DNA of 64,000 bases from Erysipelotrichaceae bacterium (GTDB taxonomy: Bacteria > Bacillota_I > Bacilli_A > Erysipelotrichales > Erysipelotrichaceae): assembly GCA_030525525.1 (NCBI GenBank), contig JAUNEN010000004.1:1-64000 (forward strand), written 5' to 3'. Of the stretch, positions 1 to 64,000 are shown in pieces. A program made the translations under genes and the position numbers. Numbering within the stretch: position 1 is the first letter of the stretch; each line of letters begins with the position of its first letter. A model generated the notes under the pieces. That model saw nothing but the letters and a program-made list of their open reading frames with translations, was not told the DNA's origin and did no database searches.

Positions 1-10
1 TGCGAAGTGT

Positions 11-57
11 AAAAAAGAGACTGTCGCAGTTTTTCAACTGTTACAGCCCCTTTTTTT
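11..57 (-). terminator. Terminator after the first SLH protein
   Basis: Read on the minus strand, a G-rich left arm (GGCTGT..CAGTT) pairs with AACTG..ACAGTC across a GAAA-type loop and is followed by TCTCTTTTTT. It lies about 50 bases past the stop of the 1882-aa surface-protein gene. The A tract on the other side would let it work in both directions. Confidence 0.75.
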
Positions 58-103
58 GGATTTCATTTAGATTTTAAGCAATTCCTGAGTATTTCCCCAA
101 GCT

Positions 104-1115
104 TTACTTTGACTGATCAAATCTGTAGAGGAAGGTGACAAGCATGCCTCTGGTGCACTTCTGACCGACACCGAATCTGCCTGTTCCGTCGTTCAGACCG
201 ACTGTGATTCCCTTGCCTGCTGCCCACTTGATCGCTTTGTAGTAGTATCTGCCTGCCTGGCTGTCGGTGAATTCCATTGTGCCTGCAGGTTCCGGACTGC
301 CTACTGATCTGTGCAGGAATGTGACGCACTGTTCACGTGTACATGCCTGACCGACACCGAACCTGCCAGTTCCGTCATTCAGACCGACTGTGATTCCGTT
401 CTCAGCTGCCCATGTGATCGGCTTGTAATACCAGTCGCTTCTATTCACATCTGAGAAGTTGCTTGAGCTCTTCGGCTCAGGTTCACCGTTCAGTCTCCAT
501 AAGAAGGTGACAAACTGTTCTCTTGTACAGCTTGCTGTCGGTGAGAACTTACCCGGTCCGCCTGCTCCGACGGTAATGCCGTTATCGACTGCCCAGTAGA
601 CAGGTGTGAAGAAGTACTGTGAGCTGACTGCTACGTCGGTGAAGAGAACTCTGACTTCACATGTGTCTGTCAGTCCGTTGACTGTTTCTGCTGTTACTGT
701 TGCCTTACCGGGTTTGACACCCTTGACATTGCCGTTTGCATCAACTGTAACGATACTTGAATCGCTGCTTGACCATTTCACTGTCTTGTCTTCGCAGTCT
801 TCCGGAAGGACTGTTGCATTCAGTTTTGCGGAAGCGTTGAAGAGGATTGTCAGTTCATTCTTGTCAAGGACGATATCCTTTGCGCTCTTATCGGAAAGTG
901 AAGGAATCTCTACTTCCTTGGTCTGTGTTTCAAACAGTTCGTTTGTAAAGACTGCTGTGTACTTTCCTTTTCCGGGCTCTTCAAGAGTCGGTTCTTCGAG
1001 CACTTCATAAGTTGTGTTGACTGTTTCTGTGACTTCGTCGCCACACACTGTGCAGACTGCCTTGGCTGTTGCTGTCTTGTTGTCTCTGGACCATGTGTAT
1101 TCAGGTTCACCGTAT
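104..1115. repeat. 1-kb direct repeat, copy A
   Basis: This segment matches 5913-6924 at a constant offset of 5809 bases. I see three differences, all within the first ~60 bases and all synonymous (for example at 107 and 137), and none that I found after that. It encodes the last CxxCG repeat, the final BIG2 domain and the three SLH domains of the first surface protein. Identity stops abruptly at 1116 inside the CxxCG repeat. Confidence 0.92.
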
Positions 1116-4100
1116 TCATGATGACCGATTGCCGGAATCGTGACTCTCTTTGTCTGTGTTTCGAATACTGCATTTGTAAACGTTGCTGTATAAACACCGA
1201 TGCCGGTTGTTGTACATAATGCTTCTTTTTCAACACTGTAAACAGCTTTCACTGTTTCTGTGATTGTCGGTTCTCCTTCATCACTTTCCGCTGTTGCTGT
1301 GACTTCATAACCGTCAGCTGTTTCAGTCCATGTGTAAACTGGATCTTTGTATGAAGATGCTGTTCCGATGATCGTGAACTGACCTGCACCATTTTCACTG
1401 CGGATCACGATCATTCCGTCATCATACAGGAAGTTGTCTGATTCATAGTTGAAATCAGTGCCGTTTACTTTCTGTGTTACCTTCAGATTACGGACATTTG
1501 CATCTCCGAAGATTTCTGCTGTTGGAACAACTACATCCAGATCAGCGTAAGGAGTCAGTGTCTGTTCGGCGATTAGATCAGTTCCGTTTGAAGCACTGTC
1601 AGCTGTCTTTGCCATTGAAACAACTTTTACTTTCGGAGTTGCTGTGAAAACAAATCTGATATTGCCGAGAGCATCCTTTTCATATTCATCAATCGAAACA
1701 TCGAGCCGGCTCTGAACAACAGCCTTCTGGTTTGCATTGACACTCAGACTGTCAAGCCCGTTAATTTCAGCCGCATAGAAAGTCGTATCATACTGCATAC
1801 CGAAATCATATTCTTTGAATGCATTGACTATATCTGCAGGGATTGAACTGTCTGCGGTTGTTTTTGCACCGAGCCATGCCGCATCGATTACAGTCACTTT
1901 GATCTTTTTGCCGTTGATCAGTTCAACTTCGGCAGTTCCTGCTTTTGATGCTGTTGCATGAGCTGCGTTGTATGCAAAGATATCTGAACCGCCGTAGCCT
2001 GTCATAAATGCATTTTCAAACAAGCCTGTATCAGTGAGTCTCTTTGCCAGATCAATTCGGTTGACCGGTGCATACGGTGTGTATACTGTCTCTGTGTCGA
2101 CATAATATGATTCACCTTTCACGAAGAGATATTCCGTCGGATCTTTCCGATAATTGTAAATCGTTCCGTTAGTCGGATTGCGATGGCCGATGTACCAGCT
2201 GCCCTGCATGTCAGGGTATCCTTCTTTAACGGTAATCGTTGTCGAAGCAGTCACTTTTCCGTCTGAACTTGTTAATGTCAGAACACTTGTGCCTTTTTTA
2301 AGACCGGTGACCCAGATCGTTCCGGATGCAGAGGAATTGAAAGAAATATTCGTGTTATCAGCTGTTAATGTTACATTCGGATCTCCGTTGAACGGTTCCG
2401 TTGAATAGATCAATACGCTTGAATAGTCAACATAGGCCGTGGCTGTCGGTGCAATAGTGAAGGATGTCGCCGGGACTTGCGGTACAACCTTCACTGTACA
2501 TTCCGCATAGACTGATTCATTTTCTGCAGAATACGCTTTGATTGTTACCGTACCTTCCTTGTAGCCGTAAACATAACAGCTGTTATAAGAGTAATTGACT
2601 CTTGCAATCGATGAATCCGAAGATTCCCAATTCAGCTGAGCAAGAGATGCACTCTCGGGAGTCACATCTGCGAGGATTCTGATTTCTTTGCCGACAACTG
2701 CTGTGTACTCACTCTGTTCAAATGAGATGGAAGTCGGCTGATCGGCAACCGTGATAAAGAAATATGCAGCTGCTCCGGTTTTTCCTGTCACGCTGACCTG
2801 TGCTGTTCCGGCAGTGAGTGCTGTAACCTGCCCTGTTTCAGACAGACGGATGCAGTTGTCATCTGCATAATTGAGCTGCCATATGAATTCGTCATCAGAA
2901 TAGTCGCCGTTTCCGTACAGATTGTATTCGAGCTGTACAGAATCTCCGACTTTCAGGGTTCTGCGTCTTTCACCTTTCGGTTCAATGGAAGAAGCATAAT
3001 TGCCGACATGAATTCTTGTCTTTGCGACAAGATCTTCTTCTGCAGTTGCAGTGAGAATGGCTGTTCCAAGCGAAACACCGCGGATCATAGAGCCCTGAAC
3101 AGTCATGACACTCTCATTGCTGGATGAATACTCTGCATTCAGGCTCTGAGCTCCGGCCGGGTTGAAAATCAGCATACTATTGTTGATATACTTACTCGAG
3201 CCGACTGCCACGTAATAATTCATATCCGCGAATGCGATCTTTTTCGGTTCCGGAACAACACTGATGTAGTAGTTGGCATAAGAACCGTTTTTGATTGCTG
3301 CCTTTACCTGGGCATATCCAGTCTTAACAGCTTTAACCAGCCCCGTTGAATCAATCGTGATTGCACCATTCAGGTCCGATTCAATACTCCATGTAACAGA
3401 CTCATCTGCAAATTCTGTATTTTCCGGATAAAGCTGATATGCAAGCTGCTTTGATTCGCCAGGTGTCAGATAGATACTGTTCATTTCAATGTTGGAAATA
3501 CTTGCTGCAAAGTCTCCGACAACAAATTCAGCACTTGCACTGACTCCGTTTTCTGCAGTCACCGTGATTGTTGCGGTACCGTTGGATCTTCCGAAAAGCT
3601 GTTTATTATACACTTCAACAACTTCCGGATTGCTTGATGTGACAGTCAACTTAGCGCCATTAGCAGAAGATGGTTCATAAACAAGATATCTGTCGACGCT
3701 GTAGCTGTAATACTTATCCAGATAATTTGTTCTTTCCTTGAATAAGAGTGCTGCAGGATCCTGATATACATGGACCGAGAAATATGTGCTGGAACCATTT
3801 TTGATTGTTGCCCAGACTTCTGCATATCCTGTTTTGAGTCCGGTCACAACACCGTTTTCATCTACAGACAGAATGTCTGCACCCCTGTCCACTTTCCAAG
3901 TGATTTCTTCATCATCAAAGGTTTCACCATATGGATTCAGCTGATAAGTCAGCTGTTTGCTTTCACCGACTTTGACATATGTTTCATAGTCGCCTGAGCG
4001 GCTGATTGATGAAGCATAATCACCGACTGTGAATTCGGCACTTGCGCTGACTCCGTTTTCTGCTGAAACAGTGATTGTCGTGGTTCCTTTGTTGACGCCG

Positions 4101-5752
4101 TAAAGATACTCACCATCAATTCTGACAATGCTTTCATCACCGGAAGTCACATTCAGCGGATATCTGTACGCTCCTGACGGTTCATAATTAAGAAAATTCC
4201 AGAGATACTGCCCGTCGTTCTGACCGATATAGTTTGTATCTTTTCTGAATGAAAGAGATGTCGGTTCTTCATAAACAGTGATACTGTAATAAGCATTGCC
4301 GCCGTTTTTGATATAAGCTCTCACAGCACCGCTGCCGGTATTCAGTGCAGTCACTTCACCGGTTTCGCTCAATGAGAAGCTGTTGTTATCGGAATAATCA
4401 ATTTCCCATCTGATGACTTCATCTGAAGTGTCTCGATCTTCCGGATAAAGAATATATTCAAGTTGTTTGGTTTCTCCGACTTTCAGCCTGATATTTCCTT
4501 CTTTCGGATTGATTCCGTCCGCATAATTTCCGATCTCAAATGTTCCGGTTGCACTCAGTCCGTTTGTCGAAGTGACCGTAATTTCAGCGGTTCCTGCAGC
4601 GACACCGTAAAGATAACTGCCATCAACTTTGATGATGGATTCATCAGATGATTCAATTGTCAGTGCGCTGCCGTATGCTTCATCCGGTTCGTAATTCAGA
4701 TAATTCCAGATATGGTTTCCTCCGCCGATCGGCAGATAATTTGTTTCATTTCTGAATGAAAGAGAAGTCAGCGGTTCACTGATATAGATATACCAGCTTG
4801 CGGCGGATCCGTTGCTGATTTCCGCATATACATTTGTATATCCGGCAGAGATTGCAGTTATATTGCCTTCCTGATCCAGAGAAATACAATCAGGATTTCC
4901 TCCGTTGGTTGTCCATATGACAGTTTCATCAGAAAGATCACCATCCTCAGGATACAGCTTATATGTCAGCTGTACGGTCTGGCCGACTGTAAGATCCTGT
5001 TCATAATCTGATACCTGGGAAATACTGTCAGCGTAATTTCCGACTTTGACGAGTGTACTTGCAGTGATACCGTTTGATGATGTTGCTGTCAATGTTGCTT
5101 CACCGGCTGCTTTGGCATTAACATAGCTGCCGGAAACTTCGATCACAGATTCATCAGAAGAAGTGAATACAGTGTCTTCCAGAGCAAGATAAGGCTGAAT
5201 ATTCAGAAGACTCGGAATGTATTGTGAATAATTCAATCTCATGCCGTAACTGGCGCGCTTAAAAGACAATTCTTCTGCTCCTGTCGGTTCATAAACACTC
5301 AGCTTTGCTTCAAATGAACCGGTCTGTTCAGAATTGTACATCCTTGCCGCAAAATAATAAGTCACACCTGCTTCAAGCTGATATTTCACTCTGAAATTGC
5401 TGTTGCCTGCGCCGTCATCGTTAGAAGTGAGCTCATTGAAATTCTCATCATAAAGATAGCCGTAGGTGTCAAATTCATTGCTCATTGACACGAACATATA
5501 CATATTCGAAGTCTCTGGTACAAAATGGTAGTAGATCATGTTACCGCCGTTTTCAATGTTGACGGTGACAGTTTCATCAACCGAAATATCACGGATATCC
5601 TTTTCTTCATCAGCCGTCGGCTGAACGGTCAAAGGCTCTTTTTCATTGATTTCGGTTGGATCAGATTCTTCAGCATTCTCTGCAAATGTGACAAAGGAAT
5701 GCGGAATCATCATGAAAAATGAAATTAGTAAAACAAGTAATTTCTTTAGCAT
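104..5752 (-). CDS. Giant Ig-like repeat surface protein with SLH anchor
   Basis: Predicted secreted cell-wall protein of 1882 aa. The first ~25 residues (MLKKLLVLLISFF...) form a signal peptide. The bulk is about six repeats of a ~167-residue unit made of two bacterial Ig-like (BIG2-type) folds, recognisable by recurring 'SSDESIVxVDG', 'GTAxITVxxxNG' and 'LYPEDxDxSDExVxW' patterns. Near the C-terminus are repeats of the form YTWSxDxxxxTAxAxCxxCG, a further BIG2 domain and three SLH domains (FTDV...ITVG...FxPxxxCTREQxVTFLWR). SLH domains bind pyruvylated wall polysaccharide, so the protein is probably displayed as an adhesin or surface-layer component. The ATG at 5752 has a GGAGG-type site and an extended -10 upstream. 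The 3' kilobase is nearly identical to that of the next gene, so the anchor region was duplicated or converted recently. Confidence 0.9.
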   Translation of the reverse strand: MLKKLLVLLISFFMMIPHSFVTFAENAEESDPTEINEKEPLTVQPTADEEKDIRDISVDETVTVNIENGGNMIYYHFVPETSNMYMFVSMSNEFDTYGYLYDENFNELTSNDDGAGNSNFRVKYQLEAGVTYYFAARMYNSEQTGSFEAKLSVYEPTGAEELSFKRASYGMRLNYSQYIPSLLNIQPYLALEDTVFTSSDESVIEVSGSYVNAKAAGEATLTATSSNGITASTLVKVGNYADSISQVSDYEQDLTVGQTVQLTYKLYPEDGDLSDETVIWTTNGGNPDCISLDQEGNITAISAGYTNVYAEISNGSAASWYIYISEPLTSLSFRNETNYLPIGGGNHIWNYLNYEPDEAYGSALTIESSDESIIKVDGSYLYGVAAGTAEITVTSTNGLSATGTFEIGNYADGINPKEGNIRLKVGETKQLEYILYPEDRDTSDEVIRWEIDYSDNNSFSLSETGEVTALNTGSGAVRAYIKNGGNAYYSITVYEEPTSLSFRKDTNYIGQNDGQYLWNFLNYEPSGAYRYPLNVTSGDESIVRIDGEYLYGVNKGTTTITVSAENGVSASAEFTVGDYASSISRSGDYETYVKVGESKQLTYQLNPYGETFDDEEITWKVDRGADILSVDENGVVTGLKTGYAEVWATIKNGSSTYFSVHVYQDPAALLFKERTNYLDKYYSYSVDRYLVYEPSSANGAKLTVTSSNPEVVEVYNKQLFGRSNGTATITVTAENGVSASAEFVVGDFAASISNIEMNSIYLTPGESKQLAYQLYPENTEFADESVTWSIESDLNGAITIDSTGLVKAVKTGYAQVKAAIKNGSYANYYISVVPEPKKIAFADMNYYVAVGSSKYINNSMLIFNPAGAQSLNAEYSSSNESVMTVQGSMIRGVSLGTAILTATAEEDLVAKTRIHVGNYASSIEPKGERRRTLKVGDSVQLEYNLYGNGDYSDDEFIWQLNYADDNCIRLSETGQVTALTAGTAQVSVTGKTGAAAYFFITVADQPTSISFEQSEYTAVVGKEIRILADVTPESASLAQLNWESSDSSIARVNYSYNSCYVYGYKEGTVTIKAYSAENESVYAECTVKVVPQVPATSFTIAPTATAYVDYSSVLIYSTEPFNGDPNVTLTADNTNISFNSSASGTIWVTGLKKGTSVLTLTSSDGKVTASTTITVKEGYPDMQGSWYIGHRNPTNGTIYNYRKDPTEYLFVKGESYYVDTETVYTPYAPVNRIDLAKRLTDTGLFENAFMTGYGGSDIFAYNAAHATASKAGTAEVELINGKKIKVTVIDAAWLGAKTTADSSIPADIVNAFKEYDFGMQYDTTFYAAEINGLDSLSVNANQKAVVQSRLDVSIDEYEKDALGNIRFVFTATPKVKVVSMAKTADSASNGTDLIAEQTLTPYADLDVVVPTAEIFGDANVRNLKVTQKVNGTDFNYESDNFLYDDGMIVIRSENGAGQFTIIGTASSYKDPVYTWTETADGYEVTATAESDEGEPTITETVKAVYSVEKEALCTTTGIGVYTATFTNAVFETQTKRVTIPAIGHHEYGEPEYTWSRDNKTATAKAVCTVCGDEVTETVNTTYEVLEEPTLEEPGKGKYTAVFTNELFETQTKEVEIPSLSDKSAKDIVLDKNELTILFNASAKLNATVLPEDCEDKTVKWSSSDSSIVTVDANGNVKGVKPGKATVTAETVNGLTDTCEVRVLFTDVAVSSQYFFTPVYWAVDNGITVGAGGPGKFSPTASCTREQFVTFLWRLNGEPEPKSSSNFSDVNRSDWYYKPITWAAENGITVGLNDGTGRFGVGQACTREQCVTFLHRSVGSPEPAGTMEFTDSQAGRYYYKAIKWAAGKGITVGLNDGTGRFGVGQKCTRGMLVTFLYRFDQSK

Positions 5753-5787
5753 AAATGATGCCTCCTGTACCCTTTCAATATAAGTTG

Positions 5788-5796
5788 ATTATATCA
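5788..5796 (-). promoter_or_regulatory. Extended -10 promoter of first SLH gene
   Basis: On the minus strand the sequence reads TGATATAAT, an extended -10 element (TGnTATAAT), about 36 bases before the start codon. The same nonamer sits before the second SLH gene. No convincing -35 box is visible, as is common for extended -10 promoters. Confidence 0.55.
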
Positions 5797-5861
5797 TGTA
5801 TATATATTTGAAAATGTATGTACATTTGTACAAAAACCCCATAAATACTGAAGATTCAAAA

Positions 5862-5886
5862 GGCGCAGGATAAATAATCCTGCGCC
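5862..5886 (-). terminator. Terminator after the second SLH protein
   Basis: A perfect 10-bp stem (GGCGCAGGAT / ATCCTGCGCC) with a 5-base loop, followed on the minus strand by TTTTGAATC. It lies about 25 bases past the stop of the 2925-aa gene, so it should end that transcript before the neighbouring gene's promoter. Confidence 0.85.
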
Positions 5887-5912
5887 TGTCGGCAATTCTT
5901 TTGAGAGTTGCT

Positions 5913-6924
5913 TTATTTTGACTGATCAAATCTGTAGAGGAAGGTTACAAGCATGCCTCTGGTGCACTTCTGGCCGACACCGAATCTGCCTGTTCCGTCG
6001 TTCAGACCGACTGTGATTCCCTTGCCTGCTGCCCACTTGATCGCTTTGTAGTAGTATCTGCCTGCCTGGCTGTCGGTGAATTCCATTGTGCCTGCAGGTT
6101 CCGGACTGCCTACTGATCTGTGCAGGAATGTGACGCACTGTTCACGTGTACATGCCTGACCGACACCGAACCTGCCAGTTCCGTCATTCAGACCGACTGT
6201 GATTCCGTTCTCAGCTGCCCATGTGATCGGCTTGTAATACCAGTCGCTTCTATTCACATCTGAGAAGTTGCTTGAGCTCTTCGGCTCAGGTTCACCGTTC
6301 AGTCTCCATAAGAAGGTGACAAACTGTTCTCTTGTACAGCTTGCTGTCGGTGAGAACTTACCCGGTCCGCCTGCTCCGACGGTAATGCCGTTATCGACTG
6401 CCCAGTAGACAGGTGTGAAGAAGTACTGTGAGCTGACTGCTACGTCGGTGAAGAGAACTCTGACTTCACATGTGTCTGTCAGTCCGTTGACTGTTTCTGC
6501 TGTTACTGTTGCCTTACCGGGTTTGACACCCTTGACATTGCCGTTTGCATCAACTGTAACGATACTTGAATCGCTGCTTGACCATTTCACTGTCTTGTCT
6601 TCGCAGTCTTCCGGAAGGACTGTTGCATTCAGTTTTGCGGAAGCGTTGAAGAGGATTGTCAGTTCATTCTTGTCAAGGACGATATCCTTTGCGCTCTTAT
6701 CGGAAAGTGAAGGAATCTCTACTTCCTTGGTCTGTGTTTCAAACAGTTCGTTTGTAAAGACTGCTGTGTACTTTCCTTTTCCGGGCTCTTCAAGAGTCGG
6801 TTCTTCGAGCACTTCATAAGTTGTGTTGACTGTTTCTGTGACTTCGTCGCCACACACTGTGCAGACTGCCTTGGCTGTTGCTGTCTTGTTGTCTCTGGAC
6901 CATGTGTATTCAGGTTCACCGTAT
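5913..6924. repeat. 1-kb direct repeat, copy B
   Basis: Partner of 104-1115. It encodes the shared SLH anchor of the 2925-aa protein. The near-absence of even synonymous differences contrasts with the clearly diverged repeats just upstream, which points to recent gene conversion or duplication. Confidence 0.92.
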
Positions 6925-9900
6925 ACATGTCCTCTGGCTTCAATTTCAACATCCTTGGTCTGTGTTTCGAACAGCTCGTTTGTGAAGTGTGCTGTGTATC
7001 TGCCGATACCCTTTTCTTCACATCCGGGTTCCTTGATCACTTCATAGGTCGTTTCGACTGTTTCAGTGATCTGTCTGTCGCAATCCGTGCACTTGGAAAC
7101 TGCGGTGACTGTGCTGTTATCTTCAGACCATGTATATTCAGGAGTTCCGTATGTATGGCCCTTGGCCGGCAGCACGACATCCTTGGTCTGTGTTTCAAAC
7201 AGCTCATTTGTGAATGTTGCGGTATATCTTGCGCTTCCGTCTTCATCTGCGGTAGCTTCCTGGATGACTTCATAGACTGTTTCGACTGTTTCAGTCAGTT
7301 CTTCGCCGCAGACTGTGCAGACTGCTTTTGCGGTAACTGTCTTGAAGTCGCTTGCCCATGTATAAGTCGGAGTTCCGTATTCATGATGGCCGATCGCAGG
7401 AATTGAAACCTTCTTTGTCTGTGTTTCAAATACAGGGTTGGTGAAGACTGCGGTATAGACGCCGACGCCTTCTGTCATGCATTCCGGTTCTTTTTCAACA
7501 CTGTAGACTGCTGTGACTGTTTCGGTGAGGGTCGGATCAGCTTCATCCACGCTTTCGGAAACTGCTGTGACGTCATAGCCGTTTTCTGTCTTTGTCCATG
7601 TGTAGACAGGATCTTTATATCCTGATACAACACCGGTGATTGTGAATGTTCCGTATCCGTTAGTGCTGTAGAAGTAGAGAGTCTGTTCGTCATACAGTGC
7701 ATCATAGGTATATTCTTTGCCGTTGGATGCCTTATGTGTGACGGTGAGGCTGCGGATGTAATCATCTCCGAAGACACTTGCCATCGGCAGGACAAACTGC
7801 ATGCGCTCATAGCCGTTCAGTTTTGTTTCTGCAATCAGTGCTGTACCGTCGGATGTATTGGCTGCTGTCTTGGCCAGGGCAACGACTTTTGCCTTTGCGT
7901 CGGCTGTCAGCTTGAATGTGATATTTCCGAAGGCATCCTTCTCATAGCTGTCGATCTTGACATCGAGCCATGACTGAACAACTGCCTTCTGGTTTGCATT
8001 GACGCTGAGACTGTCAAGTCCGTCAAGCTCTGCAGCATAGAATGTGCTGTCATACTGCACACCGAGATCGCTTTCTTTGAATGCATTCACGATGTCTGCA
8101 GGAATTGAGCTGTCAGCTGTTACCTTTGTGCCAAGCCATGCAGAATCAATAACTGTGACTTTAACCGGATGTCCCGGAAGCAGTTCAATTTCAGTTGTTC
8201 CTGCCTTTGCGGCTTTTGCATATGTGCCATATAGTGCCGAATATTCACTGCTGCCGATACCCCACGGTACAACATCTTCAAACAGGCCGCATTCAATTAA
8301 ACTCTTGATGAATGAAGTCTCTTCAACAGAGGAATATGCAGTGTAATCAATCGCATATTCGAAGTCATATCCTTCACCGGCAACCAGAACATATTCCTCA
8401 CTGCTCTGATCCGCTACACGGTAATAGCCTCTGTCAGTTGTATTCAGATGGAAGATATCCCATGACCCTTCAATCTCAGGAATTCCTTCGACAACGTTAA
8501 CATTAACTTTGGCAGTCTGCTTCTCATTTTCAGATGTAATTGTGATAACGCTCGTACCGGCTTTGAGGCCTGTGATGCGCAGTGCACCTCTTCCGGAGGA
8601 CTGAAGGATGCTGATATTGTCATTATTGACTTCAGCATAGTAGTACTGGTTAGCTTTCTCCGGCTGCATTCTGATGGAAATGGCATTCGTATATCCGACA
8701 TAAGCGGTTACATTGCTTGAAACAGTAATTGAAGTCGGATCCACCGGATTATAGCCGTTGATCTTGCATTCTGCATAAACCTTGTCATCAAGCTTGGAGA
8801 CTGCTCTGATTGTGGCTGTTCCTTCCTTGAGAACACTGATATATGCATAGTTGTCATATGAGCTGTTGATTTCTGCAACAGACGGATCTGAAGATTCCCA
8901 GACAACGCCGGCTCTGTATGCTGTAGAAGGAGTCGAAGTCAGTCTAATGGATTGCGTCATACCTACTTCAGTGTTGTACTCGGATGCTGTGAATTTAAAT
9001 TCTGTCGGTTTTTCATAGACGTAGATAATAAATCCTGTCGAAACACCCGACTTGGAGGTTACACTTACCTGCGCCTCGCCGGATTCTACAGCTGTTACAA
9101 GACCTGTTTCACTGAGGCGGATACAATTATTCGGTGAATAGGTGATATTCCATGTGAATTCATCATCGGAGCAGTCGTCATTGCCGGTCGCAATGAATTC
9201 AAGCTGCAGTGTATCACCCTTCAGAATTTTCTTTTCAGCACCGTCTTTTGCCTGAATGGATACAGCATAATTGCCGATATGATATCTTGCCTTTGTGGAA
9301 AGACCGTCATCGGCTGTCACTGTAATGATGGATGTGCCTGCAGCTTTACCATAGATCAGCTCACTGTCCACGGTTGCGGCATTTTCATTTGAACTAGCCA
9401 GTTCAATACCGAAGCTTCTGGAAGTTGTCGGATTGACATACAGGTCAGCCCAGACATTTCTCTGACCTCCGATCCCGAGATAATAGTCAAGCTGACCGAA
9501 TGAAATCTTCTTGGGATCCGGCGATACATTAATATAGAATGTTACATAATTGCCGTTTTTAATGGTTGCGCGTACGTAAGCATAGCCTGTTTTAAGAGCT
9601 GTTACTTTGCCGGTTTCATCCAGTCTGATGCATCCGGCAAGGTCGTTTTCAACACTCCAGACAACTTCTTCTTCCGTGAAATCTCCGCCTGTCGGGTTGA
9701 GTACATATTCAAGCTGAGTTTCATCGCCTGCCAGCATGTTGATACCGCTGTAGTTTGCCGTACTGATACTGCCTGCATAATTGCCGACCGTAAATGTCGC
9801 ACTGGCACTCAGACCGTTTTCTGTTTCAACAGTGACTGTCGCGGTTCCGCTGTTGCGTCCGTAAATATTGTTGCCGCTGACGTAGACAACATTCTGATCA

Positions 9901-12900
9901 CTGGATGTGATGGTAATCGGACAGCTGCGCGCTGATTCCGGTCCGACAGTCAGATAATTCCAGATGTTTTTGCTGTTGTACTTATCAAGGAAATATGCGC
10001 TTTCATTGAACTTGATTGACTTCGGCTCGTCCACAACTCTTACATAATAAGTGGTGTAGTTGCCGTTCTTTATGGTTGCTCTGATATTCACTGAGCCGAT
10101 TCTCTTTGCTGTGACAACACCGTTCTGATCAACTGAAGCGATACCGGAAGTACCATTGCCCATCACTGACCATGTTACTTCTTCTTCACTGAAGTCATAA
10201 CCTTCAGGCTGAAGTGTGTATTCAAGCTGTTTTGTTTCGCCTTTCTTAAGATAAATATCGGAGCTGTCGGCATGAGTGATGTCACCGGCATAATTCCCGA
10301 CCGTGAATTCAGCTGTTGTGCTGAGTCCGTTTTCTGTTGTAACAGTCAATGTTACTGTTCCGTCATAACCGCCGTACAGCCAATTACCGTCAACTCTGAC
10401 AATGCTTTCATCGCTCGATGTGATACTTAACGGATATCCGTATGCATACTGTGATGTGTAATCCAGATAGCTCCAGATTTCATGACTGTAGTGTTTATCA
10501 AGATAATTTGTTTCATTTTTGAAGGAAAGAGTCTGCGGATCTTCATACACGATGATGTAGAAGGATGTAGATCTTCCGTTCATGATTGTTGCTCTGACTC
10601 TTGCTCTGCCGCCTGCGACAGCTGTAATCAGACCATTTTCATCTAATGTAATGCAGTTGTTGTTTGCATATTCAAGAGACCATGTGACAACTTCATCGGA
10701 TGTATCTGCACCTGAAAGTGTATATTCAAGCTGCTTAGTATCGCCAACCCCGATATAGATATCATCATAATCAACTTTTCCGATGGAGGTTGCATAGTAA
10801 CCTGTTTCGAATGTTCCTTTTGCGGTTACACCGTTATCTGCAACAACAGTAATTTCAGCAGTTCCCTTGGCAACACCGTAAACAGCTGTTCCGTCAACTC
10901 TGACGATGCTCTCATCATTTGATGTGATTGTCAGAGGATATCTGTATGCAAGATTGGGCTGGTAGTTCAGATAATTCCAGATATCGTTGCTTGTATTGAC
11001 ACCGACATGGCTGATTTCATCCCTGAACGCAAGAGTAACGGGTTCAGCATAAACAGTAATCGAATAGTTGACCGAATAACCGCTCTTTGTCGTCACGGTA
11101 ACTGTTGCATTTCCTGCTGCGAGTGCTGTCACCAGTCCGTTCTCATCGACTGAAACGAATCCGCTGCCGCTTGTGACAGACCATGTAACTTCTTCATCAG
11201 AGAAATCGCCGCTTCTCGGATAGAGATAATATGACAATTGTCTTGTATCTCCGGCTTTGAGATAAATTCTGCTGTAATCATTTGTGCCGATGCTTGTTGC
11301 ATAATTGCCGACTTCAAATGTCGCTTTTGTTGTAACTCCATTATCGGCTGTTACAGTGATTTCAGCAGTTCCTTTGGCTTCAGGATAGATATATGTATCT
11401 TCAACTCTGATCACTTCTTCATTGCTTGAAGTAACAGTCACAGGATACTTATATGCATAATCCGGGACATAATTCAGATAGTTCCAGATGTCACTGGAAT
11501 TGGATATCCTGACATAATTCATTGATTTTCTGAATGTCAATGATGCAGGTTCAACATACACACGGACATAGTATGTAACGGAATCACCATTTCTGATTTC
11601 AGCTCTGACGTTTGCAGTACCGCCTGAAAGTGCTGTCACAGTTCCGTCTTCGCTGACTGTGACGGTCTTTGTGCCTGATGTTACTGTCCATGTGACGACT
11701 TCATCGGAAAGATCCGCTTCAGTCGGATAAAGTGTATACTCAAGTTTCTTTGTATCACCGATGCCGAGGTAAATATCGTCGTAGTTATTTCTGCTGATGC
11801 TTGACGCATAATTTCCGACTTCAAAAGTTCCTGTTGCAGTGATGCCGTTATCACTTGAAACAGTAATTTCAGCTGTACCTTTTGAAATACCGTAAAGATA
11901 ATTTCCTTCAACTTTGATGACTTCCTCATTGCTGGATGTGATTGTCAGAGGATAGCCGCTCGCATTGTTCGGTGTGTAATTCAGGAAATCCCAGATATAT
12001 CTGTTATAGTTAACGCCAAGATAGCTGACTTCTTTCTTGAAAGTCAGAGATGTGGGATCTGTATAGACATGGATATAGTATGACTGGGTATAACCGCTGA
12101 GTGTCTCAGCAGTGACATATCCATAACCGCCTGAAAGTGCAGTGACAAGTCCGTCTTCTGTCACAGAAATACAGCTGTTTTCACCATCTAAATAGAATGT
12201 CACTTTATCATCGGATGTGTCTCCGTTTGAAGGATACAGCACATAATCCAGCTGCTTTGTTTCTCCGACCTTGAGATTGATATCACCCCAGGTATTTCGG
12301 GTGATACCTGTCGCATAATTACCGACAGTGAATGCAGCTGTTGCAGTAATTCCGTCATTGGCTGTTACAGTAATTTCTGCCGTTCCTGCCGCGACACCAT
12401 AAACATAGTTTCCGTCAACTCTGGCAACTTCTTCATTACTTGATATAATCGTCAGAGGATAGCCATATGCATTATCCGGCTCATAATCCAGAATATCCCA
12501 GATATATTGACTGTAATCAGGTCTCAGATAATAGTTTTCTTTACTGAATGACAGGGATGTCACATCTTCATAGACTCTGATACTCCATGTCTGATATCCG
12601 CCGCTCAGAATTGTTGCTCTGACTCTGCCGGTTCCTGCCGCAAGAGCAGTAATTGTTCCGTCTTCAGCAATGCTGATGTAATCGGAACCCGAGTCAATTG
12701 ACCATGTAACTACTTCATCAGAAGCGTCTTCGGGATACAATGTGTATTCAGGTTTGAATGTTTCCCCGATCTTCATCCCGATCGTATTCCAGTCAGTTTT
12801 TGAAATACTTGTTGCGTAATTGCCGATATTGAATGTTGCGGTTGCACTGAGTTCTTTACCGTCTGATACAGTAACAGTTGCAGTACCTGCCGCATCGCCG

Positions 12901-14690
12901 TATACATAATTGCCGCTGATTCTGACGATTTCTTCATTGCTGGATGTAATTGTCAGAGGATAGCCGTTTGCATTGGACGGTTCATAATTCAGCAGATTCC
13001 AGATATATGTGCTGTTGCCGGTTCTGAGATAATTTGCTTCTTTCTTAAATGACAGTGATGTCAGATCTTCATAAACTCTGACACTCCATGTCTGATAACC
13101 GCCACTCAGAATTGTTGCTCTGACAGTTGCTGATCCCGCCGCAAGCGCAGTGATCGTACCGTCTTCAGCTACACTGATGTAATCAGAGCCGGAATCAACT
13201 GACCATGTCACAACTTCATCAGTCGCATCAGTCGGATAGAGAGTATATTCAGGCTTGAATGTACCGCCGATTGAAAGGTTAATTGTATTCCAATCAGTTT
13301 TTGAAATACCTGATGCATAATTGCCGATATTGAATGTTGCGGTTGCACTCAGCTCTTTACCGTCTGATACAGTAACAGTTGCAGTACCTGCCGCATCGCC
13401 ATATACATAATTGCCGCTGATTCTGACAATTTCTTCATTGCTGGATGTAATTGTCAGAGGATATCCGCTTGCATTGGACGGTTCATAATTCAGGAGATTC
13501 CAGATATTGGTATTATTACCGGTTCTGAGATAATTCTCTTCTTTTTTAAATGACAGCGATGTCAGATCTTCATAAACCCTGATACTCCATGAAACATAAC
13601 TGCCGCTCATGATTGTCGCACGCACAGATGCAGTGCCTGCCGCAAGAGCAGTGACCGTTCCGTCTTCGGCAATACTGATGTAATCAGATCCGGAATCAAT
13701 TGACCATGTGACAACTTCATCCGTTGCATCAGTCGGATACAGAGTATATTCAGGCTTGTACGTCTGACCGATCGTCAAAGCAACTGTGTTGTAATTGCTC
13801 TTGGAAATGCTTGAAGCATAATTACCGACAAGAAGTTCAGTGGATGCACTGATCCCATTATCAGCTGTCGCTGTGATTGTAGCTGTTCCTGCCGCAACAC
13901 CGCGTATACTGGTTCCGCTGACAGCCGCAATCTCTTCATTGCTTGATGTAACAGTAATCTCTGATTCTGCATTTGACGGTGTCTTTGTCAGATAATTGGT
14001 ATAGTACCAGTAGTTTCCGGGGCGGACCGCATAACGCTCCGCTCCGAATGCAAGTTCGGTTACCTGAATTGGTTCATAAACTGACAGTGTTGCTTCAAAT
14101 GAGCCGGTATTCCCTGAGCTGTAAAGTCTTGCCCCGTAATAATATGTAACACCGGTTTCCATCTTATAGACCAGTTTGAACTGACTGTTGCCTGCACTGT
14201 CATCATCAGTTTTGAGCTGATTGAAATCAGCATCATACAGAGTACAGTATGTATCAATTGTTCCGCTGGACTGGAATACATAATGCCCTGCTGTTTCCGG
14301 AGTGAATTCATAATAAATCATCTTTCCGGCAGTGTCGATGTCAACCGTTACGGTTTCATCGACTGTGATCGGACGGATGTCTTTATCTTCATCAGCCATC
14401 GGATCAGCAACAGGAGGAAGTTCTTCCTTTGCTTCCGCGACCGGTTCAGAAGGAATCTCTTCTTCGACCGGCTCTTCCTCAGGAATTATTTCCTCTTCTG
14501 TTTGTTCAGGAGTGATTTCCTCTTCCTCAGCCGTTTCAGCTTCAGCAGGGATTTCTTCTTCTGTTTCTTCGATGATTTCCATCGATTCTTCTGCTTCTTC
14601 AGTCACCGGAATCTCTTCCGCATAGGCTGTTAAGCTCTGAGGAATCATAAGGAAAAATGATAGCAAGAAAACAAATAGTTTCTTTAGCAT
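5913..14690 (-). CDS. Giant Ig-like repeat surface protein with SLH anchor (2925 aa)
   Basis: Paralogue of the downstream 1882-aa protein. It has a signal peptide (MLKKLFVFLLSFFLMIP), then a Glu/Pro-rich linker of ~70 residues, then at least ten ~167-residue double Ig-like units. After these come several CxxCG repeats (YTWSxDxxTVTAVSKCTDC and relatives), a BIG2 domain and three SLH domains. It has more repeat units and more CxxCG repeats (four against two) than its neighbour. The acidic, proline-rich stretch just after the signal peptide is absent from the shorter protein. The role is inferred to be surface adhesion or structure, with SLH domains holding it to the wall. The ATG at 14690 has an AAGGGGG-type site and an extended -10 promoter about 34 bases upstream. 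An ordinary single-protein call is safe, but repeat number in an assembly of such DNA may be unreliable. Confidence 0.9.
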   Translation of the reverse strand: MLKKLFVFLLSFFLMIPQSLTAYAEEIPVTEEAEESMEIIEETEEEIPAEAETAEEEEITPEQTEEEIIPEEEPVEEEIPSEPVAEAKEELPPVADPMADEDKDIRPITVDETVTVDIDTAGKMIYYEFTPETAGHYVFQSSGTIDTYCTLYDADFNQLKTDDDSAGNSQFKLVYKMETGVTYYYGARLYSSGNTGSFEATLSVYEPIQVTELAFGAERYAVRPGNYWYYTNYLTKTPSNAESEITVTSSNEEIAAVSGTSIRGVAAGTATITATADNGISASTELLVGNYASSISKSNYNTVALTIGQTYKPEYTLYPTDATDEVVTWSIDSGSDYISIAEDGTVTALAAGTASVRATIMSGSYVSWSIRVYEDLTSLSFKKEENYLRTGNNTNIWNLLNYEPSNASGYPLTITSSNEEIVRISGNYVYGDAAGTATVTVSDGKELSATATFNIGNYASGISKTDWNTINLSIGGTFKPEYTLYPTDATDEVVTWSVDSGSDYISVAEDGTITALAAGSATVRATILSGGYQTWSVRVYEDLTSLSFKKEANYLRTGNSTYIWNLLNYEPSNANGYPLTITSSNEEIVRISGNYVYGDAAGTATVTVSDGKELSATATFNIGNYATSISKTDWNTIGMKIGETFKPEYTLYPEDASDEVVTWSIDSGSDYISIAEDGTITALAAGTGRVRATILSGGYQTWSIRVYEDVTSLSFSKENYYLRPDYSQYIWDILDYEPDNAYGYPLTIISSNEEVARVDGNYVYGVAAGTAEITVTANDGITATAAFTVGNYATGITRNTWGDINLKVGETKQLDYVLYPSNGDTSDDKVTFYLDGENSCISVTEDGLVTALSGGYGYVTAETLSGYTQSYYIHVYTDPTSLTFKKEVSYLGVNYNRYIWDFLNYTPNNASGYPLTITSSNEEVIKVEGNYLYGISKGTAEITVSSDNGITATGTFEVGNYASSISRNNYDDIYLGIGDTKKLEYTLYPTEADLSDEVVTWTVTSGTKTVTVSEDGTVTALSGGTANVRAEIRNGDSVTYYVRVYVEPASLTFRKSMNYVRISNSSDIWNYLNYVPDYAYKYPVTVTSSNEEVIRVEDTYIYPEAKGTAEITVTADNGVTTKATFEVGNYATSIGTNDYSRIYLKAGDTRQLSYYLYPRSGDFSDEEVTWSVTSGSGFVSVDENGLVTALAAGNATVTVTTKSGYSVNYSITVYAEPVTLAFRDEISHVGVNTSNDIWNYLNYQPNLAYRYPLTITSNDESIVRVDGTAVYGVAKGTAEITVVADNGVTAKGTFETGYYATSIGKVDYDDIYIGVGDTKQLEYTLSGADTSDEVVTWSLEYANNNCITLDENGLITAVAGGRARVRATIMNGRSTSFYIIVYEDPQTLSFKNETNYLDKHYSHEIWSYLDYTSQYAYGYPLSITSSDESIVRVDGNWLYGGYDGTVTLTVTTENGLSTTAEFTVGNYAGDITHADSSDIYLKKGETKQLEYTLQPEGYDFSEEEVTWSVMGNGTSGIASVDQNGVVTAKRIGSVNIRATIKNGNYTTYYVRVVDEPKSIKFNESAYFLDKYNSKNIWNYLTVGPESARSCPITITSSDQNVVYVSGNNIYGRNSGTATVTVETENGLSASATFTVGNYAGSISTANYSGINMLAGDETQLEYVLNPTGGDFTEEEVVWSVENDLAGCIRLDETGKVTALKTGYAYVRATIKNGNYVTFYINVSPDPKKISFGQLDYYLGIGGQRNVWADLYVNPTTSRSFGIELASSNENAATVDSELIYGKAAGTSIITVTADDGLSTKARYHIGNYAVSIQAKDGAEKKILKGDTLQLEFIATGNDDCSDDEFTWNITYSPNNCIRLSETGLVTAVESGEAQVSVTSKSGVSTGFIIYVYEKPTEFKFTASEYNTEVGMTQSIRLTSTPSTAYRAGVVWESSDPSVAEINSSYDNYAYISVLKEGTATIRAVSKLDDKVYAECKINGYNPVDPTSITVSSNVTAYVGYTNAISIRMQPEKANQYYYAEVNNDNISILQSSGRGALRITGLKAGTSVITITSENEKQTAKVNVNVVEGIPEIEGSWDIFHLNTTDRGYYRVADQSSEEYVLVAGEGYDFEYAIDYTAYSSVEETSFIKSLIECGLFEDVVPWGIGSSEYSALYGTYAKAAKAGTTEIELLPGHPVKVTVIDSAWLGTKVTADSSIPADIVNAFKESDLGVQYDSTFYAAELDGLDSLSVNANQKAVVQSWLDVKIDSYEKDAFGNITFKLTADAKAKVVALAKTAANTSDGTALIAETKLNGYERMQFVLPMASVFGDDYIRSLTVTHKASNGKEYTYDALYDEQTLYFYSTNGYGTFTITGVVSGYKDPVYTWTKTENGYDVTAVSESVDEADPTLTETVTAVYSVEKEPECMTEGVGVYTAVFTNPVFETQTKKVSIPAIGHHEYGTPTYTWASDFKTVTAKAVCTVCGEELTETVETVYEVIQEATADEDGSARYTATFTNELFETQTKDVVLPAKGHTYGTPEYTWSEDNSTVTAVSKCTDCDRQITETVETTYEVIKEPGCEEKGIGRYTAHFTNELFETQTKDVEIEARGHVYGEPEYTWSRDNKTATAKAVCTVCGDEVTETVNTTYEVLEEPTLEEPGKGKYTAVFTNELFETQTKEVEIPSLSDKSAKDIVLDKNELTILFNASAKLNATVLPEDCEDKTVKWSSSDSSIVTVDANGNVKGVKPGKATVTAETVNGLTDTCEVRVLFTDVAVSSQYFFTPVYWAVDNGITVGAGGPGKFSPTASCTREQFVTFLWRLNGEPEPKSSSNFSDVNRSDWYYKPITWAAENGITVGLNDGTGRFGVGQACTREQCVTFLHRSVGSPEPAGTMEFTDSQAGRYYYKAIKWAAGKGITVGLNDGTGRFGVGQKCTRGMLVTFLYRFDQSK
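12330..13830. repeat. Tandem 501-bp coding repeats
   Basis: Successive Ig-like units in this part of the 2925-aa gene are nearly identical in DNA. The same stretch, starting at the codons for 'NVAVALS' near 12831, recurs near 13332, exactly 501 bases later (167 codons). Units further from this zone are more diverged, so these copies are the most recently amplified. Confidence 0.8.
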
Positions 14691-14723
14691 AAATGATGCC
14701 CCCTTTTAAATAATTCACTTAAG

Positions 14724-14732
14724 ATTATATCA
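14724..14732 (-). promoter_or_regulatory. Extended -10 promoter of second SLH gene
   Basis: TGATATAAT on the minus strand, identical to the element before the first SLH gene, about 34 bases from the start codon. The shared element suggests the two surface genes are expressed under similar conditions. Confidence 0.55.
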
Positions 14733-14832
14733 CTATATCTCCGCAAACCATGCATACCCAAAAGTATAGGTTATACATTAATCAGATTTGTTCACAAGTA
14801 TTCCGTCTGAACTACTTCTGTGTTATTGCCCA

Positions 14833-14869
14833 AAACCAGTAAAACCAGTAAAACAAAATCAAACCAGTA
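14833..14869 (+). promoter_or_regulatory. Three AAACCAGTA direct repeats (possible operator)
   Basis: The nonamer AAACCAGTA occurs at 14833-14841, 14842-14850 and 14861-14869, just before the ribosome-binding site of the AAA ATPase pseudogene. Phased direct repeats in this position look like a regulator-binding site. Which protein binds is unknown; self-regulation by the ATPase's C-terminal domain is only a guess. Confidence 0.45.
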
Positions 14870-14888
14870 AAACAGACAGGAGGTTTCA

Positions 14889-15954
14889 ATGAAGAAAAAT
14901 CCATATACATTATTATTTGGAAAAGAGCCTTCCCAGATGATATCAAGAACCGTTGAAATCACTTCAGTTCTTGAATCATTTCAGAATGCAGAAAATCCTC
15001 AGCAGGTATATATACTCACCGGGGCCGAGGCTCCGGAAAGACTGTCATGATGACTGAAATTTCCAGAAAACTGAAAGAAAATCGTGAATGGCTGATTGTT
15101 GAACAGAATCCGAAAAAAGATCTCCTTCAGATGCTCGGTGCAGTTTAAGTGCCGAAACTCAATGGGCTCAATTGTTCCAGTCCGCGGATATCAATCTGTC
15201 TTTCTTCGGTTTTGGTCTGGCTGTCAAAGGTGCTGCACCGATTACCGATATTGAAATTGCCCTTGCAAAAATGCTTGAGGTTCTCAAAAAACACGGCAAA
15301 AAAGTTCTGATCATTATTGATGAAGCAGCCAACACAAAGGAAATGCGGACATTTGTCAGCGCCTTTCAGATTCTGATCCGAAAAGATCTTCCTGTTTTTC
15401 TTTTGATGACCGGCCTTTATGAAAACATCAATAGTTTACAGAACGAAAAAAGCCTGACTTTCCTGTATCGGGCGGCTAAAATTGAACTCAAACCTTTAAA
15501 TCTGAGAACTATTGCCGAGAATTATCACAGCAAGCTTTCCGTTGATGAAGAGACTGCATTGAAAATGGCCAGATTAACAAAAGGATATTCATTTGCTTTC
15601 CAGGTTCTGGGTTATTTCACATTTGAAAACGGCGGATGGGATTCAAAAGTGTTATCTGATTACCGTCAGTATTTGAATCAGTATTCGTATGAAAAAATTT
15701 GGACTGAACTCTCTGATAAAGATAAGTTTGTGGTATATGGCATTGCGAAAACAAACAGCAGAAAAATTTCAGAAATCCGATCATTTCTGAAACTTGAAAC
15801 AAATCAATTCAACCCATACAGAATGCGTTTAATCAGAAAAGGAATCGTCAACGGAGACAGATATGGATACCTCTCGTTCACACTTCCTTTGTTTGAAGAT
15901 TTTACAGTGGATACATATGAAACAGAACATGTTGCATATGAGGTTTTGATTTGA
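14889..15954 (+). pseudogene. AAA ATPase gene with two 1-nt frameshifts
   Basis: A P-loop ATPase of the single-protein 'ATP-binding protein' type, about 354 codons if restored. The ATG at 14889 follows a good AGGAGG site and reads MKKNPYTLLFGKEP... to ILTGA. The frame then breaks inside the Walker A loop near 15023-15030; the next frame gives RGRGSGKTVMMTEISRKL. A second break near 15147-15150 (GCAGTTTAAG) ends that frame, and the third frame continues SAETQWAQLFQSADINLS to the stop at 15954. Restoring one base at each site (a C in a GC-rich run, a T in a T run) rebuilds the protein. The Walker B region (VLIIIDEAAN) and the rest of the C-terminal half are intact. It is either a recent pseudogene or carries sequencing errors. 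The family often contains a winged-helix C-terminus, which I cannot confirm here. Confidence 0.8.
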
Positions 15955-15985
15955 ATGTATCTTGTTCAGAAATATTTGAACTCTT

Positions 15986-16525
15986 TCAGGAAAGTTTCAG
16001 CAAATCATAAAGCGACGCTTCATTTTTTCCCTGTTTATGCAATCTGTGATATTCAGTGATACTGTCCGTCAGCACTCCCGGATCAGAAAAATAATTGGTT
16101 ACGAATTCAAGTGATTTGACATTTTTTATCTTCAGAATACTTTTACAATAATCACTCGGCTTTTGAATTCCTGATCTGCAGAAATGATCGTATTTTCCTT
16201 GACTGAGAATCATGAGGATTTCGATTTCCGGAGCCGTTATCACATTGATCACCTGCACCTGATGTTGATAGGCTTTGCTGAGTCTGAACATTTCATTTCT
16301 GGAATCAATGATTCTGAGAATCATGATTTTCTGATCATATTCGTATCTTAAATACCTTTTCTCAAATTCTCTGGCAGATACACGTCGCAGAACTGTTTCT
16401 TCAAGCATTCTGCTTCTGTTGAAAACAAGAAGATCATAATCTAGCAAGATACTCACAATTGCAGTTTCAGCTCCGCCCTCGCACATGCATGCGATGAGAC
16501 AGTTGTCGGGAACAGATATACTCAT
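15986..16525 (-). CDS. RloB/Toprim-like partner of AAA_21 ATPase
   Basis: A 179-aa protein with features of the RloB/AbiL small-subunit group: 'CEGGAET' near the N-terminus resembles the acidic Toprim motif, 'RIIDSRNE' could supply further acidic residues, and 'ITAPEIEILMIL' matches the position of the family's NPxFExWLLLH motif. Such proteins are thought to be nucleases or toxins gated by the neighbouring ATPase. The start codon overlaps the ATPase stop by one base (TAATG), so translation is coupled. The Toprim assignment rests on motif resemblance only; a standalone hypothetical protein remains possible. Confidence 0.5.
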   Translation of the reverse strand: MSISVPDNCLIACMCEGGAETAIVSILLDYDLLVFNRSRMLEETVLRRVSAREFEKRYLRYEYDQKIMILRIIDSRNEMFRLSKAYQHQVQVINVITAPEIEILMILSQGKYDHFCRSGIQKPSDYCKSILKIKNVKSLEFVTNYFSDPGVLTDSITEYHRLHKQGKNEASLYDLLKLS

Positions 16526-17679
16526 TATGCCTCCAGATCAGAAATAATACTCTTCTTGAGATTCATTAATGCACTGTACTTAGGGGCAGTCCCTCCCAGG
16601 AGATTACTCTGATATACCTCACTCTTTTTGAGATCATTTCGCTTCAGAAGAAGATTCAGATTGTCTATTCTGAGACCTTTGTTCTTCCTGGTCACAAAGA
16701 TTGAATCATTGCGTTCAAGCTCATCAAGAATTTCAGAATAATGTGTTGAGAAAACCAATACCGCACCGTTAGGATTCGTTCTTTTATCCATAAACAGTCT
16801 GAGCAATGAGGCAACCAATTCATAATTGAAATGATTTTCGATTTCATCAACGATCAGATAACCGCCGTTTTTCAATACCTGTATTGCATCAGTAAACACT
16901 CTGATTCCCTTAATTGTTCCTGAAGAAAGATACAGGCTGATTTCCCACTGATCTATCAGTACCAGAGGCTCCTCTCCATAAAATTTAAGCCGCGTTACTG
17001 TTTTTCCTTTAATTTTTTCAACGGCAATTGATTCAATCGACGGATCAAGAAGAGAGATAATTTCTGTTGGAACACTCGTGTTGTCTCTGAATAAAAAGTT
17101 ATAGTTGGTAAACAGTGACAGGTCAACAAAAGCAGTGCTGTCGTTATTCTGTCTGTTCAAAGCAATCATGATACTGACATCATCCGGCAGATAATCACCG
17201 GCATTTTCTCTGTCTCTGAATATTTCAGCTCCGCCAAAATCGAGCAGATTTGTTTTATTGGTTTTGCTGTTGATTTGTTTTCTCCAGATTTTCTCGGAAA
17301 GAAAAACTGTTCTGGCAGCTCCTTCCGAAGTGACTTTTCTGATTAATTCTGAACGCAGATGATACACGAAAGAGCTCTGAAAATAATCAATTTCAAAGAC
17401 TGCCGTTTTTTCTTCCGGAAGAATATTCGGAACATATTCGGCATTCATAGGCAGACCGTTCAGCAGCACACCGGCAAATGATATCACCTTCAGAGCTGTC
17501 GATTTACCTGAAGCATTGATACCTATGAAAGCTTCAATATTATTCACATAAATATGATCGGCCAGTTCTGTCACTGAATCCAAATGATTTTCCTGTACCC
17601 TCTGTCTGGCAAGAAAATGAACATCAAAAACATCTTCATAAAGAGGAAGCCCGCTTACTTTAATTCTTAATATTTTCAT
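16525..17679 (-). CDS. AAA_21 (OLD/ABC-like) ATPase
   Basis: A 384-aa SMC/ABC-type ATPase. Walker A is GINASGKST at residues 53-61, an ABC-like signature is LSSGTIKGIR near residue 230, Walker B is GGYLIVDEIE, and the H-loop is VFSTHYSEI. This arrangement is typical of the AAA_21 ATPases of two-gene phage-defence modules (RloA/RloB, AbiLi/AbiLii, PARIS-like), in which the ATPase senses infection and releases a partner nuclease or toxin. The downstream gene is translationally coupled and looks like that partner. Transcription probably starts in the ~300-base gap upstream, which also holds a 13-codon reading frame with a perfect ribosome-binding site. Confidence 0.75.
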   Translation of the reverse strand: MKILRIKVSGLPLYEDVFDVHFLARQRVQENHLDSVTELADHIYVNNIEAFIGINASGKSTALKVISFAGVLLNGLPMNAEYVPNILPEEKTAVFEIDYFQSSFVYHLRSELIRKVTSEGAARTVFLSEKIWRKQINSKTNKTNLLDFGGAEIFRDRENAGDYLPDDVSIMIALNRQNNDSTAFVDLSLFTNYNFLFRDNTSVPTEIISLLDPSIESIAVEKIKGKTVTRLKFYGEEPLVLIDQWEISLYLSSGTIKGIRVFTDAIQVLKNGGYLIVDEIENHFNYELVASLLRLFMDKRTNPNGAVLVFSTHYSEILDELERNDSIFVTRKNKGLRIDNLNLLLKRNDLKKSEVYQSNLLGGTAPKYSALMNLKKSIISDLEA

Positions 17680-17769
17680 ATATCACCTTATCAACAGTTT
17701 TTGCGTTTTTGTTCAATGTTATTTGTATATTAACTCATTTTCAGGAAATTTACAACGCAATATACGTTT

Positions 17770-17811
17770 TTACCACATTATCATTGAATCTGCAGAGTTG
17801 TATTGTTTCAT
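17770..17811 (-). other. 13-codon reading frame with perfect RBS
   Basis: The minus strand reads AAGGAGG, a 5-base spacer, then ATG and 13 codons (MKQYNSADSMIMW) to a TAA, ending about 90 bases before the AAA_21 ATPase start. It may be a leader peptide controlling the defence operon, or the 5' stub of a deleted gene. The rest of 17680-17980 shows nothing I can name. Confidence 0.35.
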
Positions 17812-17980
17812 GTGAACCTCCTTAACTAGACCAGCATAAATCACATGCCGCATCAGACTTTACAAGTATTTCTGCCAAAAGACATTTCTTACAAATCACC
17901 TTATCCTGAAAACGCAAAAGAAAAACGTCTTGGCATACAGGTGACTGCCTGCTCTGCTTTGACGCTTTCGTGTTTTTTGA

Positions 17981-19168
17981 TCAGTCTTCGTCAATTTCGT
18001 CGAGTGAGACAAGATCTTCTTCATCAAGGGTTCCGCTTTGAATATCACTGTCATCTCCGTATTGGAAACGCTGATCGAGATATTCAATTGCAGCACGCAG
18101 TTTTGTTCTTAACAAATAGCCTGCGCCGGAGATTCTGCATGCAAGCAGATCTGCATCAATACCGGGATTCCATCCGTATCCCTGTCCGTGAAGTTCAATA
18201 ATGCCTTCAAGAATATCATGAATTTCTTTATTGCTTAACGGAATCAACGACGGAGCTTTCAGAATCATATTCAGAACCGTCTGTATCGGTTCGGAATTGT
18301 CGGGATACAGTTCTTCGAGGATGTCAAACTCATGTTTTCCTTCGATGACATCATCGTCATATGAAGCAGTGAATGCAAATAATGAGAAAGCCGAGTTCAA
18401 TACCGGATCAATGAGGAACTGTGCCATGTTTTCGTAAGCCAGCATTCTCTGCTTTTTGTTTGAAATCCTTCCGGTCAGCTCAGCCTCATCAAAAAGAATG
18501 ACCCATCCTTTATATCCCATCCGTTCAAACAGATAGCTGATGAAACGGAAGTAATCCATAGTGTGCTTTGTTTTTACAAAGGTTTCTGTGAATTTGGCAG
18601 GAGTTTTATAATTTGTTCTGTAATATTTTTTAATGGCCGCATCACTCAGAAAATCACCTTCGAAGTCTGCCTGCATCTTGATCTTGTCTTCGATTCTTTC
18701 CTCTTTCATATATGCTTTGAGCAGCCATGCAATTCTGTTTCTCGGAAGCTCGGTATTCACAAACAACATCAGATCGCTTGCAAACTCAGAATCTTTCAGT
18801 CTCGCATCCACCTGATCCATGAAACCGGGCTGGTTTCTGTTAGGCAGATATGTATTCTGCATCAAACGCTGATAAACCTGATGAAGCTTACTCATAGGAA
18901 TTTCCTTGGACAGAGGGATCATGGATACAACCATGTTTTCGGCATGTGCCATGGAAATGACTGTATTCAGAAGATGTGTTTTGCCTTCGCCATAGCGGCC
19001 TTTGATGATCATACCGTGGCTCTTGCTTTCCCGGCTTGTCATCTTCAATTCTTTATCCATGCGCTCCATGAGCTTCGGTCTTGCTTCAGTGAAATAGCTG
19101 CCGACAGCACGGCTGGCAACACCCGAGCGGAGTGCTTCGATAATACGGCGTGCATCCATATCATGCAT
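17981..19168 (-). CDS. BREX-type ATP-binding protein (DUF2791/BrxD-like)
   Basis: A 395-aa P-loop ATPase resembling the BREX ATP-binding (DUF2791, BrxD-like) family. Residues 5-35 (ARRIIEALRSGVASRAVGSY) match the family's usual N-terminus; Walker A is GRYGEGKT at 57-64, with Walker B at GWVILFDEAELTG. The tail is strongly acidic (DEEDLVSLDEIDED). It overlaps the upstream ATPase gene by eight bases, so the two are co-translated and may form a hetero-oligomer. BREX ATPases help distinguish and block phage DNA, but the methylase PglX and phosphatase-like PglZ of complete BREX systems are absent from this window, so the precise role is unknown. Confidence 0.75.
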   Translation of the reverse strand: MHDMDARRIIEALRSGVASRAVGSYFTEARPKLMERMDKELKMTSRESKSHGMIIKGRYGEGKTHLLNTVISMAHAENMVVSMIPLSKEIPMSKLHQVYQRLMQNTYLPNRNQPGFMDQVDARLKDSEFASDLMLFVNTELPRNRIAWLLKAYMKEERIEDKIKMQADFEGDFLSDAAIKKYYRTNYKTPAKFTETFVKTKHTMDYFRFISYLFERMGYKGWVILFDEAELTGRISNKKQRMLAYENMAQFLIDPVLNSAFSLFAFTASYDDDVIEGKHEFDILEELYPDNSEPIQTVLNMILKAPSLIPLSNKEIHDILEGIIELHGQGYGWNPGIDADLLACRISGAGYLLRTKLRAAIEYLDQRFQYGDDSDIQSGTLDEEDLVSLDEIDED

Positions 19169-20330
19169 AAACCTGATCCTCCTGCTTTGAAAGAGTCTTT
19201 TCCTTAATCAGCAAAGGAATTCCATATGTTCCGTATCTGGCCTGTCTTTGCAGTTCCTCGATCTGCGCTTCATCAAGAACATCGGCTTTGATTCCTTTTT
19301 CTTCTGCTTCCGCCGCAAATTCAAGTGACATTTCCATCAGGTAATTCACATTGTATTCCTGCCTTGCAAGACGGTCTAAGTCTGCGATATCGGTGAAACA
19401 GTTGAAACGGTTGGATTCAATCTCATTCTGAATTCTCATCCATAATGCCTGATATGACTTGAATCCATATTTTTCATTGTCAATCATTCCTCTGTCAAAG
19501 GCGAATACAAACATGATGTTATGCATGGTATCGATGTCATCAATCAATTGACGGATGCTTTCATATGAATCATCACGCTTCATCTTTGTATATTTGACAG
19601 ACTCACTGCCTTCTTTGCTCATCATGATTTCAAGATCATCCACAAGCACAAGAATGCCCTTCTTACCGGATAATCTGACAAGCTCACATAAGGATCTCAG
19701 CATATGTCTGGCATTGAATTTCGTGATCTTTGTCGGGGATACACCGAGCGGTTTCAATGAAGAAACTTTGACTTCTTTTTTGGCTTTCATCCATCCGGTC
19801 AGCAGTTCAATGCTTTCATCATCAAGCGGAAACAGTCCGAGAAGCGATGCAGTTACAAGTGCACACACCTGGGCAAAGCAATTATCCATCTGATTGTTTT
19901 TCAGAAAAAAGTCATTCAGGAAGTTGCGCATTTCACCTCTGAGAATGACGGACATCTCACCTGTGGATGTCAGATAGTCAACAGCGGTTCTGTTTTCCGG
20001 AATGTCCTTTGCATTGACAGATACACTCATCGCGATCTGTTTTGCGCAGTTTTTCAGACAGCCGAGTAAATCCATACTGTTGATGATGGTTGAATAGATG
20101 AAACTGAAATCATTCAGATAGACATCATTCGCCGAAAAGGAACAGACCTGATAGCCTGCTTTTTCACCATCTTCCGCAAGCAGTTTCAATGCATAGGATT
20201 TTCCGCTGCCCTGTTTGCCTGAAAGAAATTTGATTTTACTGCCGCCCGATGCGATGAATTCTTCCAGATATTCTTTTTTCCAGAAATCCAGAAGAAAGCG
20301 GATCCCTTCTCCTTGTGTAACCCGGTTCAT
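19161..20330 (-). CDS. BREX-associated P-loop ATPase, second subunit
   Basis: A 389-aa P-loop protein. Walker A is GKQGSGKS at residues 38-45, and Walker B is the stretch GILVLVDDLEIMMS near residue 225. Later, FVFAFDRGMIDNEKYGF resembles a sensor region. The fold and size suggest a diverged relative of its downstream neighbour; paired ATPases of this type occur with BrxHI-like helicases in BREX-like islands. Start at 20330 is preceded by GGGAGGTTTGT. It lies 15 bases after the coiled-coil gene, forming a tight three-gene operon. Confidence 0.65.
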   Translation of the reverse strand: MNRVTQGEGIRFLLDFWKKEYLEEFIASGGSKIKFLSGKQGSGKSYALKLLAEDGEKAGYQVCSFSANDVYLNDFSFIYSTIINSMDLLGCLKNCAKQIAMSVSVNAKDIPENRTAVDYLTSTGEMSVILRGEMRNFLNDFFLKNNQMDNCFAQVCALVTASLLGLFPLDDESIELLTGWMKAKKEVKVSSLKPLGVSPTKITKFNARHMLRSLCELVRLSGKKGILVLVDDLEIMMSKEGSESVKYTKMKRDDSYESIRQLIDDIDTMHNIMFVFAFDRGMIDNEKYGFKSYQALWMRIQNEIESNRFNCFTDIADLDRLARQEYNVNYLMEMSLEFAAEAEEKGIKADVLDEAQIEELQRQARYGTYGIPLLIKEKTLSKQEDQVYA

Positions 20331-20345
20331 ACAAACCTCCCTGTC

Positions 20346-21153
20346 TTAAAGTGACTGATCTTCAAATCTGACCGTTGTCAGGAAATATTCCTTTCCGAAT
20401 GCGTCCAGAATACGGATTGCATTTTTGTCCGGTGTTCTGGAAGTATCAATAATCATGAGCTGACCGCCCTTTGTGAACTTGCCTTCATTGCTGTAAACAC
20501 GTGACATGTCATATGCAAAGCTTAACATGTCATAATCTTTCTTTGCTCTTGCGGTCGGTGCAAGTTTCTTATAGATTTCGCTCAGTTTAACCGAAGCAGA
20601 AATCACTTTGTTCTTCTTTGTATTCTTTACGGTTTCAAGAGCGATTACCGACTCATATGCGCTGTATAATTCTTCAATGAAACGCTGCTCATTGAAACTT
20701 GCCTTGCCCATCTTTTCCTGTTCTTTCTTAACATAGGAAACAAGAGATGACGGTCTTAAACAGGACAGCTTTTTCTTATCAACTGTCACATCCTGTGTTT
20801 CCGGATTGATTGTCACTTTGTTCGGGAACATTTCCAGGACATTGCCGCCGGTTTCCTTGACATCAACATTCTGTTTTGCACATTCATCAAGAATCTGCTG
20901 CTTGAAATTTCCTTTTGAAATATATTCAGCTTTATCAAAGGAAGACAGAATTGATTTCAGTTCCTTCAGTCTTTCTGTCTGTTCCTGAATATCATTTTCA
21001 AGATCATTCAGGCTTTTCTCAAGTCCTTTTGAGATCGCCGCCTTCGGTTGCTTTTGTCATCGCTGCCGCATGTTTTTTAACATCAGCCGCAGCTGTATTC
21101 ATCTTCTTTTCTGAATCATTGATTTCCTGATATAAAGCTTCATAGCTCAACAT
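20346..21153 (-). pseudogene. Coiled-coil protein gene with one frameshift
   Basis: About 269 codons if restored. From ATG 21153 (ribosome-binding site GGAGG) the frame reads MLSYEALYQEINDSEKKMN to MTKATEGG and then stops at 21019. The shifted frame, starting within the GGCGGCG run near 21036-21045, continues AISKGLEKSLNDLEND through a long heptad-rich helix to MFPNKVTINPETQ and ends at 20346. One extra G explains the break. The N-terminal half is a predicted coiled coil; the C-terminal half is a mixed domain I do not recognise. First gene of the operon with the two BREX-like ATPases, so it may be an adaptor subunit. The intact downstream part is 161 codons and could in theory be expressed from an internal ATG at 20831. 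Confidence 0.65.
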
Positions 21154-21191
21154 GATAAATCCTCCGTCATTTAGAATTTATTATATCGTAT

Positions 21192-21226
21192 CTGTCTGCT
21201 GTAAGACAGTTTTACTATGCGATAAT
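21192..21226 (+). promoter_or_regulatory. Operator-like inverted repeat and -10 box before helicase
   Basis: CTGTCT at 21192-21197 and AGACAG at 21204-21209 form an inverted repeat, followed by a GATAAT -10-like box at 21221-21226. The -10 ends six bases before the helicase ATG at 21233, so transcription would begin at or next to the start codon, giving a leaderless mRNA. The inverted repeat would overlap a -35 region and could bind a repressor. Confidence 0.4.
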
Positions 21227-21232
21227 AGGGTC

Positions 21233-22774
21233 ATGGAGCTTTATGAATGGCAGAAGGAATGTCTGCAGAAGTGGCATGAAAATCAGACAAAAGGAATTGT
21301 GAACGTCTTTACCGGCGGCGGAAAAACCATCCTTGCGCTTGCGGCAATTGCAGATCTCAGAAAAACATACGGTGATCTGCTTCATGTGCGGATTGTCGTA
21401 CCCACGATTGCTCTGGCCAGGCAATGGAAAAAAGAATTGATTTCATTCTTTCCTGAACTGGAATTTGAACGTAACTCAATCGGCTTTTACTATGGCTCTG
21501 TCAAGAATACTGCTGACAGACAGATCATGATCTATGTCATCAACTCGGCCAGAGAAGTTCTGTCTTCCCATATCAGAAAAGACATGCAGAATGACATACA
21601 TACATTTCTCATTTGCGATGAATGTCATCGTTATACAGGTGATGCTAACAGGAATATATTCAGATTTCTGAAATCAACTTCATTCAATCAAAAGCTATAT
21701 CATTGTCTCGGTCTTTCTGCCACTCCTCAGAACAGAAACTATGAAACCGTACTGGTTCCCTCACTCGGCAAAGAAATCTATCATTATGATATCCAGAAAG
21801 CACATGAAGATGAGCGGATCAGTCCGTTTGTTTTGATTCATACCGCAATCCAGCTCAACGGCAATGAAGCTCTTGAATACGGTGAACTTACGGAACAGCT
21901 TCAGATCACCTACGGCCGCCTGCTGAAAGAATATCCCTTTCTCAAATATGCAGATTCAGCGACATTCTATGAATTTGTTTTCAGAACTGCCAGAGAAGAG
22001 GAAGAAGGAATCTGTGCCGTATTTGCAAATCTTCTGTTAAAAAGAAGAGACCTGATCTATCGGGCAGAAAACAGAAAGAAATGTGTTCTTTCCCTTCTTG
22101 AGCACATCAGAAATGATGAAAAAGTAATTTTATTTGCAGAAAGAATCGAGCAGGCTGATGAAATCTATCATCAATTACGTCCTGTCTACGGCAATCTGGT
22201 TACACATTATCACTCTGAAATGCCTGCAAAGCTCAGATCACATAATCTGTCAATGTTCAGAATCGGTGAAGCCAGAATTCTCATATCATGCAAAGCACTC
22301 GATGAAGGGCTGGATGTGCCGGATGCGTCTGTCGGAATTGTCATGAGCAGCACTTCTGTTTCAAGGCAGAGAATCCAGAGACTGGGAAGAATTCTCAGGA
22401 AAAATCAGAATAAAGAAATCGCTGTTCTTTATTACATTTATACTTTCGGAACAACCGAAGAGCAGATCTATCTTCAGGAGATATCCGATGTCACAGATGA
22501 TTTCAGAATTCATTATGACGGCAGCGATGGGGTTTTCTTCAGTGATGATTACAGCTCTGACGCAATCAGGATGAACCGCAGGCTCCCTGCTTCTTTAACA
22601 GATGCAGAAAAGAAAGAAATCGGCATCTGCCTTGAAGAGGGTCTTATGCGTGCAGATCGTTTTCTTCCGGTTGATGTTATCAATCAGAAAATCAGGGGTG
22701 CAAAAAGCAGACATGAAAAGAACTACTGGATTGTCATGAAGAAAATGGCTGAGATACATCTGAACCAGACATAA
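21233..22774 (+). CDS. SF2 helicase, BrxHI-like
   Basis: A 513-aa superfamily 2 helicase. Motif I is TGGGKT at residues 27-32, motif II is DECH (FLICDECHRYTG), motif III is GLSATPQ, and motif VI is QRIQRLGRILR, with a RecA-like C-terminal domain carrying CKALDEGLDVP. Size and layout fit the BrxHI/COG1061-type helicases found beside BREX ATPases. I chose the ATG at 21233 (MELYEWQKECLQ), because family members begin right at the Q-motif-like YxWQ; an upstream in-frame ATG at 21152 overlaps the divergent gene's own start. It is transcribed away from the coiled-coil/ATPase operon, with the two starts about 80 bases apart, so both probably share a control region. Confidence 0.8.
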   Translation: MELYEWQKECLQKWHENQTKGIVNVFTGGGKTILALAAIADLRKTYGDLLHVRIVVPTIALARQWKKELISFFPELEFERNSIGFYYGSVKNTADRQIMIYVINSAREVLSSHIRKDMQNDIHTFLICDECHRYTGDANRNIFRFLKSTSFNQKLYHCLGLSATPQNRNYETVLVPSLGKEIYHYDIQKAHEDERISPFVLIHTAIQLNGNEALEYGELTEQLQITYGRLLKEYPFLKYADSATFYEFVFRTAREEEEGICAVFANLLLKRRDLIYRAENRKKCVLSLLEHIRNDEKVILFAERIEQADEIYHQLRPVYGNLVTHYHSEMPAKLRSHNLSMFRIGEARILISCKALDEGLDVPDASVGIVMSSTSVSRQRIQRLGRILRKNQNKEIAVLYYIYTFGTTEEQIYLQEISDVTDDFRIHYDGSDGVFFSDDYSSDAIRMNRRLPASLTDAEKKEIGICLEEGLMRADRFLPVDVINQKIRGAKSRHEKNYWIVMKKMAEIHLNQT

Positions 22775-23345
22775 TTTCAATGCGGTGTAAATGTTTGAAA
22801 TGATAGTTTCAGATAAAACACCCAGGCAGAGCTTTCGGATCAAGACAAGTTCATCATCTGTGACATTGCTGAAGCAAACAGAGGGGAGGAAGGCGTGAGT
22901 CTGCCCGGTGGCCGGAAAGTTCATAAAGGAACTTTGCACATATCAGCAAAACCGACAGAGTCTGTCACCAGACTGCCGCCTCAGAATTTGTAAGAAAATC
23001 CGGAAAACCAAGAAGAAAGGGAAATCAGATATGTTCAATTCGTACCACTTGCATACCGAATCAAACATACAAATCAGACTATTGACAATACCTTTCCTGA
23101 GGAACATCGTTCCTTGATTTTTTGCTGACATATAACGGCACTGATTTATTCGCCAGTCACTTATCAACAAGCATTCTTAGAACTAAGCTGTCTTGATATC
23201 TAATACCGCCTTAAGTCATTTCGCTCCTATTACCAGACGCAATGATCAGTATTTCAGTACCGGAAGAAAGCACGGCAAAGTCGATGCTTGATATTAATAT
23301 CAGTTATAATATTCATATAATTTTCAAATAGTTTGGGGGAAGTAA
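22775..23345. other. 571-base gap with one terminator-like hairpin
   Basis: No reading frame here looks like a gene. A hairpin at about 23096-23122 (AGGAAC / GTTCCT followed by TGATTTTTT) resembles a plus-strand terminator, though it lies over 300 bases beyond the helicase stop. Near 23289-23310 an AT-rich stretch contains a palindrome GATATTAATATC and a TATAAT box, the likely promoter of the lipoprotein gene that follows. Confidence 0.4.
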
Positions 23346-24302
23346 ATGATAAGAAAAGCATTGACGGCTCTTGCGGTCGGGTTATTGCTGACTGCCTGCG
23401 GTCAGCCGGCAGAAGAGAAAATCGAAATCACTCTGGAACTGGCTCAGCAATATCTGAGCGAAGGTCATTATCAGGAAGCAATTGAAGCTTTTACCGCATT
23501 GATCGAAATTGATCCTAAAAACGAAGTCCTGTATATGGGCAGAGCGGATGCATATACATATCTGGAACAGTATCCTGAAGCAATCGGTGATTATTCCAGT
23601 GTCATTTCAATTAATGATGATAATGAAGAAGCTTATATCTATCGCGGTATTCTTGAACTCGTTGAAGGTTATACAGCAGCCGGTGAAGAAGATCTGCAAT
23701 ATGTTGCAGAAATCACTGCTGATGACGCAAATGATAATACCTACAATCTCATTGTCAATTATCTGGACAGACTGGATATCGAACTTGAAAAAGAAGACAG
23801 CATCGATGGTGCAACCCGCCAGATCTTTGTATTCCCGGACGGATCGCATCTGATTCTTATAAATATGGACGGGCAGCCGTTTGGCATTATCGTCCTTGAG
23901 CCGGGTGAAGAGGTTCCTGAAAACATCAGCGAGAACCTGCTGACTGCATTTGTATGGAAGAATACGGAAACAGAGTTTGCAGATATAATCGACATGCTTG
24001 AATTCAGCAATACCGGAGCTGTTCACGGTAAATTCTTTGACGCTGAACAGGATCGGGCATATATGATCGCAGAAGGAAATACCTGCTATATTGCCAGCGC
24101 AGATGCCGGTCTTGAACCGGGCTCTTCATGGGATCCCGCAGGATTCTACTATACGTATCCGGAGCCAAATAGGGTAGTTCCAATGAATAACAGTGAATTT
24201 GGCTGTAATTTCTACGTGCACGAAGGTAAAACATATCTTTATGTCGGAGCCACAAGCTTTGGCGCCGGATTCCTCTTAGAACCATATACTTCTGAAGAAT
24301 AG
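23346..24302 (+). CDS. TPR lipoprotein
   Basis: A 318-aa exported lipoprotein. The signal peptide ends in a lipobox, LLTACG (Cys at residue 18). Residues ~28-130 hold about three TPR units (LAQQYLSEGHYQEAIEAFTALIEIDPKNE and the two after it), a protein-protein interaction scaffold. The C-terminal ~150 residues are a mixed alpha/beta domain I do not recognise (HLILINMDGQPFGIIVLEPGEE...). The ATG at 23346 follows a GGGGGAAG site. It shares its architecture with the next gene and with TPR lipoproteins in the T7SS region, but lies on the opposite strand. Confidence 0.8.
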   Translation: MIRKALTALAVGLLLTACGQPAEEKIEITLELAQQYLSEGHYQEAIEAFTALIEIDPKNEVLYMGRADAYTYLEQYPEAIGDYSSVISINDDNEEAYIYRGILELVEGYTAAGEEDLQYVAEITADDANDNTYNLIVNYLDRLDIELEKEDSIDGATRQIFVFPDGSHLILINMDGQPFGIIVLEPGEEVPENISENLLTAFVWKNTETEFADIIDMLEFSNTGAVHGKFFDAEQDRAYMIAEGNTCYIASADAGLEPGSSWDPAGFYYTYPEPNRVVPMNNSEFGCNFYVHEGKTYLYVGATSFGAGFLLEPYTSEE

Positions 24303-24359
24303 TGAACCTTTTCTATCACATGCAATCTTAATGTCCAGCAAAATTGAGGGGGAGAATTT

Positions 24360-25673
24360 ATGAGGACAGGAATGAAATTGACAGTTTTCGTACTCGCTGC
24401 ATGCATGCTGATGTCGTGTTCAGATACATCCGGCAATCATCAATCTGACACAGAACTGAATTCTGCATTTCAGCAGCTGGCTGCCGGAGACAATGAAGAA
24501 GCGATCAAAGCCTTTACATTGGCAATCGCTCACGGTGTCAACAGTTATGAGGCATATGTCGGTCGCGGTGACGCATATGCGTATTCAGGAGATTCTTATA
24601 TGGCCGCTGCAGATTATTCAATGGCCATATTGAAAAATGGAAATGACCCTGCGGTGTATCTCAAACGGGCAGTTGCCAACTGTATCAATGGCGCAGATGC
24701 CGAGATCCAGGGTGATCTCGATAAAGCTCTGGAATTATCAAACGGATCAGTTCCGACAGAAATATCAAATACAATTGCAGAATATATCAATAAAATCGGT
24801 GCCGAAAACACAGCAAAACCTGTAATTGAGTGCATCGGTTATGAAACTGCTGTAACAACTCCAACTGATATTCCGGCAGAATCTGTTATTCCGGAACAAC
24901 CTCCACACATTGAACCTGTTCAGGAAACCGGATCACCTGCCGCAACAGGGACACTTGCTGATATCACAAATCTTGATGAACTCCTCGGATATATTGTGGA
25001 TCTGGAGCTTCCGTTATATCCGACATATCTAAAAGGAGAAGTATCAAACCAGAAGGATCTGATTGAGCTGAATTCATTTGGATTTGTCGAAAGTTTTTGC
25101 AAGATGACTGAGTTTAAATCACCGGATGAGTATCGCAGTTTTTATGCACAATATATGGATGACTCTGTATTGAATCTGATCTGTCATTTCAATCAAAAAT
25201 TTGCATTTTATGAAAATGAATTTTATTATGCGTTACCGCAAATTGGTTTCGGCGGTCTGCAGATCGATCAGGCTGAACTGGACAGAATTGAAGATGATGG
25301 TGACTACATTGTTAAGATCCCGAAGGTATACAGCGTTGGAAGTACCGAACCTATAGAGTGTTACGAATTTGCATTCCGTAAAAGGAACGGTACATTCTAT
25401 GTGGCGGAATGTCTGGATACACCATATAAACTGTATACCGAGCCGGCAATCGGTTATGCGTTGGTAAATGTCGATCGTCTGAACTGCCGTTCCAAGCCCA
25501 GTACTTCGGGAGAAAAACAAGGTCAATTCAATCGCGGTGCTCTCGTTGATGTTTACGAAATCGTCAAAGATGGTGAGTATACATGGTATCGCTGCAATTA
25601 TAAGAACAGTGAAACCGGTATCGTTGACTGGATTGCTGACAACGGAAGCTGGCTGACATATAAAGCCTATTAA
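24360..25673 (+). CDS. TPR lipoprotein with C-terminal SH3-like domain
   Basis: A 437-aa lipoprotein with lipobox LMSCS (Cys near residue 20), TPR-like repeats over residues ~35-140, a Pro/Thr-rich linker, a central domain I do not recognise, and a C-terminal bacterial SH3-type domain (ALVNVDRLNCRSKPSTS...YTWYRCNY...DWIADNG). SH3b domains bind peptidoglycan or peptide ligands, so the protein probably links membrane and wall. The same SH3-like domain ends the membrane protein at 33984-35153 (DWIADDNGKW). It lies 57 bases after the previous lipoprotein gene, in the same orientation, with a GGGGGAGAA site. Confidence 0.78.
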   Translation: MRTGMKLTVFVLAACMLMSCSDTSGNHQSDTELNSAFQQLAAGDNEEAIKAFTLAIAHGVNSYEAYVGRGDAYAYSGDSYMAAADYSMAILKNGNDPAVYLKRAVANCINGADAEIQGDLDKALELSNGSVPTEISNTIAEYINKIGAENTAKPVIECIGYETAVTTPTDIPAESVIPEQPPHIEPVQETGSPAATGTLADITNLDELLGYIVDLELPLYPTYLKGEVSNQKDLIELNSFGFVESFCKMTEFKSPDEYRSFYAQYMDDSVLNLICHFNQKFAFYENEFYYALPQIGFGGLQIDQAELDRIEDDGDYIVKIPKVYSVGSTEPIECYEFAFRKRNGTFYVAECLDTPYKLYTEPAIGYALVNVDRLNCRSKPSTSGEKQGQFNRGALVDVYEIVKDGEYTWYRCNYKNSETGIVDWIADNGSWLTYKAY

Positions 25674-25678
25674 TAAGG

Positions 25679-25729
25679 AACAGCTGATCATCGATCTTAC
25701 GACAGGTCAATGGTCAGCTGTTTGTATTA
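25679..25729 (+). terminator. Terminator after the SH3-like lipoprotein
   Basis: AACAGCTGATCA at 25679-25690 pairs with TGGTCAGCTGTT at 25711-25722, followed by TGTATTATT. It begins five bases after the stop codon. The right half (25704-25723) recurs exactly at 33916-33935. The remaining bases to 25960 show no gene or clear signal. Confidence 0.65.
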
Positions 25730-25960
25730 TTGACTATTTATTCTTTCAGCGTGTCATGTCTAATAATGATGTAACTTTATATGCTTGTCGGCATTTTCTG
25801 TATTGATTTGGTAGTACTCATATTGTTTTTGAATTTACAGCATTTGCTACAACAAACAGCACTTACACACAGCTGCTTCAAAACTGCAGATGATTTGAAG
25901 TTTATCATCACAAAAAGAACAATGTAATAGAATTACACGCATAATAATCTCTCTGTTCTT

Positions 25961-27130
25961 CTACAATCTACTAAGTATTTCTTCAACTTTTGCGTCATAC
26001 TGGCTTTGGCTGATAAGTCCACTCTCAAGCATCGTTTTCAATTTTGAAAGGACAGCAAAATCATCATCTACAGTAGGCTTTGCATTCTGTACATCGTCAT
26101 CCTCTTTTATTCCGAAACGGCCGGACGGCTTAAGGCTGGTAGCAGGAACTGTCTGAGTAATCGGATTGCTGTTAACCGGACTCATAAAGTTATTTGCCAT
26201 ATTTGCAAACACATTGGTAGCAGCTATACCCATGCCCAATCCTGCTCCCGTAGAAGCGATTCCTCCTGCTGCGGGATTATTAGCCAATTCATGAAGGATC
26301 TGAGCAGTTTCCCTTCTGGTATAGTTATCCCCCATAGAATTGATGATATCATTGTCAATTTTTGCCTGTCTGACCTGATTCAGCAAATCAATTCCTTTAT
26401 CGTCATACTTCCTACGCAATTCATCGTCATCAACTTCCAGTGCGGCAATGATAAACCGGATACACTTCAATCCATATGGCAGCATTATTTCCTGAACTGC
26501 CTGCTCCAACTGATTCGAAAGATCTTTAATATTTCTTTCCACTTCAATCAGTTCATATGGAACATCATTCAAAACATTCGTTAAGGTATTTCGGATCAGG
26601 CTTTGAAATTCATTGGTGAAATATCGGTCCAGATCTTCAGGATTAAATTCACGATTCCCGCTCCCGACCATTTTTTTCAGAAATACAGGGGCATTTTCCA
26701 CCTGCACTCTGTAAGAACCTCTCGCTTTTATTTTTGTTATAATTCCAAGGTATTTGTCCCTGATCTGAAGCGGAGAAGATGTACCCCAAAGAATTTCCTG
26801 AGAATGATTTGTTCTGACAAAATACACAATGCAGTTGTATTTGCTGATGCCGCCGGAGAATTGATTTTTCAACCGGCTTATAAAGGGATAATTCGCAGTA
26901 TTAAGCGTAAATGTGCCGCTTTCTTCAAATACTTCCTCTATAATTCCGCCATTGACGAACAATGCAATTTCTCCAGGCATTACAATCAGAGTTGAATTAT
27001 TGTTAAAATCTTCCTCTGGTTGTTTCCAGATCAGACAATCCGCAGGTCCGGTGTTTTTAATAACATCTGTCCAGTGCTTTTTCCCGCCAACATAATTGAT
27101 TTCATTTGGATTTTTTTTGATGATACCCAT
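25961..27130 (-). CDS. SPFH-domain protein with SHOCT tail (YdjI-like)
   Basis: A 389-aa protein of the SPFH/'virion core protein' family represented by Bacillus subtilis YdjI. Residues ~10-250 form the SPFH (band-7-like) domain (VMPGEIALFVNGG, IITKIKARGSYRVQVENA). There follow a Gly/Ala-rich segment (PAAGGIASTGAGLGMGIAATNVFANMAN), an Asp-rich linker and a SHOCT motif at the end (VLSKLKTMLESGLISQSQYDAKVEEI). SPFH proteins oligomerise on membranes and organise lipid microdomains. In Bacillus the homologue sits with zinc-ribbon membrane proteins; here too the upstream gene encodes a zinc-ribbon/TM protein. A decayed copy of this gene lies at 28600-28872. Confidence 0.85.
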   Translation of the reverse strand: MGIIKKNPNEINYVGGKKHWTDVIKNTGPADCLIWKQPEEDFNNNSTLIVMPGEIALFVNGGIIEEVFEESGTFTLNTANYPFISRLKNQFSGGISKYNCIVYFVRTNHSQEILWGTSSPLQIRDKYLGIITKIKARGSYRVQVENAPVFLKKMVGSGNREFNPEDLDRYFTNEFQSLIRNTLTNVLNDVPYELIEVERNIKDLSNQLEQAVQEIMLPYGLKCIRFIIAALEVDDDELRRKYDDKGIDLLNQVRQAKIDNDIINSMGDNYTRRETAQILHELANNPAAGGIASTGAGLGMGIAATNVFANMANNFMSPVNSNPITQTVPATSLKPSGRFGIKEDDDVQNAKPTVDDDFAVLSKLKTMLESGLISQSQYDAKVEEILSRL

Positions 27131-27311
27131 AGCTTCTCCTTTGAATAGCCTTTCTAAACTGGAAGTTTTTATTTGAATACTATTCTTTCTATCCTCGATA
27201 TATTATTTTCAGAAAAATTTTCGCATGCAAACAGCCACCAATCTGCACTCCGGTTACAAGGTATGATTGTTCCGGTCGAGCAAACTCATTGCTGGCAGTC
27301 CTTGTAAAGGT

Positions 27312-28301
27312 TTATTTTTCCAGATATGTAATCTTCTTACCTAAAACTTTATGAATATCCTGAATATTTACAGCTGCCATTTCTTTCTCATATTCGGAAT
27401 TAATTATGTCAACGGACTTCTGATAGTCTGCGCGTAACTTGCCTGTTTTTCTCTGATTTATCTGATTTTTCTTATACATTATTTTTGAAAATACTGTCTG
27501 AAGTGGAACAATGATAACACCCATAAAAATAAGAATAAGAATCTCTATTAACAGCGTTCCAAGTATCAGATTTTTTATTGAGAAAGGATAATTATTAGCT
27601 TTTGATTCATAAACCTCTATAATCAGTGCCACTATAAATCCTAAAATGAATAAGCCAAAACTCAGCCGATCGGTTATATCAATGAACCTTTTTTGTTTCT
27701 TTTCGGTGTTATTGATATTATTCTGCCGTAAAGCTATTTCCCCATTGAGACTCTGCATGGAGTCATACGCTGTTTTGCGTTTGCTCTCAATCTGGGCAGC
27801 TCTCGCATTGAGATTTTCAGATTCCGCTTTCAGTTGATCTGTCATTTTTCTGTCAAATTGCTCATAGGTATTTCTGATACTTGCCGGATAATTACCGACT
27901 TTCAGAACATTCTTATAATACTCACGGAGTTGACAAAGCGTAGACCATTTAATGCCATCCACACTGAATTCCCGAGTTTCCAGACGAATTAATCCCCACC
28001 AGCCTCTATAATCATACGGATAATCATTTGTGATTTTCTCAAAATCATTCTTTGCCGCGGAATATCTCTGAAGCTTCATGTTGGTATCTCCTGATTTTGC
28101 GAAATCATCTGCAGTTTTACCACCAATGATGTTGACTGTTTCCGCGTGCATGTTCTCAATATTGTAATTGGTAATATAATTATTGATCGCTTCCTCAACG
28201 ACATACGGTTGTTTGCAAAACGGACATACAGCAAGTCTCTGACTTGCATCCACCTGAAGCATTCCTCCGCAATTCGGACATTTCGCTGCTGTTAATGGCA
28301 T
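27312..28301 (-). CDS. Zinc-ribbon/TPR-like membrane protein, copy 2
   Basis: A 329-aa protein. It begins MPLTAAKCPNCGG and has a four-Cys zinc ribbon (CPNCG...CPFCK, residues 8-31), a helical TPR-like segment (DTNMKLQRYSAAKNDFEKI), a long helical region and two transmembrane segments near residues 205-265, then a coiled coil. I chose the ATG at 28301, preceded by a GGGGGG run; the upstream in-frame codons have no such site. The first ~105 codons are about 95% identical in DNA to the gene at 28969-29952. The pair with the downstream SPFH protein resembles the YdjG/YdjH-YdjI group of Bacillus. Confidence 0.75.
   Translation of the reverse strand: MPLTAAKCPNCGGMLQVDASQRLAVCPFCKQPYVVEEAINNYITNYNIENMHAETVNIIGGKTADDFAKSGDTNMKLQRYSAAKNDFEKITNDYPYDYRGWWGLIRLETREFSVDGIKWSTLCQLREYYKNVLKVGNYPASIRNTYEQFDRKMTDQLKAESENLNARAAQIESKRKTAYDSMQSLNGEIALRQNNINNTEKKQKRFIDITDRLSFGLFILGFIVALIIEVYESKANNYPFSIKNLILGTLLIEILILIFMGVIIVPLQTVFSKIMYKKNQINQRKTGKLRADYQKSVDIINSEYEKEMAAVNIQDIHKVLGKKITYLEK
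27983..28301. repeat. Duplicated 5' segment of the zinc-ribbon genes
   Basis: This segment matches 29634-29952 (offset 1651) at roughly 95% by eye, with only scattered, mostly synonymous changes. Downstream of it the two genes diverge strongly, to the point that the membrane regions are barely alignable. The sharp change suggests conversion between the copies. Confidence 0.75.
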
Positions 28302-28599
28302 TGTTTTCCCCCCCTTTTTTTTTCCTGGCAATCCTGAAATTTCTATGACCAGTAAATAACGCTTGTTTTTAATGCTTCTTTTTCATTTATCCCTTATTAT
28401 TTCAATAACTTCTAATAGACAAGCACCACCGCAACGCACTTTATCGGCTGGCGGATTTGAATCGAAGAGGCGCTTGTATCCTTAAACTATTCTGGGCTTG
28501 GAAATGTTTCAAATCGGAAAGTATTTATTCAGATTATATGTACTCGGTGAAAGCCTCTGTCTTCAATAGCCTTCAATTCTGCTATTTCATAAGCGTAAG

Positions 28600-28872
28600 A
28601 AATTAAGATGAGCTTTGGTTTTCGGTTTTCTCTTTTTCGCGTATTCCAGCAAGCTGTTTGTCATATTCACAAGCACACTTGTAGCCACCATACCCGATCT
28701 CAGTCCTGCTCCAGAAAAAGTGATTCCTCCTGCTGCAGAATTATTGACCAGTCTATGAAGAACCTGCGCGGTTGATCTTCCGATACAGTTATCTCTCATA
28801 GAATTGATGATATCGCTGCCAATCTTTGTTCCACTGACCTGATTCAGCAGATCATTTCATTATGCTGTCATA
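28600..28872 (-). pseudogene. Decayed SPFH gene fragment
   Basis: The minus strand carries a degraded copy of the SPFH gene covering roughly residues 235-315. The fragment MRDNCIGRSTAQVLHRLVNN and SAAGGITFSGAGL match MGDNYTRRETAQILHELANN and PAAGGIASTGAGL of the intact gene, and bases 28800-28872 match 26335-26410. The SPFH domain and the SHOCT end are missing. Its place directly downstream of the other zinc-ribbon copy shows that a zinc-ribbon/SPFH gene pair was duplicated in tandem and one SPFH copy then decayed. Confidence 0.8.
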
Positions 28873-28968
28873 TATACCTACACATGTAAATAGACGTCCA
28901 TCTGCGCTTTTTAAGTTGCGATTATGCCCGACAAATAAAATATATTGTTGCCAGCTCCATTCAAAGAT

Positions 28969-29952
28969 CTATCTGTCTAGGTATGTAATCCTTTGGCCTA
29001 ATACATTATGAATATCACTTATTCTCACGCGCTCCATTTCCGTTGTGTATTCGGAGTCAATTCCTTTCATCTGAAAGTCATATTTTTTTTGTAAATCATT
29101 GACATATTGTTCAAGCTTCTTGTTTTTGAAATTCTCTTTTGTCTCATATCCTTTCGTGAGTGGATAATATATGACGCCCAAAAGAACTAAATAAAGGAAT
29201 CCCAAACCAAACAACCCTTGTAACAAATCCCAAAACTTATTAGTATACGGATTATCAACAACAAGAACTGGAAGTATTCCAATGACCGCTAGTATGATTG
29301 TTGCTATATTAATTATCTTGAGAATTTTGTCGCTAGTTGCCTGTATTTTCTCTTTACTCGCACTAAGATGAGCCTTTTGTAATTCCAATTCGTTTTTAAG
29401 ATTCTGAAGGGAGGCTATCGCATTTTTTCGTTTGCTCTCAATCTGCATCATTCTTATATTCAGATTTTCAGATTCCCCATTCAGCTCGTTTGTCATTCTT
29501 CTGTCAAACTGCTCATAAGTATCCCTAATGTTTGATGGATAATTACCAACTTTTAATATGTTTTTGTAATACTGACGAAGTTGACAAAGTTCAGGCCACT
29601 TAATATCATGCGAATTAAATTCGTTGGTTTTCAGACGAATTAATCCCCACCAGCCTCTATAATCATACGGATAATCCTTTGTGATTTTTTCAAAATCATC
29701 CTTTGCCTCGGAATATCTCTGAAGCTTCAAATTGGTATCTCCTGATTTTGCAAAATCATCTGCAGTTTTACCGCCAATGATGTTGACTGTTTCCGCGTGC
29801 ATATTCTCAATATTGTAATTGGTAATATAATTATTGATCGCTTCCTCAACGACATACGGTTGTTTGCAGAATGGACATACAGCAAGTCTCTGACTTGCAT
29901 CCACCTGAAGCGTTCCTCCGCAATTCGGACATTTCGCTGCTGTTAATGGCAT
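28969..29952 (-). CDS. Zinc-ribbon/TPR-like membrane protein, copy 1
   Basis: A 327-aa paralogue of 27312-28301. It has the same zinc ribbon (CPNCGGTLQ...CPFCK) and TPR-like helix (DTNLKLQRYSEAKDDFEKI). The second half has two membrane segments (ILKIINIATIILAVIGILPVLVV and LFGLGFLYLVLLGVIYYP) and a cytoplasmic coil, and is clearly diverged from the other copy. The ATG at 29952 has an AGGGGGAA site. It starts 33 bases after the acidic-protein gene, placing it in one operon with the HerA-type ATPase. Its function is unknown; a membrane-organising partner of an SPFH protein is the best inference. Confidence 0.75.
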   Translation of the reverse strand: MPLTAAKCPNCGGTLQVDASQRLAVCPFCKQPYVVEEAINNYITNYNIENMHAETVNIIGGKTADDFAKSGDTNLKLQRYSEAKDDFEKITKDYPYDYRGWWGLIRLKTNEFNSHDIKWPELCQLRQYYKNILKVGNYPSNIRDTYEQFDRRMTNELNGESENLNIRMMQIESKRKNAIASLQNLKNELELQKAHLSASKEKIQATSDKILKIINIATIILAVIGILPVLVVDNPYTNKFWDLLQGLFGLGFLYLVLLGVIYYPLTKGYETKENFKNKKLEQYVNDLQKKYDFQMKGIDSEYTTEMERVRISDIHNVLGQRITYLDR

Positions 29953-29985
29953 TGCTTTATTCCCCCTTACTTTCCTTAATCAATG

Positions 29986-30531
29986 CTATCTTCTTGAGTG
30001 ACTCACATCATTCATGAATTCATTTTCCAGTTCATATCTATCCTGTTCGAGCATTTTTTCAATTTCTTCCGCTTCATATCCCTGATCTTTATAATCATCT
30101 GATTTTGCATCCAGAATACTTTCAATCGTGCTCATTCCAATGGACATCAATTCATCCGTGTCTCTCGTCAAAACTTTTGGTTGATCATCCTGATCGTCTA
30201 CAGGCAGCTCCAGAAGTTCATCAATCGCTGATTGTTCCACTTCTTCAGGAAACTCAAAATCAATTTCTTCTTCCAATTCATAATCTTCTGTTTCATCTGA
30301 CAAATCAGTCCCTTCACCAATATACGAATCCTCTGAAATATCATCAAAAGAGAATTCGTCTTCATCAGATTCTGCATCAACGGATTCTTCTGAAGTATCA
30401 TCTGCTAAATAAGAATCAAGCTCTGCAACTTCGCTCTCGTATTCTTCTGAAGAAATATCCGATAATTCTGTATCATCAAAATCAATAGTTTCCGTATATT
30501 CATCATAATTTTCATCAAATTCTTCAAACAT
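29986..30531 (-). CDS. Hyperacidic small protein
   Basis: A 181-aa protein dominated by Asp, Glu and Ser (for example EFDENYDEYTETIDFDDTE), with almost no basic residues until the last 15. No domain is recognisable; the C-terminal third (ELMSIGMSTIESILDAKS...EKMLEQDRYELENEFMND) is predicted helical. It sits 10 bases after the HerA-type ATPase and before a zinc-ribbon membrane protein, so it is probably an accessory of that module. Extreme acidity would fit a DNA mimic, a chaperone-like buffer or a disordered linker, and I cannot choose between them. A fragment of a second copy lies at 33784-33915. Confidence 0.7.
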   Translation of the reverse strand: MFEEFDENYDEYTETIDFDDTELSDISSEEYESEVAELDSYLADDTSEESVDAESDEDEFSFDDISEDSYIGEGTDLSDETEDYELEEEIDFEFPEEVEQSAIDELLELPVDDQDDQPKVLTRDTDELMSIGMSTIESILDAKSDDYKDQGYEAEEIEKMLEQDRYELENEFMNDVSHSRR

Positions 30532-30541
30532 AGTTTTCTCC

Positions 30542-33211
30542 TCATTTTGATAGTGTATTCTTAATCAAAGAATCATGAATAGGAACTTTTGTACCATAAC
30601 GGATGCGTCTGAATAATTGACATTTGGTACAAAGAAGAAGTTCCTTAGAAAACTCTTCTCCATTCAGTTCTGCATATACCAGTTTTGTCATATTCTGAAA
30701 CACTGGCTTAATCTGATCAATGCTGTTCATTGAAGGCCTGCAGTATTTCACATATATCCTTCGCGCAATTTCACGCCCCAGTATACGACGATCATAATTA
30801 CATGTATTACTGCAAGCATTAATATAATTACATTCCGGATAAGGTTTTAACATTTGTTCCTTGCCATGCCAGTACGATGAAAGCTGCTTGATTTTCTGAT
30901 CAGTAATGGTGATGCTAATATCTTTTTGCGCTCGATAATCTGCGATTGCCACTTCCTCAGGTTCTTCTAGTTTATTAAAGAACAGGAAAGCCTCGCCTGG
31001 CTTGAGCCTTCCGAGACGCTTCATTTGAACTTCTTCCATATTCATACTATCGGCAATGATTTGTTTATCCTGTGCTTCAACAAGCCGAAAAGCCAGCTTC
31101 ACATCGGTTAAGGCAACCACATCAGACGTAACTTTTCTTGGGGACTGATCAGCTATAGCAATTCCAACACCATAAGATCTGATCTCTGCAAGCATACGCT
31201 TTAGAAGATTCTGCGCTATGGCACTTGGATTTGCATCTTCTGACTCAGATATAGAACTAAGAAGAACATGTGCTTCTTCCAGAAGAATGATATTTTTCAA
31301 TTTTCCATCACCGGGATAGTTGGAATTTACATAAGCAAGAATAGAAAGTAGCAGTAAAGATATAATCAACGCTTTCTGATCACTGTTTTCAATGGCCGCA
31401 AGTTCAATTACGGTTGGCTTACTGAGCAAATCTTCAACGGGGATAGAATGATAATTATCAAATAAATTGACAAGACTGCTCAATCTTACGACACCTGCCC
31501 GCCCAATATTCTTAGCATCTCCTGTATAGCCAATATTATCCACCGTTTTTTGAAAGCATCTGATAAAGTCTGATATGTTGAATACTTTCCCTTTGTTATC
31601 AGACGTATAACTGTCCAGCCACATGTAATCTGAGTAACAATTCCTGATTGCTTCTTCAAAAATTTTATCCAATGGACTTCTCATTGATACACCGGCTTCA
31701 AACGCTGTTTTAAGAGTTGACTTATAAGTCTCCAGTCTTACATTTTTCGGCGGAATAAACGGATTGAAAACAAATGGTGAAATAAAATTTTTTCCCGGAG
31801 TAAACACCTGAAGTTCAGGAATACTTCCGATCATTGCCCGATACTCATTTTTTGCTGGTTCAATCACAAGGAATGGTATGTGCTGCTCTTTCCAGAGTCT
31901 GTCAAGAAGGCTCACCGAGAATGTTGTTTTGCCTGAGCCCGGAGTACCCACTATCAGCATATGCTTTGTAAGATCATCACGAGAAATGCCAATTGTATCC
32001 TGTCCGGAAGCTTTGAGAATTCCGATTTCTATGTTATCCGCATTGATGAGATTATCTGAATATGTTTTTCTGCTGGTATCTGAATAATTAACATTCAGTC
32101 CGGCATTGACCTTTGCCGTTCCGATCGGAAGTCTGAAGAATCCGGATGCTTCTTCGGCAGTAATGATCAGACGCAGGCGAAACATACTTCCAAAAACATT
32201 TTGACTCATCATAACGCTCTGATCATGTTCGAGCTGAACCGCAATTTCGTTCGCGACCCATGGCAAAGCGAAGTAATTTTCAGGGATAGAAATATTGGAC
32301 TGATTAAGATGTACAGTTTTTAAAGCAATACTCTTCGAAGGATCATAAGTCATTACGCCTCTGACTTTCGACATGATTTCGCTGACTTCCGTCGTCTTGC
32401 CCCAAACCATAACATTGAAATAGAACAATGCATTGTTTCTGTTTCGGCTGTAATAATTGTATGTCTGCGACAGCGTCTCTGCCGAAGAGTAATTCACATT
32501 GCCATACCCCTGTGTCATGATTCCTCTGCTCAGATTTTCAAGGATTTGTGACACCTGCATCAATGAAGCCATTTCTTCATTTGAATATCTGGTAGGTATT
32601 AATGAAAAGGAAACCGCATTATCCGGATGTTCGATCAGACATGATATCAGACTGCTCAGATCAGGAGAGAATCCATCAAATCGATCAAATGCATAACATT
32701 GCGGCAATAACTGATTTTGAAGATTATCAATTCTTTCATCTCTGACCAACATACCGATATTATCTCTTGGTATTTCTTTCAAAAGATTTGTGACAGATTC
32801 AAGTGACACTTGATTTGTACTGTATTTATGCGATCTGAAGAAAGAATTACATACACTGTCAATCTGACTGATCTGTTTTTCTGCTATATCCTTTTTTCTG
32901 CTCAGAGAGCGAACAATAAAAAATAATCTTATTCTGGCAGCGAAAGGCTGATTATTGACGGCTTCGGTCAGAAATAACAGTTCGAAACAGATTTCAGAAT
33001 TCCGGTCGGTTTCTAAAAAACTGAGATAATTTTGGAACAATTCTGTCAAAAGACTGCCGATTTCTTTTCTATACTCAGCTTCCGTTGTGGATATATCAGC
33101 TGTTTTGCTTTCCAGAATCGTCATATCCGGAATCTTAGTAATTTCAGAAATCCGACTGCACAGGCTTTCGCCACTTCTAAGTTCGATTAAATCTATTCCC
33201 TCTATGTTCAT
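30542..33211 (-). CDS. HerA/FtsK-type ATPase (DUF87 family)
   Basis: An 889-aa ATPase. Walker A is GTPGSGKTT near residue 424, followed by the family's FLVIEPAKNEYRAM; Walker B is IILLEEAHVLL near residue 642; the later IADQSPRKV and LVEAQDKQII segments match HerA/VirB4-like motors. The N-terminal ~400 residues are an alpha/beta region seen in DUF87 proteins. The end has two Cys clusters (CNYINACSNTC and CTKCQ) that probably bind zinc or Fe-S. Such motors translocate DNA or remodel membrane complexes. No nuclease partner (NurA, SIR2) is adjacent; instead an acidic protein and zinc-ribbon/SPFH genes follow, so a membrane-linked role is possible. Confidence 0.8.
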   Translation of the reverse strand: MNIEGIDLIELRSGESLCSRISEITKIPDMTILESKTADISTTEAEYRKEIGSLLTELFQNYLSFLETDRNSEICFELLFLTEAVNNQPFAARIRLFFIVRSLSRKKDIAEKQISQIDSVCNSFFRSHKYSTNQVSLESVTNLLKEIPRDNIGMLVRDERIDNLQNQLLPQCYAFDRFDGFSPDLSSLISCLIEHPDNAVSFSLIPTRYSNEEMASLMQVSQILENLSRGIMTQGYGNVNYSSAETLSQTYNYYSRNRNNALFYFNVMVWGKTTEVSEIMSKVRGVMTYDPSKSIALKTVHLNQSNISIPENYFALPWVANEIAVQLEHDQSVMMSQNVFGSMFRLRLIITAEEASGFFRLPIGTAKVNAGLNVNYSDTSRKTYSDNLINADNIEIGILKASGQDTIGISRDDLTKHMLIVGTPGSGKTTFSVSLLDRLWKEQHIPFLVIEPAKNEYRAMIGSIPELQVFTPGKNFISPFVFNPFIPPKNVRLETYKSTLKTAFEAGVSMRSPLDKIFEEAIRNCYSDYMWLDSYTSDNKGKVFNISDFIRCFQKTVDNIGYTGDAKNIGRAGVVRLSSLVNLFDNYHSIPVEDLLSKPTVIELAAIENSDQKALIISLLLLSILAYVNSNYPGDGKLKNIILLEEAHVLLSSISESEDANPSAIAQNLLKRMLAEIRSYGVGIAIADQSPRKVTSDVVALTDVKLAFRLVEAQDKQIIADSMNMEEVQMKRLGRLKPGEAFLFFNKLEEPEEVAIADYRAQKDISITITDQKIKQLSSYWHGKEQMLKPYPECNYINACSNTCNYDRRILGREIARRIYVKYCRPSMNSIDQIKPVFQNMTKLVYAELNGEEFSKELLLCTKCQLFRRIRYGTKVPIHDSLIKNTLSK

Positions 33212-33983
33212 ACAAATTCCTTTTTATCAAGAATCATATAAATCTTATTAACAACTTATTTCAAAAACCTTTTTTATGCATCAACACTACTAAGCACCTT
33301 AAGATTTAGGTTTATCACAATTTCAGCCCATGTACTTCTGCCACCTGCGGGCTGAAAAGTCATATCCAGTAAATTTCGACTTTTCCCTTTTTTGAAGTAG
33401 GCTGGCATTGAGCCAAACTGTTTCGCTCTGCAAATCAGCCAGTCACCAGAGTTCCTAAGGATATCTCCCATAACAATATTTCAGCTTTATCATTATACCT
33501 GAACAACGATCCTTATATTCAAGCTAGTACTCACGTACAAAAAAGTGCATTATTCTAACAAATTAATTCTAGTTAAATAAATTGAGAATTTCCATAAAAA
33601 TTGGGTGACCTACCACTTCATTTTTTAACCTGAAGCAATAAAATGATAAATCTATGAATTGTTCGAAAAACTTCCTTTTATTTCTGCGTAACCTGTCAAT
33701 CTGGACATGCTGTTTATTTAGCTTTTCATAACATTCGTTTTTTTCAAAGCGGATCTTGGCACACAAATCCTATCAGCGGATCATACTGATCATCTACAGG
33801 GAGTTCCAGAAGTTCATCAATCGCTGATTGTTCTACTACTTCAGGAAGCTCAAAATCTCTATCTTCCTCCCAATTTATAATCTTCTGTTTCATCTGACAA
33901 ATCCCCCTTCACCCAAGGTCAATGGTCAGCTGTTTTTTCAATTTGAGCGCTTTCTATGGGTAATTATCACATTTTTAACCAGG
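33212..33983. other. 772-base gap with gene remnants
   Basis: Two short minus-strand reading frames (33274-33471 and 33569-33766) have no recognisable features and I do not call them genes. The segment 33784-33915 is a fragment of the acidic gene. An exact 20-base copy of part of the terminator at 25704-25723 lies at 33916-33935. The region looks like the scar of an earlier duplication and deletion. Confidence 0.6.
33784..33915 (-). pseudogene. Fragment of hyperacidic-protein gene
   Basis: This stretch aligns with 30182-30315 inside the intact acidic gene at about 85% by eye, including the long shared run CCAGAAGTTCATCAATCGCT, and has small indels that break the frame. It starts and stops abruptly, so the rest of the copy has been lost. 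Confidence 0.8.
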
Positions 33984-35153
33984 CTATTCATAGTGAATCA
34001 TATCATGTCCGGTATAACTGTAGTTTTTTGCAGTTCTTTGCGCAGCCAAAAGCCAGTGTTTTTGCACAGGATCATATATCAGCTTTGCATATAACAGAAC
34101 TTCATTAGCATCATAATTGCCATTCGTATCTACAGTATCATTGAATGCATGTGCATAGCATTCTGCTTCATAATTTCCGGATCCCAGATCTGTAACTGCT
34201 GATGCAGTTTTATCAAAGTCAAAGTACACATTCTTAAATGTGAAGCCAGCGTTATACTTTGTATAATTTTCCTTATAAACTTCAATTCGCTCGGGTAAGT
34301 ACTGTATTAAATAACTGGTATCCCCGCCATGGTTATTGGCCTCAAGCATTGCAAGATAAATATTATGCCATTCATCAGCTATAAAATTTATATCTGCAGG
34401 ATCAAACTCTGTTGAGGTTTCAGCTGTTTCATACGGTGTAAATGTCATCCATTTTCCATTGTCATCAGCGATCCAGTCAGTATTACCCGAAATACGATAC
34501 CAGTTATATCCTTCACTGGTTATTATTTCATATACTTCATATCTGTCCCCGACAACAGTTCTGTTTTTAGTATCATAGGCTTCTGCTGACGGTCCTTTCA
34601 AAATGCTGAGTCCTGCAGTCTTTACTTCAATATAACCGATTGCTTCTTCTGAATTGCTTGTGTACTCAATTGTCGGGTTATAGCTGTATTCAACAGACAT
34701 TGATTCATCTCTTTCACTTTCTTCAGTTTGCTGAATGTCTGACTCTTCACGCTGATGATCTTCCTGTTCAGCAACCAGATCCGTTGTTGCGGCAGTGACT
34801 TTCTTATCAATGTATTTTTCCAGATTTCCAATGAAAGCTTGTACACCAAGTATTACGCAGCCTGCAAGGGCTAATAACAGGACCGACATCCATATTTTTC
34901 TGCCCTTATTCTGTTCTTTTACACTCCCTGCAGAAATATTGCTGTTATTTAAAGTCTTCATCACGGTTGTATTTTCTGCAGTATGCGTCGGGTTATCATA
35001 AACTGCAGGCTGATTGCCAGCCTTCTGATTTTTATGATCTGCAGCAGACTGTGCAGCCTGTTGGTAAACAGGTTTTCTGATCTTGAAAATGACCGTCAAT
35101 ATAACTGCAAGCACAATCAATGCCAGGCCTGCATACATCATAATCTTTCCCAT
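33984..35153 (-). CDS. Membrane protein with extracellular SH3-like domain
   Basis: A 389-aa protein. A first hydrophobic helix (MMYAGLALIVLAVILTVIF) is followed by a polar stretch and a second membrane helix near residue 90 (MSVLLLALAGCVILGVQAFI). Next come a Glu-rich coil, an SH3-like domain (IEVKTAGLSILKGPS...YNWYRISGNTDWIADDNG), and a C-terminal domain of about 140 residues related in layout to the one in the 437-aa lipoprotein (YLPERIEVYKENYTKYN). The gene lies 12 bases after the Ser/Thr kinase and is the last gene of the long T7SS-associated run. It is inferred to act on the cell-surface side and may be a partner of the kinase. Confidence 0.7.
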   Translation of the reverse strand: MGKIMMYAGLALIVLAVILTVIFKIRKPVYQQAAQSAADHKNQKAGNQPAVYDNPTHTAENTTVMKTLNNSNISAGSVKEQNKGRKIWMSVLLLALAGCVILGVQAFIGNLEKYIDKKVTAATTDLVAEQEDHQREESDIQQTEESERDESMSVEYSYNPTIEYTSNSEEAIGYIEVKTAGLSILKGPSAEAYDTKNRTVVGDRYEVYEIITSEGYNWYRISGNTDWIADDNGKWMTFTPYETAETSTEFDPADINFIADEWHNIYLAMLEANNHGGDTSYLIQYLPERIEVYKENYTKYNAGFTFKNVYFDFDKTASAVTDLGSGNYEAECYAHAFNDTVDTNGNYDANEVLLYAKLIYDPVQKHWLLAAQRTAKNYSYTGHDMIHYE

Positions 35154-35165
35154 ACAATCCTCCTG

Positions 35166-37160
35166 TTACTGCAACCAGCCGCCGTCTTTTAATTGTTTGA
35201 TCAGACTTTCAAGCTGCTGCATCTGCTCATTGGATTCAGAAGAAGAGGCTGATTCCTTAGCTTTCTGATATTCTTCATATGCCTTCTGATAATTTCGTTC
35301 AGACTCAGGTTTCTGATTCTCCATCATAATCAGCAGAAATGAGTGATACATATACGGCTGATAGGAATTCGGATAAATGCTTCTCATTTCTTCCAGAACA
35401 TTTTCAGCTTCCGGATATTTGCCGACTGTCTGATATGAGATGAATATGTTGACATAGAGATAATCCTTCTGCGCTCCCAGATTGAGTGCCTGACGATATG
35501 CGTCAACCGATTTCAGAATGTCTTCTGTATCATTGTTCTTTTCAAATGCTCCGCGGTTGTAATATGCATATCCGAGCATTTCCCAGAGTGCCGCATTGCC
35601 TGAAAGATCAAATTGTCTCATGGAGATTTCAATCGTATCGACAGCCAGTGAATATGCACCATCGATATGCTGAGGATCGGATGATGCAAGTTTTGCACTG
35701 TCACGATATGTTTCAGCCAGTGATATATATGCCCGTTTCAGGAGATCAGAATCACCGTTTGATTCTGTGACCTTTCTGAATTTTTCTGCAGCCTGAATAT
35801 AATCCTTATTCAAATATGCAATTTCACCTTCAAGATAAGCGAGCTCTGTTTCATTGGCTGAACCTTTCAGTGAATCAATGATTTCCTGAGCTTTTTCAAG
35901 GTCACCCATTCTTCCCGCACATACCGCATAGCCGATCCTGTTCTGAACTGTGAATTCTGTATTGAATTCTGAAAGCTTCTCATAAATCATGGAAGCAGCT
36001 TCATAATCATTTTGCTCAAAATAAGAAGATGCCAGGATTGAATAAGCATTCGGATTTTCCTGAAGTGTGATAACTCCTGAGTTTTCCAGTTCTTTGATAT
36101 AATCAGCAGCCTGCTTATATAAACCGTTTTTATATATCAGAGCAGCTTCTGCTTCATACGCTTCATCCCGCTGCGGCAATAATTGCTGAGCGGTATGCAG
36201 AGTCGAAACAGCATTTTCGTAAGATTCCGTTTCGCTTTGCGCAATCAAAGAACGATAATTCTGATCCTGTTCAGAGCGGTTGACAAAGAAACCTGCAATT
36301 ACTAGTGCAGCACCGATTGTATACAGACATGCAAGAAGGATTCTTCTTCTCTGAATTGTTTTCCTGACTCTGATGAATTCTTCATCATATTTATCAATAT
36401 GATTCAGATCATCCAGAAGTTCAGCTGCACTCTGATAACGATTTTCCGGTTCTGTCTGGATGCATTTGAACAGAATTGTTTCCATCCCTGCACTCAGATT
36501 CGGGTTGAGCTGTCTTGCCGGCACGAATGTATAAGGTGGCTGATACGGACTCTTTCCTGTTGCCAGGTAATACATTGTTACGCCAAGACTGTAAATATCG
36601 GTTCTCGCATCACTCTGAGTCTTTCCGTATTGCTCAGGTGCTGCATATCCTCTGGTACCGATCACGGTTGTATCCGTGTTGCTTTCAGGTTTGTATTCTC
36701 TGGCAATACCGAAGTCGATCAGCTTCAGTGTCTGATCACTCTGCAGCATGATGTTCGCCGGCTTCATGTCACGGTAAATGATCGGATGAGGTTCCTGGGT
36801 ATGCAGATAGACTAATACTTCAGCCAATGTTTTGAACCACGCACGCACACGCTGCTCATCAATCACTTTTTCCTGTTCAATGACCTGCTGAAGAGAGGAG
36901 CCGGTGACAAAATCTTCAACGATATAGACACTTGACTCATCTTCAAAAATATCGATGATTCTCGGCAGAGAAGGATGATTGAGTCTTTTGAGAATATTGG
37001 TTTCTGCAAGCAGATCAATATTCTCATCTTTGTTTTTATATACTTCCTTGACTGCCCAGATCGTATTCAGACGGACATGCCTTGCTTTATAAACAGCAGA
37101 CATGCCGCCTTTGCCGACAACATTCAGGATTTCATATGTATTGTTGATCAGTCTGCTCAT
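35166..37160 (-). CDS. Membrane Ser/Thr protein kinase with TPR repeats
   Basis: A 664-aa Hanks-type kinase. The catalytic domain spans residues ~8-265: glycine loop VGKGGMSAVY (15-24), catalytic Lys38, catalytic loop YRDMKPANIM with Asp131, DFG at 149-151, and APE-like AAPEQ. One membrane helix (LLACLYTIGAALVIAGFFV, about 270-292) leads to an extracytoplasmic region of TPR-like repeats. This is the PknB plan with TPRs in place of PASTA domains, suggesting sensing of a protein ligand outside the cell. FHA proteins, the usual readers of phospho-threonine, are encoded nearby (40032-40505 and the T7SS genes). Start ATG 37160 has an AAGGATGGG region upstream. Confidence 0.88.
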   Translation of the reverse strand: MSRLINNTYEILNVVGKGGMSAVYKARHVRLNTIWAVKEVYKNKDENIDLLAETNILKRLNHPSLPRIIDIFEDESSVYIVEDFVTGSSLQQVIEQEKVIDEQRVRAWFKTLAEVLVYLHTQEPHPIIYRDMKPANIMLQSDQTLKLIDFGIAREYKPESNTDTTVIGTRGYAAPEQYGKTQSDARTDIYSLGVTMYYLATGKSPYQPPYTFVPARQLNPNLSAGMETILFKCIQTEPENRYQSAAELLDDLNHIDKYDEEFIRVRKTIQRRRILLACLYTIGAALVIAGFFVNRSEQDQNYRSLIAQSETESYENAVSTLHTAQQLLPQRDEAYEAEAALIYKNGLYKQAADYIKELENSGVITLQENPNAYSILASSYFEQNDYEAASMIYEKLSEFNTEFTVQNRIGYAVCAGRMGDLEKAQEIIDSLKGSANETELAYLEGEIAYLNKDYIQAAEKFRKVTESNGDSDLLKRAYISLAETYRDSAKLASSDPQHIDGAYSLAVDTIEISMRQFDLSGNAALWEMLGYAYYNRGAFEKNNDTEDILKSVDAYRQALNLGAQKDYLYVNIFISYQTVGKYPEAENVLEEMRSIYPNSYQPYMYHSFLLIMMENQKPESERNYQKAYEEYQKAKESASSSESNEQMQQLESLIKQLKDGGWLQ

Positions 37161-37226
37161 AAATGACCCATCCTTCTTTATAAGTATGAAAAGCAGAGAT
37201 CAAATTCAATCTCTGCTCCTCGTGAA

Positions 37227-38939
37227 TTACTGTCCTGCAGAAGATTTTTTCTTCTTTGAGAGATAGATAAAGATTCCTGCACCGATTGCCGCGACTGCCG
37301 CAACTGCGCCGATGATCAGCCCACCGTTTCCGGAACTGCCTGATGCAGGTTTCGGTTCAGGAGTTGTCGTTGATTCAGGTGTTTCGCTTTCCTCAGGATC
37401 AGGAGTCGGCGTTGCTTCGGGAGCGTTCTTTATTTCTTCAAAATCTGCTTTTGCTTCCTCGACACTCAGACCTGTCTTTTGTTCCGCTTTATCATTACCG
37501 TATGCACTGGCGGAATCATCCTCAAGATAAATGTATTTCACATTTTCATTCTCACAATGCAGTGACATGTCACTGTGCAGATAAACTGCTTTGACATAAT
37601 CATTGAGCTCATTGTAAGTCGTACTGTTTAATCCATCGGGGAATTCAAAGAATTCGTCCGTTCTGCCCTGCGGATAATAAACCAACCTTGCACTTCCTCT
37701 GAGTTTTTCTTCAATCGTTGCTTTATTGAAATCAGATTCGGTGTTTGCATAATACAGAACGCCATCATATGAGAAGATACCGACGTAAGGAATATAATTG
37801 GGATCTTCCTCCTTCGAGCCTGTTATTGTGATGGATTTAAGATTCGGAAGATTTCCGGCATTGTCGGATTCGACAGTTTCCTGATCGATTTCACTCACTG
37901 TCAATTCTTCAAGATATTCATTTTTACGGAAAGCATTCATATCAACGATCACGTTATCCGGTGCCGTGAATGATTTATCTGTTTTATCTGTCGGGTAGAA
38001 TACAAGCTTTGTTTTATCTGACCAGTCTTTCCAATAGAGAATACCATTCTCAGAATAAACACGGCTACTGGCTTTCGGCATATTGATTTTTTCGACGGAA
38101 GTACCTTCAAGAAAGCCGTTATTTGGCAGAATAGTTATTGATGATGGCAATGTGATTTCTTTCAGATACTTGTTTTTGCTGAATGAAGCAAGCTGTTGAA
38201 CGCCTTCCGGAATTGTCACTGATTCACTCTTGCGGCCGGCCGGGAAAAGTATCATCCTTGTCAGATCCGATGAATACAGAACGCCGTCAACCACCTTGCA
38301 TGCATCACTTCCTCCGGTTGTCTCAATTTCTTCAAGATCAGGCAACGCACTTGCGCTGATACTGATATTTTTGACAGTGCTGGGAATGTTTACTTTTCTG
38401 ATTCCTTTTTGAGCGACATTCGATCGCCCGTTGTAATCATAGAAGTCCAGGCCGATCACCCTGGTTCCGTCATTCAGATATTCAGGAATTGTTACATTGC
38501 TGAGTTTCGGACCGATATAGTCAACTAATTGCGCATAATAGCCGTTCCAGTCTGATTCTTTCGCAGTGTAATAATCTGTATTTGTAACCGATTCATCCAG
38601 CGGTGCAAATCCGCAGCCGCTGTTTGAACTTTCAGGAATGACAATATTTGAATCCACCCCGTAATATCTGTTCTCGATGCAATAAACAGGAATTTCTTTT
38701 GTTTCATCAACTTCAGCAAATTCGGGCTGTTTGTATTTACCGACTGTCTCTTCATAATTCGAATCCCATTCAGTGATCAAATATCCATCCTTCGAAACAA
38801 GTTTATATGCGAAGTAGCCGTCATAGAATGTCGGTGTCTCAGGGCCTTCAGCCGCCTGAACTGACGAGAAACTGACAAACGGGATCACCAGGACTGCCGC
38901 TGCAGTCAGAATACATACCTTTTTCATGATGTTCTTCAT
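37227..38939 (-). CDS. Leucine-rich repeat surface protein with C-terminal anchor
   Basis: A 570-aa exported protein. It has a signal peptide (MKKVCILTAAAVLVIPFVSFSSVQA), then BspA-like LRR_5 repeats (for example VNIPSTVKNISISASALPDLEEIE, SVTIPEGVQQLASFSKNKYLKEITLP). A Pro/Thr/Glu-rich stalk (EATPTPDPEESETPEST) follows, then a membrane helix (GGLIIGAVAAVAAIGAGIFIYL) and a KKKK tail. LRR_5 proteins commonly bind host or bacterial surface ligands. The gene starts three bases after the stop of the TPR lipoprotein gene, so they are co-transcribed and probably co-translated. Confidence 0.82.
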   Translation of the reverse strand: MKNIMKKVCILTAAAVLVIPFVSFSSVQAAEGPETPTFYDGYFAYKLVSKDGYLITEWDSNYEETVGKYKQPEFAEVDETKEIPVYCIENRYYGVDSNIVIPESSNSGCGFAPLDESVTNTDYYTAKESDWNGYYAQLVDYIGPKLSNVTIPEYLNDGTRVIGLDFYDYNGRSNVAQKGIRKVNIPSTVKNISISASALPDLEEIETTGGSDACKVVDGVLYSSDLTRMILFPAGRKSESVTIPEGVQQLASFSKNKYLKEITLPSSITILPNNGFLEGTSVEKINMPKASSRVYSENGILYWKDWSDKTKLVFYPTDKTDKSFTAPDNVIVDMNAFRKNEYLEELTVSEIDQETVESDNAGNLPNLKSITITGSKEEDPNYIPYVGIFSYDGVLYYANTESDFNKATIEEKLRGSARLVYYPQGRTDEFFEFPDGLNSTTYNELNDYVKAVYLHSDMSLHCENENVKYIYLEDDSASAYGNDKAEQKTGLSVEEAKADFEEIKNAPEATPTPDPEESETPESTTTPEPKPASGSSGNGGLIIGAVAAVAAIGAGIFIYLSKKKKSSAGQ

Positions 38940-38942
38940 AAG

Positions 38943-39992
38943 TTACTCCCCGATCGTATCGTAGTAATAGTAATCTGTCGTCTGCCACAGGAAAGAATCC
39001 GATGTTTCCGAATTGTGACATGTAATCTTGATCTGTCTGATTCTGTCATATTCATCAAATTCGTTGGAATATTCTTCCGTATCAAACTGCTGTCCGTCGG
39101 CTGTCATGACCATTGTGCCGTGATCAACTTTTGTCGGATAACCTTTTTCATATGTTGTTTTTCCGGAAGCAGTTACTGCACTGTTTGAGGTTGTGCTTTC
39201 CGTCAGATTCCCATCAGAATCGTATGAATAGCGGCTTGTGACTGTTGTCTCTTCACCGGTAACCGGATCTTTCCCGGTAACGTTTCTGCTGACCTGTCTG
39301 CCGTTGGCATCATACTTGATTTCAACATTGCTTCTTGTCTCTCCGTCTTCAGAGTAGGCAACATAGGTTGCTTTATATCCGTCGCCGCTCTTTGACAGTT
39401 CGTAGTTTTCGATTCCCTCACGGTCCATTGTTTTAATGACACCGGCGAGATTGTATGTGTATCTTGTTTCCTGCGTGCCGTCTTCCGTGATCACTCTCAG
39501 GAGTGTGATTCGGCCATGATCATCAAACTCATATTCATAATCAGCCTGATACGTACGGTCTCCTTCTTTCGTCACAACTCTTGAAGGATTGGTCATAATC
39601 TTTGTAATGACCTGATAGTCATGAATCAGAAGGTCAACACCTTCAAGCCCGTCCGTATCATCCCGGTATGAGATCTCTGAATTGGCGACATCTGCACCGG
39701 TTGCTTCAATACCGCGTTCAACACTTGTACGTGCATTCACATAATCACTCATTGCAGTGTAGACACTGTATAGTCCGTGATATGCACCGGGCTGCTTCGG
39801 ATCAATCTCAATCGCCTGATTGAATGAAGCAATCGCCTCTTCATAATTTCCGTCAAGCAGATACTGATTCGCTGTTGCAATCATTTCCTGTGCCTGTTTG
39901 GCTTTGCTGCTGCACGAAGCAGCAAACATCATGAGAAATGACAGCAGAATGAGTGCAAATCTTTTCTGCATACGCTTTACAGAATGACTCAT
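38943..39992 (-). CDS. TPR lipoprotein with YD-like repeats
   Basis: A 349-aa lipoprotein; lipobox FAASCS (Cys near residue 27). Residues ~30-95 carry two TPRs (MIATANQYLLDGNYEEAIASFNQAIEIDP and the next). The remaining ~230 residues are beta-rich with YD/Rhs-like signatures (YEYEFDDHGRITLLRV, VEIKYDANGRQVSRNV, SRYSYDSDGNLTES), which form a sugar-binding-like or shell-like fold in larger proteins. The ATG at 39992 lies 10 bases after a GGGGG site. It sits between an FHA protein and an LRR protein in the same operon. It is probably an outer-face scaffold. Confidence 0.75.
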   Translation of the reverse strand: MSHSVKRMQKRFALILLSFLMMFAASCSSKAKQAQEMIATANQYLLDGNYEEAIASFNQAIEIDPKQPGAYHGLYSVYTAMSDYVNARTSVERGIEATGADVANSEISYRDDTDGLEGVDLLIHDYQVITKIMTNPSRVVTKEGDRTYQADYEYEFDDHGRITLLRVITEDGTQETRYTYNLAGVIKTMDREGIENYELSKSGDGYKATYVAYSEDGETRSNVEIKYDANGRQVSRNVTGKDPVTGEETTVTSRYSYDSDGNLTESTTSNSAVTASGKTTYEKGYPTKVDHGTMVMTADGQQFDTEEYSNEFDEYDRIRQIKITCHNSETSDSFLWQTTDYYYYDTIGE

Positions 39993-40031
39993 AATTGAAA
40001 TTCCCCCTTTTTTTAACTTTTATGATTCATT

Positions 40032-40505
40032 TCATTCAAGGCCGAATATAAACTGTTCGCTTGCAATCTCTATGACATCCTTATCTTTCAGAAGATATTC
40101 AGTGTCAGGCTGAAGCTCTTCCTTATTAAGGTAAGTGTGATTCTTCGATCTCAGATCCTTGATGTAATAGTTATTATCAAGCTTGATAATCTGTAAATGC
40201 TTGCGGCTGACCTCAGGATTGCTGACACAGTAATCACAGTCATAGCGGGCAGAACCGATCAGAAGACTCGGTCTGTTGTTCAGCATGATCTTCTGCTGAT
40301 TTGCGACACGGATAATAAATCCTGCCTTAACGGTATCCTCAGATACACCCGCCTCTTCTGCTACCTCAGCAGCATTCGCCCCTGCTGTTGCCAGCAGAAT
40401 GCCGCAATGCGGGCAATACTTTGCTGCCTTGGTGAAAACCGCTTTGCATGAAGGACACTTCTGTGCATTATCTACAGTATATTCCACCGGATTTTCATAT
40501 TCCAT
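40032..40505 (-). CDS. Zinc-ribbon FHA-domain protein
   Basis: A 157-aa soluble protein. A zinc ribbon (CPSCKAVFTKAAKYCPHCG, residues ~18-36) is followed by an FHA domain (residues ~75-155: SLLIGSARYDCDYCVSNPEVSRKHLQI, then NYYIKDLRSKNHTYLN). The conserved GxR-like, SRKH and N residues of the phospho-threonine pocket are present. FHA proteins read the phosphorylation state set by Ser/Thr kinases, and one such kinase is encoded about 3 kb downstream in the same run. It has no membrane segment, unlike the FHA proteins of the T7SS block. Confidence 0.85.
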   Translation of the reverse strand: MEYENPVEYTVDNAQKCPSCKAVFTKAAKYCPHCGILLATAGANAAEVAEEAGVSEDTVKAGFIIRVANQQKIMLNNRPSLLIGSARYDCDYCVSNPEVSRKHLQIIKLDNNYYIKDLRSKNHTYLNKEELQPDTEYLLKDKDVIEIASEQFIFGLE

Positions 40506-40529
40506 AACGTTACCTCATCAAGCTTTCCA

Positions 40530-43007
40530 TCAGAGAATGACAAAATACAATAACATCAATACAAACAGAATGACTGCCATGACAGATAATCTCACCATAT
40601 CTTTAGGCGGATTTACCTCGGCACTGAGTTCATCGATATCACGCTGAATCATTTCATGCTGCACAGGTGCAGATGCAGGAATGTTCTGTACTGCTTTCGG
40701 TTTTTCCGACTGTTTTACTTCAGCAGATGCAGGCTTTGCGGCTTCCTTTTTCAATTCTGCTTCTGGATCAGTCAATACCAGCTGAATCTCAGGCTTCTTC
40801 TCGATTTTCTTCAGATCATATCCGCATACAGGACAGAAGCTTGAGGTCATCACAAGGCTGTTGCATCTCGGACAGGTGATTTTCTTAGCCTGTTCCTCTG
40901 ATACTTCAACCCAGGAGCGTTCCCGTTTTCTTTCCTCAAGTGCAGTTCTCGGTGTTACCGGAACAGGTTCTCTCAGATTTTCTGCAACTACAGTTGTCTC
41001 AATAACAGGCTGCGGTTCTGGTTTTTTCGGTTCTCTAATTACCGTTGTTCCGCAATAAGGGCAGTGTGGATATACAGAAGGGAATACTTCGCCGCAGGTT
41101 GGACAGACTATATTCTCTTTTTTCGGTTCTTCACGAACAGGTTCTGCAGGCTTTTCTTCTTTTACTTCAGTCTTTACAGGTGCAGGCTCAGGTTTCGATT
41201 CTTTTACTTCCTGGACCACGGGTTTTGGTTCTTCCGGTTTTGTAACGGGTACTGTCGGAATGATGACGGGTTCAGGCTCTACTTCTTTAATCGGCTGTTC
41301 TATAGGCTTTTCAACTGTTACTTCAGTCTTCGCAGGTGCAGGCTCAGGTTTTGATTCCTTTACTTCATGGACCGCAGACTTCGATTCTTCGGGTTTTGTT
41401 ACAGGCACTGCCGGAATAATGACAGGTTCAGGTTCTGCTTCCTTAACCGGCTGCTCTGCAGGCTTTTCTTCTGCAATAACTTCTTCAGAAACACTTGGTT
41501 TCTTTTCAGGCTCTGCAGGTACTGCTGCCCCAATCACTTCAATCACTGCCGGTTCATAAAGCCGTTCTGCAGGTTTTTGAATTACAGTTGTAAGCTCTTC
41601 TGCAATTCCAATCGGTGTGTCAGGAATAGCAGTTACCGGTTCTTCGTATTCGAGTTCTGAAGACTGGGTTTGCTGGTCGGCCTGTTCTGATAAAACAGGT
41701 TCTTCCACTGTCTGACTGACTTCAGTTACTGACTCAGTTTCCACAGTTTCTTCTGCTTTGACTGATTCAGTTGTTTCTGCGTCATAATTCTGTTCTTCTG
41801 CTTCCTGAACAGGATTTGTTTCTTCAGGAATTTCCGGTTTTGTTTCAGTAATGATGACAGGTTCAGGTTCTGCAGACTCGATCTGCTGTTCAGCAATTTC
41901 TTCTGAAACAGATTCTTCCGGTGTATTGCTGACAACAGATATTTCCGATGCAGGTTCAGTTTCTATGGGTTCTTCTACTGCAGCCGCTTCAAAGACCAGT
42001 TCTTCTTTTTCAGGTTCAGACTCTGTATCTACATACTTGTCAATGTTGATTTCATAAGAAGATTCTGTGTAATCAGAATGATCGGATTCCGCCGGCTGCT
42101 CAATAGTTTCTGGCTGTTCAGGATTGACTGTCGGCTCAATTGCTGCTGTAATTTCCGGTTCTTCCGGTGTTTCCAGTTCATTACTGACAGAGACACTCTC
42201 TGCTTCGGCAGAGCTCTTGGATAAGAAGTTATGTCCGCAATACATACAGAATCGTGCCTGTACCGGTAAAATCATTCCGCATTCGGGACAGATCATTGTT
42301 TCAGGTTTTGATTCTTCAGAAACAGTCTGTTTTTCTTCAGTTTCAGCAATTTCTGCTTCTTCCGGTTTCTCTGCTTCAGTTACAGTGATTTCTTCAGAAA
42401 CATTATCCTGGACCGGTTCTTCTGCTTCTTTCACTTCCTCAATTATTTCTTCAGGTTCTTTGATTTCAGCTTCTTCCTGCTTCATTTCAGTTTCTTCAGA
42501 AACCTGAATATTTTCTTTTACTTCATCGAAAGTGCCAGAAATGGATTCTTTCAGTGGTTCTTCAATAGCTTCTGAACGTGCTGTTTCCGGTTCCTTGATA
42601 TCTGTTTCTTCCAAAACAGGAATGATTGTTTCCGGTTCTTTCTCTTCAGAAACTGCAGCCGGCTGAGGTTCTTCTGCTTTGACTTTCACAATTAATATAT
42701 CTGCTGCGCTGATTTCGGCTTTTTCTTCTGTTTTCTCAATGAGTTCACCAGGCTCAGGTACAGGCTCACTCGTAATTCGATCGATTACATGAGTCGGCTC
42801 TGCTTTTTCAATGACAGTTGTTTTAGCCAAAGTCTGCCGGTCATTATATTGATCAAGAACAAGAGTATCCGTCTTTTTCGTTTCAGCTGCTTTTGTACTC
42901 GGTTTTAACTCACAGAAATCATATTCTGCAGCTAATGTGCCGCACTCAATGCAGCGCGGTCTGTTGTAAAGCAGTTTTCCGCAATTGATACAGTAATGTG
43001 CACGCAT
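40530..43007 (-). CDS. Tail-anchored zinc-ribbon protein with long Glu/Pro-rich spacer
   Basis: An 825-aa protein of unknown function. It has four zinc ribbons: at the N-terminus (CINCGKLLYNRPRCIECG), near 240 (CPECGMILPVQARFCMYCG), near 645 (CPTCGEVFPSVYPHCPYCG) and near 725 (CPRCNSLVMTSSFCPVCG). Between them lie hundreds of residues of low-complexity Glu/Pro/Val/Ile, including a tandem 52-residue repeat. The last ~20 residues are one membrane helix (SVMAVILFVLMLLYFVIL), so the protein is tail-anchored with zinc ribbons in the cytoplasm. It starts one base after the DUF4234 gene stop, so the two are probably co-translated. Confidence 0.75.
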   Translation of the reverse strand: MRAHYCINCGKLLYNRPRCIECGTLAAEYDFCELKPSTKAAETKKTDTLVLDQYNDRQTLAKTTVIEKAEPTHVIDRITSEPVPEPGELIEKTEEKAEISAADILIVKVKAEEPQPAAVSEEKEPETIIPVLEETDIKEPETARSEAIEEPLKESISGTFDEVKENIQVSEETEMKQEEAEIKEPEEIIEEVKEAEEPVQDNVSEEITVTEAEKPEEAEIAETEEKQTVSEESKPETMICPECGMILPVQARFCMYCGHNFLSKSSAEAESVSVSNELETPEEPEITAAIEPTVNPEQPETIEQPAESDHSDYTESSYEINIDKYVDTESEPEKEELVFEAAAVEEPIETEPASEISVVSNTPEESVSEEIAEQQIESAEPEPVIITETKPEIPEETNPVQEAEEQNYDAETTESVKAEETVETESVTEVSQTVEEPVLSEQADQQTQSSELEYEEPVTAIPDTPIGIAEELTTVIQKPAERLYEPAVIEVIGAAVPAEPEKKPSVSEEVIAEEKPAEQPVKEAEPEPVIIPAVPVTKPEESKSAVHEVKESKPEPAPAKTEVTVEKPIEQPIKEVEPEPVIIPTVPVTKPEEPKPVVQEVKESKPEPAPVKTEVKEEKPAEPVREEPKKENIVCPTCGEVFPSVYPHCPYCGTTVIREPKKPEPQPVIETTVVAENLREPVPVTPRTALEERKRERSWVEVSEEQAKKITCPRCNSLVMTSSFCPVCGYDLKKIEKKPEIQLVLTDPEAELKKEAAKPASAEVKQSEKPKAVQNIPASAPVQHEMIQRDIDELSAEVNPPKDMVRLSVMAVILFVLMLLYFVIL
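41100..41480. repeat. 156-bp tandem coding repeat
   Basis: The stretch beginning AGGTGCAGGCTCAGGTTT at 41178 recurs at 41334, a spacing of 156 bases (52 codons), and a partial third unit follows. It encodes repeats around EPVIIPxVPVTKPEE and EVKESKPEPAP in the Glu/Pro-rich spacer. Copies differ by scattered substitutions. Confidence 0.75.
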
Positions 43008-43008
43008 A

Positions 43009-44175
43009 TCAATAACCTCCCTGAATGTCAGACTGATTCATCGCTGCCATCTGTTCATTGTTATATGCCGTGAATAAGATATTCATATTTCTGAACAGAA
43101 TATGATATGCAAAGAAAACTCCGAATAAGCAGGCCCACCAGCCCAGGAAGATCCACAAAAGAATGGTGCCGCCGCCTTCCGGAATATTCTGGCCGTAGCG
43201 AGGTGCATTTGCCTTGATTCTGTTTTCAAGAGAATACAGATAATAGATTCCATAAAATCCGCAGGTCAGAATGGTGAATAAGCATAATTTTATGAGACCC
43301 GGAGTGCTTCTTCCGTCTCCCTCGCAGCAGATGTTCATCTCTTTTGCCATTTTGTGTATTTGATAGAATGCATAAATATCACATGTGATCAGGGATAAGA
43401 GGAACCATTTGACCACACCTCTGTTTGTCTGCAGCAGAACCGGTCCCGCTGCAGTATTCACGGCAGGTGCAGGTTTCCGGACACTCTGAGCAGCTTTGTC
43501 AGCAGCAGGCTTATTCGGTCTTGTTTCTTTTTCAGGCTGAACAGGAGCCGGTTTTGATTCCGGCAGAATGTCCTTGATACTGCCAAGTGAATCTGCCACA
43601 GATTTAGCATCCTTGATTTTTGCAAGCGGCATCGTCGGACAGATGAACGAAACAACCAGATAGAATGCAATGAATGCAATCAATGCCGGAAGACACATTC
43701 TGAACATCCATCTGAAAGATGATGCATAATAAAGGCCATAATGGAGCAACCCAAAGATGAAGTTGATCAGATTCATGGCGATGATCAAAACAACAAAAAC
43801 GGCGTTCACGCTGAAGTTGCTGTCCATCTTGTTTCTGTCCCATACCACGGCTGTATAAATGTAATAAGCACCAAGGCCAAGATATGCAAGATTCGGGATC
43901 AAAGCAATTAAGCCGTACAATGCCTCCAGAAGGGAGCGAATATCATATCTGATATAGCCGATCAAACTGAATATGGAACTGATTGAATAAAATACATTTC
44001 TGTAAATCATTAAAACCAGCCATACTCCGAGTACTCCTGCAGCCACTCTGATAATGAGATCTCCTGTTTCCTTAGAAACCGGCAGAGTAAATTCAGGGAT
44101 GCCTAACAGTTTTCCGCAATTCGGGCATTTCTGTGAATTATCCGGAATCTCTGCCCCGCAATGTTTGCAATACAT
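43009..44175 (-). CDS. Zinc-ribbon multi-pass membrane protein (DUF4234)
   Basis: A 388-aa protein. It starts with a zinc ribbon (YCKHCGAEIPDNSQKCPNCG). About four membrane helices follow over residues 40-180, then a polar Pro/Lys-rich linker. A DUF4234 domain ends the protein (NRGVVKWFLLSLITCDIYAFYQIHKMAKEMN, then LCLFTILTCGFYGIYYLYSLENR) with three more helices. DUF4234 proteins are membrane proteins of unknown function. It lies 18 bases after the DUF2752 gene and one base before the tail-anchored zinc-ribbon gene. Confidence 0.8.
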   Translation of the reverse strand: MYCKHCGAEIPDNSQKCPNCGKLLGIPEFTLPVSKETGDLIIRVAAGVLGVWLVLMIYRNVFYSISSIFSLIGYIRYDIRSLLEALYGLIALIPNLAYLGLGAYYIYTAVVWDRNKMDSNFSVNAVFVVLIIAMNLINFIFGLLHYGLYYASSFRWMFRMCLPALIAFIAFYLVVSFICPTMPLAKIKDAKSVADSLGSIKDILPESKPAPVQPEKETRPNKPAADKAAQSVRKPAPAVNTAAGPVLLQTNRGVVKWFLLSLITCDIYAFYQIHKMAKEMNICCEGDGRSTPGLIKLCLFTILTCGFYGIYYLYSLENRIKANAPRYGQNIPEGGGTILLWIFLGWWACLFGVFFAYHILFRNMNILFTAYNNEQMAAMNQSDIQGGY

Positions 44176-44193
44176 ATTATGAATTCCTCCTGA

Positions 44194-44595
44194 TTACTTC
44201 CGTAAACTCAACAATCTGAAGATCAATCCGTTTTCCGGGCTGAATACGACAATGTCATTCGATGGGTCTGCCATCCGATGAATGTAGACAATTATGAATA
44301 AGATCATTCCAACCGCCAGAATCACTTTCTGTATCCTCTGACTCATATGTTTTCTGTAAAGAAACAACAGCAAGACCGCCGGCATCATTAATACCAGCGG
44401 ATGATAGTATGCAGCTTTGTGAATATCACCGTGAATCAATGCAAGTGATGCCCTGGTCATCCCGCACCCTGCGCAGCTGATGCCTGTCAGGTGTTTGATC
44501 GGACAGGTTATTCCGAACAGATGCATCAATCCGTAAGTCAATCCGATAGCCAGAATTGCAGTGATATCCGTTTTCAGAGTTTTATACTTTTCCAT
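44194..44595 (-). CDS. DUF2752 membrane protein
   Basis: A 133-aa protein with three membrane helices and the DUF2752 signature CPxxxLTGxxCAGCGMTRASLAL (residues ~31-53). It is a small membrane protein with conserved cysteines; function unknown. DUF2752 genes often sit next to zinc-ribbon/DUF4234 genes, as here. A gap of about 160 bases separates it from the preceding gene. That gap holds repeats of CCTGCAGG and a weak hairpin near 44714-44733. Confidence 0.85.
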   Translation of the reverse strand: MEKYKTLKTDITAILAIGLTYGLMHLFGITCPIKHLTGISCAGCGMTRASLALIHGDIHKAAYYHPLVLMMPAVLLLFLYRKHMSQRIQKVILAVGMILFIIVYIHRMADPSNDIVVFSPENGLIFRLLSLRK

Positions 44596-44757
44596 AATTG
44601 CTGAACACTTTCTTCTGCAGCAACAATGATCAGCCTCAATGTTTTTCCAATTCCGGTTCTCCTGCAGGAAGATCCTGAATCAATAAGATCTGAGCAGATT
44701 CTCCCTGCAGGCAAATCCGGTAAGATTTGCTTTATTTAATATGAATACTGATTTGGT

Positions 44758-45300
44758 TTATGATACAAACCCTACAAAGATCCTGATCGGTACATCACCC
44801 AGCGAGCCTTCCAGCTCAGCTTCCATTCTCTTTGCAATTTCTCTGAGTGCTGCCTCTTTCGCAATTTCATGATTGTAATCAATAATGTTTCCATCATTGT
44901 CATATTCACAGGATGTTCTGATTTCTATCACAAGTGAATCAATTGTTACGAAATCCGGCTTTGTAAAAACCTTGTCTGAATAATAAGTCAGCACTTGCTT
45001 ATCCTCAGGTTTATTAATTGGAAACTTCGAAATAGTATCCGCAAATGTTCTGACTGCAATCTCTGTAACTCGCTCATCATTCTCTTCTGCATTTTCAATG
45101 ATTTCCCGGTCATCCGGGCTCAATCTTTCAGCATGAATTTCATTCATAATGCAGAAATATTTCAGAGGTGCTGTCACTTTTTCAGATTCAGCAGGAATGA
45201 ATTTCATTTCATTTTCTGCCAATTCATGATCATATTGTTCTAATCCAAGCTGTTCGATCAGATATTTGATTACTTCTTTTTCATACACAGAATTATTCAT
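44758..45300 (-). CDS. Candidate immunity protein of the cysteine-peptidase effector
   Basis: A ~180-aa cytoplasmic protein without signal peptide, membrane helix or recognisable domain; acidic overall (NDERVTEIAVRTF, KPDFVTIDSLVIEIRT). It starts 14 bases after the stop of the papain-like protein. I use the ATG at 45300, 10 bases after AGGAGG; a GTG at 45303 is equally well placed. Small orphan genes directly downstream of T7SS effectors commonly encode their antidotes, so immunity is inferred from position only. It could instead be an unrelated housekeeping protein. Confidence 0.45.
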   Translation of the reverse strand: MNNSVYEKEVIKYLIEQLGLEQYDHELAENEMKFIPAESEKVTAPLKYFCIMNEIHAERLSPDDREIIENAEENDERVTEIAVRTFADTISKFPINKPEDKQVLTYYSDKVFTKPDFVTIDSLVIEIRTSCEYDNDGNIIDYNHEIAKEAALREIAKRMEAELEGSLGDVPIRIFVGFVS

Positions 45301-45314
45301 CACGGACAAACCTC

Positions 45315-46247
45315 CTAGTTATATGACACCTGGGTGAAATCAATAAAGCCATCATATACTGATAAATCCGGAGACAGGTAATATGTGTCACCCCATGAAG
45401 ATACAATCAATCGACCATCATCAGTAACTCCTGTTACTGTCATTCCATGTCCGGCATTCGGATTATTGCGGACCATTCTTCCTTCAGCATCGTAAAGAAT
45501 TACCGGTCTTATACCTACTACTATTTCACCGTTTCTACGAAGTTCATTAAAATTCTCTGCTGTCACCTGGACGGGAGTCGCAGTAACATCGATATTATGA
45601 TCTCGACAGTACGCTTCAAACATCTCTCCATGCTCTGCCAGTGATGCTCCGCTTTCATTTGGATTATCATATGCACAATAGTAATCAGTAACGAGAGCAT
45701 CGTAGTTCAAATCACCGTTCACATACATCGGAAATCCAAATATTCTTTCGAATTCATCTTCTCTTCCTTTAAATCTCAGAAAGAGAGTATTAATCATAGC
45801 GACGTAACCGCAGCCTTCACTGTTCATCGTTTCCAGGAATTTTCTTATTTCTTTGTTTGACATATTAGGATAATAACGTCTGACAATTTCTACAACTGCT
45901 TCCCAGTTTTTTCGAGGGCTACCTTGATCACCTCCATATTGACCTTCATCATCGAATGCCGGGTTGGAGAGTTCTCCCTCAAACTGAAGAATATGATTCT
46001 CTGCATACATGTATTTTGTGGCAATGTCGTTTAAAGCTGTGCCGTTATTGCAAAGTTTTCTTGATTCCGCAAGCAGCTCATAATTCTTCAGAAGCAAATG
46101 TGCCTTAATCAAAAGCATCGATACTCCGAACAGACGTGATCTTGCACTTGATAATTCAAATCGAAGATTATTGATCCGACGGCTCATATTGCGGAATTCT
46201 GAGCCGTAATTCATCAGAACATCTGTTCTTACATCAAATTCGTTCAT
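45315..46247 (-). CDS. Probable T7SS effector with papain-like cysteine peptidase domain
   Basis: A 310-aa protein. The N-terminal ~100 residues are helical and lack a signal peptide, as expected of LXG/WXG-type substrates. Residues ~110-305 form a papain/C39-like peptidase: Cys146 in NSEGCGYVA, His267 in NAGHGMTVTGV, and SSWGD at 283-287, where the usual NSWG asparagine is replaced by Ser, leaving Asp287 or another residue to complete the site. Its start overlaps the stop of the upstream WXG100 gene by four bases (ATGA), which ties it to the secretion substrates. Likely targets are cell-wall peptides or proteins of competing bacteria; this is an inference. Confidence 0.7.
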   Translation of the reverse strand: MNEFDVRTDVLMNYGSEFRNMSRRINNLRFELSSARSRLFGVSMLLIKAHLLLKNYELLAESRKLCNNGTALNDIATKYMYAENHILQFEGELSNPAFDDEGQYGGDQGSPRKNWEAVVEIVRRYYPNMSNKEIRKFLETMNSEGCGYVAMINTLFLRFKGREDEFERIFGFPMYVNGDLNYDALVTDYYCAYDNPNESGASLAEHGEMFEAYCRDHNIDVTATPVQVTAENFNELRRNGEIVVGIRPVILYDAEGRMVRNNPNAGHGMTVTGVTDDGRLIVSSWGDTYYLSPDLSVYDGFIDFTQVSYN

Positions 46248-46564
46248 GAGCCATATCTCCTTTCTGAAGCAATTGTGAGTGCGTTCATCTCAGCGTTGTA
46301 GAGATTCTGCGCAATTTTTGTGATTGATGCGGCTGTTTTCTGAAGGCTGATTGCCGTCTTGGAAATATCATTTCTTGTATCTGTAGTTTTTGCCAGGTAC
46401 GTTGATGCATTTTCACCGGTCCAGTTCTGGTTAATCGCCTGAATAGCATCAGTCATATCTCTGTTTGAGAGTCTTGCCAGTTCAGCAGCGATTTTTTCAA
46501 TTTCCTGTGCCTGCCGGATTGAATTTGTATATTTAAACTCAATTATTGTTTGAACTATTGACAT
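46244..46564 (-). CDS. WXG100-type protein
   Basis: A 106-aa helical hairpin protein with the WxG turn at NQNWTGENAST (near residue 50). WXG100 proteins are T7SS substrates or chaperone-like partners and form four-helix bundles with each other or with larger toxins. Because it directly precedes the cysteine peptidase, with a four-base overlap, it is the best candidate for that effector's secretion partner. RBS AAGGAGG. Confidence 0.8.
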   Translation of the reverse strand: MSIVQTIIEFKYTNSIRQAQEIEKIAAELARLSNRDMTDAIQAINQNWTGENASTYLAKTTDTRNDISKTAISLQKTAASITKIAQNLYNAEMNALTIASERRYGS

Positions 46565-46575
46565 ACCGGACCTCC

Positions 46576-46887
46576 TTAGATGATGACTTCAGAAGACAAG
46601 CCTTCTGAAATACTTGTGTTTGCTGATTCTGCCTGTTCGTACACACCTGCCATCTGAAGAAGATCTTTCGGATATTCGTTCAGACGCTTGAACAGTTCTT
46701 CAATTCTGTCCTTTTTGCTCTGATATTCATTTCTCTCTTTGTCACCGGCTTCACCGATCCAGTAATTGGAAGTTCTGTTGACGATTGCTTCCAGACTGTC
46801 AAACTGTGCACGCATTTCAGCTGTCCGGCCTTGAAGAGAAGATGCCTTGGCGGTGAGTACTTCTGTTTTCACTTTGATCTTTGACAT
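46576..46887 (-). CDS. WXG100-type protein
   Basis: A 103-aa protein with turn motif NYWIGEAGD and a long second helix ending in LSSEVII. The tail SEVII closely resembles the NEVII tail of the WXG100 protein at 48898-49212. RBS AAGGAGGAAG. It is the middle gene of three WXG100-type genes in a row. Confidence 0.8.
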   Translation of the reverse strand: MSKIKVKTEVLTAKASSLQGRTAEMRAQFDSLEAIVNRTSNYWIGEAGDKERNEYQSKKDRIEELFKRLNEYPKDLLQMAGVYEQAESANTSISEGLSSEVII

Positions 46888-46899
46888 GCTTCTTCCTCC

Positions 46900-47199
46900 T
46901 TATCTCAGATGCTGGATCAGATTGCTGACATCCTGCTCTGCTTTGTTGTATTCCTTCTTAGCGTATTCCAGTTCTTCACGGTAATTTCTGAGCCAGAGGA
47001 TTGTATTCTTTACATATTCATAATCCTTTGCAAACTGAAGAACCAGAACTGCGTGAGCCGTACCTTCCCACATCGTGTGCAGCTGTTCGACATCTTCATA
47101 TACGGCATTACTGACGGAATTCAACCTCTCAATTAAGTCGTTGATTTCATTTGTGTCTCTCTCCAGGACACTTGTATTGATTGCAATTCTTTGTCCCAT
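46900..47199 (-). CDS. WXG100-type protein
   Basis: A 99-aa protein with HTMWEGTAHAVLVLQF at the turn between two long helices, then a heptad-rich C-terminal helix. First of the three-gene WXG100 set that leads into the peptidase effector. About 120 bases separate it from the radical SAM gene upstream, so it may have its own promoter. Confidence 0.8.
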   Translation of the reverse strand: MGQRIAINTSVLERDTNEINDLIERLNSVSNAVYEDVEQLHTMWEGTAHAVLVLQFAKDYEYVKNTILWLRNYREELEYAKKEYNKAEQDVSNLIQHLR

Positions 47200-47316
47200 A
47201 ATCTCTGTTTCCTTTTCTACAATCTCAGTATAGCCATCTATTTTTCTGATTCTTCCAAAGGCTGATAGAATGCATATTTATCGGGATGAACGGCATATTA
47301 CCGTCATTGCATGCAT

Positions 47317-48396
47317 TTAATCAAAGAGTATTCCCTTCATACAGACCATCGGCTTGTCTGCATCATAATCCCAGCTGTGTCTGGCATCTCCCCGGCAGAA
47401 GCGCTTGTGAGCACATTCTTTACAGGTTTGATTTGTTTCACTGATATCTCTTCTGAATATTTCAAAACGGTTATTCCAGACATCTGAAAAACGTGATTCG
47501 TAAATGTTCCCCTGAATTGTTTCAGGTCTGCGTTCAATATCCAGACATGCGCCGATATCCCCGTTTGCCATAATACTGGCAGTATAGACACCTGCATTGC
47601 ATAACCAGTACCAGTCACGTATCTCCGCTTCATAATCCAGTCCGAGGTAATGGCTGCAGCCGAATTCAAGAGGATATCCTTCATTTCGCTTCTGCCTGAT
47701 GAAATCAAACAGATATACATATTCATCTTTACTCAGCATCAGATCCGGCCTTAACAAAGCACGGCCGATCGGTTCAAGATGAATCACTCTCCATGAATCA
47801 ATATCAATTCCCTTCATGATTTCAAAAAGGTCATCAAGTTCTTTGATATTTTCATGATTCACAACAGTTGTGATCTGAACAGATTGAAAAGCATGTTCAT
47901 CAATCAGATTCTGTATTCCCTGCATTGCCCGACGATATCCACCCGGTAAACCGCGATAGCGATCATGCGTTTCTTCCAGGCCGTCTATGGAAACAGATAT
48001 TGTTTTCATTCCGCACAAAGCAAGTTTATGAGCGATTTCAGGAGTGATCAGAGTCGCATTGCTGGTCATTCCCCATGCATATCCAAGCTCATTTGCGTAT
48101 GACATGATTTCAAAAAAATCATGCCTGAGCAGCGGTTCACCGCCGGTGATGCAAAGCATCATTTTCCGGATATCAAAATCTTCTTTGACTTCATCGAGAA
48201 TCCGTTTGTAATCATCTGCACTCATCTCATTTTCTGCTGTGTAATCACAGCTGCTGCCGCAATGAAAGCAATGTTCGTTGCAGCGCAGTGTCAATTCCAG
48301 AAATAGATGACGAAGCTCTGGTGATTGATACGGTTTAAATGTATATTGAGACAGATCCTGAAGATGTTTTTTCTTGATCTCTTTAATCTGATTCAT
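47317..48396 (-). CDS. Radical SAM/SPASM enzyme
   Basis: A 359-aa radical SAM protein. The Fe-S motif CNEHCFHC (Cys39, 43 and 46) lies at the start of a TIM-barrel core (TGGEPLLR, SVSIDGLEETHDRYRG). The C-terminus is a SPASM domain with several Cys (WLCNAG, GACLD, TCKECAHKRFCRG, MVCMKG) that hold auxiliary clusters. SPASM enzymes mostly modify peptides (RiPP maturases, sactisynthases, cyclophane-forming enzymes, quinohaemoprotein maturases). The start overlaps the stop of the repeat lipoprotein gene by four bases (ATGA), so the two are co-translated and the lipoprotein is the obvious substrate. No peptide-recognition domain (RRE) is evident at the N-terminus. Confidence 0.88.
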   Translation of the reverse strand: MNQIKEIKKKHLQDLSQYTFKPYQSPELRHLFLELTLRCNEHCFHCGSSCDYTAENEMSADDYKRILDEVKEDFDIRKMMLCITGGEPLLRHDFFEIMSYANELGYAWGMTSNATLITPEIAHKLALCGMKTISVSIDGLEETHDRYRGLPGGYRRAMQGIQNLIDEHAFQSVQITTVVNHENIKELDDLFEIMKGIDIDSWRVIHLEPIGRALLRPDLMLSKDEYVYLFDFIRQKRNEGYPLEFGCSHYLGLDYEAEIRDWYWLCNAGVYTASIMANGDIGACLDIERRPETIQGNIYESRFSDVWNNRFEIFRRDISETNQTCKECAHKRFCRGDARHSWDYDADKPMVCMKGILFD

Positions 48397-48710
48397 GGCT
48401 GTGCATTCTCTCCGTTTTCACCATTAGAATTATTTGGCGCAACAGGAGGCGGACCATATACAGCCGTATTGGTGTTCGATGCCGGTTCGTAATCACCTGA
48501 TTCTGTCTCTGTTTGATTCTGTTCGTTATCCTCACCACTGGTTTCTGCAGGAGCAGGTCCATATACTCCAGCATTTTGATTATCTGCCGGCTCATATGAC
48601 GGATCCGGAGTTTCTGTATTCTGCTGATCATTGACAGCTGCACATCCTGTCAGCATAATCCCGGCAAGAATTCCGGCTGCCGTATTCTTTTTGATCGTCA
48701 GTTTTTTCAT
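48393..48710 (-). CDS. Small lipoprotein with VYGPxP repeats (candidate RiPP-like substrate)
   Basis: A 105-aa lipoprotein. The signal peptide ends in lipobox LTGC (Cys23). The mature part is Asn/Glu/Pro-rich, with two copies of a 16-residue motif, YEPADNQNAGVYGPAP (39-54) and YEPASNTNTAVYGPPP (74-89), 35 residues apart. I chose the ATG at 48710 because AAGGAG precedes it by a good distance; the longer frame upstream lacks a site. Its translational coupling with a SPASM radical SAM enzyme makes it a likely substrate, with the repeated Tyr or Pro as modification sites. I do not recognise the family with certainty. Confidence 0.75.
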   Translation of the reverse strand: MKKLTIKKNTAAGILAGIMLTGCAAVNDQQNTETPDPSYEPADNQNAGVYGPAPAETSGEDNEQNQTETESGDYEPASNTNTAVYGPPPVAPNNSNGENGENAQP

Positions 48711-48744
48711 TATGCATTCTCCTTTCTGCAATTCGAAACACCAT

Positions 48745-48790
48745 AACCTCAAAAAAGATACAGATCTCTTTCTGTATATTTTTTGAGGTT
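48745..48790 (-). terminator. 46-base near-perfect inverted repeat
   Basis: AACCTCAAAAAA at 48745-48756 pairs with TTTTTTGAGGTT at 48779-48790, enclosing an inner ATACAGA/TTCTGTAT stem. The A/T tracts make it work as a terminator in either direction. It separates the WXG100 genes upstream from the lipoprotein/radical SAM operon, which starts 35 bases further on. Confidence 0.65.
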
Positions 48791-48852
48791 GTTTCTTCCT
48801 GATTTTTTTATTAACTGCTTGATTGATTCCCCCTGATCAATTCTGCCCGATC

Positions 48853-48881
48853 AGGCGGGCAATGTTTTTTGGGCATTGCCC
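48853..48881 (-). terminator. Strong GC stem-loop after WXG100 genes
   Basis: A perfect 10-bp stem (GCGGGCAATG / CATTGCCCGC) begins about 17 bases past the WXG100 stop. It lacks a U tail on the minus strand, so it may protect the 3' end of the WXG100 mRNA, with the second hairpin (48745-48790) acting as terminator. Confidence 0.5.
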
Positions 48882-48897
48882 GCTCACATCCTGTTCA

Positions 48898-49212
48898 TCA
48901 GATGATAACTTCGTTGGATAATCCGGCAGCGATCTCTGCATTTTCCTGCTCTGCTCTTGCATAGCCGGCTGCCATTTCCTGAAGGTCTCTGCTATGTTCC
49001 TGGACCATTCTGAACATTCTCTGCATGTCAGGTTCGAGACCCTTGAACTTTGTGATGAATGCGTTGGACGCTTCACCCTGCCATGTGGATGTCATTGAGC
49101 CGACAACCTCGAGCATCTGGTTTGTCAATGTGTTGAGCTGTGTGCCTTCGTCGCTGAATTCCTGTGCTGTCCGGTTTAATACTTCCGGTGAAACTTTAAT
49201 CATGCCTTCCAT
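48898..49212 (-). CDS. WXG100 protein
   Basis: A 104-aa helical hairpin with STWQGEASNAF at the turn, and a C-terminal helix ending NEVII. It is a classical WXG100/ESAT-6-like size. An RBS of AAGGAG is seven bases before the ATG at 49212. With the next upstream gene it probably forms the main EsxA-like pair of this system; the strong stem-loop after it fits a highly expressed, separately processed transcript. Confidence 0.88.
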   Translation of the reverse strand: MEGMIKVSPEVLNRTAQEFSDEGTQLNTLTNQMLEVVGSMTSTWQGEASNAFITKFKGLEPDMQRMFRMVQEHSRDLQEMAAGYARAEQENAEIAAGLSNEVII

Positions 49213-49262
49213 GTTTTTTCTCCTTTTTCAATTTTTTCTTTCAATTCCGGTGATAGCTGACA

Positions 49263-49565
49263 TTATTTGTAAGATCTTGTCTTGGCGATTTCGATGTTCT
49301 GGCTTTCTGCCTGTGAATACTTCTGAGCGATCTGATTGAGCGCGTTGACATAAGCGCTGATTGCATTGTAGAAATTATTCATCTGAATAATGTCAGTATG
49401 GAATGCATTGTCGAATGTAGCTTTTGCTTCGCCTTCCCACATACCGTTGAGTGATGCCTGAGTTGCTGTGAGCTGCTCTGTCTTTGCCTTAAACTGTGCA
49501 TTCATTTCCTGAAGCTGTTCTGCCTTTGCAACTATTTCGCTGATTGTCGTTGTGAATTCTGCCAT
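49263..49565 (-). CDS. WXG100 protein (EsxA-like)
   Basis: A 100-aa protein with GMWEGEAKATFDNAF at the turn; the length and pattern are the closest to canonical EsxA/YukE. It starts after a perfect AGGAGG at 49565. The ~100 bases upstream are AT-rich and contain a small hairpin, suggesting either a terminator for the T7SS core operon or a processing site. It is exported by the EssC motor encoded upstream. Confidence 0.9.
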   Translation of the reverse strand: MAEFTTTISEIVAKAEQLQEMNAQFKAKTEQLTATQASLNGMWEGEAKATFDNAFHTDIIQMNNFYNAISAYVNALNQIAQKYSQAESQNIEIAKTRSYK

Positions 49566-49670
49566 ATTTTTTTCCTCCTGTTTTTGTTTACACTTACATA
49601 ATAATCATCAATCCAAGCGATTTTTATTTTTGCGACAGAATGCATTTTTACTGTGATGAAATGCACATTT

Positions 49671-49973
49671 TTAATTATTTTTCTGTATTTCGGGGTGAAT
49701 CAGGTAATCAAGTTCTGCCAGCTGATCGAACCGGTTTGTACCGAATTCTGTCTTTGGCCAGAAGATTCTTTCGTGATTGACAGCGTCTTCGATCTTTCTG
49801 TCAGCTTCCTGATAAATCTGATATGCCTCATTCATGAATTGATTGAGTGATTTGAGTACTTCCAGCCTTTCCTCCCAGAACGAAGAGTGATCCAAAACAG
49901 TCAGTTCATACATCTGTTCCAGAAGCTTTTCCGTTTCATAAGCAATTTTCAATACTCTTTCTTCTGTTTTCAT
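49671..49973 (-). CDS. Small helical T7SS-associated protein
   Basis: A 100-aa protein of mostly helical, charged sequence (EKLLEQMYELTVLDHSSFWEERLEVLKSL). No WxG turn or known domain. The start overlaps the stop of the FHA gene (TGATG), so it is translationally coupled to it. It is probably a chaperone-like or structural accessory of the system; unknown otherwise. Confidence 0.6.
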   Translation of the reverse strand: MKTEERVLKIAYETEKLLEQMYELTVLDHSSFWEERLEVLKSLNQFMNEAYQIYQEADRKIEDAVNHERIFWPKTEFGTNRFDQLAELDYLIHPEIQKNN

Positions 49974-50524
49974 CAGTGTATTCCTCTAAATCTGATTTTC
50001 AGTCTTGTATCACCGATTCTCAATTCATCATTCTGATTGACAATTGTTGTACCGCGAACACGCATATCATTCAGATATGTAGGGTTCTTCGTACTGAGAT
50101 TCTCAAGCAGCAGCTGATGTTTCTGATAACTGAGGCGGCAATGTGTTGCCAAAATCTTTGGATCCCCTTCGATAATGATCTTTTTTTCATGAGAATCACC
50201 GGTCTTCACACGGCCAATATAAACTTCTGTATTGAACGATTTCCGATACTCCATGGCTGTCATCGTATTGGTAAGAACAATTGTACAGACGGGTGTTGCA
50301 TTTCCGTTGACCATTACAGTCCCGTCATTAAGCTGTCCAGTATCAAAGTGGTCGCCTTTCCTTCTTCCGTAAAGCAAAGTTTTCAGATCAACGCCATTCG
50401 TTACAAAGATATGCTGACCTTGCCGTTCTTCCACTGTCTGACTGTTTTTCCGTCTGATCAGGAAGTACGCAAGTGCAGCAATCAAACTGATTGCAATCAG
50501 CCCTAACAGGATGTACTCACTCAT
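49973..50524 (-). CDS. Membrane-anchored FHA protein
   Basis: A 183-aa protein: N-terminal membrane helix (MSEYILLGLIAISLIAALAYFLI), a linker, then an FHA domain over residues ~85-180 (VYIGRVKTGDSHEKKIII, DPKILATHCRLSYQKHQLLLENLSTKNPTYLNDMRV). The Gly-Arg, Thr-His and Asn positions of the FHA pocket are present. I start it at the ATG 50524, preceded by AGGAGAAAG, which overlaps the upstream gene by eight bases. It probably reads kinase phosphorylation at the T7SS membrane complex. Confidence 0.82.
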   Translation of the reverse strand: MSEYILLGLIAISLIAALAYFLIRRKNSQTVEERQGQHIFVTNGVDLKTLLYGRRKGDHFDTGQLNDGTVMVNGNATPVCTIVLTNTMTAMEYRKSFNTEVYIGRVKTGDSHEKKIIIEGDPKILATHCRLSYQKHQLLLENLSTKNPTYLNDMRVRGTTIVNQNDELRIGDTRLKIRFRGIH

Positions 50525-50696
50525 CTTCTTTCTCCTGACAGACTGCAATATACTTTTCGATTTTGCTGCATTCTTCAGCGGTGATCAGATGAATCAGCTT
50601 TCCTGCTTCGTCCTTCCAGCCTGAAGTGATCATTTCATCAATCTCTCTGTATTTCTGAAGGCATTCTGCCATTAATTCTTCTTTGTCTTTTTTCAT
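50517..50696 (-). CDS. Small protein, T7SS operon
   Basis: A 59-aa cytoplasmic protein, charged and helical (DKEELMAECLQKYREIDEMITSGW...KIEKYIAVCQEK). I use the ATG at 50696, eight bases after GAGG; an ATG two codons earlier is too close. No recognisable family. It is coupled to the FHA gene by overlap. Confidence 0.5.
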   Translation of the reverse strand: MKKDKEELMAECLQKYREIDEMITSGWKDEAGKLIHLITAEECSKIEKYIAVCQEKEDE

Positions 50697-50711
50697 AGGC
50701 ATATCCTCAAA

Positions 50712-50903
50712 TCAATAGAGTCTAAAGCTGTTATCTGCTTGTTCGGTTCCATATTCCGAAATGACTCGGCTCAGTAAATCTTTTGCTTCAGCAGCTCTTT
50801 CCCGGATATCATCGAACATCTCTTCATCCAGTAAATCCGTCATCTGAGTCAGAAGAGTATTTAATTCTTCTGCCTGATCGGCAAGATATTTATTCTCCAT
50901 CAT
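50712..50903 (-). CDS. Small protein, T7SS operon
   Basis: A 63-aa helical, acidic protein (EELNTLLTQMTDLLDEEMFDDIRERA). Two adjacent ATG codons could start it. It overlaps the preceding gene by 14 bases. No family recognised; with its two neighbours it forms a run of three very short genes between YukD and the FHA protein. Confidence 0.5.
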   Translation of the reverse strand: MMENKYLADQAEELNTLLTQMTDLLDEEMFDDIRERAAEAKDLLSRVISEYGTEQADNSFRLY

Positions 50904-51111
50904 ACATTCTCCTGATCCGCTCAGCCTTTTCTAAAAGCAGTGCTTCGCTCTGTTCTGAAATACGGCATGCTGTACGGATATCCTGATTGATTGTCTGAAT
51001 GATCATAACCGCACTTAACAGTTCTTTCTGATCTGAATCGATATGATCAATAACAGTTTCAGTCTGAGTGATCAGAGCCAGAAGTTTGTCACGTCTGTCT
51101 TTATCTATCAT
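50890..51111 (-). CDS. Small helical protein, T7SS operon
   Basis: A 73-aa helical protein (RRDKLLALITQTETVIDHIDSDQKELLSAVMII). The ATG at 51111 has GAGGAAA upstream; an earlier in-frame TTG has none. No known domain. The sequence resembles a short two-helix bundle and may act as a chaperone or assembly factor for WXG100 substrates. Confidence 0.5.
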   Translation of the reverse strand: MIDKDRRDKLLALITQTETVIDHIDSDQKELLSAVMIIQTINQDIRTACRISEQSEALLLEKAERIRRMYDGE

Positions 51112-51136
51112 ATTTGTTTCCTCACATTCTGCTGTT

Positions 51137-51385
51137 TCAGGCAAGAATCACCGATTGACCGGTTTTAAGATTGTTTTCATATGCAGACAAAGAAAGATCA
51201 AGCATTCTATGTGAATTGACATCGTAGAAAAGAAATCTGTTCCGATCTCCTTCAACCTGACACTGTTCTTCTCTGCAGATCAGATCGATCAGTTCATTTC
51301 TGATCTTTACAAGCTGAACAGTTTCATTGACCCTGACGTCGTATTTTTTATCAAGAACAGGAACTTCAACATTGATAATGATCAT
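51137..51385 (-). CDS. YukD/EsaB-like ubiquitin-fold protein
   Basis: An 82-aa protein (MIIINVEVPVLDKKYDVRVNETVQL...FLFYDVNSHRMLDLSLSAYENNLKTGQSVIL) with the beta-grasp pattern of YukD/EsaB, a small cytoplasmic core component of Firmicutes T7SS with no conjugation Gly-Gly tail. The ATG at 51385 overlaps the preceding stop by four bases; an ATG six codons earlier is also possible. It is the clearest sign, with EssC and the WXG100 genes, that this locus is a T7SSb-type system. Confidence 0.8.
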   Translation of the reverse strand: MIIINVEVPVLDKKYDVRVNETVQLVKIRNELIDLICREEQCQVEGDRNRFLFYDVNSHRMLDLSLSAYENNLKTGQSVILA

Positions 51386-51783
51386 AAAATGCTCTGCCTC
51401 CATTCTCTGTAAGCTTCAAGCGGCATACCGGTAATCCGGATTGCATCTTTTCTCTGCCAGTAGCGCTCTGTGACGGCAGCTGCTTCATTTCCGAAATAAA
51501 CAAAGTATTCTCTGCCGTCTTCACCGGAAATTACCTGAGTTGATTCAGGATTTCCGATGATTGTCAGATACTTTTTCAATTCAGGGATAATTTCGAAACT
51601 TTCTTCATGCACGCTGAGCAGATTTTTCTGTGTCAGATGATGAAGACTGAGGAGAACTTCGCTTTCCGTGAATGTCTTTTCATTCATCAAAATGCCTTCA
51701 TTTTTATCAAACCCCAGGGAGAACAGAAGTACACGCAGTTCGTCAAAGGATAGAATCCAGCTTTTGAGATTTGCTTCGATCAT
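51382..51783 (-). CDS. EspG/DUF5081-like T7SS accessory protein (tentative)
   Basis: A 133-aa protein. The opening (ILSFDELRVLLFSLGFDKNEGILM, then TFTESEVLLSLHHLTQKNLL) has the hydrophobic pattern of EspG-type and DUF5081 chaperones, which bind secretion substrates. The rest (YFVYFGNEAAAVTERYW) fits a beta-sheet core. The match is by pattern only. The ATG at 51783 is preceded by GGGAGG and lies 41 bases inside the end of the LytTR gene, an unusually long overlap; it is coupled to YukD at its other end. Confidence 0.5.
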   Translation of the reverse strand: MIEANLKSWILSFDELRVLLFSLGFDKNEGILMNEKTFTESEVLLSLHHLTQKNLLSVHEESFEIIPELKKYLTIIGNPESTQVISGEDGREYFVYFGNEAAAVTERYWQRKDAIRITGMPLEAYREWRQSIL

Positions 51784-52507
51784 CTTCTTTCCTCCCTTCC
51801 ATAAATTCTTTGATTGCAGGTTTGTAAGATCTTGCAAGAGGGATCTCAACATCATCGTCCAGAACCATCCGGTTCTGGGAAAGATAGATATTTCTGATCT
51901 TCTTTTTGTTGACAAGGAAGCTTCTGTGGACTCGGATAAACATGTCATCAAGCTCTTCGTTTAATCTGTCCAATGTATCGCTGAAACCGTATTCTTCATC
52001 ACCTGTATTCAGGAATACCTTCTTTTCCCTTGCCTCAAAATAAGCAATCTGATGATAGTAGAAACGGCTCTTTTCCCCTCTGCATTCAACGGTGAATGTA
52101 TTTTCAGTTCCCTGCTGCAGGCGGTCTGCCATCTGTGAAACAGCTTCATCAAGCACAGACTGAATCTGGCTCATTGAAAGCGGTCTAAGCATCAATGATT
52201 CTGCGTGAATGGACGGTCTCATATAGACAAGCGGTGAGATTCTCGGTTCAGCGATCAGAATCATGTATGCATCCGGTGTGTTCTTACGCAGCTTGATGAT
52301 AACTTCAATCGCGTTCTTCATCGTGATATCGAGACAGTACATATCAACCGGTGTTTCCGCCTCAAGCTGTTCATTGAGTTTTTCAATTGTGTTGCAGTAA
52401 ATCCAGTCCCACTTTTCTTCGGTATAAATGGCTGCTTTGTCTCTTGCCACCCGATAAAGTGCGGAAGCTTCTTTTTCACTGGTTTCCGATATCAGCATTA
52501 CGATCAT
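51743..52507 (-). CDS. LytTR response regulator, atypical receiver
   Basis: A 254-aa regulator. The receiver-like domain (1-120) has a possible phospho-acceptor Asp60 (YCLDITMKNA) but the acidic pair normally found near residues 8-10 is not evident, so it may be only weakly or not phosphorylated. The LytTR DNA-binding domain covers ~135-235 (YHQIAYFEAREKKVFL, MFIRVHRSFLVNKKKIRNI). No sensor histidine kinase is encoded nearby. Its start overlaps the EssC stop by four bases, placing it inside the secretion operon, which it probably regulates. Confidence 0.85.
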   Translation of the reverse strand: MIVMLISETSEKEASALYRVARDKAAIYTEEKWDWIYCNTIEKLNEQLEAETPVDMYCLDITMKNAIEVIIKLRKNTPDAYMILIAEPRISPLVYMRPSIHAESLMLRPLSMSQIQSVLDEAVSQMADRLQQGTENTFTVECRGEKSRFYYHQIAYFEAREKKVFLNTGDEEYGFSDTLDRLNEELDDMFIRVHRSFLVNKKKIRNIYLSQNRMVLDDDVEIPLARSYKPAIKEFMEGRKEDDRSKSQKLDSIL

Positions 52508-55500
52508 ACTTTCATCCTCACTAACGGTATGACAATCTGATTGCCGGCTGCCTCTTCATAATCATCAGAAATATATCCGACACCCTTTTTCAGAGGTTTT
52601 GAAAGCTCTGCATAAGGGATGTTCTGGAAGTTGAAGATCTTCTGATTTGTCAGAGTTCCGCCGGTATAGACGCCCTTCTTCGCACTGACGAAGTTGTTGT
52701 ATGCCTTATATGCCATTAGTCCTGCATGATCATCCTGATTTTCAGAGGCAAACATATAGATGTTGTGCAGGCTTCCCTTTTCGGAGATATTCTCAAAGAA
52801 TCCGGACATGTTGCCGACTTCGATTTCGTGGTGATAGATCATTTCCATGAACTGCTTCATATCTGCGATAAAGATGAAGATCTGTTTTTCCTTCATCATC
52901 TCTTCGGCAATTGAAAGCTCATCCAATCCCTTTTCAAGGAGTGAACGCTTGATCTTGTTTCTGCGTGCAAACTCAGGCAGCAGCTCACCGAAATACTTGT
53001 AAAGCGCTGCAGTGCTGTCAACATATCTGCCGCCTGCCGCTTCACAGATCGCTTTGAGCTCACCATAGCCTTCCGGTTTTTCAACAACGATAATCTCGCC
53101 TTTCTTCAGCATTGCGGCATGAATCAAAAGCTTGAGAACATTCGTCTTGCCTGTTCTCTTTCTGCCGAGAATAACGGAGCAGTAGTTATGACGCAGATCG
53201 AAGCTGCAGATCGATGCATCTTCTTTTCTGTATGCAAACGGCAGCATATTCCTGTCTGCAATCTGCTGCATATATCTTTCGTCCTGTTCGATGAGCTCAA
53301 GAGTCGGCTCAGCCGGGATTTCAGGAATCTTTCTTGCAGTCGGGCCATGCCATGCATCTGCCATTGTTTCCGAGATTTCCTTCAGCTTTTCACCGCGGTT
53401 GAAATCATCCGGTGCTTCAACCGGCAGAGCAGTCTGGAATTCAAGAACTCTGTCATTGACACTGGCAAGTCCGCGTCCGCGGATATTGGATTCAGGCAGA
53501 AGGTCAAGATGCGTAATATGGAGTGCATCCATATATTTGAACTTATCCTGCTGTTCCAGTGAAATTGCAGTCTTGATGTTGTCACCGATTCTTGTCGGGA
53601 TTGCTGAAATTCCGAATCCCGAAGCAGATACAACCAGATAGATTCCGCGGGAAATGCCTTCACGGGCAATCTGCAGTACCAGATCGTTATATCTGTCATC
53701 CGTCTTTTCACGGAAAGATTCAAAGTTATCAAGAGCCACCAGGATTGCCGGAAGAACTCTTCCGTTGGCCTGGATATATTCTGTAAAGGAACCGCCTTTG
53801 AGAAGATTCTTTCTTTCTTCCATGATTGCTGTAATCATCGTAAAGAACTTATCGATTCTGTCTTCATTCTCATCGGTGACAACACCGCCGACATGCGGTG
53901 CTTTTTCAAATGAAACAAGCTTATGTGAGCTGTAATCCAGAAGGTACATATTCAATACCTTCGGTGAGTACTTCATCATGAGCCCATAGACAAGCGTCTG
54001 AATGAATGTACTCTTACCTGTCACAGCACCGCCCAGTACTGCCAGATGGCCGCTCTCGGTGATATTCACGTTCAAAGGAGCCTGAACCTGATTGTGCGGA
54101 TCGTCATAAAGACCGACGGTGGCTTCAAGATCACCTGCCGGATCAAGCCATTGCCTGCCGTTGAAATATGAATTCGGTTCAACAAGTGTATTCCAGAGAA
54201 TGGATTTGCCGAGTACCGGCAGCCAGAGCTGGGCACTCTTCTGATAATGCTGAGATTCGCTGATGACACGCAGATGTTCAATAACTGCCTCAAGTTCTGT
54301 TTTCTGACGGATTTTTGTATTCTTGCCTTCTGTATTTGCTACAGTCGGGAAGACATAGGCTTTGCCGTTTCTGTTAATCAGTGCAATATCATCAGATTCC
54401 TTGCGCTTGGAAGAATAGATTGCACCGCTGTAACCGGACTGGAAGAGCTCATAGATCTCATCATTGCCGACCTGCAGATAGCATCTGCCTGCCTGAGTCA
54501 GGAAGGCAGCATCAGGCTTGTGAAGCATATCCATGGAGTCCTGTCTGTCCTGAACACGCAGACATAATCTGAATCTGGAGTTTGACCAGATGTTGTCATC
54601 GACTGTACCGCTTGGTTTCTGTGTGGAGAGGATCAGATGAACACCAAGGCTTCGACCGACCTGGGCAACAGAAATGAGTTCTGACATGAATTCAGGCTGT
54701 TCGCGTTTCAATTCTGCAAATTCATCGATGATAATGAACAGATGTGATACAGGAATATTGGTTTCATGATTCTTATAAAGCTGTGTATAGAGGTTGATGT
54801 TATTGACACCGTATTCAGCGAAAATACGCTGACGTCTCATGTTTTCAGATTTGATTGAAATCATCGCACGCTGAATCTGGTTGCCGGAAAGGTTGGAAAT
54901 ATGACCGGCAAGATGAGGCATATCTTCGAAGAGGTTCGCCATTCCGCCGCCCTTGAAGTCGATGATAAAGAACGAAACATCCTCAGGAGAGAAGTTAACG
55001 GCAAGTGAAAGGATGTAAGTCTGCAGTGTTTCAGACTTACCGGAACCTGTCGTACCTGCAATCAGACCGTGAGGTCCGTGGAATTTTTCATGGATATCCA
55101 GATAGCAGTCCGCATTTCCTGCCTTACGGCCGATCAGAGCACGCATCGACTGGAATGTACGGTTTTTACGCCATCTGTCTGCGACATTCAGATCTCTGAC
55201 ATCGTTGACGTTGTACATTTCAAGGAATGAAAGACGATCCGGAATTTCGCTTGTTGTTTCAGTTTCACGGATTTTGATATTTGCGAGGGTGACACCGTAT
55301 CGTTCAATCTGTGACTCTCTGATGATATCCGGTACAAAATACTGATAGCCTGAAGCCTGCGTCATCGTGCTGTAAATGCATCTTGCATGACCTGTATTCT
55401 GGACGATATATGTGCATTCATTCGGAAGCTGCGATACTTCTTCGACCATCAGAATTGTAGTGATGCCATATTCCGGCAAAGCGTTATAGATGTATCTCTG

Positions 55501-57171
55501 AATCATCTCTCCTTCAATCAGAGAAGGATCTGAAACAAAGATGACATAATGAGGCCTCGGAATCACCTTCTTCTGGCCGATCTGTGAAGCTTCTTCCGCT
55601 CTGTTTCTGATGACATTTGTCAATTCAAAAAGTACATCTCTCCGTTCAATGCTGTTGCCGGCAAGGAAACGCGTTGAGTGGTTTTCAGACCATGTATGCG
55701 GGAACCATCTCATGCATTCCCATGCATTCAGATAATTTCTGTCAGATTCATCGAAGAGATAGACAAGCTTCACATCGGTATAAGTATGAAATGCGGCAAT
55801 CTGAGCGGTGAGTGTATGCATCATATCCAGTCCGCCGAATTTATGCGGACCGCCAACCAGACCGATCAGACGATGCTGCATCAGATCAACGGTAACCGGT
55901 ACATTCTGCAGCATTCTGAAGGAATTGGCGATTTCAGCAGGCTTATCGATCAATGAGTCATTGACCAAAGAGAATTTCTTCTGAGAAACAGTGACAGGCA
56001 CCTGGAACGGCTGCTGACCGCTGCCGATTCTGACATTGAGGAAATCACTGTGAGTCATACTTCTGGTCCAAAGTTCGGATGACTTGAAATTGAATCTCAA
56101 TATATGTTCAATCGAAGGGTTGATCTGATTCAAGGCATTTGTGTTATGCATATACTGACTGCGGATTGCATTTGCCACTTCGATCAGGTAATTGGAATAT
56201 GCATTGAATCTCTGCTTTTCATCTTCAACAATTTCTTTTTTCGAATAGCGCATATTAGCATACGCCCAGAAAGCACCGATAATCGCTGAGCCGATTGCTG
56301 TAATCAATCCTGTCAACATAAAAGCCCCGCCCCTGGCAGCTAACAGCATACCCAGAGTCATCGGAATTGCCATAGAGAAAGCAGGTCCGATCACCATATA
56401 TGTCGGTTTATCTTTCTGAACTTTCGGTGCAGGCGGATCTTCGATTTTAATTTCATTTGTATAAATAAAAGGAATTTTACGCGGCGAGCGGTTAAAGTAA
56501 ACAACCGTATCATCTTCAAACAGATCATCATGTTCCACAATTTCAGGAATTGAAATTTTCGTTAAAGAAGAAGAAACACGCAATTTACCGCACGTACTGC
56601 CGACAAGCAATGTTGAGTCCATAAAAATGATATGCAGACCGAACATTTCAAGATGATCTCCGAATTTCAGCTCGCACTGCTTCGGCAGTCTGCGATGATT
56701 TTTGAAAATACCGTTTGAGCTTTGGTCAATCAAGGTCCAGCCTCTGCCGTTTTTTACAAGAGCTGCATGAAAACTGGATATCAATCTCATAAAGTCATAT
56801 ACGATTGTATTTTCGTCATTCTTTCCGACCGTAATTTTCGTATGTCTTGAAATATCATATTTTTCCAGGAGCTGAAATGATCTTGTCTTCATTGCCACAA
56901 GCAGAAACAGACTGTCTCCGTGACCGGTATCAATGACAATCAGATCTTCTTCTTTCAGAATATGATTTACTTCATAGTTATGCTGATATTTGATCGAATA
57001 ATCGGGAGAATTATGAAGTATCCAGTTATCCGAGTTGTTTTCAAATTTTAATAAAAGTGAGTCATTCAGACTGTATTCGTATTTGTCGAGATAAACAGAA
57101 AAATCAGAGTTGAACACTCTGGGAAGCATGATCTCTTTACATGTTTTTTTGTTATAAACAATCAGCAGCAT
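52504..57171 (-). CDS. essC: EssC, T7SS FtsK/SpoIIIE motor ATPase
   Basis: A 1555-aa membrane ATPase, the motor of T7SS. FHA domains lie at the N-terminus (a degenerate one at ~1-90, a good one at ~95-195: THTKITVGKNDENTIVY, SSFHAALVKNGRGWTLIDQSSNG). Two adjacent membrane helices are near 255-305. Three FtsK/SpoIIIE domains follow: GTTGSGKSE near 705 (with FFIIDFKGGGMANLF), GGAVTGKST near 1047 and GRKRTGKTN near 1339. The first domain is the most canonical. The length and order match EssC of Firmicutes (about 1480-1500 aa). It drives export of WXG100 and LXG substrates. Confidence 0.95.
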   Translation of the reverse strand: MLLIVYNKKTCKEIMLPRVFNSDFSVYLDKYEYSLNDSLLLKFENNSDNWILHNSPDYSIKYQHNYEVNHILKEEDLIVIDTGHGDSLFLLVAMKTRSFQLLEKYDISRHTKITVGKNDENTIVYDFMRLISSFHAALVKNGRGWTLIDQSSNGIFKNHRRLPKQCELKFGDHLEMFGLHIIFMDSTLLVGSTCGKLRVSSSLTKISIPEIVEHDDLFEDDTVVYFNRSPRKIPFIYTNEIKIEDPPAPKVQKDKPTYMVIGPAFSMAIPMTLGMLLAARGGAFMLTGLITAIGSAIIGAFWAYANMRYSKKEIVEDEKQRFNAYSNYLIEVANAIRSQYMHNTNALNQINPSIEHILRFNFKSSELWTRSMTHSDFLNVRIGSGQQPFQVPVTVSQKKFSLVNDSLIDKPAEIANSFRMLQNVPVTVDLMQHRLIGLVGGPHKFGGLDMMHTLTAQIAAFHTYTDVKLVYLFDESDRNYLNAWECMRWFPHTWSENHSTRFLAGNSIERRDVLFELTNVIRNRAEEASQIGQKKVIPRPHYVIFVSDPSLIEGEMIQRYIYNALPEYGITTILMVEEVSQLPNECTYIVQNTGHARCIYSTMTQASGYQYFVPDIIRESQIERYGVTLANIKIRETETTSEIPDRLSFLEMYNVNDVRDLNVADRWRKNRTFQSMRALIGRKAGNADCYLDIHEKFHGPHGLIAGTTGSGKSETLQTYILSLAVNFSPEDVSFFIIDFKGGGMANLFEDMPHLAGHISNLSGNQIQRAMISIKSENMRRQRIFAEYGVNNINLYTQLYKNHETNIPVSHLFIIIDEFAELKREQPEFMSELISVAQVGRSLGVHLILSTQKPSGTVDDNIWSNSRFRLCLRVQDRQDSMDMLHKPDAAFLTQAGRCYLQVGNDEIYELFQSGYSGAIYSSKRKESDDIALINRNGKAYVFPTVANTEGKNTKIRQKTELEAVIEHLRVISESQHYQKSAQLWLPVLGKSILWNTLVEPNSYFNGRQWLDPAGDLEATVGLYDDPHNQVQAPLNVNITESGHLAVLGGAVTGKSTFIQTLVYGLMMKYSPKVLNMYLLDYSSHKLVSFEKAPHVGGVVTDENEDRIDKFFTMITAIMEERKNLLKGGSFTEYIQANGRVLPAILVALDNFESFREKTDDRYNDLVLQIAREGISRGIYLVVSASGFGISAIPTRIGDNIKTAISLEQQDKFKYMDALHITHLDLLPESNIRGRGLASVNDRVLEFQTALPVEAPDDFNRGEKLKEISETMADAWHGPTARKIPEIPAEPTLELIEQDERYMQQIADRNMLPFAYRKEDASICSFDLRHNYCSVILGRKRTGKTNVLKLLIHAAMLKKGEIIVVEKPEGYGELKAICEAAGGRYVDSTAALYKYFGELLPEFARRNKIKRSLLEKGLDELSIAEEMMKEKQIFIFIADMKQFMEMIYHHEIEVGNMSGFFENISEKGSLHNIYMFASENQDDHAGLMAYKAYNNFVSAKKGVYTGGTLTNQKIFNFQNIPYAELSKPLKKGVGYISDDYEEAAGNQIVIPLVRMKV

Positions 57172-57175
57172 CGAA

Positions 57176-57694
57176 TCAGATCCCCCTCATATCGAAATAG
57201 AACGGATTGACCGTAAACTGGACATCGCCGATCTGAATCACGTCTCCGTTTAAAAGAGCTGTCATATTCCACACTCTGTAAACCTTTCCGTTTCTGAGCA
57301 GAAATGTTCCGTTCAGTGAATTCATATCCTGCAGATACAGATTTCCGCGATTCAGAAGAATCCGGCAGTGAACGGATGAAACTTTTTCATAATTAACAAC
57401 AACTTGATTCTTCTCATCTCTTCCAAAGCAGATTTCTTCAGAAGGATCGACTACAAACTCTTGTTTTCCGTGTTCATTCCAGGACAATTTGATCAGCAAC
57501 TTTTTCTGTCCCGTTAACGCTCTGTTCTGTTCACCGGAAATCAGCTTGTTAAGATATTTTTCTTTTACAAGCCTTGCCGATGCTTCATTTAGTCTTTTTG
57601 CTTTACGCTTGCTGCTGTTGCGGAAAATCAGATAGAATCCAAAAGCAACTACTGCAATGCCAGCCGTAAACCCCAGTATGACTTCTACTCCCAT
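57176..57694 (-). CDS. Membrane-anchored FHA protein
   Basis: A 172-aa protein: membrane helix at 3-24 (VEVILGFTAGIAVVAFGFYLIF), a basic linker, then an FHA domain over ~75-165 (EEICFGRDEKNQVVVNYEKVSSVHCRILL, LQDMNSLNGTFL). The pocket residues GRD, S-x-HC and N are present. It lies four bases before EssC, so it is very likely a partner of the motor. RBS GAGGTACTT. Confidence 0.87.
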   Translation of the reverse strand: MGVEVILGFTAGIAVVAFGFYLIFRNSSKRKAKRLNEASARLVKEKYLNKLISGEQNRALTGQKKLLIKLSWNEHGKQEFVVDPSEEICFGRDEKNQVVVNYEKVSSVHCRILLNRGNLYLQDMNSLNGTFLLRNGKVYRVWNMTALLNGDVIQIGDVQFTVNPFYFDMRGI

Positions 57695-57706
57695 AAGTAC
57701 CTCAAT

Positions 57707-58204
57707 TTACTCTGTGTAGGTAGGTTCGGGACTGATCGACTGAACAATATAGTGATTACCAGCGATTGTTATATCATCCCCTCTTTTCAGAAAAACAGGC
57801 CTGTTTACGGAATAACCGTTATGCTGCGTCGGATTGGATAAAGAAAGATTGTTCAGAACAAGTCCTTCTCCGGTTACCACTATTTCACATTGCTGCCTTG
57901 AAATTGCTGAATCAGTATCAAGAAACAAAACCCCCGTATATTCCTGATTGTCAACTCTTCTGCCGAGCAGCAGTCTTCTGCGGAAAATCTTTTTATAGCT
58001 GTGATTTGTCTGTTCATTTTGCAATACGACTGACCAGTATCCACCTATTGGTTCCAGTGGCAGATCAGTGTTTTTCTTTTTGATGCGAGCCGGATGCCTC
58101 GTAATGCTTCTGCGTGCTTCCGGCTTCAGTAACAGGACCGCAGCACACAGCGAAGGAACCGCTGCTGCGATTACAATGTAAATAATCTGTAATAAAATTT
58201 TCAT
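57707..58204 (-). CDS. Membrane-anchored FHA protein
   Basis: A 165-aa protein with an N-terminal membrane helix (ILLQIIYIVIAAAVPSLCAAVLLL) and an FHA domain (~75-155: RLLLGRRVDNQEYTGVLFLDTDSAISRQQCEIVVT, NNLSLSNPTQHNG). SRQQ replaces the usual SRxH, so phospho-peptide affinity could be altered. It is 12 bases from the next FHA gene, and together they form a tandem with EssC. Confidence 0.85.
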   Translation of the reverse strand: MKILLQIIYIVIAAAVPSLCAAVLLLKPEARRSITRHPARIKKKNTDLPLEPIGGYWSVVLQNEQTNHSYKKIFRRRLLLGRRVDNQEYTGVLFLDTDSAISRQQCEIVVTGEGLVLNNLSLSNPTQHNGYSVNRPVFLKRGDDITIAGNHYIVQSISPEPTYTE

Positions 58205-58274
58205 GTTCGGTTCCTCCGCTCTTTTTTAAGTAAGCTAAAATCCATTAGGTTTTTGTACTGCGTCAGTTTATTGA

Positions 58275-59822
58275 TCAGTTCAGAGTTGTTGAGGTGTCTG
58301 ATGCTGCAAGGCCCCAGACATTTCCGCCGTTAGCAATGCTCAGCTGACCGTGATCAATCTCAACGACACTCCAGACGTTTCCGGTGATACCGGTGTTGAT
58401 CTGAATTGTCTGTACCGGCTGATCAGGCAGATAAACAGTGACAGTCGCACCGCTTCTGCTCATTGCACCGGAACCTGTATAGTCAAGTACCAGGAATCTG
58501 AATTTTCCGTTCAGGTTATAGATTGTTGTTGTTTCAGGTCCATATCCTGAAGTGTTGTCAATATCAAGTTCTGCATTGCTGCCGGATTTCTGATTATAGA
58601 AACTTGTGAAGACATTTGTACCGTCATCAAGAGTACCGACAAGATAAGAGTCAAGGTCTCTCGGTGAAGAACTCCATGTCAGAACGATTCTTGCTTCACC
58701 TGTACCGACAGTTTTCGAAAGAATGATATCCTGGTTGTGAGTTCCTTCATATGCACCGATATAAACGGGCACGAATACTGTTGTATATCCATTGGCAACA
58801 ACTTCGACCGTATATTCACCAGGTTCAACATTGAATTCATATTCACCATAGGCGCCTACATCGACTTCTTCAACTGCTTCACCGCTCTGATTGCTTCCTT
58901 CTCTGACAATCAGGTGTGCACCTGCAACACTCGCGTTTGTCTGTGCATCTTTGATGAAGCCGGTTGATGTTGCACGATTTACATTTGCTGCATTTTCTTC
59001 GTTTGCTTTCAGAGGTGCAAATTCATTCTGTGCACCGGCGGAAATAGTTCCGTTCGCATCAGACTGGATCATGACACGTACATTCTTTTCTTCAAATACG
59101 ACTGCCTTGTTCCATACAGGATGATCATCGATATGAAGATTTGTCAGATGCAGTGTTTCGAGTGTCTGATATGTGATGTAATCATTCACACCGAAAATCT
59201 GAAGCGCATTCGTAAATACGATGGATGTCGGAATTGCATTTGAGTTGACAACTGTTGCGCTGACAACATCAGGCTGTGAAGCTGTATTGGAGAATGTTAC
59301 CTGAGCATCCAGACCTGTGAAAGTACATGTAACACTTCCGTCACGATTTCCCTGTTTATTGGCAAGTCCGTATCTTGACAGATAGTCGGCATAGCTGTAG
59401 CTGCCCATGACTTCCATCGTTGCAGTATCAAGATAAGCTGTTTCGGCTGTTTTCATATCTGTAGGTTCTGATGTATCCTGCGGCAGCAGCATATTCAGCA
59501 TGTATCTCAGTCTCGGGCTGTTTGTACGGGCAACACCTCTTCTCAAGAGATCGATTGCGTTGTCATTTTCGCTGCGTGTAATATAAACATTGGCAAGACC
59601 TGCATAAGCATCGACACTGTCAGGATCCTGTTCAATCGCATCCTGATAAGCAAGAATGGCATTTGAATAATCTCCGGATTCAAGATACTTTTCTGCTGCA
59701 GAGATCTGTCTTGCATAGACATTTGCCGGAGCCAGCAGATAGGAGATGACAATCGCTGCTACAACTGCAATAATTGCGAAGCTTCCCCCGATCATGTAAG
59801 TCAGTGTTTTTTTGTTCTTCAT
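58275..59822 (-). CDS. Membrane TPR protein with beta-sandwich domains
   Basis: A 515-aa protein with a membrane helix at ~12-30 (MIGGSFAIIAVVAAIVISYLL), then TPRs (ARQISAAEKYLESGDYSNAILAYQDAIEQDPDSVD and the next, ~38-105). A domain of unknown type follows. Near 290-370 lies a carboxypeptidase-regulatory-like fold (GFIKDAQTNASVAGAHLIVRE...GAYGEYEFNVEPGEYTVEVVANGYT), and a YfaP-like sandwich ends the protein (EARIVLTWSSSPRDLDSYL). It is displayed on the outer face and probably a structural part of the secretion complex. Confidence 0.75.
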   Translation of the reverse strand: MKNKKTLTYMIGGSFAIIAVVAAIVISYLLAPANVYARQISAAEKYLESGDYSNAILAYQDAIEQDPDSVDAYAGLANVYITRSENDNAIDLLRRGVARTNSPRLRYMLNMLLPQDTSEPTDMKTAETAYLDTATMEVMGSYSYADYLSRYGLANKQGNRDGSVTCTFTGLDAQVTFSNTASQPDVVSATVVNSNAIPTSIVFTNALQIFGVNDYITYQTLETLHLTNLHIDDHPVWNKAVVFEEKNVRVMIQSDANGTISAGAQNEFAPLKANEENAANVNRATSTGFIKDAQTNASVAGAHLIVREGSNQSGEAVEEVDVGAYGEYEFNVEPGEYTVEVVANGYTTVFVPVYIGAYEGTHNQDIILSKTVGTGEARIVLTWSSSPRDLDSYLVGTLDDGTNVFTSFYNQKSGSNAELDIDNTSGYGPETTTIYNLNGKFRFLVLDYTGSGAMSRSGATVTVYLPDQPVQTIQINTGITGNVWSVVEIDHGQLSIANGGNVWGLAASDTSTTLN

Positions 59823-59839
59823 ATTATTTCCACCTCACC

Positions 59840-60070
59840 TCAGAACAATAAGATTCCTGTCTGAATCACCTCAAGCAGAAAGATTCCGAAAAGAAGAATC
59901 ATGATCGCGATCAGATACTTTTCAAATCTCTCCATTCGCTTTGTTGACATGCCTGTTTTCTGCGGCGCAATAATGGTTGTCGGCTCATTGCTGAAAGGTA
60001 TGAGCGGCATTCCGCATTTAGGACATATCGTTTCATTTCCGGCTTCATAATTACATCTCGGACATCTCAT
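59840..60070 (-). CDS. Small zinc-ribbon membrane protein
   Basis: A 76-aa protein: a zinc ribbon (CPRCNYEAGNETICPKCG), a short linker and one membrane helix (YLIAIMILLFGIFLLEVI). RBS AAAGGAG. It shares the zinc-ribbon-plus-helix plan with larger proteins further along the locus. Function unknown; it may recruit cytoplasmic partners to the membrane complex. Confidence 0.75.
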   Translation of the reverse strand: MRCPRCNYEAGNETICPKCGMPLIPFSNEPTTIIAPQKTGMSTKRMERFEKYLIAIMILLFGIFLLEVIQTGILLF

Positions 60071-60074
60071 ACTT

Positions 60075-60185
60075 CTACTCCTTTAAAATGCTCTTCATTT
60101 TGTTTGAAAATATAATCTGGAAAACAATCAATGATAAGATGCCGGCAGCGATCAGAACAATTCCTAAAATCATCCACGTATTCAT
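60075..60185 (-). CDS. 36-aa single-pass membrane microprotein
   Basis: The minus strand encodes MNTWMILGIVLIAAGILSLI followed by VFQIIFSNKMKSILKE, a single membrane helix with a short basic tail. The ATG at 60185 follows AAGGGATGG, which overlaps the end of the kinase gene; the stop lies five bases before the next start. Tight fitting between two genes, with RBS-like signals on both sides, supports it being expressed. Confidence 0.6.
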   Translation of the reverse strand: MNTWMILGIVLIAAGILSLIVFQIIFSNKMKSILKE

Positions 60186-60191
60186 AATTGC

Positions 60192-62054
60192 TTACCATCC
60201 CTTTTTAATCTCTTCGAGTTTGCTTAGTGCATACTCATCAATAACTGTTCCGGAACTGCCCGTGTACAGATCAAACGCTTCCATTGCGTATTTTCTGCTT
60301 TCTGATTCCTGATTCATCTCAGCATATGCAAATGCCATATACATGCTGATACGGAAATCATTTCTGTTGTTTTGATACAGATGCTGCAGCGGTATCAGAC
60401 TTTCCTCATATCTGCCCATATATTGAAGGACAATTGCCAGATTGAGATAATCTGATTCATTTGCTTTCAGAGAGGATGTGAGCTTCTGATACTGATTTCT
60501 TGCATTTTCTGCATATGTTTTTTTCTGACTTGCAGATAGTCTCGCATCAGAAGCGGCTTCCATATAAAGTGCTGCAAGCTTACGCTCCATGTTGATATCA
60601 CCGGTTTTTTCAATGCACTCCTTAGCCCATCTGACAGCTTCGGAATATTTGCTGCGTTCTTCTTCGATTTTAATTGCCAGATCATAAGCAGATGAGAGCA
60701 GCTGAACATCTCCTGATTGCTGTACAGCCTGCTGAATGCTATTCAACGCTGTATCAGGATCACCGTTTTTATAGGATATTCCGGCATTGATGAGATTCAC
60801 AGAAGCATTGTCCGCACCGTAGGATTGTGCTTTTGAAAGAGCACTTTGAGCTGTTGATGTATCAGAATTCATGAGTGAAGCCATCGCGTAATCCAGATAG
60901 AAGTAAGCGCTTTCTTTCAGCTTTAAAGCTTCATTGTAATAATAAGAAGCGGATGAATAATCTTCTTTTGCATATTCAGCATCACCGATCGCATGCATAA
61001 TATCCGCTTTTTCAGTACTGTCTTCAAGGATGGACCGGTATGACTCATTATTCAGAATGGATAAACCGGTATTTGTGATATTTTCATAATCACCTGATTC
61101 CACTTCTTTGCTGAATTCGGCATATTCCCGATTAAAATTACCGAGTCTTTCGAGCTGTGTGCCGTGAATAATACAGAAGATTCCGGCACCGATCATCCCC
61201 AGACTGAAGACCAGTGAAACAATATTCATCATCAGTGCATTCCGGTATTCAGAACTTCTCTTCTTCAGGGAATCAATTGCTTTTTTCAGCTGGTTTCCGT
61301 TTTTAAACCGTTTATCCCGATTCCAGGCCATACATTGATCAACCAGAGAACACAGTTCTTCTGAATAGCCTGTTCTTAATTGCGTCAAAGGTGTATTGAG
61401 CTGTGTAGATACCGGTTTTCTTCCGGACATCAGTGTGTAGAACATTGCGCCGGTACTGTAGATATCTGTGGCTGTATCCAGATCGAATTCAGGTTCTCTT
61501 CCGGAAATGATCTGCTGAGCAAAGATAACCTGCTCAGGGGATGCATAGTTCTCACTGTATCCCTGTACTCTTGCACGTCCCTCAACTACAGAAATGTTGA
61601 AATCAATCAGGCAGATATTGTTCTGTCTGGTAATGATCACATTGGCTGGCTTGATGTCACTGTGAATGACCGGCGGTTTGTTTGAATGAAGATATCCGAG
61701 CACATCTGCCATCTGTCTCAGCCATGTCGTAATCTGCTGTTCACTGAGATTCTGGATGCCGGGAGGATACTTCTCCAGATCAACGCCATCGATATAATCC
61801 ATTGCAGTGCATACGGTTCCTTCATAAATGAAGAAGTCATAAACCTGCGGCAGATATTGATGATGAAGATTTTTCAGAATATCTGCTTCCTTGCGCAGAG
61901 CGGTTTCATCCAGATTGCGCAGAAACTGCTGTTTGATGACAACGTATTTCTGAAGATTCATATGCCAGGCAAGATAAACAACCCCCGTACCGCCCTTGCC
62001 GATGACGTGGCTGATTTTGTACATTCCGTTTAGAATTGCATTCTGCTTGATCAT
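60192..62054 (-). CDS. Ser/Thr kinase with TM and extracytoplasmic TPRs
   Basis: A 620-aa kinase. Glycine loop IGKGGTGVVY (19-28), Lys41, catalytic loop HSDIKPANV with Asp133, metal loop DFN (151-153, replacing DFG) and SPEQ. The Arg of HRD is Ser and the DFG glycine is Asn, both seen in some bacterial kinases, so activity is likely but not certain. One membrane helix (~280-300) leads to about 300 residues of TPRs outside the cell. It heads the run of genes leading to EssC. T7SS loci normally carry EssB, a pseudokinase-TM-extracellular protein, and this protein has the same topology. Confidence 0.85.
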   Translation of the reverse strand: MIKQNAILNGMYKISHVIGKGGTGVVYLAWHMNLQKYVVIKQQFLRNLDETALRKEADILKNLHHQYLPQVYDFFIYEGTVCTAMDYIDGVDLEKYPPGIQNLSEQQITTWLRQMADVLGYLHSNKPPVIHSDIKPANVIITRQNNICLIDFNISVVEGRARVQGYSENYASPEQVIFAQQIISGREPEFDLDTATDIYSTGAMFYTLMSGRKPVSTQLNTPLTQLRTGYSEELCSLVDQCMAWNRDKRFKNGNQLKKAIDSLKKRSSEYRNALMMNIVSLVFSLGMIGAGIFCIIHGTQLERLGNFNREYAEFSKEVESGDYENITNTGLSILNNESYRSILEDSTEKADIMHAIGDAEYAKEDYSSASYYYNEALKLKESAYFYLDYAMASLMNSDTSTAQSALSKAQSYGADNASVNLINAGISYKNGDPDTALNSIQQAVQQSGDVQLLSSAYDLAIKIEEERSKYSEAVRWAKECIEKTGDINMERKLAALYMEAASDARLSASQKKTYAENARNQYQKLTSSLKANESDYLNLAIVLQYMGRYEESLIPLQHLYQNNRNDFRISMYMAFAYAEMNQESESRKYAMEAFDLYTGSSGTVIDEYALSKLEEIKKGW

Positions 62055-62071
62055 ATATATCCTTTCAGAAA

Positions 62072-62107
62072 AGACACGCTATTGTAGTCTGCCTGCAATA
62101 GCGTGTC
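62072..62107 (-). terminator. Terminator between Ig-like gene and T7SS run
   Basis: A perfect 13-bp stem, AGACACGCTATTG at 62072-62084 with CAATAGCGTGTCT at 62095-62107, is followed on the minus strand by TTTTCTG. It ends the transcript of the surface-protein gene at 62152. The kinase ATG follows just 17 bases later, so the kinase operon must start by read-through or from a promoter overlapping this hairpin. Confidence 0.85.
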
Positions 62108-62151
62108 TGTTTAATGGTTCATTATCAGTACTATGTCGAGGCGATATTGAT

Positions 62152-64000
62152 TTATTCAGCTGTTTCCTCTTCGTTTTCCTTCTTGCGTTTTGCTGCAATC
62201 AGAATACCGAAGATCACTGCTGCAAGACCGCCAAGTGATCCGACAAACAGCGGTGTGTTGTAGTAGTACTGAACGAGAGCGTTGTCTGAAACAAGGACTC
62301 TGTATTCAGTTGTTTCAGATTCATTGCCTGCTCCGTCATATGACTTGATGGAGATTGTCTGAGGGCTGCCGGAAGCATCAGCTGTGAAGTAGACTTTGCT
62401 GTTATTGGATTTCAGATAATCAGCAAGAGCTTTTCCATCTTTGTTGAATACTTCGTTGCCGTCGATTGTAATGACAATCTTTGACAGAGCCATGTTATCT
62501 GTGATATCAGCTTCAAACTCTTTACTTGCGGCTGAGATACGATTCAGTCTGTCTGCTGCAAGTTCAGTGATGTTGTTGACAGGCAATGTTCTGTCGACTG
62601 CGAATCTGACAGGGAAGTCTGTAATACCTTCATTTCTGTGGACAGAGCTGTTGGTGTTGATATTTCCTGCAGTATCGACTGACTGAACAGTGATTGAATA
62701 TGAACCTTCCTTCTCGAATACGGATGCGAAGATTTCATATACATACTGCTTGCCGCCGTTCCAGTTCATTTCTGTCAGCTTGTAATCAGTACCTTCCTTC
62801 AGCAGGATGTTTGTACCGTCTCTGTTAACAGTGACTGAATGTTCTGTCAGGCTGTTGACATTGATTTCACGGACGAATACACTGCCCGGCTGCTGTGCAT
62901 AATAGCCAGATACAAGTGCCATTGTGTCAGCATCGTCATTCAGGTCGAATGTTGAACCGAATCTGTTGACACTGAAGTGAATTTCTGTGTCAGCCTTGTT
63001 GCCGGCGAGGTCTTCGATCGTAGCAACAAGTGTGTAAACATCATCGTTTTCTTTTACAACTGCGAAGTTGTTGTATGTGATTGTTCCGCCGAACTGGTTG
63101 AAGTTCTTAGCGAAGATGACATCGTGCTCATTTGTTCTTGCACCTGTCAGAATGAAGTTAACAAGGTCACCGGAGAAGTTGGTATCATCGAAGATTGCAC
63201 TCGGTGCGATGTCTCCGGCAGTTGCCAGATTCTCTCTGACTGTAGCTTCGTCAAACTTGACTGTCGGTGCTGTCTGGTCAATGACAAATTCAGAGATATT
63301 TACTGTCTGTGCAGGGTTTCCTGCCATATCTGTATAATCAACAGTGAACGAGAAATTACCATCCTGGTTATAGTTCATTGTTGCATTGTGAATATCTCCG
63401 TTGTTTGAGAATCCGCTCGGTGCAGGTGAAGCTGTTGTACCACGCTGGATATTCTGCTGAGTAGCAATATTCACTTCATTGGCAAGGAAGTTATGCTCAT
63501 TGATTGAAACAGTAGCAATACGAGCTTCCTTATAGTACTTGCCGTTGCGGACGTCATTGTTGTTGAATGTCACAGTGATCACAGGAGCTGTCTTATCGAT
63601 TGTAAAGTCTCTCGGAGCAACACCTTCGTAGTGAACATTTGCTGTATGGTCGACTGCATCGGCACCTGTAACTTCAAGTGTGTAGTCACCGTCTGTCGCA
63701 TATGTGATTGTGCATGTGCGAACGTCGTTATTTCCTACACCGCTGCCATTAGCTGTCGGAGCGCTCCAGCCTGACTGAGTTCCCTGAGTTGTGATATGAA
63801 TCTTGGAGACATCAATGTTGCGGTCTTCGATTCTTACTGTGGCAATACGTGTTGCTTTGAAGTATTTTTCATGCTGAGCATCGTTATTGTCATAAGTAAT
63901 CGTGATCTCAGGTGCTGTCTTATCGATCGCGAACTTATATGTGATGGTATTGGAGATATTGCCTGCATTGTCATATGCATACAGTATCAATTCAATATCA
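62152..64000 (-). CDS. Large Ig-like surface protein, C-terminal part
   Basis: The gene runs off the window; 612 or more residues of its C-terminal part are visible. Repeats of Ig-like or Big-type domains carry 'IDKTAPxITVTYDNND' and 'ATVRIEDRN' signatures, which are typical of large bacterial adhesins or peptidase-linked stalks. One membrane helix near the end (YYNTPLFVGSLGGLAAVIFGILIA) is followed by KRKKENEEETAE, so it is anchored in the membrane rather than by SLH. It may be a giant surface partner of the neighbouring secretion locus. The terminator after it suggests its own transcription unit. Confidence 0.82.
   Translation of the reverse strand, partial: DIELILYAYDNAGNISNTITYKFAIDKTAPEITITYDNNDAQHEKYFKATRIATVRIEDRNIDVSKIHITTQGTQSGWSAPTANGSGVGNNDVRTCTITYATDGDYTLEVTGADAVDHTANVHYEGVAPRDFTIDKTAPVITVTFNNNDVRNGKYYKEARIATVSINEHNFLANEVNIATQQNIQRGTTASPAPSGFSNNGDIHNATMNYNQDGNFSFTVDYTDMAGNPAQTVNISEFVIDQTAPTVKFDEATVRENLATAGDIAPSAIFDDTNFSGDLVNFILTGARTNEHDVIFAKNFNQFGGTITYNNFAVVKENDDVYTLVATIEDLAGNKADTEIHFSVNRFGSTFDLNDDADTMALVSGYYAQQPGSVFVREINVNSLTEHSVTVNRDGTNILLKEGTDYKLTEMNWNGGKQYVYEIFASVFEKEGSYSITVQSVDTAGNINTNSSVHRNEGITDFPVRFAVDRTLPVNNITELAADRLNRISAASKEFEADITDNMALSKIVITIDGNEVFNKDGKALADYLKSNNSKVYFTADASGSPQTISIKSYDGAGNESETTEYRVLVSDNALVQYYYNTPLFVGSLGGLAAVIFGILIAAKRKKENEEETAE

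Follow-up and report, generated by a model that had tools for sequence, protein, structure and literature searches.

The gene pair and its surroundings

The window, which is the whole stretch of 64,000 nucleotides analyzed here, contains on its minus strand a gene for a small lipoprotein followed directly by a gene for a radical SAM/SPASM enzyme. The features of this gene pair are as follows.

47317 to 48396, minus strand: radical SAM/SPASM enzyme of 359 amino acids, TIGR04133-like according to Pfam and NCBIfam matches
47341 to 47658, minus strand: SPASM/auxiliary-cluster region of the enzyme with C247, C266, C284, C325, C328, C334, H340 and C352, located from alignments
48259 to 48282, minus strand: CxxxCxxC for the SAM-binding 4Fe-4S cluster (C39, C43, C46), invariant
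48393 to 48710, minus strand: lipoprotein of 105 amino acids, the presumed substrate (stop codon included in the coordinates), with an ATG start, the lipobox LTGC and Cys23
48444 to 48491, minus strand: repeat 2, YEPASNTNTAVYGPPP, amino acids 74 to 89, with the motif VYGPPP at 48444 to 48461
48549 to 48596, minus strand: repeat 1, YEPADNQNAGVYGPAP, amino acids 39 to 54, with the motif VYGPAP at 48549 to 48566
48642 to 48710, minus strand: signal peptide of the lipoprotein through Cys23, including TAAGILAG, a conserved clade-specific motif and a candidate for recognition by the enzyme
48745 to 48790, no strand assigned: strong hairpin between a WXG100 gene and the lipoprotein gene, with 20-nt arms that are 95% complementary and an A/T-tract stem

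The lipoprotein begins with MKKLTIKKNTAAGILAGIMLTGC at the ATG at 48710, and AGAAAGGAG precedes this start codon. The TGA stop codon of the lipoprotein and the ATG of the enzyme share four nucleotides at 48393–48396, and the pair is flanked by WXG100 genes at 46900–47199 on the downstream side and at 48898–49212 on the upstream side. Both the overlap and the position between WXG100 genes had been reported in the earlier note and are confirmed here, and the lipoprotein of 105 amino acids with its LTGC lipobox and two 16-residue repeats is present as described there. No NCBIfam or Pfam family matched the lipoprotein above its cut-off.

The hairpin at 48745–48790 is very stable, with a z value of −6.5 for the region, and it is located 35 nt from the lipoprotein ATG on the upstream side. 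Because it lies so near this ATG, there is no room for a promoter on its 3' side. The hairpin is a candidate regulatory element of transcription, whether as a terminator or as an attenuator.

A second pair exists in the same genome on contig C89 (L116, G000:C89:20000-28179), where the enzyme is 71% identical to that of the window and the lipoprotein directly upstream carries three motifs. This paralogous pair is convergent to a gene for an HtrA/DegP-like serine protease. In the window, the minus-strand region 44758–47199 holds three WXG100-like genes together with genes for a 310-aa and a 181-aa protein, and this order is kept in the congener G234 beside ssb-rpsR. The 310-aa protein recalls a C39/papain-like peptidase (Cys...GHGMTV...SWG) and has no Pfam match; the block is a candidate T7SS effector-immunity cassette.

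Association of the enzyme with motif-bearing proteins

The pairing was analyzed in 80 relatives of the enzyme from gut and rumen genomes of Erysipelotrichaceae, Lachnospiraceae, Oscillospiraceae and Coriobacteriia, 79 of which, belonging to Bacillota and Actinomycetota, were informative. In 70 of the 79 relatives, the same-strand open reading frame just upstream carries one to seven [VLI]YGPP motifs. The motif occurs 252 times in these upstream frames, compared with one copy in 6,778 background frames (699,078 amino acids), and the two genes overlap or are at most 40 nt apart in 41 of the 49 parsed non-redundant pairs. Within the order (316 genomes), the lipoprotein model matches 15 of the 21 genomes that bear the enzyme and 0 of the 295 genomes that lack it, a co-occurrence of 3e-21 under independent genomes, although the genomes are not independent and come mostly from one genus. 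A lipoprotein match without the enzyme was not found in the 392 genomes of the phylum either. These results are the opposite of the wide occurrence without a radical SAM enzyme that the earlier note had named as the sign of an incidental pairing. The motif enrichment and the co-occurrence of the genes rule out a chance pairing and support the claim made there, so that a dedicated enzyme–substrate pair is very well supported.

Eight enzymes have no adjacent motif-bearing frame, and the genomes of seven of them match the lipoprotein model elsewhere. Six of these seven matches are strong, representing clear VYGPP lipoproteins with five or six motifs, sometimes two of them, and no enzyme is located within 1.5 kb of these distant lipoproteins. 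The presence of motif lipoproteins elsewhere in genomes whose enzyme has no adjacent substrate indicates that the enzyme is capable of acting in trans and of using several proteins as substrates.

The motif statistics come from 229 YG sites in a set of 69 distinct lipoproteins and yield the consensus N-x5-V-Y-G-P-P-E-D-F. In 0 of 209 cases is the Tyr in front of GPP replaced, Gly is never replaced, and no [VILM]xGPP with x other than Tyr was found in the 69 lipoproteins. The position ahead of Tyr, in contrast, accepts several residues (V>L>E, A, D, I, M). Since synonymous codons differ at all five motif positions, selection acts on the amino acids. Mature chains are short, with a median of 82 aa, and they are variable apart from their one to seven motifs. 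This pattern agrees with the proposal of a lipid-anchored, multi-copy substrate in the earlier note, and of the two target residues suggested there, Tyr or Pro, it supports Tyr as the likely one. The enzyme very probably modifies the X-Y-G-P motifs. YGxP alone is not diagnostic, because a giant surface-type protein of the window (5913–14690, minus strand) contains YG[TEY]P within its internal repeats, which are probably MBG-like domains.

The motif is also located in proteins of other architectures. A lipoprotein with YG motifs beside the enzyme in L088 (about 4070–4981) has an M15 D-Ala-D-Ala carboxypeptidase domain fused to it, and a further domain is present in the lipoproteins of L144/L145 and also in L009. 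Early-branching enzymes of the clade (44–46% identical) adjoin motif proteins without a signal peptide, each with one motif. Thus, the substrate is defined by the motif and not by the lipid.

In G234 (L181, G234:C48:4700-9000), three tandem zinc ribbons with ACIYGPEP, DCIYGPLP and SCIYGPPP lie upstream of a radical SAM enzyme of 353 aa, the start of whose gene is overlapped by the last zinc-ribbon gene; this module appears to be a cytosolic counterpart of the one with the lipoprotein. In G255 (L129, G255:C86:4200-10200), a zinc ribbon with STIYGPAP lies 9 bp behind a radical SAM gene; a single in-frame TGA interrupts this enzyme gene, which is possibly defective. In G503, a 157-aa protein with QVLYGPPK is located beside the enzyme. 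A zinc-ribbon search in the family, on a sampled set that held no positive control, found none. A scan of viral contigs with the Parabacteroides enzyme yielded no relative, and the family alignment contains one close relative from a viral contig (L118).

The signal peptides of the paired lipoproteins have sequence features of their own. T[AS][AS]x[IV] or G[LMF]AAxT[LI] is present in 41 of the 69 paired lipoproteins. Among 21 other signal peptides of lipoprotein-like type, either motif is present in 2, and one of these belongs to the L088 protein, in fact a paired lipoprotein that the filter had missed. The motifs are clade-specific and lie where the hydrophobic core begins, with TA[AS]xI in Erysipelotrichaceae-like and GLAAxTLF in Lachnospiraceae sequences. 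The in-trans lipoproteins of genomes with a Lachnospiraceae-type enzyme have GLAA[ST]TLF in common. As far as such sequence conservation can suggest, the signal peptide may double as a recognition leader for the enzyme.

Enzyme family, candidate chemistry and alternatives

In Pfam, the enzyme is assigned to Radical_SAM PF04055 (2e-21) and SPASM PF13186 (4e-8), and it has the CxxxCxxC and the SPASM Cys ligands of the radical SAM/SPASM superfamily, minus the Cys of Cx3C. Its best NCBIfam family is TIGR04133 (rSAM_w_lipo) with 278.6 bits, where the runner-up scores 158 bits. This value is below the curated cut-off of 425 for TIGR04133, and the score of 117 bits for TIGR04103, which we take to correspond to IPR026482, is below the cut-off of 725; membership by score was rejected in both cases. 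The CxxxCxxC shows no variation in 55 relatives, nor in all 29 rows of a second alignment. In the alignments, C247 and H340 are conserved without exception in the window family and shared with TIGR04133, but are absent from TIGR04103 and MftC. The fourth Cys of the SPASM Cx2Cx5Cx3C is replaced by Ala, Ser or Gly in the window family. The AlphaFold model of the enzyme (pLDDT 92.9) has SuiB, BlsE, CteB, SkfB and PqqE as its nearest folds, and ahead of the barrel it has a helix only. Neither an RRE partner or PlpY-like gene nor a conserved third gene was found in any related locus, and the small gene beside the Nostoc enzyme, taken as the PlpY counterpart, has no match among the related loci.

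In trees with few taxa sampled from other SPASM families, the window family and TIGR04133 form one clade with support of 100/99. This clade joins TIGR04103 and the GDL enzymes with support of 97/91 in the first tree and 100/97 in the second, and MftC and NirJ fall outside the grouping. Enzymes of the TIGR04103 type, represented by PlpX, remove tyramine from X-Tyr-Gly (PMC11002830; PMC10533398), and the LYGLPI tag of PMC10533398 has this motif with a Pro after it. The Nif11 precursor at the Nostoc TIGR04103 locus ends in ALYGLPPELF. Because of the kinship with TIGR04103 and the X-Y-G motif in its precursor, splicease-like chemistry is preferred here. From these sequence relationships, we consider it about evenly balanced whether the chemistry is tyramine excision, in the sense that the enzyme would work like a splicease, and not that it is one.

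The proposed mechanism, of which we infer the order of events, is as follows. The lipoprotein precursor would be made in the cytoplasm and recognized there by the enzyme, plausibly via the conserved signal peptide. The enzyme would then modify Tyr-Gly in every X-Tyr-Gly-Pro-[Pro/Ala] motif by excising tyramine, which would leave alpha-keto-beta-amino residues. Sec export and lipidation at Cys23 would follow, and the outcome would be a flexible, acidic, membrane-tethered chain displaying several modified sites. Taken as a whole, this reading of a motif-directed modifying module with tyramine excision and surface display has slightly better than an even chance of being correct. Spliceotides have been reported as protease inhibitors (PMC11117315). 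By analogy, a surface array of electrophilic ketoamides could serve as a reversible trap for serine or cysteine proteases or as a covalent handle; such a protease trap in the gut or rumen is the weakest step and seems unlikely.

The same X-Y-G-P motifs could instead be modified by other radical chemistry, i.e. a Tyr-Pro or Tyr-X crosslink by a C-C or ether bond as in triceptides, epimerization or cleavage of the Tyr side chain. The fold-related SPASM enzymes SuiB, CteB and SkfB make crosslinks and thioethers, and Y-G-P can be read as an aromatic-x-x triceptide motif. The different SPASM ligand set, with C247 and H340 present and one Cys missing, suggests an active site unlike that of PlpX, so the chemistry may differ from that of TIGR04103. 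However, the closest relatives in the sampled trees act on or adjoin X-Y-G peptides, and the residue after Gly varies by family, being P here, S, T or M in TIGR04134 and L in Nostoc. This variation of the third residue places the triceptide reading lower, and because X varies whereas Y-G is retained together with a Pro no more than two residues away, splicing at X-Y-G is a better fit than crosslinking to the third residue. Other radical chemistry is a serious possibility that nevertheless falls clearly short of being probable.

The other alternatives concern the role of the pair. VYGPP might be a structural or binding repeat, where the enzyme acts on something else and is paired for co-regulation only. 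Such repeats on a lipoprotein could bind a partner, and some of the lipoproteins contain folded domains (M15 in L088, the extra domain in L144/L145). However, the proteins beside the enzyme clade have unrelated architectures, namely zinc ribbons, the TIGR04134 beta-sandwich and M15, whose sole constant is X-Y-G-x-P, and this explanation is improbable. A classical RiPP, in which the lipoprotein is cleaved to liberate a core peptide as a natural product, would agree with a small precursor with repeated cores beside a SPASM maturase. It is still less credible, because a protease, an exporter and an RRE are not conserved around the pair, the Sec/lipobox route is built in, and the motif is also found in zinc-ribbon proteins of the cytosol and in lipoproteins that have folded domains.

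A role of the lipoprotein as a modified component or effector of the T7SS, which the earlier note had drawn from its place between WXG100 genes, was rejected as hardly conceivable: a strong hairpin separates the WXG100 gene from the lipoprotein, no T7SS gene was found in the flanks of related loci (up to 5 kb, where the positive control in the window worked) or in 8 kb around the C89 paralogous pair, and in G234 the WXG100 block stands beside ssb and rpsR (named from reading the sequence) without the pair, which is on another contig. Of the recurrence of VYGPxP lipoproteins beside SPASM enzymes and T7SS genes that the earlier note proposed to check, the former holds (70/79) and the latter does not hold in these flanks, and the placement in the window has most likely arisen by accident in this genome.

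If tyramine excision at the motifs is correct, surface lipoproteins of gut and rumen bacteria would carry arrays of backbone-edited electrophilic sites, a related enzyme would edit cytosolic zinc-ribbon proteins, and post-translational backbone editing would be a part of ordinary cell biology, not of natural-product chemistry. It would also account for which residues matter (X-Y-G), and a two-gene, partner-free enzyme may suit protein labeling with short tags better than PlpXY. The more general proposal that the enzyme family edits full-size cellular proteins, i.e. lipoprotein arrays and cytosolic zinc ribbons, and not released natural products, with alpha-keto-beta-amino acids in a motif-directed manner, RRE-free and with the signal peptide as the leader, is tentative and a little less than probable.

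Comparison with known systems

MftC is a SPASM enzyme acting on a Val-Tyr unit, and the mycofactocin precursor has the C-terminus GVY. It differs from the window system in that it uses only a C-terminal Tyr, works with MftB and is located farther off in the tree. The GDL-motif maturases (TIGR03913, DUF1843) resemble the system more closely, since their enzyme is near TIGR04103 and the neighboring peptide has PYGPAM; their peptides, however, are small and cytosolic and carry the GDL motif.

The spliceases (PlpX, TIGR04103) share X-Tyr-Gly in the substrate, often followed by Pro (LYGLPP in Nostoc), and their spliceotide product is an alpha-keto-beta-amino acid with the loss of C8H9NO. The window system differs in having no RRE partner, although PlpX was studied together with one (PlpY), and a lipoprotein signal peptide is present in place of a Nif11 or nitrile-hydratase-like leader. 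In addition, the substrates of the window family are lipoproteins or cytosolic proteins, and the Cys/His set of the auxiliary cluster is another one. Scott et al. 2022 (Chem 8:2659) reportedly describe a wide use of spliceases, or ribosomal beta-amino acids, in peptides and proteins, and this work may already cover part of the present finding. Among the papers searched for the TIGR names or VYGPP, none names this motif.

The earlier note had regarded lipid-anchored substrates of such enzymes as unusual. This statement needs correction, because NCBIfam already lists, as a curated prediction, an rSAM/lipoprotein system (TIGR04133/TIGR04134) in which a radical SAM enzyme is paired with a lipoprotein. 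Plasmid records of Parabacteroides, Phocaeicola and Treponema supplied three TIGR04133 loci for comparison, whose TIGR04134 lipoproteins have CEYGSP, CEYGTP and CYGMP directly at the lipid Cys or a short distance behind it. In the lipoprotein of Treponema saccharophilum pTS1 (L093:3086-3475), the predicted lipid Cys is itself the residue X of X-Y-G (CYGMP), and lipidation would be affected if X is rebuilt. The TIGR04134 model has no match in the window lipoprotein, nor in the genome of the window. If tyramine excision holds, TIGR04133/TIGR04134, labeled a hypothetical equivalog in NCBIfam, would gain a concrete substrate and mass shift. This system, from Bacteroidota and Spirochaetota, has in common with the window pair the adjacent SPASM enzyme and lipoprotein, C247/H340 and X-Y-G-x-P, whereas the window lipoprotein, instead of a beta-sandwich, has repeated motifs in a disordered acidic chain.
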